The translations under genes and the position numbers were made by a program. Of a DNA stretch of 32,837 bases, positions 1 to 32,837 are shown one piece after another. The notes beneath the pieces were generated by a model. That model had not been told where the DNA came from, did no database searches, and worked only from the letters and a program-made list of their open reading frames with translations. Source of the stretch: an uncultured Desulfomicrobium sp. (GTDB lineage Bacteria; Desulfobacterota; Desulfovibrionia; Desulfovibrionales; Desulfomicrobiaceae); contig CALMTS010000498.1 in assembly GCA_937872685.1 (NCBI GenBank), positions 1 to 32,837 of the forward strand. The letters run 5' to 3'. Positions within the stretch are counted from its first letter, which is position 1, and each line of letters starts with the position of its first letter.

Positions 1-602
1 CCCTCGCCGGTGGTGGCGGAGAGGGTGAAGATCTCGATGTCCTTGTTGATGGATTTGGCGAAGGCGCTGGCGCGTTCGACACTGAAATTGACGTAGGGCA
101 GCAGGTCGATCTTGTTCAGGATCATGACCTTGGATTCGGCGAAGATGAAGGGATATTTCTCGGGCTTGTCGTCGCCCTCGGTCACGCTCAGGATGGTGAC
201 CTTGTAATCCTCGCCGACGCTGAACTCGGCCGGGCAGACCAGGTTGCCCACGTTCTCGACCACCAGGATGTCGATGCCGTCCAGGCCCATGGACTCTGCG
301 GCGTCGCGGACCATGGAGCTGTCCAGGTGGCAGCCGCCGGCCGTGTTGATCTGCACGGCGCGGGCGCCCGTGGCGGCCACGCGGCGGGCGTCGTTCTCGG
401 TCTGGCAGTCGCCTTCGATGACGGCCATGGAAAATTCGTTCTTGAGGTCGGTCAGCGTCCGCTCCAGGAGGGTGGTCTTGCCGGAGCCCGGGGAGCTCAT
501 CAGGTTCAGGGTCAGGATGCCGCGGTCCGTGAAGCTGGCGTTGAGTTCCGCGGCCACGGCGTCGTTGGCTTCGAGGATGTTGCGTACCACATCGACTTTC
601 AT
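1..602 (-). CDS. hypB: HypB, hydrogenase nickel-incorporation GTPase (C-terminus cut by window edge)
   Basis: GTPase that, with HypA, delivers nickel to the large subunit of [NiFe] hydrogenase in the cytoplasm. About 200 residues are visible. They show a P-loop SSPGSGKTT at residues 36-44, the switch/metal segment GGCHLDSS (Cys and His that bind metal at the dimer interface in this family), and the guanine-specificity motif NKID. The N-terminus begins MKVDVVRNIL and has neither the CxxCGC motif nor the His-rich stretch found in some HypB proteins, so nickel storage seems unlikely. The ATG at 602 follows a GGAGG site, 13 bp after the hypA stop, so hypA and hypB are probably cotranscribed. The gene continues past base 1; the missing part is the end of the G domain. 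Identification is firm. Confidence 0.96.
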   Translation of the reverse strand, partial: MKVDVVRNILEANDAVAAELNASFTDRGILTLNLMSSPGSGKTTLLERTLTDLKNEFSMAVIEGDCQTENDARRVAATGARAVQINTAGGCHLDSSMVRDAAESMGLDGIDILVVENVGNLVCPAEFSVGEDYKVTILSVTEGDDKPEKYPFIFAESKVMILNKIDLLPYVNFSVERASAFAKSINKDIEIFTLSATTGE

Positions 603-615
603 GCTTTCCTCCAGG

Positions 616-969
616 TTATTCGGCTTCGATGTTTTCGATGAAGAGTTCCCGTCCGGAGATGATCTCGTGCCCGAATTCCGTCCCGCAGCCGGGGCAGGGC
701 ATGATGAGACGTTCCTCGTGGGAGGGGCTGAATTCCTTCCCGCATTCGCGGCAGCGCACGACCATGGGCCTGGCCTCGCATTCCATCCTGGCTCCGGCGA
801 AGGGGGTGTTCAAGGTCAGCATCTCGAAGGATGTCTCCAGGGCCTCGGGGACGACGGCCGAGATCTGGCCGTAGACGATCTTGACCGTGTGCAGTTTGGT
901 CAGGCCGTGCTTGGCCATTTCCTCGCCGATGATCTTGATGAGGCTCTCGGCTATGGACAGTTCGTGCAT
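616..969 (-). CDS. hypA: HypA, hydrogenase/urease nickel metallochaperone
   Basis: Nickel chaperone partner of HypB, 117 residues, the normal family length. It opens MHELSIAESL; the Met1-His2-Glu3 end is the nickel-binding site in this family. Structural zinc is held by two CxxC pairs, Cys73/Cys76 and Cys92/Cys95. The reading frame is open upstream to 1026, but the ATG at 969 is chosen because it gives the conserved N-terminus and has a GGAG site just upstream. The longer version would also overlap the neighbouring gene. It lies directly before hypB and 16 bp after the small unknown gene at 986-1315, which suggests one transcript. Confidence 0.96.
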   Translation of the reverse strand: MHELSIAESLIKIIGEEMAKHGLTKLHTVKIVYGQISAVVPEALETSFEMLTLNTPFAGARMECEARPMVVRCRECGKEFSPSHEERLIMPCPGCGTEFGHEIISGRELFIENIEAE

Positions 970-985
970 GGTGTCTCCAGTCCGG

Positions 986-1315
986 CTACGAGCGGCGCTC
1001 CGATGCGTAAGCCGTGTCCAGGGCATTGTCCAGGGCGATGCGCGAGCGGGTCATGGCTCCGCCCGAGATGGTCACGCGGTACATCTCCCAGTCCTGGTGG
1101 TTGATGATGTCGACGACGCCGCGGGCGTCGGGGCCCAAAAGCGGGAGCAGACCCTCCAGATCGCTGTCCGTGTCCAGGAAGCCCCCTTCGTGCAGGAAAT
1201 CCAGGACATGGCCGTCAACCACGCATTCGTAGGCCGCAAGATGTGTCAGGCAGGCCTTCATGCGGTCGGGGTCGAGGCCGGCCAGGTGGCCGTAGACGCG
1301 GAAATCATGGGGCAT
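986..1315 (-). CDS. conserved small protein of unknown function upstream of hypA
   Basis: A 109-residue soluble, acidic-looking protein without signal peptide, membrane segment or metal-binding cysteine pair. I do not recognise a family. It begins MPHDFRVYGHLAGLDPDR and contains a predicted alpha/beta pattern with the segment INHQDWEMYRVTISGGAM. The neighbours on both sides are close: the LysM gene ends 17 bp upstream and hypA starts 16 bp downstream, so it is probably part of a LysM-unknown-hypA-hypB transcript. Its position suggests, but does not show, a link to hydrogenase maturation. The coding case rests on operon spacing and the compact frame. Confidence 0.72.
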   Translation of the reverse strand: MPHDFRVYGHLAGLDPDRMKACLTHLAAYECVVDGHVLDFLHEGGFLDTDSDLEGLLPLLGPDARGVVDIINHQDWEMYRVTISGGAMTRSRIALDNALDTAYASERRS

Positions 1316-1332
1316 GGGTCAATCCTTGAAAG

Positions 1333-2997
1333 TCAGTCGGGCAGGACAAAGCACATGTAGCCCTCGTGGGAAAGGACGGAAACGAGATACGGGTCGGCAA
1401 AGCGCCTGTCCAGCAGGATGATGCGGCTGGCCCCGCCCGACACGATCCAGGCCGGCACCTCGAGGGCGATGCGGCTGCCCAGGCCCCCGGACCACGATGC
1501 GTGGGCCATGCCCTGCTGCAGGTGTCCCTTGGAGCGCAGTTCCTGGAAGAGGGTGTTCAGGTCGGCCGGGAGGCTCGGGCCGAAATACGCTTCGGGGTCG
1601 GGCGGGTTGATGGCCCGGATGAGGTCCATGTGCGTGGCCACGGGCACGTAGATCGACTCGCGCGGCCGTGTGGGCAGGCGCGAAAGTTCGTTGAAGGCGT
1701 CGAGCTCGATGACATTGACCCGGGCCTCTTCCAGCACCTCGTGCAGGCCCTGGGGCAGTTGCGCCTCGCCGGGGGTCTGCCTGGCCCAGACGAGGTTGAC
1801 GGTCTTCTTGCCGTCCTGTTCGACAAGGGCCATCTGCGGGGCCTGCAGGGTCAGGCCGATGCCGCCCCGGGTCAGGACCATGTCGCGCCCAGCCCTCCAG
1901 AGCCGGAACTCGCCGGGGAAGGCGGCGGCCGTCTTTTCCAGCACCTCCTGCAGGGACCAGTTCGGGGATATGGTGCAGACCTTCATGCCGAGCCGGTTGG
2001 CGCCCTCGATCCACTCGGCGCTCTTGGGCACGGGGCAGAAAAGGATGCGCGCCCCCCAGGGCGTTTCCACCAGCGGGGTCTCGAACATCTTGACGTGCAG
2101 CCATCCGGACCCCGGCAGGGGGAACATGCTTTCGTCGCCGGGCATGAAGCGGAAGCGCATCTCGCTCAGGACCGTCCTGATGAAGGGCAGGCCGGTGCGC
2201 GGCGTGCGCGTCTCGGCGGCAGTGGTGGCATTGGACGCGGTCTTGGCGGCGTCCGGGCCGGCGCCGGGTTTATCGGGAATCGCGGGCGCCCTGGACATGG
2301 CGGGCTGGGGCGCCTGCGGCGCCGGCGACGTCTGCACGCGGGCGCCGGGGGTGACCTCCACGACCCGCACGGGTTTGTCCGGGGCAGTGGCCGGTCCGGC
2401 GGGCTGCGGCCGGGTGCCCGGCTCTTTTTCGGGTGCGGGGGCGGAAACGGTCCCGTCCTTCACCACGGGCAGGACGATCTCCTGGCCGGAGCGCAGGGTG
2501 TTGGTGTCGGGGATCGTGGGATTGAGTTCAAGGAACAGGTCCATGTACTTGCCGAAGATGAGCTTCGTGGGCACGCCCTGCTTCTGGAGGATTTCAACCA
2601 GGGTGTCGCCGCTCTGCACCACATAGGCCCGCGTGTCGTACGAGTCTTTCGGGACGTCCGTGGACGGGCGGGGCGGCTGGGGTTGGGGCGGCGCGGCGGC
2701 CACCCCCTCGGGGATGCGGATGACCTGGCCGGGGAGAAGGCGGTCGAGATCGGGGATATGCGGGTTCATGGCCTGGATCTCGGGCAGCAGCTGCTGGATC
2801 TGCGCTCCGGAATATCCCCTGCTGCTCAGGATCTTGAAGAGCCATTCGCCCTGCTGGACGGTGTGCTGCTCCCCGGTGTCGTCTGCCACGCTGATGTTTT
2901 TTTCGAAAAAGAGACGCAACGGTTTTTCTGAAAAACCGGGTCTGGTTATGCTTGTCAGGAAGCACAGGCCGAGAATAAGAAGGACGAAGCGTCGCAT
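1333..2997 (-). CDS. exported protein with two LysM domains
   Basis: A 554-residue protein with an N-terminal signal peptide or anchor (MRRFVLLILGLCFLTSI, then SEK). Two LysM peptidoglycan-binding modules follow at about residues 44-96 (HTVQQGEWLFKIL ... IRIP) and 124-177 (YVVQSGDTLVEIL ... IVLP). A low-complexity Pro/Ala linker spans about 180-270. The C-terminal 280 residues form a domain I do not recognise; no peptidase, amidase or transglycosylase motif is visible, so the role is more likely structural or targeting at the cell wall than hydrolytic. It lies directly upstream of the small unknown gene and hypAB, an unusual partner for nickel-insertion genes. The start codon is ATG at 2997 with a poor ribosome site. 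Confidence 0.85.
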   Translation of the reverse strand: MRRFVLLILGLCFLTSITRPGFSEKPLRLFFEKNISVADDTGEQHTVQQGEWLFKILSSRGYSGAQIQQLLPEIQAMNPHIPDLDRLLPGQVIRIPEGVAAAPPQPQPPRPSTDVPKDSYDTRAYVVQSGDTLVEILQKQGVPTKLIFGKYMDLFLELNPTIPDTNTLRSGQEIVLPVVKDGTVSAPAPEKEPGTRPQPAGPATAPDKPVRVVEVTPGARVQTSPAPQAPQPAMSRAPAIPDKPGAGPDAAKTASNATTAAETRTPRTGLPFIRTVLSEMRFRFMPGDESMFPLPGSGWLHVKMFETPLVETPWGARILFCPVPKSAEWIEGANRLGMKVCTISPNWSLQEVLEKTAAAFPGEFRLWRAGRDMVLTRGGIGLTLQAPQMALVEQDGKKTVNLVWARQTPGEAQLPQGLHEVLEEARVNVIELDAFNELSRLPTRPRESIYVPVATHMDLIRAINPPDPEAYFGPSLPADLNTLFQELRSKGHLQQGMAHASWSGGLGSRIALEVPAWIVSGGASRIILLDRRFADPYLVSVLSHEGYMCFVLPD

Positions 2998-3131
2998 GGA
3001 TTTATCGCGTGGGGCCTTGTTTCACAGGTTGGTAATTTCCGGCAATGGAAACAAGGATATAGCAAAAAGGATCGAGGCTGTCACTGCACTTTGCACAGAG
3101 GGATTCACCGCAAATATCCAAGGAGTAGACC

Positions 3132-3785
3132 ATGTATGTAGGCCTTGCCATGCACAAGCATGTACCCACCATCACGTCCGACACGCTGATCATCAAGGCG
3201 GACAGGATGATGGAGGAGAACAGACTGTGGATTCTGCTGGTCGTGGAGGACGGCAAACTCAAGGGCTATGTGGCCAAGGAGGACATCCGTGCGGCGCTGC
3301 CTTCGGGCGCGACCACGTTCAGCAAGCACGAACTGAATTACCTTTTGTCCAGAATGACCGTCAAAGAGCTGGTGCGCAAGGAGATGCCCACCGTGACTCC
3401 GGAGACGGAAATCGAGGTCGCGGCCAAGATCATGCACGACAGGGACCTGGCCGGACTGGCCGTGGTTGACAGGAACAACCGGCTCAAAGGGTACATCAGC
3501 CGCAGTTCCATGCTGTCCGTGCTGGTGGAGGAGATGGGCCTGGAACTGGGCGGGAACCGCATCGCCATCGAAGTCGAGGACCGCAAGGGCGTCATGGCCG
3601 AGATCAGCCGGCTCTTCTTCGACCTGGGCGTGAACATCCTGTCCACCTCGACCTTCTACCGCGGCAATCAGCGCCTCATCGTTTTCCGCATCCGCGCCGA
3701 CGACATGGGCGCCATCATGAAGGTCCTGCAGGAGAAGGGGTACAAGATCGCTGGTCCCGAAACTTTCGAGCACGAATGGGCCTAA
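3132..3785 (+). CDS. CBS-domain pair plus ACT domain protein (AcuB-like)
   Basis: A 217-residue cytoplasmic ligand-sensing protein. Two CBS motifs occupy about residues 8-65 and 76-135 (VTPETEIEVAAKIMHDRDLAG is typical of the second) and together would form a Bateman module that binds adenine nucleotides. An ACT-like domain follows at about 142-210 (IAIEVEDRKGVMAEISRLFF), which usually binds amino acids. No catalytic domain is attached, so it probably acts by binding a partner. AcuB proteins share this architecture, but the physiological target is unknown. An AAGGAG site sits 8 bp before the ATG. It is a single-gene unit, divergent from the LysM gene and closed by the hairpins at 3808-3906. 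Confidence 0.9.
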   Translation: MYVGLAMHKHVPTITSDTLIIKADRMMEENRLWILLVVEDGKLKGYVAKEDIRAALPSGATTFSKHELNYLLSRMTVKELVRKEMPTVTPETEIEVAAKIMHDRDLAGLAVVDRNNRLKGYISRSSMLSVLVEEMGLELGGNRIAIEVEDRKGVMAEISRLFFDLGVNILSTSTFYRGNQRLIVFRIRADDMGAIMKVLQEKGYKIAGPETFEHEWA

Positions 3786-3807
3786 CTGACTGCTGAAAAG
3801 TTCAAAA

Positions 3808-3837
3808 TTCGCAGGCCGTTGAGAATCGGCCTGCGAA
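3808..3837. repeat. perfect 11-bp inverted repeat after the CBS-ACT gene
   Basis: The arms TTCGCAGGCCG (3808-3818) and CGGCCTGCGAA (3827-3837) are perfectly complementary around an 8-base loop. There is no T-run on either side, so it is not a typical intrinsic terminator. It may protect the mRNA 3' end or assist the terminator 40 bp further on. Confidence 0.6.
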
Positions 3838-3870
3838 GGGACTGATTCGAATCGCACTGGATTCACCGGG

Positions 3871-3906
3871 AAAAAGGGCGCTCCTGCATTGCGGGGGCGC
3901 CTTTTT
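3871..3906. terminator. bidirectional intrinsic terminator between the CBS-ACT gene and ppnP
   Basis: The stem GGCGCTCC (3877-3884) pairs with GGGGCGCC (3894-3901) with one G-T wobble and a 9-base loop. It is flanked by five A on the left and five T on the right, so it can stop transcription in both directions. It lies between two convergent genes, as expected. Confidence 0.8.
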
Positions 3907-3963
3907 GCGTCCGGTGTGCAAAGCGCTCTTGCGGGCGCAGAGCAACGGTTTTCGGCTGCGGAA

Positions 3964-4278
3964 TTATTTGAAATACGAGCAGCAGTAGTCCGTCAGCGTC
4001 CGGACTTTCAGGGCGAACCGGGCGTTTGCCGGTACTTCGAAGGAAGTGCCTGCGGAGAACGTCTTCCAGGCGGTTTCGCCCGGCAGGAGCACGTCCAGGT
4101 CACCGGCCAGGATTTCCATGAGTTCTCTCTCGGCGGTGCCGAACTCGTATTCGCCGGGTTGCATGATGCCCAGGGTTTTTTTGGCGCCATCGGGGAAAAC
4201 GACAGCTCGGCTGGTGACCTTGCCGTCGAAATAGACGTTGGCCTTCTTGATGACGGTGACGTTGGTGAATTCGGACAT
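3964..4278 (-). CDS. ppnP: PpnP, pyrimidine/purine nucleoside phosphorylase (DUF1255)
   Basis: A 104-residue single-domain cupin-fold protein that matches the PpnP/YaiE family over its full length. Diagnostic stretches are [13 protein letters not shown] near residue 14, [16 protein letters not shown] near 33, and the PGETAW and [12 protein letters not shown] segments. The family splits nucleosides with phosphate into base and (deoxy)ribose-1-phosphate, in nucleoside salvage. A GGGAG site precedes the ATG. The M23 peptidase gene upstream is separated by a terminator, so ppnP has its own promoter. The C-terminus contains an adjacent cysteine pair (DYCCSYFK). Confidence 0.93.
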
Positions 4279-4380
4279 GGGATGCTCCCGCGTGTGCTGA
4301 GGTTGCGGCTGGGGCCGGGGGATGCGTTCATGTAGCGCAGCCGGACCCGGCTTGTCACCCGGGGCCGGACGCGTGAAATG

Positions 4381-4403
4381 AAAAAAGGCCCCGGAGGGCC
4401 TTT
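4381..4403 (-). terminator. intrinsic terminator of the M23 peptidase gene
   Basis: AAAGGCCC (4384-4391) pairs perfectly with GGGCCTTT (4396-4403) around a 4-base loop. On the minus strand the stem runs into six T. It lies 2 bp after the M23 stop codon. Confidence 0.88.
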
Positions 4404-4405
4404 GG

Positions 4406-5713
4406 TCACTGCAGCTTGGACGTGATGTTGTCCTTGATCCAGTGGTCGTCCCACCATTCGATGGGCTGCACCTGCAGGCCCGAGACGAGCATGCCGAAGT
4501 GCAGATGGTCCCCGCCGGCCATGCCCGTGGCCCCTGTCTTGCCGATGATCTGGCCGCGCTGGACGGTCTCGCCCTTGTGCACGTGGATCTCGCTCAGGTG
4601 CGAATAGAGGGACTGCACGCCGAAGCCGTGGTCCAGGACCACCACGTTGCCGTAAATGCCCATGAACTCGGCCAGGATGACGCGCCCCGTGTTTCCGGCG
4701 GGCACGGGCGCCGTGGCTAGGGACGCCAGGTCCACGCCGAGGTGGGTCTGGTTGTCCACGGCCTGGCCCTGGTGCATGTAGGTGCGGTTGTCGGCGAAAC
4801 CGGCCATGGGGGCGCTGTTGGGCAGGCGGATGAAGGAGCCGCTCCAGAGCATCTGCGGAACCGTGTCGCGCCCCAGCTGCAGCAGGGTGGCGACGTTCTT
4901 GGCGCGCAGCTCGGAGTTCACCTTGATGAAGATGTCGATGGGCTGGGTCAGGTCGGGATAGTACTGCACGAACTGGCCCATCTTGGACTGCAGGAAATTC
5001 TCCGAGACATTGATGCTGTCATGCTTGAACTTCTTCACCCGGGGATTGAAGAAGAAGCCGATGGAGACCTCGTTGCCCGCCACGTCCGAAGCCACCAGGG
5101 CCGGGGTCAGGGCCGCGGTGTCGGCGTCATAGGGGATGGCGAAGAAGCACAGGTACTTGCCCGGCTGGTAGGGGTAGCCCGGGAAGAAATGTTCGCCCAT
5201 GCGCACGCCGCTCTGGGCCAGTTCCTCGTCGGTGCTGTAGACCACAAGCCCGGTGCCGCCCTGATTGACGTTGTGCTGGCCCGAAAGGACCGAGATCACG
5301 GGCGGCTTGGAGTCGACGGTCACATCGCGCACGATGTCGACGCGGTTGCCGCGGCCCAGGCGGTGCCACGACGCGTCCTTGACCGTGACGGACAGGGACA
5401 GGGGGCCGTTCTTGATGCCGGCTTTGGGCAGGGAAAACTGCTCGCTCAGTTCGCGGGTCCCCTCGGGCAGGGTCTTGTTGACGATTTCCACGGGTGCGCC
5501 GTTCTGCGTGGCCGTGACCAGCAGGGTGCGCAGGCCCGCACCCTCGTCCGCTGCGGTGACCGTGAAGACGGTCCGGGAGCTGACCGTGGGATGCTCGGGC
5601 GTCACCGACACGGTCGGCGGCGTCCATTCGGCCTTGACGTAATAGAGTGCCCCCAGGGCACCGGCCAGGAGGAGAAATACCAGGAAAAAGGCGGACGATA
5701 TTCTGCTGCTCAT
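4406..5713 (-). CDS. membrane-anchored M23 family metallopeptidase
   Basis: A 435-residue protein with one N-terminal membrane anchor (about residues 8-26), a long periplasmic region with Ig-like character (about 30-310), and a C-terminal M23/LytM domain. The zinc and catalytic residues are present: HLGVD (His324, Asp328), SLYSHLS with His372, and the HLH motif at 403-405. It should therefore be an active peptidoglycan endopeptidase rather than an EnvC/NlpD-type degenerate activator. The sheet-rich region before it may bind substrate or a partner. It is monocistronic, with a terminator on its left and the hydrogenase-operon terminator on its right. Confidence 0.92.
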
Positions 5714-5781
5714 ATCTCAAGCTCGCTTATGGTCTTTGTGTTTTCGGCAATAGGGCAACGGCCGCAGGGCCTGTGGCGCGC

Positions 5782-5817
5782 AAAAAAACATGGGAGCGCC
5801 GCAAAGGCGTTCCCATG
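5782..5817 (-). terminator. strong intrinsic terminator ending the hydrogenase operon
   Basis: The arms CATGGGA and TCCCATG, with the inner arms CGCC and GGCG, form a stem at 5789-5817 with one internal mismatch. On the minus strand it is followed by seven T (5788-5782). It lies about 40 bp past the last gene of the operon. Confidence 0.9.
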
Positions 5818-5856
5818 CTACGGGCGAGGTTTGGTTTTGGCAAGTTTCGGAAAGTT

Positions 5857-6684
5857 TCAGCCTTTGGCGAGGATTTCCGCGGCTTTTTCCAGCAGCTCGG
5901 GGCGCGCCAGACTCTCCCGCCAAGGGGCGGGAATCGCCGCGTGGCCGTACCAGGCTCCGGCCAGCTGCCCGTAGGCGGCCATGGCGCGCGGGCCATGGGG
6001 CAGGCACAGGCTGCACCCTTCGGCAAAGGAGCCGCTGCCGGCAAAGGCGTGCATGGCCGCAGCCAGGGCCGAACAGGCCGCGAAGCCTCCGGTCCGCGGC
6101 GCATCCGAGCACAGGCTCCCGGCTTCGGCGCAAAGGTCCGCGGGAACCTCGGGACGCAGGACGCGTGCCTTGTCCGCCCCGCCCAGGGCTTCGTGGATCA
6201 TGGCCGCCAGCAGGCGGCAGGCGTCCAGGCTCTGGGGGCCGGCGTGGGTGATGCGGATGGACCGGGCGCAGGCGTCCAGAACGTCCTCGCGCGAGTCCGC
6301 GAAATAGATGGCTGCCGGAGCCACGCGGGCCAGGCAGGCATCGCCCTGGGTCAGGGCGTCGTCCTGCGGGTCCCAGGTGCGCTCGAAGCGCAGGATGGCG
6401 GCTTTGACGGCTTCGTCGATGTATTCGCAGGTCTCGCTCGAACTCTGGTATCCGTAGCGGAACCAGCTGGCGAGCCGGATCATCTGGTCTCGCTCGTTCA
6501 CCCCGCCGCATTCGGCCAGGCTCTCGGCCAGGCTCAGGGACATGGACGTGCCGTCGGCCCACAGGCCGCTCTCAAGAGGCGCGCCGGGGTTCACGGGGCT
6601 GTCCGCAGACCTGGACAGGGCCTCGCACGCGGCCAGGCCCGTCAGGCACCCGAGAATCTTGTCTGCATCAGGCTTCGGCACCAC
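5857..6684 (-). CDS. ADP-ribosylglycohydrolase-family protein lacking most metal ligands, last gene of hydrogenase operon
   Basis: A 275-residue protein that aligns from end to end with the DraG/ADP-ribosylglycohydrolase fold: GCLTGLAACEAL near residue 12, the LAESL helix, RVAPAAIYFAD at 120-130, TH at 146-147, and LAGAWYG at 241-247. Active members bind two Mg ions through a TDDT motif and a late GGDxDT motif. Here the first reads ADGT (43-46) and the second is replaced by HGPRAM (230-235). Only one of the usual acidic ligands remains, so hydrolase activity is doubtful. The GTG start at 6684 overlaps the end of hypC by 17 bp, so the two are translationally coupled. A binding or regulatory role in hydrogenase maturation is an inference from position. 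The strong terminator at 5782-5817 follows. Confidence 0.82.
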   Translation of the reverse strand: MVPKPDADKILGCLTGLAACEALSRSADSPVNPGAPLESGLWADGTSMSLSLAESLAECGGVNERDQMIRLASWFRYGYQSSSETCEYIDEAVKAAILRFERTWDPQDDALTQGDACLARVAPAAIYFADSREDVLDACARSIRITHAGPQSLDACRLLAAMIHEALGGADKARVLRPEVPADLCAEAGSLCSDAPRTGGFAACSALAAAMHAFAGSGSFAEGCSLCLPHGPRAMAAYGQLAGAWYGHAAIPAPWRESLARPELLEKAAEILAKG

Positions 6685-6943
6685 CGCGCTCCTCGTCGTA
6701 TTTGCGCTGCACCTCTTCGTAGGCGTTGGCCAGGTCGCGCAGGATGGTCAGGGATTCCTGGGCTTCTTTCAGGTCCAGCTTGCGTATGGCGAAGCCGGCG
6801 TGGATGATGACGTAATCCCCCAGGGTGGCTTCCTCGTCGAGGAGCATGAGGGAGGCGGTCACGAAGGTCTCGCCCTCGCCGACGCGGCACTGGGCTACGC
6901 CGTTTTCGATGGATTCAATTTTCGCGGGAATGGCCAGACACAT
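6668..6943 (-). CDS. hypC: HypC/HupF hydrogenase assembly chaperone
   Basis: A 91-residue cytoplasmic chaperone. The N-terminus MCLAIPAKI carries the essential Cys2, which with HypD holds the Fe(CN)2CO group before transfer to the large subunit. The typical GDYVIIHAGFAIRKLD segment is at about residues 42-57. The C-terminal 25 residues are charged and helical (YEEVQRKYDEERGG). A GGAGG site precedes the ATG, 9 bp after the stop of the protease gene. It could instead be a hydrogenase-dedicated HupF/HybG paralogue; with no hypD in view this cannot be settled. Confidence 0.95.
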   Translation of the reverse strand: MCLAIPAKIESIENGVAQCRVGEGETFVTASLMLLDEEATLGDYVIIHAGFAIRKLDLKEAQESLTILRDLANAYEEVQRKYDEERGGAEA

Positions 6944-6952
6944 GGTGCCTCC

Positions 6953-7438
6953 TTAGTTGGGGGTGCAGATTCCGCCGGCGGCCAGTATTTCCTGGACCAC
7001 GGATTCGATCATGACGGGCATGGCGTTCTGGGCCGTTTCCGAAAGCTCCAGGGCCATGGTCTGGTAGTCGGCGGGTTCCATGCCGATGACGATGGCCTCT
7101 GGCCGGTTGCCGACCAGTTCGCACATGCCCAGGGTGTCGACCAGGTCGGTCTGGTGCATGGAGTCGCGGAAGGCCAGGCTCTTGCGCAGGTCGTCTCCCA
7201 TGAGCCGGTACACGGACCCGGGCTTGTCGTCGCACAGGACCGCGTCGCAGACGATGAGATAGTCGGACTCCAGGATGGGGCCCATGAGCCTGGTGCCTAG
7301 CGTGCCGCCGTCCATGAGGGTGACGTTGCCGGAAAAGGAGAATTTTTCCTGCATCTGCTCGATGCAGCGCACGCCGATGCCTTCGTCGGTGAACAGGATG
7401 TTGCCCACGCCAAGAACGAGAATACGCTTGTCAGTCAT
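6953..7438 (-). CDS. hydrogenase maturation endopeptidase (HyaD/HybD/HupD family)
   Basis: A 161-residue protease that removes the C-terminal extension of the large subunit after nickel insertion. The family fingerprint GVGNILFTDEGIG is at residues 10-22. The nickel-sensing residues are visible: Glu19 in DEG, Asp65 in VCDAV, and His95 in SMHQTD. Its substrate is presumably the large subunit encoded directly upstream, which carries a cleavable tail. It is separated from that gene by 137 bp containing a GC hairpin (7543-7567) and joined to hypC by a 9-bp gap. Several symbols are used for this gene in Desulfovibrio, so none is assigned. Confidence 0.95.
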   Translation of the reverse strand: MTDKRILVLGVGNILFTDEGIGVRCIEQMQEKFSFSGNVTLMDGGTLGTRLMGPILESDYLIVCDAVLCDDKPGSVYRLMGDDLRKSLAFRDSMHQTDLVDTLGMCELVGNRPEAIVIGMEPADYQTMALELSETAQNAMPVMIESVVQEILAAGGICTPN

Positions 7439-7542
7439 GAACTGGTCCGTTTGTTTGGAAAGGTGAATGAGCCCTGGCGTCGCGCCGCGTCTGCGGCGAC
7501 ACCACTGTGCTACGCAAAATCGGGGGCCGGTTCAAGGAGAGA

Positions 7543-7567
7543 AAGGGCCCCGGAAGCCGGGGCCCTT
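7543..7567 (-). terminator. GC-rich hairpin between the large subunit and protease genes (possible partial terminator)
   Basis: An 11-bp perfect stem (7543-7553 with 7557-7567) with a 3-base loop lies 9 bp after the large-subunit stop. On the minus strand only a short TTTCTCT tract follows, so termination would be incomplete. Such a site could lower maturation-gene transcripts relative to structural genes and protect the hynAB mRNA. Confidence 0.6.
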
Positions 7568-7575
7568 GTGTATGA

Positions 7576-9285
7576 TTACAGGATCTTGAACTTGCGGACC
7601 TTGTTGGTCTTGGCATCGATGACATGCACGCCGCAGGCGATGCAGGGGTCGTAGGAGTGCACGGTGCGCAGGATTTCCACCGGGCGTTCCGCGTCGGCGA
7701 TGGGGGTGCCCATGAGGGCCTCTTCCACGGCGGAGGGCTTGCCGTTGGCGCAGCGCGGGCCCAGGTTCCAGGTGGAGGGGACGACCAGCTGGAAGTTCTC
7801 GATCTTGCCGCCCTTGATCTTGATCCAGTGGCTCAGGCCACCGCGGGGGGCGTTGACGAAGCCGACGCCTTCGGCCTCGTCGGGCATCTTCCAATCCTGG
7901 TAGATCTTGGTGTTGCCGCTTTTCACGTTCTCGGCCAGTTCGTTGACCCAGTCCATCAGCTTGTCGGCGATGACCTTGGTCTCGATGCCGCGGGCTGCGG
8001 TGCGGCCGAGGGTGGAGAACAGGGCCGCAGGGCCGACACCCAGGTAACCAAGGACGTAATCCACGGTCTTCTTCACTTCGGGGTGTCCCTTGCCGTAGGC
8101 GACCAGGACGGTGGCCAAGGGGCCGGTTTCCATGGACAGCTCGTTGTAGCGGGGGGCTTTCATCCAGGAGTACCGGTCGCGGTCCTCATAGGAGGTGTAC
8201 TTGGGTTCGGTCACGCCCTGGTAGGGGTGGTGGGCCTTGTCGCCCTGGTACCAGCTGTGGCGGACGTGTTCGGCGATCAGCTTGGGATCGAAGGCATCGA
8301 CCTGGCCGATGTTGCGGTTGAGGATGACGCCCGGGGGCAGCCAGCGGCTGTTGATATCGCTTTCCACGGCCGGGAATTCGCCGAAGCTCATGAAGTTGGT
8401 GGTTCCGCCGATGGCGGCCCAATCCTTGTAGTAGGACGCCACGGCCAGGAGGTCCGGGATGTAGCACTCGTCGATGAACTTCTTGGTTTCCTCGAAGAGG
8501 CCCACGAACTCGGCCATGCGCTCGCTGGTCAGGGACTCGTAGCAGGTCACGCCACCGGCCACGGTGAACTGGGTGTGCGGGTTCTTGGCGCCGAAGACGG
8601 CCATGGCGCGGGCGGCCTTGACCTGCAGGTGCAGGGCTTCGAGGTAGTGGGCCGTGGCGATGAGGTTGACTTCAGCCGGCAGGTAGTAGGCCTCGTGCCC
8701 GCCCAGGAAGTAGGCGTTGGTGAAGATGCCGAGCTGCCCGGATTCCACCAGGCCCTTGACCTTGTCCTGAACGGCTTTCAGGTCTTCGGCCTTGGTCTGG
8801 CGGGCGGAGATGGAGTTGGCGATGGAGGCGGCCTTGACCGGGTCGGCGGTCAGGGCGCCGGTCACGTCGACCCAGTCCAGGGCGTGCAGATGATAGAAAT
8901 GCACGATGTGGTCATGCAGGAACTGCGCGGCCAGGACGAGGTTGCGGATGAGGCGGGCGTTGTCGGGCAGGTTCTTGTCCACGCCGACGGCGTTGTCCAC
9001 GCAGCGCGTGGAGGCCAGGGCATGGGTGTACGTGCAGACGCCGCAGGAACGCTGGGTGAAGTGCTGGGCGTCGCGCGGGTCGCGGCCCTTGAGGATCAGT
9101 TCCAGACCGCGGAACAGCTGGGAGCTGGACCACACGTTGGTGACTTTGCCCTGGTCCACTTCGACTTCGATCTTGAGATGGCCTTCGATACGGGTAACGG
9201 GGTCCACGATGATGGGCCCCTTGAAGTTTTTATCCATGGGGGTGGCGACGACACCCGGGGCTTGGTTGGGTTTGCAACCGGACAT
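7576..9285 (-). CDS. hynB: periplasmic [NiFe] hydrogenase large subunit
   Basis: The 569-residue catalytic subunit binding the NiFe(CN)2CO centre. The proximal motif RSCGVCT supplies Cys81 and Cys84; the distal motif DPCIACGVH supplies Cys548 and Cys551. Glu34 in TRIEGH corresponds to the proton-relay glutamate. Fifteen residues after His554 (VIDAKTNKVRKFKIL) form the tail removed by the maturation protease. The distal motif has cysteine, not selenocysteine, so this is a [NiFe] and not a [NiFeSe] enzyme. There is no signal peptide; export depends on the Tat signal of the small subunit. The ATG at 9285 has a GGAG site. Nomenclature varies: large is hynB, hydB or hynA in different Desulfovibrio papers. 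Confidence 0.98.
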   Translation of the reverse strand: MSGCKPNQAPGVVATPMDKNFKGPIIVDPVTRIEGHLKIEVEVDQGKVTNVWSSSQLFRGLELILKGRDPRDAQHFTQRSCGVCTYTHALASTRCVDNAVGVDKNLPDNARLIRNLVLAAQFLHDHIVHFYHLHALDWVDVTGALTADPVKAASIANSISARQTKAEDLKAVQDKVKGLVESGQLGIFTNAYFLGGHEAYYLPAEVNLIATAHYLEALHLQVKAARAMAVFGAKNPHTQFTVAGGVTCYESLTSERMAEFVGLFEETKKFIDECYIPDLLAVASYYKDWAAIGGTTNFMSFGEFPAVESDINSRWLPPGVILNRNIGQVDAFDPKLIAEHVRHSWYQGDKAHHPYQGVTEPKYTSYEDRDRYSWMKAPRYNELSMETGPLATVLVAYGKGHPEVKKTVDYVLGYLGVGPAALFSTLGRTAARGIETKVIADKLMDWVNELAENVKSGNTKIYQDWKMPDEAEGVGFVNAPRGGLSHWIKIKGGKIENFQLVVPSTWNLGPRCANGKPSAVEEALMGTPIADAERPVEILRTVHSYDPCIACGVHVIDAKTNKVRKFKIL

Positions 9286-9335
9286 ATGTAATCTCCTCTG
9301 GATTCAGTAAATGTTTAACCTTGAGCAACAGCCAA

Positions 9336-10295
9336 TTACGCTTCTTCGTAGAAGGGGGAGGCGTCGTCCCAGAAATCGGGCTCGCTGCACCCGATGCACG
9401 GATGACCGGCCTGGACCGGCCAGTTCGTCTGGTTGAACTTGACCTTGGGACAGTTGTTGTAGGTCATGGGGCCTTTGCAGCCGAGCTGGTACAGGCACCA
9501 GCCTTTGCGGGCCTCTTCCGAATCAAAGGAGGGGGCGAACTCGCCGGCCTCGTAGTGCGGCAGGCGTTCGCACTGTTCGTGGACAGTGGTGCCGTAGAAC
9601 ATGATGGGGCGGTTGATGTCGTCCATTTCCGGGATGGCCAGGCTGTGGGTCAGCAGGTGGACGATGGTTCCGACCAGGTTGTAGGGGTTGGGCGGGCAAC
9701 CGGGGATGTTCACGGCATTGACGCCGAGATGCTTCAGGGCGTCGTTGATGCCCTTGGCTTCCGTCGGGTTGGGCTTGGCCGCCTGCACGCCGCCGTAGGT
9801 GGCGCAGGTGCCGTAGGAAATGGTCGCGATGGCTTTGGGCACGATTTCGGAACAGATCTCCAGCATGGTGCGTCCGGCGACCTTGCCGTAGATGCCGTTG
9901 TCCTTGGTGGGAATGGCGCCTTCGACCACGCAGAGGAAGCCGTTGGGGGAGTTCACGGCCTGATGCAGGGCTTCTTCCGCCTTGTGACCGGCGGCCGCCA
10001 TGATGGTTTCATGGTAGTCCAGGCTGATGGTGTCCAGAATAAGATCGTCGATAAAGGGTCGAACCGCACGCAGAATGGACTCGGAGCAGCCTGTGCACTC
10101 TGCGTTGTGCAGCCAGACCACGGAAGGACGCTTGGGAGAGGTCATCGCCAGGGCGATTTTGTTGGCGAAGGACGCCTCCATGCCCATGACCGCGGCGATG
10201 GTGGAACAGAACTTCATGAAATCTCGGCGTGAGATCCCACTTTTTTCCAGCCGTTCCTCGGCCCCGGGTTTGCCTAAACCTACCGAAAACTTCAT
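9336..10295 (-). CDS. hynA: periplasmic [NiFe] hydrogenase small subunit, Tat-exported
   Basis: The 319-residue electron-transfer subunit. The Tat signal has its twin arginine at 23-24 (SRRDFMK) and a hydrophobic stretch to about residue 50. Proximal [4Fe-4S] ligands are Cys67, Cys70, Cys164 and Cys200. Distal cluster ligands are His239, Cys242, Cys267 and Cys273. The medial cluster has Cys282, Cys300 and Cys303, with Pro293 where [NiFeSe] enzymes have a fourth cysteine, so it is a [3Fe-4S] cluster as in standard group-1 enzymes. There is no extra proximal cysteine of the O2-tolerant type and no C-terminal membrane helix, so the enzyme should be soluble, O2-sensitive, and probably linked to periplasmic cytochrome c3. 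A GGAGGTG site precedes the ATG. Confidence 0.98.
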
Positions 10296-10320
10296 AACAC
10301 ACCTCCATCAGTGTATGAAT

Positions 10321-10350
10321 AAAAAGACAGGCGCCGTGTGGCGCTCTGTC
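10321..10350 (-). terminator. terminator-like hairpin in the hydrogenase 5' leader
   Basis: The arms GACAG (10326-10330) and CTGTC (10346-10350), plus GCGCC and GGCGC, form a 10-bp stem with one bulge and a 4-base loop. On the minus strand it is followed by five T and then ATT. It lies 26 bp upstream of the hynA start codon, inside the presumed leader. Confidence 0.65.
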
Positions 10351-10437
10351 GTAACCTCAACTGATATGCGGTATCGCAGTTTGGCTTTTCTTCTCCGTAA
10401 CATAGGGAAGTATTCCGGGTCAATGGGTATTTGTGGA

Positions 10438-10461
10438 AAAATGGAATACTATCGCCATTTT
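10438..10461. promoter_or_regulatory. operator-like palindrome upstream of the hydrogenase promoter candidate
   Basis: Perfect arms AAAATGG (10438-10444) and CCATTTT (10455-10461) are separated by 10 bp. They lie 15 bp upstream of the candidate -35 at 10418-10423, where an activator would bind. The regulator is unknown. Confidence 0.45.
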
Positions 10462-10713
10462 GGATGAAAAAGGTTGGGATATATCGGGCGATGTTATGCA
10501 TAGAGTAGGTAACATGAATTATCATTTCGTGCTACTGTTGGGGCGCCCGTTTACAGCAGTTCCACAACATCCCCTGTGGATCGGCGGTCTGGGAATACGG
10601 GTGCGGGCAACACCTTTTTCCGGTCTTGAACTTGGGCGAAAGGCTGCGTAGGGATTAGGGGCCGAGACACGACCGGGCCGGGCCGGCCGACACCTTTTGC
10701 CGGGAGGAGACTC

Positions 10714-11373
10714 ATGGACAAGCAGATCATTCTCGATGCCTTCATGTTCCGCCATGCCTGCAAGGAATTCGACGCCGAAGCCAAAATTCCCGAGGAGGAT
10801 TTTCTCTTCCTGCTGGAAACGGCGCGGCTGTCGCCGAGTTCCTTCGGGTTCGAGCCCTGGCAGTTTCTGGTTGTCCAGGACATGAATTTCCGCATGAAGC
10901 TCCTGCCCCACACCTGGGGCGGCAAGACCCAGATTCCCACGGCCAGCCATTTCCTCGTCTGCCTGGCCATGAAAACTCCGCTCCTCAAGTACGACAGCCT
11001 CGGCATTGCCGACTTCATGCGCCAGATCCAGGAATTGCCGGAGGAGCGCATCACGGCCCGGACGGAATATTACGCCACCTTCCAGCAGTCGGATTTTCGC
11101 CTCCTGGACAGCGACCGGGCCATGTTCGACTGGGCCTGCAAGCAGTGCTACATCGCCCAGGCCAACATGATGACGGCGGCGGCCCTGATCGGCATTGACT
11201 CCTGTCCCATCGAGGGCTTCGCCCAGGACAGTGTCGACGAGGTCCTGGCGGAGGATTTCGGGGTTGATCTGAACGAGTACGGGGTGGCCTACATGCTGGC
11301 CTTCGGTTACCGGGCCAAGCCGCCCAAGCGCAAGACGCGCCGGCCCCTGGAACAGATGGTGCGCTGGTTTTGA
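10714..11373 (+). CDS. nitroreductase-family NAD(P)H oxidoreductase
   Basis: A 219-residue FMN-dependent enzyme of the nitroreductase fold. The FMN-binding N-terminal motif FRHACKEFD is at residues 11-19 and LSPSSFGFEPWQFLVV at 39-54; the late FGYRAKPPKRKTR segment is typical of the NfsB/YdgI-like group. It would reduce nitroaromatics, quinones or similar acceptors with NAD(P)H; the natural substrate cannot be read from sequence. A strong GGAGGAG site sits 6 bp before the ATG. It is divergent from the hydrogenase operon and is followed after 17 bp by the TPR gene, so the two are probably cotranscribed. Confidence 0.92.
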   Translation: MDKQIILDAFMFRHACKEFDAEAKIPEEDFLFLLETARLSPSSFGFEPWQFLVVQDMNFRMKLLPHTWGGKTQIPTASHFLVCLAMKTPLLKYDSLGIADFMRQIQELPEERITARTEYYATFQQSDFRLLDSDRAMFDWACKQCYIAQANMMTAAALIGIDSCPIEGFAQDSVDEVLAEDFGVDLNEYGVAYMLAFGYRAKPPKRKTRRPLEQMVRWF

Positions 11374-11390
11374 GCTCGGGGGAGGATGCG

Positions 11391-12185
11391 ATGGAGCGGG
11401 CTGGCGCCGTTGCGGACGCATGTCCCATAGAGGAGGTGTCCCGGTACTGCATGGCCACGGACCTCGGCCTGGAGTGCGTGTGCTCCAGGCGCGCCACCGT
11501 CAAGGTCGGCACGGGGACAACGGTCAAGAGCCAGGACAGCACCCTGTACTACTACGCCAAGCAGATCGACGACGACCTGCTGGCCCTGCAGTCCCTCAAC
11601 GCCAATTGGGCGCCGTCGGGGCCGTCGCAGGAAGTGACCATGGAGGAGCTGATCACCCAGTATCAGCCCGAAGTGGACATGTTCCTGAAGAAGGTCAAGC
11701 CGGTCATGCAGAAGATCGCCAAGCACGTGGCCAAGGGCGACCGGCACCGCAACAACGGCGAGCCTTACTCCGCGGCCATGGAGTACAACAACGCCCTGAC
11801 CCTGGACGAGAAGAACGTGCGCGCCATGTTCGGCCTGGGCCTGACCTACCTGCAGTACGACCAGCACGAAAAGGCCAAGGTCCTCTTCGAGGAGCTCATC
11901 GGCCTGGAAGGATTCACGGCGGCCGAGTACAAGCACCTCTTCAACCAGTTCGGCATCGAGCTGCGCAAGCAGAAGATGCATGAGCAGGCGCGACGCTATT
12001 ACGCCCGGGCCATCGAGCAGTGCCCGACGGATGAAAATCTCTATTTCAACCTGGCCCGCGCCTTTTTCGAGGAAGGGCGCTTCGGTGACGCCGACAGGAC
12101 CCTGGCGACATGCCTCTACCTCAACCCCGTGCATGAAGAGGCGCTCAAGTTCAGGAAATACCTGTCTTCCGTCTGTCTGAGCTAG
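11391..12185 (+). CDS. tetratricopeptide-repeat protein
   Basis: A 264-residue soluble protein. The N-terminal 100 residues show no known domain but contain three cysteines at 20, 30 and 31. TPR units then occupy about 111-144, 145-178, 180-213 and 214-247 (for example AMEYNNALTLDEKNVRAMF and ARRYYARAIEQCPTDENLYF). A scaffold or partner-binding role is expected. The ATG at 11391 follows GGGGGAGG; a TTG at 11370 in the same frame overlaps the previous stop and is less likely. Its TAG stop shares the CTAG at 12182-12185 with the stop of the convergent MFS gene. Confidence 0.85.
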   Translation: MERAGAVADACPIEEVSRYCMATDLGLECVCSRRATVKVGTGTTVKSQDSTLYYYAKQIDDDLLALQSLNANWAPSGPSQEVTMEELITQYQPEVDMFLKKVKPVMQKIAKHVAKGDRHRNNGEPYSAAMEYNNALTLDEKNVRAMFGLGLTYLQYDQHEKAKVLFEELIGLEGFTAAEYKHLFNQFGIELRKQKMHEQARRYYARAIEQCPTDENLYFNLARAFFEEGRFGDADRTLATCLYLNPVHEEALKFRKYLSSVCLS

Positions 12186-13336
12186 TTGCCGGCGCGGCGT
12201 TCGGCCACGCCGACGAGCAGGAGCAGGGCGAGCACGGCCAGTCCCGTGCCCGTCACGCCCGGCCACCCGAAGCGTTTGAACTGCAGTCCCATGACCGTTA
12301 TCCCCGCCGATCCCCCCAGGTAATACCATAGAATGTAGAGCGAGTTGGCCCGCCCACGGCTGGCCTGGAGCCTGCGGTTCATGCCGCCCACCGCGGCCGC
12401 GTGCACGGCGAAGAATCCGGCGCAGGCCAGCCCGAGGCTCAGGCAGACCGTGGCCAGGTGCGGCACGTGGCTCAGGAGCAGGGCCGCGCCGAAGGTCGCC
12501 GAGCCGAGGATCATGGTCAGGCCGTTGCCGTGCCGGTTGCTGAACTTTCCCGACAGGGGCGCGATGACGATGCCCACGACGTAGGTCAGGTACAGGAGCG
12601 TGATGAGGCTGGTGCCGGCCGAGAAGGGGGGAGCACTCAGGTAGAAGGGCAGGTAGTTGAAGGTCGAGGCGAAGACGAACATGGCTCCGAACCCGGCCAG
12701 GAAGGTGCGCAGCAGGTCCGGGCGGCGCATGAGCTCCAGATAGCCCGGGCCCGAGCCGGGTGTTTCGGCCGGGCGCTCCTCCCTGGGCAGGAGCAGCACT
12801 GCGGCCAGGGATGCCGCCAGGACCATGGCCGAGGCCGTGACGAATGCCCAGCGCCAGTGCAGGGGCGGGTGCAGCCAGCCCCCCAGCAGCCGCCCGCCCA
12901 GCCCTCCGACCACCGTGGCCGAGACATAGGAGCCCATGACCACGTTGAGGCGTTCCACCGGCAGGTTGCGGGCCAGGTATGTGGCCAGGCAGGTGGTCAG
13001 GGCCGGGATGAACAACCCCTGCAGCAGGCGCAGGGCGATGATGACGTCGATGCTCTCCGCCAGGGCGCAGGCCACCCCGGCGGCCGAGACCACCGTCCCG
13101 CCCAGGATGATGAAAGGCTTGACCGGGTGCATGTCCGCCAGGCGCCCGAAGATCAGCGTGGAGATGGCCACGCCGAGGATGACCATGGACACGGTCTGGG
13201 CGGCCTTGCCGATGGACACGCCGAACTCGGCCTGGAGCACGGGCAGCACGGGCTGGACCAGGTAGATGGTGGTGAAGCTGGCGGAGACCAGGGCGAAGAC
13301 CAGGGCCTGCAGGGCCAGGGGAGGGAGCTGCTTCAT
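12182..13336 (-). CDS. major facilitator superfamily transporter (YnfM-like)
   Basis: A 384-residue inner-membrane protein with about 12 hydrophobic segments. The first half has the MFS loop motif GRLADMHPVKPF between helices 2 and 3, and LRLLQGLFIPAL in helix 4. A cytoplasmic loop with LPREERPAETPG separates the two halves. The closest type by pattern is the drug/solute exporter group that includes E. coli YnfM; the substrate cannot be inferred. The frame is open upstream to 13489, but that extension is non-hydrophobic and overlaps the GNAT gene. The ATG at 13336 (MKQLPPLALQ) is therefore chosen, although its ribosome site is weak (GAGG). Confidence 0.9.
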   Translation of the reverse strand: MKQLPPLALQALVFALVSASFTTIYLVQPVLPVLQAEFGVSIGKAAQTVSMVILGVAISTLIFGRLADMHPVKPFIILGGTVVSAAGVACALAESIDVIIALRLLQGLFIPALTTCLATYLARNLPVERLNVVMGSYVSATVVGGLGGRLLGGWLHPPLHWRWAFVTASAMVLAASLAAVLLLPREERPAETPGSGPGYLELMRRPDLLRTFLAGFGAMFVFASTFNYLPFYLSAPPFSAGTSLITLLYLTYVVGIVIAPLSGKFSNRHGNGLTMILGSATFGAALLLSHVPHLATVCLSLGLACAGFFAVHAAAVGGMNRRLQASRGRANSLYILWYYLGGSAGITVMGLQFKRFGWPGVTGTGLAVLALLLLVGVAERRAGN

Positions 13337-13391
13337 GTGCGGGGCCTCGCGATGCTGCGCCGTTTGCCGGGAGAAAAGGGCGGTGCCGTTC

Positions 13392-13835
13392 TCAGCGCTC
13401 CCCGCACAGGGGGGCGTTCTCGGCGCAGCGCATGCAGACATGGGGAATGCCCGCCTCCATGAACTCCTCGCCGCAAACCGAAAACCCATGCCTGGCGTAG
13501 AAGTCCATAGCCCTGGTCTGGGCGTTCAGGGTGAAGCGGTGGAAGCCGTTTTCACGGCACTGCACGAGCATGAAGGCGAGCAGCCTGCCGCCGATCCCCT
13601 GTCCGCGCCAGGCGCGGCGCACGGCCAGACGCTGGAGCTTGGCCTCCCCTGCCAGGAAGCGGATGCGCCCGCAGGCCACTGGCTCGCCGTCCACCTCGCC
13701 CAGCACGTGCATGGCCGCGTGGTCGTGCCCGTCCATTTCGTCCGCGCAGGAAATGCCCTGCTCCTCCATGAAGACGATGGCCCGGATCATGGCCACCTTG
13801 ATCAGTTCGTCCGTCGTGGTGACGCGTTTGAACAT
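13392..13835 (-). CDS. GNAT-family N-acetyltransferase
   Basis: A 147-residue acyltransferase of the GNAT fold. Motif A, which binds acetyl-CoA pyrophosphate, reads LAVRRAWRGQGIGGRLLAF at residues 70-88, and the motif B segment is MDFYARHGF at 110-118. The length and the N-terminal CGRIRFLAG pattern resemble the ElaA-like single-domain group. The acceptor (amine, amino acid or protein) is unknown. The frame is open far upstream inside the membrane-protein gene; the ATG at 13835 gives the normal family N-terminus and follows a GGGGA site. It lies between the EF-hand gene (41-bp gap) and the MFS gene (55-bp gap), and cotranscription is likely. Confidence 0.92.
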   Translation of the reverse strand: MFKRVTTTDELIKVAMIRAIVFMEEQGISCADEMDGHDHAAMHVLGEVDGEPVACGRIRFLAGEAKLQRLAVRRAWRGQGIGGRLLAFMLVQCRENGFHRFTLNAQTRAMDFYARHGFSVCGEEFMEAGIPHVCMRCAENAPLCGER

Positions 13836-13876
13836 GTGCGATCCCCGATAGAGCGCCGGCCCGGGGCCGGCGCAGG

Positions 13877-16108
13877 TCATTTGGATGGTTGCGCGGAAGG
13901 CGTGGCATTGCCGCCCGGCGCCGCGGGGGCCGTGGCGTTGGTCTGCCCGCTGGTGAAGAGCGGCCGCAGGGCGTCCGCCAGCTGGCCGATGTACCCTTTG
14001 TCCCAGGCCATGCCAAGGGCCACGAAGAGGGCCAGGAGGATGGCCCAGCGTTTCCAGGGCGCCTTTTTTTCGGCAAAGGGGTCGCGCACGGAGCGCTGCG
14101 CTCCCTGCGGCAGCTCGGCCAGGCGGGTCAGGGTCGCCCCGAAGGGGATGTTGAGCATCGCCCGTGTGTTCACGGCCCAGCCGCCGGCGTCCAGGATGGG
14201 GCCGAGGTTGCGCTGGCGCAGCTTCAGGTAGGCGATGAGCATGGACGGACCCGAGACCAGGAGCATGATGCCGCCCACGGCCAGGGGCATCTGCCACAGG
14301 GGCAGGGTCATGAAACCGGCCATGACCGAGGCCACGGCCGTGCCGATGGCCCCCAGGGCCAGGCCGATGGCGGCGAAGATGCCGGCGAATTTGCCCACGT
14401 CGAAGGGGGCCTTCGGCGCCGCAGGGGCGGTCCCGGCCGCGGCCAGCTTCGATCCGGCCGCTGCGTCCACGGCGCTGTCCTTGGCCGCGGCGAACTTGGC
14501 GACCTGTTCACCGGCCATGCGCGCGACGCGCTTGTAGGGGGCCCAGAAGGCCTGGCGCACGCTGATGGGGTGCTCGATGATCTTGACGATGGTGGCGTCC
14601 CAGTCCCGTCCCTGGCGGTCGTAGAAGACGCCGTTGCGGCCGACCATGAGGTTGTCGGAGTCGCCCCCCGTGAAGGCCGCCGCGATGAACATCTGCTCGG
14701 CGCTCCCCGGACGCGTGCAACGGCAGTAGGCGAGGTAGGTCCGGCTCAGGGTGGCCAGCGCGGCGTGGGCGTCGGGGGCGGCCACGCGCACGCAGAGTTC
14801 GCAGGCCCGGCCGTCCAGGTACAGGGTGCCGGCCTGGAAAACGGCCTTGCGGTCCTGGGCATAGAAGTCGCGGAAGGCCACGAAGTTGTTGAGCAGGACC
14901 AGCAGGTCGCGGGTGTAGTGCACAAGCCGGGACACGGCCTCGAAGCTCTCCACCTGCTCGGCCAGGGCCAGATCCTCCTCGATGACCTTTTCGAGCCGCT
15001 CGCGGTCCTCGCCGGCCAGGATGGTCCGCACCCGCGTCAGCCCCAGGCTTTCCACTTCGGCTCCGGCCTTGGCGGCCTGCCAGGCCTCGTAGGGGGCGAA
15101 CATGCCTTTGATGCGCTCCCACTGGTCCGGGTCCAGACTGTCCGTATCGCCGAAGACGGGCGTGATCACCAGGGCCTTGAAGGCGGCGATGGGGCCCGCC
15201 CAGGCAGGGTTGATCCCGGTGCTCAGGGGCAGGGGGCGGCCGGCCTCGATGCGTGCCAGGGGGAAGGCTTCCAGCTCCGCGCCCGCCTTGAGGTCATGGG
15301 CCGCGAGGGCTTCGTAGCTGGCCAGGGCGGGGTTCAGGGCCTCGGCGGCCTTGGCGTCGTAGGCGGCCAGGCCGCAGCGGGTGAAATAGTCGTCGATCTT
15401 GGCGCGCATGGCGGCAGCCGTAGCGGCGGCCGCGGCGGTGCCGTCGCCGAGGGGAAGGACGTTCCGGGCGTCGGCCAGGCCCGCCTCCCACCACAGGGCG
15501 TAGAGGCGCGCGGCCTCGAAGAATTTTTCGACCTGTTCGGCACCGATCCCGTCGGCCCCGCTGCGGTCGGGGACGCTGCCCACGCAGGCCATGATTTCCT
15601 CGATGAGGGCGCGGGTGCCCTCGTCCCGGGCCGAGGCCGGGGTGACCACTCCGTCGCCGTTGAAGGGCGACTCCTTGAGCAGGGCCTCGGTGCCGGCGAG
15701 GTCCTCGACGCCGATGGCGTCGGCGCCCTGCTTGCCGGAAAAGTTCAGGATCTGGCGGGCCGAGGCCAGCAGGCGCCTGCCTTCGGGCGTGGCGTCGTCA
15801 ATGGCTGCCAGGGGCAGGGAGTTGCTGCCCGCCACGAGGGGGCGCAGGTCACGCAGCACCGAGGTGGCCCAGTCCACTGCGGCCAGGATTTCCGGCGCGC
15901 GCACGCGGCCGTCGGCGTCGGTGTCCAGGAGGGCCAGGGTGCCGGTGTCGAACTCCAGCCCGTTGACCGGGCAGCTCAGGGCCGCCCAGAGTTTCTGGTC
16001 GAGTTCGCGGAGGTGCAGCAGGTCCTCGGCGGTTTCGAGGCGGACCTGGTCGAAGCCGCCGAGGCGGAAAAAGCGCCAGCGGTGCGGGGAATCGGAACGT
16101 GTATCCAT
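13877..16108 (-). CDS. large membrane protein with EF-hand-like calcium motifs, function unknown
   Basis: A 743-residue protein of no family I can name. A canonical EF-hand loop lies at residues 62-73 (DTDADGRVRAPE, Ca-coordinating positions D62, D64, D66 and E73). Two degenerate loops follow (FNGDGVVTPASA and SGADGIGAEQ), suggesting a calcium-binding N-terminal third. The middle 400 residues are soluble and mostly helical. Three hydrophobic segments near the end (about 575-597, 606-628 and 687-704) anchor it, and the tail is rich in Ala, Pro and Thr. The ATG at 16108 has an ideal AAGGAG site; the frame continues upstream to 16159 without one. It precedes the GNAT and MFS genes. Confidence 0.8.
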   Translation of the reverse strand: MDTRSDSPHRWRFFRLGGFDQVRLETAEDLLHLRELDQKLWAALSCPVNGLEFDTGTLALLDTDADGRVRAPEILAAVDWATSVLRDLRPLVAGSNSLPLAAIDDATPEGRRLLASARQILNFSGKQGADAIGVEDLAGTEALLKESPFNGDGVVTPASARDEGTRALIEEIMACVGSVPDRSGADGIGAEQVEKFFEAARLYALWWEAGLADARNVLPLGDGTAAAAATAAAMRAKIDDYFTRCGLAAYDAKAAEALNPALASYEALAAHDLKAGAELEAFPLARIEAGRPLPLSTGINPAWAGPIAAFKALVITPVFGDTDSLDPDQWERIKGMFAPYEAWQAAKAGAEVESLGLTRVRTILAGEDRERLEKVIEEDLALAEQVESFEAVSRLVHYTRDLLVLLNNFVAFRDFYAQDRKAVFQAGTLYLDGRACELCVRVAAPDAHAALATLSRTYLAYCRCTRPGSAEQMFIAAAFTGGDSDNLMVGRNGVFYDRQGRDWDATIVKIIEHPISVRQAFWAPYKRVARMAGEQVAKFAAAKDSAVDAAAGSKLAAAGTAPAAPKAPFDVGKFAGIFAAIGLALGAIGTAVASVMAGFMTLPLWQMPLAVGGIMLLVSGPSMLIAYLKLRQRNLGPILDAGGWAVNTRAMLNIPFGATLTRLAELPQGAQRSVRDPFAEKKAPWKRWAILLALFVALGMAWDKGYIGQLADALRPLFTSGQTNATAPAAPGGNATPSAQPSK

Positions 16109-16259
16109 GCAGTGCTCCTTGGTCGTGGGACAGGTTCTCGGAGGGGAGTCGGACGGCATTTCTTACGCACAATGCCGAACCCAGATCAAGGGCCAATGAC
16201 TGTCCTACGGAGATCGTGGGCCGCGAGGCCGCGCCCTGCGCTGTCTCGACGACGGAGTT

Positions 16260-16907
16260 TCAGGCGAGGATGCGCCGCAGGGCCGCGACTTTCCCCGCGA
16301 TGTCGCGCACGCCGACGATCTCCGTGACCAGGGCGGTGCACCGTGCGCCGTGTCCCGCCACTTCCGCCAGGTTGTGCTCCTTGATGCCTCCGATGGCCAC
16401 GAAGGGCAGGCCGATCTCGCGCACGACGTAGTCCAGGTAGGACAGGCCCACGGGCGCGCAGACATCGTCCTTGGTCCTGGTGGCGAAGATGGGGCCGACT
16501 CCGATGTAGTCGGCGCCGGCGGCGACGGCCGCCCGGGCCTGTTCCGGTGAGTGGGTCGAAAGCCCGATGGCCCTGTCCGCACCGACCAGCCTCCGTACGG
16601 CGGCCACGGGCAGGTCCTCCTGCCCCACGTGCACCCCGTCGGCGTCGACCAGCAGGGCCAGGTCGATGTCGTCGTTGACGATGAAGGCCGCACCGTATTC
16701 GCGGGTCATGGCCCTCAGGGCGAGGCACTCCTCGAACTTCGCGCCCATCTTTTTCGTCTTTTCGCGGTACTGGATGATGCGCACTCCCGCGTCGAGCATG
16801 GCCCTGACCACCTCCGGGTTGGGGCGGCCCAGGGAGAATTTTTCAGCGGTCAGGCCGTAAAGGCCCCCCTTGGCGATGAGTTCCGTGACCAGTGAGCGTC
16901 CGTTCAT
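16260..16907 (-). CDS. thiE: ThiE, thiamine-phosphate synthase
   Basis: A 215-residue TIM-barrel enzyme that joins hydroxymethylpyrimidine diphosphate and thiazole phosphate to give thiamin phosphate. Signature pieces are IIQYREK at about residues 44-50, IVNDDIDLALLVDADGVHVGQEDLP in the middle (diphosphate and Mg site), IGLSTHS, ADYIGVGPIFATRTKDD, and IGGI near the end. Its ATG overlaps the thiF stop codon in ATGA, so it is translationally coupled as the last gene of the thi operon. No obvious terminator follows within the 150 bp to the next gene. Confidence 0.95.
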   Translation of the reverse strand: MNGRSLVTELIAKGGLYGLTAEKFSLGRPNPEVVRAMLDAGVRIIQYREKTKKMGAKFEECLALRAMTREYGAAFIVNDDIDLALLVDADGVHVGQEDLPVAAVRRLVGADRAIGLSTHSPEQARAAVAAGADYIGVGPIFATRTKDDVCAPVGLSYLDYVVREIGLPFVAIGGIKEHNLAEVAGHGARCTALVTEIVGVRDIAGKVAALRRILA

Positions 16908-17530
16908 GATGAGTTCTCCATGTACAGGTTGAGAAAATGGTGGAGGATGACGTCGGCCTGCATGGCTGCGGCCATGCCGACCCCGGGAGACAGGGGCGGC
17001 GTGCCTGCGTCGCAGGGCGTGGACATGTCGCCGACGATGACGAGGCCCGCCAGCGGACGGTTGACGCGCATGCGCATGGCGCATCCGGCCCCGCCGAGGC
17101 CGGACGCACCGACCACCAGACGGCCCGTGGGAAGCATGGTCTCGACGATGAGCTTCTTGGTGCGCGGGTCGTCCACGGCTTCGACCACGGCCTGGCAGGC
17201 TCCGAAGAGCGCGGACATGTTGCCGGCGTGCACGCGCGCGTGATGGACCGTGACGGCGGCGTCCGGGTTGACGGCCAGGAGGTTGTCCCGGAGGGCCTGG
17301 ACCTTGGGCCGTCCGACCTGGGCCAGGGTGAAATGCTGGCGATTCAGGTTGGACGGCTCCACCGTGTCCGCGTCGGCCAGGACCAGGTCCGTGAAACCCG
17401 AGCGGACCAGGTGCATGGCGCAGTTGGAGCCCAGCCCCCCGGCGCCGGCGATGCCGACGCGCACACCGCGCAGGTATGCCAGGAACCCAGTGTCCAGATA
17501 TCGCCCGAGCCCTTCTTCGAAGCGGTTCAC
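16904..17530 (-). CDS. thiF: ThiF, ThiS adenylyltransferase
   Basis: A 208-residue E1-like enzyme that adenylates the C-terminal glycine of ThiS so that sulfur can be loaded. The nucleotide-binding loop GIAGAGGLGSN is at residues 26-36. The ADADTVEPSNLNRQHF segment, with its catalytic Arg and Asp region, follows at 52-67. It is the short ThiF type, without the CxxC zinc pairs of MoeB and E. coli ThiF, as is common in anaerobes. It starts with GTG, overlapping the thiH stop as GTGA, and ends overlapping the thiE start. The order S-G-H-F-E is a standard thiazole operon for organisms using ThiH. Confidence 0.94.
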   Translation of the reverse strand: MNRFEEGLGRYLDTGFLAYLRGVRVGIAGAGGLGSNCAMHLVRSGFTDLVLADADTVEPSNLNRQHFTLAQVGRPKVQALRDNLLAVNPDAAVTVHHARVHAGNMSALFGACQAVVEAVDDPRTKKLIVETMLPTGRLVVGASGLGGAGCAMRMRVNRPLAGLVIVGDMSTPCDAGTPPLSPGVGMAAAMQADVILHHFLNLYMENSS

Positions 17531-18639
17531 GCGGTCTCCTCCAGGGGTTCCCAGTCCTTGAAGACCGGCTGGTATCCCCGGCTGCGCAGCATGTCGCTGA
17601 CCTCGGCCACGCTGCGCGGGTCGGAGATCTCGAACTGCCCCGTTTCCGCGGCCTTGGCGTGGCCTCCCACGGCGGTGCTGACCCCTGCGGACATGCGGGT
17701 CACGCCCAGGGGCAGGATGCTGTCGCGGAAGGAGGGCGCCTCGCGGGTCGAGATGGTCACGGACAGGCGCGGCAGGAAGATGCGCAGGGCTGTCATGGCC
17801 TGGACCAGTTCGCGGTCCCGGACGATGCAGGCCGGCTGGAACTCGCCGGCGTGGGGGCGCATGCGCGGCAGGGACACGGCCACGTCCACGCCGGGGTAGC
17901 GCCGCATGAGCCAGGCGGCGTGCAGGCCGGTGGCGTATATTTCGCGCCGCCAGTCGGCGAGCCCCAGCAGGGCGCCGATGTTGACCGTGCGCATGCCCGC
18001 CTCGGCTCCGCGCATGGGGGTGTCGAGGCGCCAGGCATAGTCCCGCTTGGGGCCGGCCGGGTGCAGGTCGGCGTAGAGGGCCGGGTCGTAGGTTTCCTGG
18101 AAGACCGTCAGCCCGTCCGCGCCGGCCGCCACCAGACGGGCGTAGTCGGTTGTGGCCATGGGATAGACTTCCAGGGCGATGGACGGGAACAGGGGCCGCA
18201 GGATGCGCACGCAGTCCTCCAGGAAACCGACTCCGGCCTTGTGCGGGGCCTCGCCGGTGAGGATCAGGACCTGCCTGAGGCCCGTGGCGGCGATGGCCTC
18301 GCCTTCGGCCCGGACCTCGTCCAGGGTGAGGCGGCTGCGGGGTATCTCGTTTTTGGCCGCGAAACCGCAGTAGCGGCAGTGGTTGGCGCAGTGGTTCGAG
18401 ACGTACAGGGGGGTGAAGAGGCTCACGGTGCGGCCGAAATGGCGCAGGGTCAGGTCCTGGGCGCGGCGGGCCATGGCTTCGAGGTGCGGGGCCGCGGCCG
18501 GAGAGAGCAGGGCCAGAAACCCGGCCTCGTCGACCCGTTCCAGCCCTGCGGCACGCAGCACGTCGGCGCCGGTCGCCGCCCGGAAGCGCTCTTCGAGGGG
18601 CGCCCCGACCAGGCTCAGGGCCGTTGGCAGAAAGCTCAT
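17527..18639 (-). CDS. thiH: ThiH, tyrosine lyase (radical SAM 2-iminoacetate synthase)
   Basis: A 370-residue radical-SAM enzyme that cleaves tyrosine to p-cresol and dehydroglycine, the thiazole precursor. The [4Fe-4S] motif CANHCRYC (CX3CX2C; Cys84, Cys88 and Cys91) is present and followed by GFAAKNEI. It is the oxygen-sensitive alternative to ThiO, as expected in an anaerobe. Conserved later pieces include [30 protein letters not shown] and VSLPRMRPH. The ATG overlaps the thiG stop (ATGA). The long reading frame continuing upstream inside thiG is not coding. Confidence 0.96.
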
Positions 18640-19427
18640 GCAGCGCCTCCCATCCCGTCCAGGAATCCGGTCAGGGGCGACGAGGCCCGGGCCAGGGTCG
18701 CCACGGCGCCGGGGCCGGCCAGCCAGGCTTCGCGGCCAGCGGCCACCGCCCGGCCGAAGGCGCGGCCCATGAGCACCGGGTCGGCGGCCGTGGCGATGGC
18801 CGTATTGACCAGACAGGCCGCCGCGCCCATCTCCATGGCCTGGCAGGCCTGGCTCGGCGTGCCGATGCCGGCGTCGACGATGATGGGCAAATCCATTTCC
18901 TCGATGAGGATGCGGATCATTTCTTCGGTTCTCAGGCCCCGGTTGGTGCCGATGGGCGCGCCGAGCGGCATGATGGCCGCGGCCCCGGCGTCGGCCAGGG
19001 AGCGGGCCACGTAGAGGTCGGGGTTCATGTAGGGCAGGACCGTGAAGCCTTCCCTGGCCAGGGTCTCCGTCGCCTTGGCCGTCTCGTACCCGTCGGGCAG
19101 GAGGTAGCGGGTGTCGGAGATGACCTCGATCTTGATCCAGTCGCCGCAGCCCATGGCCCTGGCCAGGCGGGCGATGCGCACGGCCTCGTCCGCGGTGCGG
19201 GCGCCCGAGGTGTTGGGCAGCAGGGTCATGTGGGGGGGAATGTGGCGCATGACGTTGTCCGCGGCCTTGTCCAGGTCCACGCGGCGCAGGGCCACGGTGA
19301 TGACCTGGGAGCCCGAGGCGTCGCATACGGCCGGGATGCGGGCGTCGTCGCCGTACTTGCCCGTGCCGGTGAAGAGGCGGCTGGACAGGCGCCGGCCGCC
19401 GATTTCGAAGATATCGGTGTGATCCAT
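18636..19427 (-). CDS. thiG: ThiG, thiazole synthase
   Basis: A 263-residue TIM-barrel enzyme that condenses deoxyxylulose phosphate, dehydroglycine and ThiS-thiocarboxylate into the thiazole phosphate. The Schiff-base lysine is Lys99 in DWIKIEV. Other conserved parts are [10 protein letters not shown] at 16-25, [16 protein letters not shown] at 68-83, and the phosphate-binding [12 protein letters not shown] and [11 protein letters not shown] segments. It forms a complex with ThiH. It lies 58 bp after thiS and overlaps thiH by 4 bp. Confidence 0.97.
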
Positions 19428-19485
19428 GATGCTCTCGCTGTTTTCGGTGTGAACGTGATGGTCTGCCTGTGACGCCGGGGAAGGC

Positions 19486-19686
19486 CTATCCGCCGCCGAC
19501 GAAGCTCAGCAGTTCGATGCGGTCGCCGGCATTCAGGCCGGTGGATCCGAACCGTTCGCCGGGGACGATGTCGTGATTGAGTTCGGCGACGACCACGGAC
19601 GGGTCGAGGCCCATGGATAGGACCAGATCGTGCAGTGTCCGGCCGGGCGCGATCTCGCGCGTGCTGCCGTTGACGGTGATGAGCAT
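19486..19686 (-). CDS. thiS: ThiS, sulfur-carrier protein
   Basis: A 66-residue ubiquitin-fold sulfur carrier. The sequence ends FVGGG, giving the required C-terminal Gly-Gly that is adenylated by ThiF and thiocarboxylated. The N-terminus [12 protein letters not shown] and the [12 protein letters not shown] core are typical. A GGAGGCACCC ribosome site precedes the ATG. It is the first gene of the operon, placed behind the riboswitch and terminator. Confidence 0.95.
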
Positions 19687-19727
19687 GGGTGCCTCCGCGT
19701 TCTGAAGTGCAAGCGGGGGCGTGGCGC

Positions 19728-19757
19728 AAAAGAAAACCGCGCCGGGGAGGCGCGGTT
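19728..19757 (-). terminator. riboswitch-controlled terminator before thiS
   Basis: A perfect 9-bp stem, AACCGCGCC (19735-19743) with GGCGCGGTT (19749-19757), has a 5-base loop and is followed on the minus strand by TTCTTTTG. It lies between the TPP aptamer and thiS and is the natural expression platform. Confidence 0.8.
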
Positions 19758-19779
19758 CGATGCATGGATGTATCCGGAA

Positions 19780-19865
19780 CCAGCTTCCCTACGGCAGCAT
19801 GAACTGCGTCAGGTTCTAAGGGTCGGGAATCATCCCCTCTCAGCCCGTCGGGCTCCCCCAGCTTG
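19780..19865 (-). ncRNA. TPP riboswitch (THI box) controlling thiSGHFE
   Basis: Read on the minus strand, the element shows the THI-box landmarks in order: GGGGGAGCCC, CTGAGAGG (19836-19843), GATGATTCCC, ACCCTTAGAACCTGA (19809-19823), and the closing CGTAGGGAAG. It binds thiamin pyrophosphate. The spacing to a terminator 22 bp downstream points to control by premature termination when TPP is plentiful. Confidence 0.95.
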
Positions 19866-19874
19866 TGTCTGCGC

Positions 19875-19903
19875 CGTGTACGGCGAATGGGTACGTTTGT
19901 AAA
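19875..19903 (-). promoter_or_regulatory. candidate promoter for the thi operon
   Basis: On the minus strand TTTACA (19898-19903) and TACACG (19875-19880) are separated by 17 bp, placing a start just before the riboswitch. The -10 match is poor. Confidence 0.3.
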
Positions 19904-19906
19904 GTT

Positions 19907-19921
19907 TCCGGCCGCGCCGGA
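19907..19921 (-). terminator. short hairpin after the PiT gene
   Basis: TCCGGC (19907-19912) pairs with GCCGGA (19916-19921) around a 3-base loop, directly after the pit stop codon. The following tract on the minus strand (AACTTTAC) is weak, so read-through is possible. Confidence 0.4.
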
Positions 19922-19922
19922 C

Positions 19923-20933
19923 TCAGTCGGCGATGCCTATCAGGGTGAAAAGGTAGAAGCATGTCCCGGCGATGAGGGCCGAGGCCGGGATGGTCAGGAT
20001 CCAAGCCACCACGAGGTTGCCCGCGATGCCCCAGCGCACGGCCGAAAGGCGCTTGGTGGCCCCCACCCCGAAGACGCAGGCGCTGATGGTGTGGGTCGTG
20101 GAGATGGGCGCGCCCATCAGGGACGCTCCGGTAATGACCAGCGCCGCCGATGTCTCGGCCGCGAAGCCGTGCACGGGCTCCAGCTTGAAGATGCGGTGCC
20201 CCATGGTCTTGACGATTTTCCAGCCGCCCAGGGCCGTGCCCAGGGCCATGGCCATGGCGCAGGCCAGCTTGACCCACAGGGGCACGTGGATGGTGTCGAT
20301 CTTGTGGAAGAGGAAGAGGGCCAGGGTGATGACGCCCATGGTTTTCTGGGCGTCGTTCAGCCCGTGGCTGGTGGCCATGAAGGCCGAGGAAAGGATCTGC
20401 AGCTTCTCGAAATGGCGCGACACGGTCCGGCGGTTGGTCTTCCAGAAGATGAGGATGATCAGCGTCATGACCGCGTAGCTGACGGCGAAGCCCGCCATGG
20501 GCGAGAGCACCAGGGGCACCAGGACCTTCTTGACGATGGACATGCCGTTCAGGGAGGTCATCCCGGCATGGCACATGGCCGCGCCCATGAGGCCGCCGAT
20601 GAGGGCGTGGGAGGACGAGGAGGGGATGCCGAAATACCAGGTGATGAGGTTCCAGGCGATGGCCCCCAGCAGGGCGGCCAGCACCAGGATCTGGCTGCCC
20701 GTGACCATGTCCGTGTTGACGATGCCCGAGCCGAGCGTATGGGCCACCTCCTCGCCCAGCAGCGCGCCGAAGAGGTTGAGGCTCGCGGCCATCATGACCG
20801 CGGCCCGCGGCGACATCACCTTGGTCGAGACCACCGTGGCGATGGCGTTGGCGCAGTCATGGGCTCCGTTGGTGAAGTCGAAGACCAGGGCAACGAGGAT
20901 GATGAAAATGAGGAGCAGCGGGAGATCAGGCAT
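19923..20933 (-). CDS. pit: PiT-family inorganic phosphate permease
   Basis: A 336-residue membrane protein with about 10 hydrophobic segments and the two inverted PiT signature repeats: DFTNGAHDCANAIATVVST near residue 19 and SHGLNDAQKTMGVITLAL near 189. The GIPSSSSHALIGGL and GAPISTTHTISACVFGVG loops line the transport path. It imports metal-phosphate or phosphate with cation. The first codons overlap the end of the DUF47 gene by 8 bp, so the two are translationally coupled. The pair is probably induced by phosphate limitation through the repeat array at 21741-21780. Confidence 0.95.
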   Translation of the reverse strand: MPDLPLLLIFIILVALVFDFTNGAHDCANAIATVVSTKVMSPRAAVMMAASLNLFGALLGEEVAHTLGSGIVNTDMVTGSQILVLAALLGAIAWNLITWYFGIPSSSSHALIGGLMGAAMCHAGMTSLNGMSIVKKVLVPLVLSPMAGFAVSYAVMTLIILIFWKTNRRTVSRHFEKLQILSSAFMATSHGLNDAQKTMGVITLALFLFHKIDTIHVPLWVKLACAMAMALGTALGGWKIVKTMGHRIFKLEPVHGFAAETSAALVITGASLMGAPISTTHTISACVFGVGATKRLSAVRWGIAGNLVVAWILTIPASALIAGTCFYLFTLIGIAD

Positions 20934-21555
20934 TTTTCAACACCACTTCCTCGATGGCGTCGGCCAGGTCGTCGATGCGTTCGATGGCCATTTCGAAGCG
21001 GTCGTAGACCTGGGTCCAGCGCATGATGTTGATGACTTCCCTGGTGTCCCCCGTCTCCACGTCGTGCAGCTCGGCCAGTCCCGTGGAGAAGAGCATCTCG
21101 CATTCGATCTTGAGTTCCTTGATCTTGCGCAGGGAGGAGGAAATCTCCCGCTTGCCCTCCAGACAGCAGATCATCTCACCGGTCAGGGCGGTCATGGCCA
21201 GAATCTTGTGGGCCATCTTGCGGGCAGGGAAGCGGATATACTCGAATCCGTAGAGGCGCATGCGCGAGGCGATGGATTTGATGAGGTTGATCGAATCTTC
21301 CTGGGCCAGGTTCAGCCGGTAGATGTCTTCGCGGTCGATGGGGGTGATGAAGGTCTGGGAGAGCTGGCGGGCGATTTCGCGGCAGAGTTCGTCGGCGTCG
21401 GCTTCGATCAGGGTGACTGTCTTGCAGGCCGCGTCCACGCACGCGCAGTCGTCGACGATTCTGGTCAACTGCAGGGCCGATTCGTTCAGGATTCTGTTCT
21501 GTCTGTTCAGGAGTTCGAAGAAATGGATGTTCTTGGGAAAAATGGAAAATGCCAT
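20926..21555 (-). CDS. DUF47 (PhoU-like) protein, partner of PiT
   Basis: A 209-residue all-helical protein of the DUF47/PhoU-like family (Pfam PhoU_div). It has the conserved IDREDIYRLNLAQEDSINLI segment at about residues 72-91, equivalent to the metal-binding helices of PhoU. Members are typically encoded next to PiT permeases and are thought to gate or regulate them. The frame is open upstream to 21726, but the ATG at 21555 (MAFSIFPKN) gives the family N-terminus. There is no strong ribosome site. Confidence 0.9.
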   Translation of the reverse strand: MAFSIFPKNIHFFELLNRQNRILNESALQLTRIVDDCACVDAACKTVTLIEADADELCREIARQLSQTFITPIDREDIYRLNLAQEDSINLIKSIASRMRLYGFEYIRFPARKMAHKILAMTALTGEMICCLEGKREISSSLRKIKELKIECEMLFSTGLAELHDVETGDTREVINIMRWTQVYDRFEMAIERIDDLADAIEEVVLKNA

Positions 21556-21707
21556 GAGCGTGGACTCCGCCGTTACGATTGAGGCGCAAAGAGACGCCGC
21601 TGAGAAAGACCGGGCCTGCTTGGGGCTGCTTTCGTGAGGGCCAGGCGCTGTTCGAACCCCAAACGCGCGAGACATTACCCCGTCGCGGACAGGGGCGCAA
21701 TGGCTCC

Positions 21708-21725
21708 TGTCACGCTGGCGTAACA
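21708..21725. promoter_or_regulatory. 18-bp imperfect palindrome upstream of DUF47-pit
   Basis: The plus strand reads TGTCACGCTGGCGTAACA, which is symmetric except for one position per arm and the central pair (TGTNACGC-NN-GCGTNACA). It lies 16 bp downstream of the Pho-box-like array, at the expected transcription start, so a repressor could bind here. Confidence 0.4.
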
Positions 21726-21740
21726 TTTTTCAGGGGAAAT

Positions 21741-21780
21741 ATGACGAAAGGATGACGAATGGATGAAAAGGCTGTGAAAC
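21741..21780 (-). promoter_or_regulatory. Pho-box-like array of four 7-mers at 11-bp period
   Basis: On the minus strand the 7-mers GTTTCAC, TTTTCAT, TCGTCAT and TCGTCAT follow each other with exact 4-bp spacers (plus strand 21774-21780, 21763-21769, 21752-21758 and 21741-21747). The E. coli Pho box is CTGTCAT repeated at 11 bp. This fits two tandem PhoB dimer sites in front of a phosphate-transport operon. Confidence 0.72.
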
Positions 21781-21792
21781 CGGATGGTTGAA

Positions 21793-21826
21793 CGCGGGCA
21801 TGGGGAAGGCGTTCCCCATGCCCGCG
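21793..21826. terminator. 15-bp perfect hairpin ending the hydantoinase-deacetylase operon
   Basis: CGCGGGCATGGGGAA (21793-21807) pairs without mismatch with 21812-21826 around GGCG. It lies 7 bp after the deacetylase stop. The minus-strand tail (TTCAACC) is T-poor, so it may act as a stabiliser as much as a terminator. Confidence 0.65.
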
Positions 21827-21832
21827 GCGTTT

Positions 21833-23140
21833 CTATTTGGCGTATTCGTAGCGCTTGACGACCCGGTCCGAAAGCTGCGCATAGGCGTACCCGGCCTGCC
21901 GGGATTTGGCGAAGCGTTCCTCGGCTTCCTGGCTGCACATGTCGCAGCCCTGCACCGGGACGTGCAGCCCCAGGCACCTGGGCGTGTTGGCGGTCTCGCT
22001 CTCGACGATCAGCAGGCCCGGGCAGTGCGGACAGTCCTTGAGGCGTTCGACCTGGGTCTCGGTGATGTCGTCGGTGTCGTAGTAGATGGAGCGGCGGCGC
22101 ACGAAATAGCCGCCCTCGCGCACGGCCTCCGACGGCCGGGGGTTGAAGTAGACCTCGGGGAGCTGGTCGCACAGGGCCGAGAGGTAGTCCATGGTGGATT
22201 TCTGTTCCTTGATCTTCTCGCGGTCGAGCTCCGGTTCCTGCACGGCGGAGAAGTCCACCCCGGCCAGGGCCAGGCTGATGCCGAGGTTGACGTAGGGCAG
22301 GGCCCCCTTGATGGCGTACCCGCCTTCCAGCACGGCGATGTCGGGCTTGAGCATCTCGGTCAGGCGGGCGTAACCCTGGGCCGTGAAGTTCATGTTGGTG
22401 ATGGGGTCCGAGAAGTGGTTGTCCTGGCCGGCGGAGTTGATGATCAGGTCCGGCTTGAAGTGGTCCAGGATGGGCATGACGATGCGCTCGACCGTCATCA
22501 GGTAGCCTTCGTCCGAGGTGCGCGGGGGCATGGGCACGTTGATGGTCCGGCCCATGGCCTTGGGGCCGCCGGATTCCGAAGGGAAGCCCGTGCCGGGGTA
22601 CAGGGTGCGGCCGTCCTGGTGCAGCGAGATGAAGAGCACGTCGGGGTCGTGCCAGTAGATGTCCTGGGTGCCGTCGCCGTGATGGCAGTCCGTGTCGATG
22701 ACGGCCACGCGCAGGTTGCCGTAGTGTTCGCGGATCCACTCGATCATGACGGCTTCGATGTTGATGTTGCAGAAGCCGCGGCTGCCGTGGACCGTGCGCA
22801 TGGCGTGGTGCCCGGGGGGGCGGACCACGGCGAAGGCGCGCTCCCGTTCCTTCTCCATGACCAGCTGGGCGGCGCGGATGACGCCTCCGGCGGAGATGAG
22901 ATGGGAGTCCGTGCAGACGGCCTGCACGTTCGGGAAGCAGAAATGGGGGCGAAGGATGTCCTTCTCCGTGGCGATCAGGGGGCGGTATTCGCGGATGCCC
23001 TCTATGTCGAAGATGCCTTCCTCCCGGAACTGGTCCTGGGTGTACAGAAGGCGCTCCTCCCGCTCGGGGTGGGTCGGTGAGATGGCCCAGTCAAAGGCCG
23101 GGAAGAATATGATGCCGAGGCTGTTGCGTGCGGTGAGCAT
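21833..23140 (-). CDS. histone-deacetylase-family amidohydrolase with C-terminal cysteine module
   Basis: A 435-residue enzyme of the arginase/deacetylase fold. Catalytic parts are intact: RPPGHHA (His111 and His112), zinc ligands Asp151 and His153 in DTDCHHGDG, the third ligand Asp240 in SAGQD, and the catalytic Tyr275 in GGY. Bacterial members (AcuC, acetylpolyamine amidohydrolase) remove acetyl or acyl groups from proteins or small amines. Unusual here is a tail of about 70 residues with CPHC (370-373), Cys389 and CDMC (399-402), which looks like a zinc ribbon. The ATG at 23140 has a GGAGGG site; an alternative ATG at 23155 overlaps the previous stop. It is encoded 11 bp after the hydantoinase gene. 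Confidence 0.9.
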   Translation of the reverse strand: MLTARNSLGIIFFPAFDWAISPTHPEREERLLYTQDQFREEGIFDIEGIREYRPLIATEKDILRPHFCFPNVQAVCTDSHLISAGGVIRAAQLVMEKERERAFAVVRPPGHHAMRTVHGSRGFCNINIEAVMIEWIREHYGNLRVAVIDTDCHHGDGTQDIYWHDPDVLFISLHQDGRTLYPGTGFPSESGGPKAMGRTINVPMPPRTSDEGYLMTVERIVMPILDHFKPDLIINSAGQDNHFSDPITNMNFTAQGYARLTEMLKPDIAVLEGGYAIKGALPYVNLGISLALAGVDFSAVQEPELDREKIKEQKSTMDYLSALCDQLPEVYFNPRPSEAVREGGYFVRRRSIYYDTDDITETQVERLKDCPHCPGLLIVESETANTPRCLGLHVPVQGCDMCSQEAEERFAKSRQAGYAYAQLSDRVVKRYEYAK

Positions 23141-23151
23141 GGTCCCTCCGT

Positions 23152-24813
23152 TCATGGCTCCAGGGTGGTGATGACGCCGGGCCGCATCTGGCAGCGGACT
23201 CGGATGTTGCGGCCGATGGTGTAATGCCCCTCGACCATGTTGAAGGCGTCGGCCTGGATGACCTGGATATCGCCCTCCTCGGCCGGGATGCCCTGCCGGT
23301 CCAGTTCGGCGCGCAGCATGGTGGTGGCGTCGTGCACGGCCTCCTCCAGGGTGTAGGTGCGCTTGACGGTCTTGTGGATGCCCAGGCCCGGCACCGTGAA
23401 GCTGCCGCGCGAGGTGTCCACGGTCAGGACCAGGGACTGGGTCGGCCGCGTCAGGCCCGCGCCGATGGCGTTGGCCACCTGGGCGTATCTGGGCGCGACG
23501 ACGGGCAGGCCGAAGGTTTCCTCCAGCAGCGGCGCCATGGCCTCGGCCGGTCCGCCGATGACCAGGATGCGCTGGGGCTTGACCGTGCGGTCTTCCAGGA
23601 TCTCCTGGATGGTGTAGACGGGGCGGGCGTTGATGGCGTCGATGAAGGCGGTGATCTTGCGCTTCAGGATGGACATGGCCAGGTTCACGGCCTGTTCCGC
23701 GCATTCGCGGGCCGAGAGCCCCTGGATCATGGCCACTTCCTTGATGCCCTTGGCCGAGCGTTCGCGGTCGCCGAAGGAGGCGTGCCCCAGGACGTTCATG
23801 GCGTCCATCAGGGCCGGGGCCGGGCCGCCGGCGGCCATGCACGGGCCGTGGCGGTCGGGGCCGACGCGCAGCTGCCCGTCGCGGGAGCTGATGAAGGAGT
23901 CGCCGCCGATGCCGATGGATTCGACCTTCAGGGCGCGCACCAGGGTCGGGTGTTCGCCGATGGAGATGCCGTCGCGCTCGAGCAGCGGGATGCCGTCCAG
24001 CAGCACGGCCATGTCCGTGGTGGTGCCGCCGATGTCGAGGATGAGGGCGTCCTCGGCCGCCGGGGCAGTGCTCAGGATGCCCATGACCGAGGCCGCGGGG
24101 CCGGAAAAGATGGACTGCACCGGGATCTCCCGGGCCAGCTTCAGGGGCATGGTTCCGCCGTCGGCCTTGACGATGTTGATGTCGGCCTGGATGTTCAGGT
24201 CCCGAAGGCTCTGCTCCAGGGCGTCGGCAAAGGTGTTGAAGGTCCGCCAGACGGCCGCGTTGTAGTAGACGGTGCTCACGCGCCGGCCGAAGTTCAGGGA
24301 CTCGGACACGCGGTGGCCCTGGGTCACGAAGTCGGCCTGGGGGGCGAGGGCGTCGGCGATGGCGATTTCCTGCTCGGGATTGCGGGTGCAGAACTTGCCC
24401 ACCACGCCGTAGACGCGGATGCCGTCCTCGCGGCAGCGAGCGGCCATGGGCTTGATCTGCTCCACCCGGGCCTTGGCCGAGATGGCCCCGCGGTGGTCGA
24501 CGCACCCGGAGAGCACGTGGTACTGCGAGCCCAGGGCGTAGGCGCCGGCGTTGATGCCCGGGCCGGGGATGACGAACATGCCGACCTTTTCGGTGCGGCC
24601 CGTGACGATGGAGTTGGTCGAGAGGGTGGTGCTCAGGTTGAGGGTGCGGATGTCCTCTCCCTTGCAATCCTTCAGGATGAGGCACAGCACCTCGGAGATG
24701 GTCGCGAGCAGGTTGTCGTGATCCGTGGGGACCTTGGCCATGGCTTCCACCCGACCGTCGCGGATGCAGACGCCGTCCGTGTGGGTTCCGCCGACATCGA
24801 TTCCGATAAGCAT
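23152..24813 (-). CDS. hydantoinase/oxoprolinase-family ATP-dependent amidohydrolase (HyuA-like)
   Basis: A 553-residue protein of the HyuA/5-oxoprolinase/acetone-carboxylase-beta family. The actin-like ATPase fold is marked by GIDVGGTHTDG at residues 4-14, LSTTLSTNSIV near 69, and the second phosphate loop LILDIGGTTTDMAV in the middle, with IGIGGDS and VIGGPAEAM later. Family members hydrolyse cyclic amides (hydantoins, oxoproline) or activate ketones, using ATP. The usual HyuB partner is absent; instead the next gene is a deacetylase-family amidohydrolase, so both may act on amide bonds of one substrate. An AAGGAT site precedes the ATG at 24813. The substrate is unknown. Confidence 0.9.
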   Translation of the reverse strand: MLIGIDVGGTHTDGVCIRDGRVEAMAKVPTDHDNLLATISEVLCLILKDCKGEDIRTLNLSTTLSTNSIVTGRTEKVGMFVIPGPGINAGAYALGSQYHVLSGCVDHRGAISAKARVEQIKPMAARCREDGIRVYGVVGKFCTRNPEQEIAIADALAPQADFVTQGHRVSESLNFGRRVSTVYYNAAVWRTFNTFADALEQSLRDLNIQADINIVKADGGTMPLKLAREIPVQSIFSGPAASVMGILSTAPAAEDALILDIGGTTTDMAVLLDGIPLLERDGISIGEHPTLVRALKVESIGIGGDSFISSRDGQLRVGPDRHGPCMAAGGPAPALMDAMNVLGHASFGDRERSAKGIKEVAMIQGLSARECAEQAVNLAMSILKRKITAFIDAINARPVYTIQEILEDRTVKPQRILVIGGPAEAMAPLLEETFGLPVVAPRYAQVANAIGAGLTRPTQSLVLTVDTSRGSFTVPGLGIHKTVKRTYTLEEAVHDATTMLRAELDRQGIPAEEGDIQVIQADAFNMVEGHYTIGRNIRVRCQMRPGVITTLEP

Positions 24814-24879
24814 ATATCCGATCCTTGGGGCTGACGGTTGGCCGCGGCGGGTGCCGGGGCTTCCGGGTGGCTTCGGCGG

Positions 24880-24931
24880 GCCCTCTTCTCTGCGAGAGGG
24901 CGGGACGAAGTCTTCGGACTTGTGTTTTTTT
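24880..24931 (+). terminator. two tandem hairpins with T-run, upstream of the IMP-family gene
   Basis: The first hairpin pairs GCCCTCT (24880-24886) with AGAGGGC (24895-24901). The second is AC(G)AAGTC, a TTCG loop, GACTTGT (24905-24923), followed by G and seven T. The second has all parts of a plus-strand intrinsic terminator, yet no plus-strand gene lies upstream, so it would act on a short leader RNA of the gene at 25068. Confidence 0.55.
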
Positions 24932-25067
24932 GCCGCATGCAGCACCTCTGCCCGCAGGCTTTGGTGCGTGTGGCCTCACAGGATGAAACACAAGTTGCTT
25001 TTTCAGGATGCATATTTACCGGACTGCAGGCGAAGCGCAAGCAGAATTCCGTAAACGGAGGGATATG

Positions 25068-25859
25068 ATGGATAAACAGCTGGTGAACGGTTTTCTGGAC
25101 TGCATGCGGCAGGCCGGACGTGTGGTGCGCGAGCAGTGGAACGACCCCCGGGAGATCGCCTTCAAGGGGCGCATCGACCTGGTCACCCAGACCGACCTGG
25201 CGGTGGAGCGCCTGCTGCTCGAACGTCTGCCGGCCCTGCTTCCGGGCTCCACGGTCCTGGGCGAGGAGTCGCACACCTCACTCGTGCCCGGGGATCTGAC
25301 CTGGATCGTGGACCCGGTGGACGGCACCACCAACTACGCCCACAGGATTCCCCTGGTCGCGGTGTCCGTGGCCCTGTGGCGGCAGGGCCGGGTGGATCTG
25401 GGCGCGGTCTATCTGCCGGTGCTCGACGAGCTTTTCTGGGCCGTGCGGGGGCAGGGGGCCTTCCTCAACGGTGAGGCGATCTCCGTCAGCAGCGAGGGGA
25501 CCATGCAGGCGGCGCTGATCGCCACCGGTTTTCCCTATTCGTTCTATTCGGAAGTGGACGCGGTCTGCGAGCGCCTGCGGCGTGTCCTGCTGGCCACCCA
25601 GGGCATCCGGCGCCTGGGTTCGGCCGCCGTGGACCTGGCCTATACGGCCTGTGGCAGGCTCGAAGGGTTTTACGAGACGGGCCTCAAGCCCTGGGACACG
25701 TCCGCGGGCTGGCTGCTGGTGGAGGAGGCCGGGGGCAGGGTCAGCGCCCTTGACGGCGAATACGCCCTGGACAGCCACATGATCGTGGCCACCAACGGGG
25801 CCGTGCACGAAGAACTCCTGTCCCTGTTGCGCCTTCCGGAAGCGGAGCCCGGCCGCTGA
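25068..25859 (+). CDS. inositol-monophosphatase-family phosphatase (SuhB-like)
   Basis: A 263-residue Mg-dependent, Li-sensitive-type phosphatase. Metal-binding motifs are complete: GEES at 65-68, VDPVDGTTN at 81-89 (Asp82 and Asp85), and KPWDTSAG at 207-214 (Asp210). Possible substrates are inositol-1-phosphate, fructose-1,6-bisphosphate or 3'-phosphoadenosine phosphates. The last would matter in a sulfate reducer, but the sequence does not decide. Two adjacent ATGs are available; the one at 25068 is favoured because it lies 5 bp after GGAGGG, while 25065 is too close. Its TGA stop abuts the opposite-strand stop of the next gene (TGATCA). Confidence 0.92.
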   Translation: MDKQLVNGFLDCMRQAGRVVREQWNDPREIAFKGRIDLVTQTDLAVERLLLERLPALLPGSTVLGEESHTSLVPGDLTWIVDPVDGTTNYAHRIPLVAVSVALWRQGRVDLGAVYLPVLDELFWAVRGQGAFLNGEAISVSSEGTMQAALIATGFPYSFYSEVDAVCERLRRVLLATQGIRRLGSAAVDLAYTACGRLEGFYETGLKPWDTSAGWLLVEEAGGRVSALDGEYALDSHMIVATNGAVHEELLSLLRLPEAEPGR

Positions 25860-26069
25860 TCAGATGTCGATTTCGAGCGAGGAGACGGGGGGGACGAGGT
25901 CTCCCTTGGCGTTGTACAGGGACCCCGAGTCCAGGTCGGGGCCGGCGGCCTGCTCCTGATAGGGGTTCAGGTTTTTCTGATGCTTCTTCCTCTGGTGGTT
26001 CAGGTCCCAGGAGGGCTGCCCGTCCTTCCATCGCCCTTGGGAATCCGATCTGAGCACGCGTAAACTCAT
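25860..26069 (-). CDS. small hydrophilic protein of unknown function with sigma-28-like promoter
   Basis: A 69-residue polar protein with no signal peptide or membrane segment. The first half is basic and Gln/Asn-rich (NHQRKKHQKNLNPYQEQ); the end is acidic (SSLEIDI). I do not recognise a family. Coding is supported by a strong GGAGGCGGGC ribosome site before the ATG, by a promoter-like element at 26138-26164 placed correctly for it, and by a stop that exactly meets the stop of the convergent phosphatase gene. The sigma-28-type promoter suggests that it is made together with late flagellar genes. Confidence 0.68.
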   Translation of the reverse strand: MSLRVLRSDSQGRWKDGQPSWDLNHQRKKHQKNLNPYQEQAAGPDLDSGSLYNAKGDLVPPVSSLEIDI

Positions 26070-26112
26070 GCCCGCCTCCTTGGCCGTCCCTGGCCAGGGT
26101 TGTTGCGTCGAA

Positions 26113-26132
26113 ACAGGGCGTCCATGCCCTGT
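26113..26132 (-). other. 5' leader hairpin of the 69-residue protein mRNA
   Basis: ACAGGGC (26113-26119) pairs perfectly with GCCCTGT (26126-26132) around a 6-base loop. It would sit at the very 5' end of a transcript started from the sigma-28-like promoter, a position that often stabilises mRNA. Confidence 0.45.
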
Positions 26133-26137
26133 ATTTT

Positions 26138-26164
26138 CTATCGGACGTTCCGCGAAAAACTTGA
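26138..26164 (-). promoter_or_regulatory. sigma-28 (FliA)-type promoter for the 69-residue protein
   Basis: The minus strand has TCAAGTTT, 11 bp, then TCCGATAG. The FliA consensus is TAAAGTTT-N11-GCCGATAA. The spacing is exact, with 7/8 and 6/8 matches. The predicted start is about 60 bp before the ATG. Confidence 0.62.
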
Positions 26165-26186
26165 ATGCATCCCTTCCCGCGCATGC

Positions 26187-26218
26187 AAAAAGGCCCCGGA
26201 TGAAACCATCCGGGGCCT
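26187..26218 (-). terminator. intrinsic terminator of the repeat-protein gene
   Basis: AGGCCCCGGAT (26191-26201) pairs perfectly with ATCCGGGGCCT (26208-26218) around a 6-base loop. The minus strand continues with TTTT after the stem. It lies 43 bp after the stop codon and insulates the next sigma-28-like promoter. Confidence 0.88.
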
Positions 26219-26261
26219 GATTGCGGAGGAGTTCCCCACAATGAGCGTCATGTCCGGGCCG

Positions 26262-26543
26262 TCATACCATGCGGTTCATAAGCGTGCCCTGACCCGTATA
26301 CTCGGGCATGAGCACGTCCTTCTGGAATTCGTACGAGTTGTCGGGCCGGCAACAGCCGGCGCCGGTGTTCATGTAGTCGATGGTCGTGGCGACCACGGCC
26401 GCCCCGAATGTCTCCTTGTCGAACGCCTGGGACGCCGGGGACGCCGAGCCATGCATGTAGTCCATGGTCTTGGCGACAACGGCGGCCCCGAAGGTCTGCC
26501 TGTCGTAGATCGGGGAAGTGTTCCCCATTGCCTGAATGTCCAT
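26262..26543 (-). CDS. small protein with duplicated TFGAAVVA-T-DYM repeat, possible motility protein
   Basis: A 93-residue protein built on two copies of one motif: YDRQTFGAAVVAKTMDYMH at residues 13-31 and FDKETFGAAVVATTIDYMN at 41-59, with 13 of 19 positions identical. The N-terminus MDIQAM is reminiscent of short putative motility proteins of the YjfB type (weak match). An adjacent cysteine pair (64-65) and a polar tail follow. The ATG at 26543 has a strong GGGAGGAG site; an ATG eight codons upstream does not. A sigma-28-like promoter lies 40 bp upstream and a strong terminator follows, so it is an independent transcript. Export by the flagellar apparatus is possible but unproven. Confidence 0.8.
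   Translation of the reverse strand: MDIQAMGNTSPIYDRQTFGAAVVAKTMDYMHGSASPASQAFDKETFGAAVVATTIDYMNTGAGCCRPDNSYEFQKDVLMPEYTGQGTLMNRMV
26367..26507 (-). repeat. internal tandem duplication in the small repeat protein
   Basis: Repeat 1 is encoded at 26451-26507 and repeat 2 at 26367-26423, an offset of 84 bp. The similarity is visible in DNA as well as protein. Confidence 0.8.
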
Positions 26544-26582
26544 GACTCCTCCCTTTGTTGGAAACATGACGCCTGATTGGAA

Positions 26583-26610
26583 TGATCGGCGGGAAGGGCG
26601 GAAAACTTGA
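26583..26610 (-). promoter_or_regulatory. sigma-28 (FliA)-type promoter for the repeat protein
   Basis: The minus strand shows TCAAGTTT and GCCGATCA (7/8 to GCCGATAA) with a spacer one base longer than the E. coli ideal (N16 instead of N15 counted from the TCAA box). It fits neatly in the 84-bp gap between mqnA and the repeat gene. Confidence 0.65.
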
Positions 26611-26627
26611 GCGCGGAATGCGCGCCG

Positions 26628-27473
26628 TCAGGAAGAAAACCAGCGCAGGGCGGGCATGCCGGGCAGAAGGCCCCGGCTGGTGCAGCATTGGCCGAAGAGC
26701 GCCAAGCCGGCCTGTTCGCGGGGGCCGAGGTCGTAGTTCATGGCGCGCCAGTAGCGCAGCAGGGCCGGGCTGGTCAGCCAGCCGGGCAGGTCGGGGAGGC
26801 GGGAGAGGGTCTCGAAATGGCTGTCCAGTTCTGCCGTGATGGCCGCGATGTGCCCGTGCAGGCGCTTGAGAAGGGCGCGACTCTCGGCCGTCATGCCGCG
26901 CCGCACGATCCATACGGCGAAGACGAAGGGCAGGCCGGTCCACTCGGCCCATTCCGTGGCCAGGTCGATGATGCGCCAGCCTTGGGGCGGATGCACGAAG
27001 TGGCGCAGGGCGATGTTGCCGATCTCCAGGAAGGGCCGCCCCGTGGCGAGCCCGGCGCCCGGTTCGACCAGCTGCCACCGCGGTTCGGGCAATCCCCATT
27101 TCTGGGACCAGAGCACCTTCAGCAGGGCCGTCGAGGTGGCCGAGGCCCCGGTCAGGCAGACCGGGCCGGGGTTGCGCGCGAGCCAGGCGGGCAGGTCTTC
27201 CGGGGGGACGGGGGAGAGAAAAAGAACGCTCTGCACTTCGCTGTGGGCGCAGATGGAAGCACCGGGCAGCAGTTCGTAGCTCTCGGCGCGGAACAGGTAT
27301 TCGAAGGACGAGGACGGCGAGATGTCGAGATCGCCCGTGGCCAGGGCTGCGTTGAGCCGGCTGGGGTGCCCCGGATCGTAGCTGAAATCCGGCCCTTCCG
27401 GGCAGACATCTTCCAGGAGATGGAAGATGTGCCAGATGTTGAGGTAGTCGATTCTGCCGATGCGAAGTGTCAT
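26628..27473 (-). CDS. mqnA: MqnA, chorismate dehydratase (futalosine menaquinone pathway)
   Basis: A 281-residue protein with the fold of periplasmic binding proteins but no signal peptide, matching MqnA: IGRIDYLNIWHIFHLLE at residues 5-21, LNAALATGDLDISPSSSFEYL at about 40-60, CLTGASATSTALLKVL at 105-120, and LEIGNIALR at 149-157. It removes water from chorismate to give 3-enolpyruvylbenzoate, the first step of the futalosine route to menaquinone, which many Desulfovibrionales use. No other mqn gene is present in the window. It starts 7 bp after the adk terminator, so it needs its own promoter within or near adk, or read-through. Confidence 0.9.
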   Translation of the reverse strand: MTLRIGRIDYLNIWHIFHLLEDVCPEGPDFSYDPGHPSRLNAALATGDLDISPSSSFEYLFRAESYELLPGASICAHSEVQSVLFLSPVPPEDLPAWLARNPGPVCLTGASATSTALLKVLWSQKWGLPEPRWQLVEPGAGLATGRPFLEIGNIALRHFVHPPQGWRIIDLATEWAEWTGLPFVFAVWIVRRGMTAESRALLKRLHGHIAAITAELDSHFETLSRLPDLPGWLTSPALLRYWRAMNYDLGPREQAGLALFGQCCTSRGLLPGMPALRWFSS

Positions 27474-27479
27474 GTGCGT

Positions 27480-27504
27480 AAAAAAAGGCGGGGTTGCCCC
27501 CGCC
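27480..27504 (-). terminator. intrinsic terminator of adk
   Basis: GGCGGGG (27487-27493) pairs with CCCCGCC (27498-27504) around TTGC. On the minus strand it is followed by seven T (27486-27480). Confidence 0.9.
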
Positions 27505-27530
27505 CTTGAGTTCGTGCGCTGGAGGCTGGA

Positions 27531-28202
27531 CTAGTCCAGCTGGGCCATCAGCGTGGCGCGGATGTCGTCGATGGAGCCTTCGCCGTCCAGTTCGATGTAC
27601 TTGAAGCCGGCATCCTTGGCCAGGTTCTTGTAATAGTAGGAAGCGGCCAGGGTTCCGGTGGTGGTGTCGTAGTAGATGTCGTGGCGCTTGTCGATGGCGC
27701 CTTCGTCCTGGTCGTCGGCGCGGGCGGAGAGCTCGCCGCCGCAGACACGGCACTTGTCGCCGTCGGGCTTGATGGCGTCAATGAAGATGTTGTTGGGGTG
27801 GTTGTTGTCGTTCTTGCAGAGGCGGCGGCCCATGATGCGGTTCTTGGCCACTTCGCGGGGCAGGAGGATCTCGATGACGAAGTTGAGCTTCACGCCGTCG
27901 GCCTGCAGGGCTTCCCACAGCTTCTGGGCCTGCACGATGGAACGGGGAAAGCCGTCCAGCAACCAGCCGTTGGGGCTGGAATTCTTCAGCACGTCGAGGA
28001 CCATGGGGATGGTGATGTCGTCAGGCACGAGTTCGCCCCTGTCGATGTATTCCTTGGCCTTCTTGCCCAGTTCGGTGCCGCCGCCGATGTGCTTGCGGAA
28101 GATGGCGCCGGATTCGATGTGGTCGAGGTCGTACTTCTTCTTGGCCAGAGAGCCCTGGGTGCCCTTGCCACTGCCGTTGGGTCCGAAAATCAGAATATTC
28201 AA
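27531..28202 (-). CDS. adk: adenylate kinase with metal-binding LID
   Basis: A 223-residue enzyme converting ATP + AMP to 2 ADP. The P-loop GPNGSGKGTQ is at residues 7-16, with the AMP-site segment SGAIFR and the LLDGFPRS motif at 81-88. The LID carries Cys129, His135, Cys151 and Cys154, the same positions I recall as the Zn/Co/Fe ligands of the D. gigas enzyme; most other kinases use four cysteines or none. The start codon is TTG at 28202, supported by AGGAGGT 7 bp upstream and by the MNILIFGP N-terminus. It is monocistronic, with a promoter candidate at 28236-28262 and a strong terminator. Confidence 0.96.
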   Translation of the reverse strand: MNILIFGPNGSGKGTQGSLAKKKYDLDHIESGAIFRKHIGGGTELGKKAKEYIDRGELVPDDITIPMVLDVLKNSSPNGWLLDGFPRSIVQAQKLWEALQADGVKLNFVIEILLPREVAKNRIMGRRLCKNDNNHPNNIFIDAIKPDGDKCRVCGGELSARADDQDEGAIDKRHDIYYDTTTGTLAASYYYKNLAKDAGFKYIELDGEGSIDDIRATLMAQLD

Positions 28203-28235
28203 GGCGAAAACCTCCTGTAAAAAATTTCACAAAGT

Positions 28236-28262
28236 ACTATAGCCAGCCCTTGACCCTGTCAA
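28236..28262 (-). promoter_or_regulatory. housekeeping-type promoter for adk
   Basis: The minus strand shows a perfect TTGACA (28257-28262) and TATAGT (28236-28241), separated by 15 bp, slightly short of the optimum. It lies about 35 bp upstream of the TTG start. Confidence 0.55.
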
Positions 28263-28341
28263 TCAAAGATCCGGGCCGCTCTTGTCAGGGGTGGGGAGCG
28301 CGGTTAGGGTCGATGCAAATTCAGGTGATGCCGGAGGTTGA

Positions 28342-29142
28342 ATGGGGCTGCTGGACGAATGGGGCGACGCCCTGGTGGAAGAGGGGCTGCGCGAGGCTGC
28401 CGACACCTTTTTCGGGGCGCGCACGGCCCTCGATGAGGAGATCGCGTTTTTCGAGACCCAGGCGGCCAGGCTCAGGGACCGGGCCGGGGAGATTCGCTCG
28501 TGGTTCGCGGGACTCAACTGTCTGCTCGGGTCCGAGGAGGGCAGCCGGATGCTCTTCGACGCCCTGGGCGTGACCCTGGACGATGCGTCCCTCTACTCCC
28601 TGCAGGTCTGCAGCCTGCAGTTCCGCCGGCCGCGGAGCTTCACCCGCAAGGGCCTCTTCGCCAAGACCGTGTGGGAGGTGTACGAACCCCTGGCCCGGCT
28701 CATCGAGGCCTACATGCACGGCGTGCCCTACACCGATCCGCTCCAGCCGTCCCGCGTCATGATCTCCGTGAACCACGGCCAGCTGCGCAAGCACTGCGCC
28801 GAGATCAACGAGCGCATCAGAACCGTCAACGAGTCCAACCGCCCCTCGGAGTCCCTGGGCTTCGCCAAGAAGATGGACCAGCTGCAGATGCAGAAGGAGT
28901 CCATCACCGGCGGGGGCGGCCAGACCTGGACCCTGGACCGGGACATGGCCTTCAAGCCTCTGGATTTCGACTCCTACGGCCTCCCCGCCTTTCCCGACCT
29001 CCCCGTGGACGCCCAGGCCCAGTCAAGGCTCAAGGAATGCTGCAACCGTATCTTCGAAAGCAGGCGCGAACACGTGGACGCCGTACTGGGCGAAGTGTTC
29101 TCGCCCGAGGACAAACGGATGTGCATTCTGACGCGGGATTGA
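28342..29142 (+). CDS. conserved cytoplasmic protein of unknown function
   Basis: A 266-residue soluble protein without signal peptide, membrane helix or motif I can assign. The first 50 residues look coiled-coil-like (FFGARTALDEEIAFFETQ). A central charged region (KKMDQLQMQKESITGGGGQ) precedes a C-terminal helix with a CC pair (LKECCNRIFESRREHVD). Coding is supported by a GGAGG site 4 bp before the ATG, by normal codon use, and by a frame that fills the space between adk and the ABC cassette. It stands alone on the plus strand, convergent with the permease gene 35 bp away, with no clear terminator between them. Confidence 0.75.
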   Translation: MGLLDEWGDALVEEGLREAADTFFGARTALDEEIAFFETQAARLRDRAGEIRSWFAGLNCLLGSEEGSRMLFDALGVTLDDASLYSLQVCSLQFRRPRSFTRKGLFAKTVWEVYEPLARLIEAYMHGVPYTDPLQPSRVMISVNHGQLRKHCAEINERIRTVNESNRPSESLGFAKKMDQLQMQKESITGGGGQTWTLDRDMAFKPLDFDSYGLPAFPDLPVDAQAQSRLKECCNRIFESRREHVDAVLGEVFSPEDKRMCILTRD

Positions 29143-29177
29143 AGGGGAGACTGTGCCCGCAACGACCGCCTCTGCCG

Positions 29178-29963
29178 TCACCGCATCCCCCGCCGCCTGA
29201 AATACCCCCCCAGCAGCACCTCCAGCGTCAAGAAGAGCGCCACGGGGACCGCCAGGAAGATCAGCGTCACCAGGGCGCCAAGTCCCCTGTTCGATGACGT
29301 GATCACCGGGAACAGGTAGCCGGTGAACGACGGCACCGTTCCCCCGCCGATCAGGAAAACCAGAAAGTACTCCGAGAAGGCCACCAGGAAGACCACGCTG
29401 CCTCCGGCCGCCAGGGCCGGGAGCAGGAGGGGGAGTTCCACCTGCAGGAACGCCCGCCAGGGCGATGCGCCGAGGTTCAGGGCGCAGGTGCGGTAGTCCC
29501 GGCCGATATGGACGCAGGCCGTGGTCAGGGAGCGCAGCATGTAGGGGTAGCCGGCGATGGAGAGCACCAGGACGACGCCTGTCACGTTGTCGGCCAGGCC
29601 CAGGCGGATGAACACGAAGTGCAGCCCCATGCTGTAGGTCATGGCCGGTACCAGGGCCGGGGTCAGCAGCAGGCCTTCGAGGAGGTGCTTGCCGCGGAAG
29701 CTGGCGTGGGCCAGGAAGCGGGCCGGCGCCATGGTCATGGCCACGGTGGCCAGCACCGTGGCCAGGGAGTATCCCAGGGACGAGGCCAGGGCTGTCAGCA
29801 TGGGGGCCGGGTGGCGCAGGGTCTGGGCAAGTCCCGACCAAGAGAGGTCGGCGGGCACGAGGTCGGGGTAGCGCCAGCCCGGCGCGGCGGCCTGCAGCAC
29901 GAGCACGGCTACGGGCAGGACGAAGAGGACTGCCAGGGCCAGGAGCGTCAGGGCCCGGCTCAC
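29178..29963 (-). CDS. ABC importer permease, second subunit (C-terminal half of YnjC type)
   Basis: A 261-residue inner-membrane protein with six hydrophobic segments. The permease EAA-type loop is at about residues 163-182 (ALNLGASPWRAFLQVELPLL), which docks on the ATPase. It starts with GTG overlapping the previous permease stop (GTGA); the long frame further upstream is not coding. In E. coli the related YnjC carries two permease domains in one chain, whereas here they are two genes. It partners with the binding protein and ATPase encoded upstream. Confidence 0.88.
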   Translation of the reverse strand: MSRALTLLALAVLFVLPVAVLVLQAAAPGWRYPDLVPADLSWSGLAQTLRHPAPMLTALASSLGYSLATVLATVAMTMAPARFLAHASFRGKHLLEGLLLTPALVPAMTYSMGLHFVFIRLGLADNVTGVVLVLSIAGYPYMLRSLTTACVHIGRDYRTCALNLGASPWRAFLQVELPLLLPALAAGGSVVFLVAFSEYFLVFLIGGGTVPSFTGYLFPVITSSNRGLGALVTLIFLAVPVALFLTLEVLLGGYFRRRGMR

Positions 29964-30811
29964 AGTTTTCTCCCCCGGTCGTCCACCCTCCGGGCCAGGG
30001 CGTTGTAGAGCATGGTGAAAAGGGCGGTGAAGGCGAACATGAGGGCCAGGATGGCCATGGCCTGCGGCCGCTCTGTCAGGTCCTTCCGGAAATAGATGTC
30101 GTAGACGCGCATGGCCAGCATGCCGGGCCGGGACTCGCCGAGCAGGAAGGGGATGTCGAAGGCACCGAAGGCGTAAAGGAAGAGGATGATGAAGGCGCTG
30201 TGCATGGCCGGCAGCAGCCTCGGCAGGGTCACGCGGCGGAAGGCGTGGAACCGCCCGGCCCCGAGCATGGCCGCGGTCTGCAGCAGGCGCGTGTCGAAGC
30301 CGAAGAGCACGGCCAGGGTCATGAGCATGGCGAAGGGCGTACCCTTGAACATGTATGCCAGGATCATGCCCAGGCCGTCGCCGGCGTAAAGCACCTGCGG
30401 GAAGTCCTGCGGCGTCGGGGCGAGGCCCAGCCGGTGCAGGAGCGAGGCCAGCAGCCCCGTCTGCCCGAAGTAGAGGAGCACGAGGAAGGCCACGGCAACG
30501 TGGGGCAGGATGAGGCCGACCTTGTAAACCACCGCGGTCTGCCGCAGGCGCGCCGGAAGCTTCCACACCATGTAGCCCAGGCCCGTGCCGAGGGTGACGG
30601 AGCCCAGGGCCGAGACCAGGGACACGTACAGCGTGAAGAGGAAGGAGCGCTGCATGGCGGCGCTCCCCAGGACCGTGGCGTAGTGTTCCGGCGTCGGACC
30701 GGTGGAGCCCAGGGGCAGGAAAAGCCCCAGGCTCTGGCACAGGGTCAGGCACAGGCCGGCGGCGAAGATTCCCGCGAAGGGCAGCAGCAGCGGCAGCAGC
30801 GGCCTGGCCAT
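29960..30811 (-). CDS. ABC importer permease, first subunit (N-terminal half of YnjC type)
   Basis: A 283-residue membrane protein with about six helices. The cytoplasmic coupling loop reads AAMLGAGRFHAFRRVTLPRLLPA, the EAA motif of binding-protein-dependent permeases. The ATG at 30811 is separated from the binding-protein stop by one base (TGACATG), so translation is coupled. The frame is open upstream to 30979 within the binding-protein gene, but that part is not membrane-like. Confidence 0.9.
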   Translation of the reverse strand: MARPLLPLLLPFAGIFAAGLCLTLCQSLGLFLPLGSTGPTPEHYATVLGSAAMQRSFLFTLYVSLVSALGSVTLGTGLGYMVWKLPARLRQTAVVYKVGLILPHVAVAFLVLLYFGQTGLLASLLHRLGLAPTPQDFPQVLYAGDGLGMILAYMFKGTPFAMLMTLAVLFGFDTRLLQTAAMLGAGRFHAFRRVTLPRLLPAMHSAFIILFLYAFGAFDIPFLLGESRPGMLAMRVYDIYFRKDLTERPQAMAILALMFAFTALFTMLYNALARRVDDRGRKL

Positions 30812-30812
30812 G

Positions 30813-32021
30813 TCACTGGTCCAGGACGTGTTTTTCCCAATCGTTTTCCAGAAGCTCCAGATAGCCCGAGGGGATTTCCGGAACCGCGGCCCCGGCCAGA
30901 ACGCCGGCCGGCAGGGTGGCCGCGCCAAGGTCCACGGCGGCGAAGGCACCGGCCTGTTCGGCCGGGAGCCTGGCCACATCCAGGGCCGGCAGGTCGCCCC
31001 AGTTAGCGGGCAAGTACTTGGAGAGCTGCGCGTCGGGGCTCATGAGGAAGTCGGCCACGACCATGGCCCCGGCCTTGTTGGGCGCGTTGAAGGGCACGGC
31101 CGTGAAGTGCGTGTTGGAGATGGTCCCCTCCTCCATGACGAAGGTGCGCACCGTACCGGGATAGGTCTTCTCCAGGATCTTCATCTGCGCGTGAGCCGGA
31201 TGGTAGGACATGCACATGTCGACCTCGCCCCGGGCGAAGAGGGTGTCGAGGGCGGCTGCGTCTCTGGGGTAGGTCCGGCCTTCGCGCCACAGGGCGGGCT
31301 TGATTTCGTTCAGCCAGGTCCAGGCCGCCGGGGCGTTTTTGGCATAGAGCTTCGTGTCCAGCCCCTGCATGTACTGCCCGTGCCCGCCGGTCGTGGCGTA
31401 GAAGACCTGGCGGATGAAGGCCGATCCCGTGAAATCCGGGGGCTGGGGATAGGTGAAGCGGCCGGGGTTGGCCAGAATCCAGGCCTTGAGTTCGGCGTAG
31501 TTGCGCGGCGGGTTCGGGACTCTGGCGCTGTCGTATTCGAACACGAACTGGGCGCGGCCGTAGGGGGCCTCGAAGCCGTCCACAGGGAAGCCGAAATCGT
31601 AGCGGGACTGTTCCGGGTCGTAGTAGGCCCTGAAACTGGGCATCCTGTCCAGGAACGGGCCGTAGAGCAGTCCGGCCTGGCGGGCGTTCCTGAAATTCTC
31701 GCCGTTGATCCACAGCAGGTCCATGGTGCCCGTGTCCTTGCCGGCGGCCTTTTCGGTCAGCAGCTTGTTGACGAACACGGCCGCGTCCATGGGCACGCGC
31801 ACCAGGGTGATGCCGAAGCGCTTTTCCGCTTCCGTGGCCACATAGCCGTCCACCCAGGCGTTGATCTGGTCGCTGCCCCCCCACATGTGCCAGCGCACCT
31901 CGGTGCCCCTGGCCGCGGCCAGCATGTCCGCGTGGGTCATGGCGTCGATGTCGCCGGCGGCGCGGGCTGCACCGGCCAGGGCCAGAATCCCGAGCATGGC
32001 CAGAAAGATATGTCGCAGCAT
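30813..32021 (-). CDS. periplasmic substrate-binding protein, YnjB-like
   Basis: A 402-residue extracytoplasmic solute-binding protein with a cleavable signal peptide (MLRHIFLAMLGILALAGAARA). It closely follows the YnjB pattern: VRWHMWGGSDQINAWVD at 42-58, FGITLVRVPMD near 69, and DLLWINGENF near 101. The ligand of the YnjBCD system is not established; the fold is that of the iron, thiamin and polyamine-type binding proteins. It is encoded after the ATPase and before the two permeases, with 1-bp spacing on both sides, in one operon. Confidence 0.9.
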   Translation of the reverse strand: MLRHIFLAMLGILALAGAARAAGDIDAMTHADMLAAARGTEVRWHMWGGSDQINAWVDGYVATEAEKRFGITLVRVPMDAAVFVNKLLTEKAAGKDTGTMDLLWINGENFRNARQAGLLYGPFLDRMPSFRAYYDPEQSRYDFGFPVDGFEAPYGRAQFVFEYDSARVPNPPRNYAELKAWILANPGRFTYPQPPDFTGSAFIRQVFYATTGGHGQYMQGLDTKLYAKNAPAAWTWLNEIKPALWREGRTYPRDAAALDTLFARGEVDMCMSYHPAHAQMKILEKTYPGTVRTFVMEEGTISNTHFTAVPFNAPNKAGAMVVADFLMSPDAQLSKYLPANWGDLPALDVARLPAEQAGAFAAVDLGAATLPAGVLAGAAVPEIPSGYLELLENDWEKHVLDQ

Positions 32022-32022
32022 G

Positions 32023-32837
32023 TCAACTCCCGTTTGTCGATGAAAGTGTTTGAGGGGCCGCAGATTCGTTCAGCGGCGCGTGGGCGGGGCACAGGCCCAC
32101 CCGCACGCGCTGTCCTCGCTCGCCCGCCGGGGCGAGGCTGTACACGGTCAGCATGGCCCCGTGGAGGCGAACCTGGTAGCTGATGTAGTGTCCGGCGAAG
32201 TGCACGTTTTCGATGCGGCCCGGGCCGTCGTCCGCAGCGGACAGGCACAGGGCCTCGGGACGCAGCAGGGCGGGTTCGGCGGGCAGCCCCAGGAGGGCTG
32301 CCACGGCCGAGTCCACGCGGTTGACGGGCCCCAGGAAGCGGGCCGTGTCCTCGTCGGCCGGGCGCAGATACACGTCGCGGGGGCTGGCGAACTGGCGCAA
32401 CCTTCCGCCCAGCATGATGCCGATGCGGTCGGACATGGCCAGGGCCTCCTCCAGGTCGTGGGTCACGCTCACGGTGGTGGTGGAGAACTCGCGCTGGGTG
32501 GCGCGGATGAACAGCGCCGTCTCCATCTTGAGGTTCCGGTCGAGGTTGGCGAAGGGCTCGTCCAGAAGCAGCAGGGCCGGTTCCACGACCATGGCCCTGG
32601 CCAGGGCCACGCGCTGCCGCTGCCCCCCGGAGAGCTGGGCCGGATAGGCCCGGGCGCGGTCCTCCAGATGGAAATAGCCCAGCATGGCCATGGTACGCTC
32701 GCGGGTCACGGCACGGGGCAGGCGCCGGGCGCGCAGACCGAAGGCCACGTTTTCGAAGACCGTCATGTTCGGGAAGAGCACGTAGTCCTGGAAGACCAGG
32801 ATGGCCGGTGCCTCCCTGGTGATGGGCCGGTCCGTCG
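32023..32837 (-). CDS. ABC importer ATP-binding protein, YnjD-like (N-terminus beyond window)
   Basis: About 271 residues of the ATPase are visible; the Walker A region lies outside the right edge. Present are the Q-loop VFQDYVLFPNM, the signature LSGGQRQRVALARAM, Walker B LLLLDEPFANLD, and the switch histidine in VSVTHDLEEAL. The last 80 residues form an OB/TOBE-like domain as in CysA/PotA-type importers (LRPEALCLS and the VRLHGAMLTVYSL strand), longer than in E. coli YnjD. It is the first visible gene of the transporter operon and ends 1 bp before the binding-protein gene. Confidence 0.95.
   Translation of the reverse strand, partial: TDRPITREAPAILVFQDYVLFPNMTVFENVAFGLRARRLPRAVTRERTMAMLGYFHLEDRARAYPAQLSGGQRQRVALARAMVVEPALLLLDEPFANLDRNLKMETALFIRATQREFSTTTVSVTHDLEEALAMSDRIGIMLGGRLRQFASPRDVYLRPADEDTARFLGPVNRVDSAVAALLGLPAEPALLRPEALCLSAADDGPGRIENVHFAGHYISYQVRLHGAMLTVYSLAPAGERGQRVRVGLCPAHAPLNESAAPQTLSSTNGS

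Follow-up and report, generated by a model that had tools for sequence, protein, structure and literature searches.

Two small genes lie side by side on the minus strand of a 32,837-nucleotide contig from an uncultured Desulfomicrobium sp. (CALMTS010000498.1, assembly GCA_937872685.1), the whole stretch of which is referred to here as the window. Gene A (26262-26543, minus strand) encodes a 93-residue protein displaying two TFGAAVVxxTxDYM repeats and a YEFQKDVL...GQG tail, with codon-position bias evident in its relatives, and is preceded by the ribosome site AGGGAGGAG (26546-26554, minus strand). Gene B (25860-26069, minus strand) encodes a 69-residue protein restricted to the window's genus and likewise shows codon-position bias. 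An earlier note on this DNA had placed a sigma-28-type promoter ahead of each of these ORFs, and both were found at exactly the positions it gave: TCAAGTTT-N12-GCCGATCA for gene A (26583-26610, minus strand), kept in the genus and in other genera, and TCAAGTTT-N11-TCCGATAG for gene B (26138-26164, minus strand), kept in the genus. The additional spacer nucleotide that it had described for gene A was confirmed, and the promoter-to-ribosome-site distances come to 28 nt for gene A and 56 nt for gene B when counted from the end of the −10 box. Between the two units stands a strong intrinsic terminator, as had been claimed (26187-26218, minus strand; 26191-26218 plus a T run).

The main ORFs of the window, when scanned, included no member of a flagellar family, in agreement with the earlier reading. 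Directly upstream of the gene A promoter, a menaquinone biosynthesis (VitK2_biosynth) protein is encoded at 26628-27473 (minus strand), with 17 bp between its stop codon and the −35 box. The large and small subunits of a [NiFe] hydrogenase occupy 7576-10295 (minus strand), the large subunit ending in DPCIACGVH...VRKFKIL with Cys, not selenocysteine. A 1052-residue ORF at 21833-24991 (minus strand) carries a histone-deacetylase-like domain at residues 696-895.

Sigma-28 Promoters and the Flagellar Regulon

Both genes match the consensus used, TAAAGTTT-N11-GCCGATAA, at a proper distance from the gene. When compared with TCAAGTTT-N-GCCGATAA, the gene A promoter has one mismatch (spacer 12) and the gene B promoter two (spacer 11). 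The exact pattern TCAAGTTT-N10-13-CCGAT occurs only three times in the 4.08 Mb draft genome and is absent from the reversed control; two of the three occurrences are those at this locus, 446 bp apart. Relaxing the search to ≤3 mismatches retrieved 13 genome matches versus 19 in the reversed control for a spacer of 11, which alone is non-significant, and 18 versus 5 for a spacer of 12. Loose matches thus arise by chance in a genome of this size, which lends some weight to the notion that the sigma-28 motifs are fortuitous and that the genes are transcribed by other means. A loose match is by itself insufficient, and the significance of the motifs resides in their position and conservation.

With respect to position, the genome-wide scan that the earlier note had proposed yielded well-placed matches, pointing into a nearby gene start, ahead of flaG, a DVU0524-family FlgM-associated gene, and two unnamed genes encoding proteins of 153 and 240 residues, in addition to genes A and B. 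With respect to conservation, 12 of the 13 copies of the gene A promoter within the genus score 14-16 of 16 (the remaining copy scores 11), and gene B is present together with its promoter in 11 further genomes of the genus. Examination of 86 gene A loci identified a score of ≥12 of 16 upstream of 53, compared with 19 of 430 shuffles, and the motif usually lies 67-80 nt 5′ of the start codon of the homologues. In the same scan, the motif was not found ahead of gene A in genera g4, g7, g20, g21, and g24. Most gene A loci of these genera also show weak or absent end pairing (the pairing is described below), and in g4 the gene comes after one whose end looks, by eye, like murA.

The distribution of gene A follows that of flagellin. 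Single-sequence searching retrieved gene A from 26 of 41 genomes, and a profile search of the order extended this to 137 of 247 genomes, spread over 34 of 51 genera; outside the order, three genomes (among 247 of the phylum) possess the gene. Gene A occurs in 137 of 215 flagellin-positive genomes and in 0 of 32 flagellin-less genomes (Fisher P = 3e-13, uncorrected for kinship). Given that its neighbours vary from genus to genus, the tie between gene A and flagella consists of promoter and distribution rather than gene order. A chance origin of the motifs is therefore very improbable: they are intergenic, their position and sequence are conserved both within the genus and outside it, and gene A is restricted to flagellated genomes. 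Both genes are very probably transcribed by FliA RNA polymerase, and their membership in the FliA regulon, which the earlier note had proposed, is supported by the genome-wide scan, by cross-genus conservation of the promoter, and by the flagellin-linked distribution of gene A.

The scan also drew attention to the two unnamed genes. The 153-residue protein is a Ser/Ala-rich coiled coil that starts with MDI and belongs to no family (G000:C152:15738-16270; L001, L088), and the 240-residue protein is lipoprotein-like, has no Pfam/NCBIfam family, and is preceded by a sigma-28 match with one mismatch (G000:C225:18900-19667; L055, L087). Ahead of the main flagellin gene of the window genome, TGGCAC-N5-CTGC was read by eye, a motif that is sigma-54-like, not sigma-28. 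The flagellin gene and the divergent flaG (sigma-28) seem to use different sigma factors (G000:C437:56690-57100; L085).

Proteins Encoded by Genes A and B

No Pfam, NCBIfam, or PHROG family applies to either protein, and the description of both as uncharacterised therefore stands. For genes A and B alike, third-position changes exceed second-position changes in most comparisons of relatives, and at this level both ORFs are shown to evolve as coding sequence. In the gene A protein, a predicted helix (D-K-Q-T-F-G-A-x-V-V-x-K-T-L-D-Y-M-N) occurs once or twice, together with a linker rich in Ser, Gly, and Asn and a tail reading Y-D-F-Q-K-x-V-L ... G-K-G. Many genera carry one FGAAVVxKTLDYMN unit; in others, among them the window's genus, it is tandemly duplicated. 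An AlphaFold prediction for the gene A protein, made with 12 sequences, placed helices across the repeats with a pLDDT of 49, too poor for a fold search. Genes A and B probably encode accessory factors of the flagellum that are small and for the most part flexible. Gene A represents an unannotated, order-wide small-protein family, and the flagellar regulon gains it as such.

Pairing of the Gene A mRNA Ends

The leader of gene A just 3′ of the promoter is complementary to sequence just 3′ of the stop codon, such that the whole gene is enclosed. In the window, the 5′ arm of this mRNA-closing helix, GGCGTCATGTTT (26562-26573, minus strand), begins 9 nt past the −10 box, and the 3′ arm, GGACATGACGCT (26244-26255, minus strand), begins 6 nt past the stop codon. 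A hairpin, ATTGTGGGG-AACTC-CTCCGCAAT (26220-26242, minus strand), lies 3′ of the 3′ arm and reads ATTGYGG...CCGCAA in relatives. Across loci, the 5′ arm has a median start 9 nt after the −10 box and a median end 23 nt before the start codon, and the 3′ arm has a median start 10 nt after the stop. The ribosome site lies outside the helix, 3′ of the 5′ arm. The paired sequences differ by genus: GGCGTCATGTTCCG/CGGAACATGACGCT in the window's genus, GCGTCATTCCCCGT/GCGGGGAATGACGC in g17, GGTGTTGTTTTCGGCCT/AGGCCGAAAACAACGCC in g10, and GGCGTTATTTCCGAC/GTCGGAAATAGCGCC in g22. A gene A homologue from another family of the phylum displays the same layout, with GGCGTTGTTTCC complementary to GGAAATAACGCC.

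Pairing was evaluated using ungapped helices and between-genus permutation, which replaced a noisy duplex-energy test. When 3′ flanks were swapped among 27 genera, the best helix became weaker, and the native mean was reached in 0 of 10,000 permutations. In an anchored version, the cores GCGT (leaders) and ACGC (tails) were located independently at 31 loci from 10 genera, and the next seven positions were scored. Native combinations gave 5.42 pairs of 7, compared with 3.98 (sd 0.38) for exchanged ones (0 of 20,000), and helix position 4 was occupied by G-C in 11 cases, T-A in 8, and C-G in 6. At loci picked by promoter score, pairing of the leader with its own 3′ flank was stronger than with stretches of the ORF that it precedes in all 16 of 16 genera, and in 15 of 16 it was also stronger than with DNA far downstream. 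Unconstrained folding of whole mRNAs, again from loci picked by promoter score and tracking those helices found by complementarity, had the arms paired in 42 of 46 loci and 14 of 15 genera. The gene A mRNA of the window folds with a z of −5.3, and the helix is present in both its minimum-energy and centroid structures. An Rfam search returned sub-threshold matches only.

A short core common to many genera (GGCGT near the 5′ end and ACGCC near the 3′ end) could suggest that a dimeric protein binds the arms as DNA, or that they are the leftover inverted repeat of an insertion, rather than RNA structure. Beyond the core, however, the sequence varies by genus and pairing is kept through two-sided changes. 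A protein site would preserve sequence and insertion repeats would not covary, rendering either origin highly unlikely. From these comparisons, a covarying helix predicted to join the 5′ leader and the 3′ UTR of the gene A mRNA is well supported.

Possible Roles of the Gene A Helix

For sigma-28 promoters, a 5′ arm in this position is expected to start close to the transcription start. The 3′ UTR of gene A would then tie down the 5′ end of its own mRNA, and at the open end of the helix the ribosome site and stop codon would sit near each other. In silico, neither deletion nor shuffling of the 3′ arm altered the predicted accessibility of the ribosome site (0.38 with the arm versus 0.36 without it), and no translational effect is thus visible by folding. 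As far as such predictions reach, this argues against a switch by which gene A would have its ribosome site hidden or freed.

A translational switch of the icaR/hok/AapA type, which would leave the full-length mRNA inert until 3′ trimming or an RNase III cut, has the same general layout of a small ORF enclosed by paired mRNA ends (PMC3868564; PMC6733600). In the known cases, however, the 3′ end masks the ribosome site, whereas here the 5′ arm ends upstream of it. The indifference of predicted accessibility to the 3′ arm also speaks against such a switch, as does the gene A protein, which is Ser/Gly/Asn-rich and soluble-looking and no membrane toxin. Overall, we consider a switch unlikely.

RppH and RNase E depend on a 5′ end that is single-stranded, hence the stabilization conferred by 5′ structure (PMC3997798). 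Given this requirement and an unmasked ribosome site, protection of the 5′ end by the mRNA's own 3′ UTR is favoured. Starting from a guessed transcription start, we tentatively suggest that the helix closes the gene A mRNA and may act mainly in protection: a tied 5′ end would shield the intact molecule from 5′-end-dependent decay. The closeness of stop codon and ribosome site might confer a second benefit, perhaps by favouring re-initiation.

A related question is posed by YjfB (Pfam PF14070, putative motility protein), a small, uncharacterised protein assigned to a sigma-28 sub-module by phylogenetic profiles (PMC11607428). YjfB and the gene A protein have in common an MD start and KxxxD spacing. 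The single clear YjfB locus examined (L160) displays a 9-bp leader-tail complement (9 of 2,000 shuffles) together with a sigma-28 promoter and a tail reading TGKGVNLDKLV, and the TGKGxxLxxxV pattern of this tail is among the likenesses to gene A. PF14070 weakly matched 3 of 18 gene A proteins, the best with an E of 0.079, which is under the curated Pfam cut-off. Profile-profile comparison of the two families gave an E of 0.001 yet a probability of 21%, and another alignment gave 2%. A search around L160 for further YjfB genomes found none. The gene A protein may possibly be a distant relative of YjfB, and we do not claim membership. A more far-reaching, and in our view doubtful, proposition is that gene A represents an ancient flagellar mRNA class shared with true YjfB genes and closed by 5′-3′ pairing, of which only complete mRNAs would persist and be efficiently translated. 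If true, this would amount to an RNA-only version of the closed-loop mRNA of eukaryotes, bringing the stop codon and ribosome site together.

A CsrA-Type Leader in Gene B

Of the 41 genomes searched, gene B was identified in 12 only, all of them among the 16 that belong to the genus. Its leader contains two hairpins with ANGGAN hexaloops: hairpin 1, ACAGGGC-ATGGAC-GCCCTGT (26113-26132, minus strand), and hairpin 2, TGGCC-AGGGAC-GGCCA (26081-26096, minus strand), the second loop base of the latter being G, C, T, or A in relatives. A third ANGGA is included in the ribosome site, AAGGAGG (26075-26081, minus strand). The ANGGAN hexaloop is a CsrA/RsmE site (PMC7652899). Among 11 genomes, the loop of hairpin 1 reads ATGGAC, AGGGAA, or AGGGAC, and that of hairpin 2 reads AGGGAC, ACGGAC, ATGGAC, AAGGAC, or AAGGAA; the A and the GGA are thereby fixed, with both N positions free. 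The loops are not kept in the twelfth genome with gene B (L015), and in L014, which has diverged, hairpin 1 is retained with changes on both sides of the stem. The stems are nearly invariant, with two-sided change at 2 of 12 pairs and in one sequence only. The ribosome site contains AAGGA in 7 of 12 genomes, including that of the window, and GAGGA in the other five. A covariance model of the leader convincingly retrieved only gene B genes; the two best further matches appeared chance-like on inspection. At a gene A homologue outside the order (L189), an ANGGAN-like loop, GCC-AAGGAC-GGT, was observed about 35-50 nt before the start, and a CsrA-type element may therefore occur with gene A elsewhere.

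In the window genome, csrA (79 aa) adjoins fliW, after flgK-flgL in the flagellar cluster. As the ANGGAN hexaloops, the AAGGAGG, and csrA-fliW are all present, gene B has the look of a late gene repressed by CsrA and relieved by FliW. CsrA would bridge the leader hairpins and the ribosome site and block translation, and FliW would titrate CsrA and release it. We infer that gene B probably stays untranslated for as long as CsrA occupies its leader, in the manner of Bacillus hag.

A sigma-28-driven leader bearing two or three ANGGA sites could also befit a CsrA sponge, or a transcript acting as regulatory RNA besides coding, that frees CsrA targets late in flagellar assembly, and sigma-28-dependent, UTR-derived small RNAs regulating flagella are described for E. 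coli (PMC10578931). Each gene B transcript, however, offers two hairpins only, sequence conservation marks the ORF as coding, and the ribosome site is overlapped by the third ANGGA, as befits a repressed target. A sponge is accordingly an improbable function for this transcript. With repression by CsrA as the preferred reading, gene B would be a likely CsrA target besides flagellin.

Significance and Comparison with Known Systems

Taken together, genes A and B are likely to be two monocistronic late (FliA, sigma-28) flagellar small-protein genes, each under its own RNA-level control. The promoters of the earlier note were confirmed and its regulon assignment was supported, and it had missed the 5′-3′ pairing of gene A and the CsrA-type leader of gene B. 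Two features are new within the literature searched: an order-wide sigma-28 small-protein gene with strongly covarying mRNA end pairing, and another gene, confined to the genus, whose leader is of the CsrA type. It is rare for the ends of a protein-coding bacterial mRNA to be joined by a helix maintained across many genera. To our knowledge, the described cases of mRNA end pairing block the ribosome site. Since that of gene A lies outside the helix, the locus offers a direct way to ask whether particular bacterial mRNAs are protected or circularised via their own 3′ UTR.

Within the window genome, flaG and the DVU0524-family FlgM-associated gene have the promoter type of genes A and B in common. 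Unlike genes A and B, they have leaders of 22-31 nt with neither an end-pairing helix nor ANGGAN hairpins, and no closing helix was found in the other sigma-28 genes of this genome. Gene B resembles the flagellin leaders of CsrA-FliW systems (Bacillus hag and Campylobacter flaA), which combine ANGGAN hexaloop hairpins with a GGA-bearing ribosome site, and csrA and fliW reside in the flagellar cluster in those systems as in the window genome. The difference is that the candidate target here is a genus-specific 69-residue gene, not flagellin. The closest parallels to gene A are the icaR (Staphylococcus aureus), hok, and AapA mRNAs, likewise small and displaying pairing of the 3′ UTR with the 5′ leader across the ORF (PMC3868564, PMC6733600); in the AapA family, the pairing is also conserved in related species (PMC6733600). 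In contrast to these, the 3′ UTR of gene A pairs upstream of the ribosome site, and masking is not predicted from either position or folding; the gene belongs to the flagellar regulon and encodes neither a repressor nor a toxin; and its covariation spans the order and beyond.
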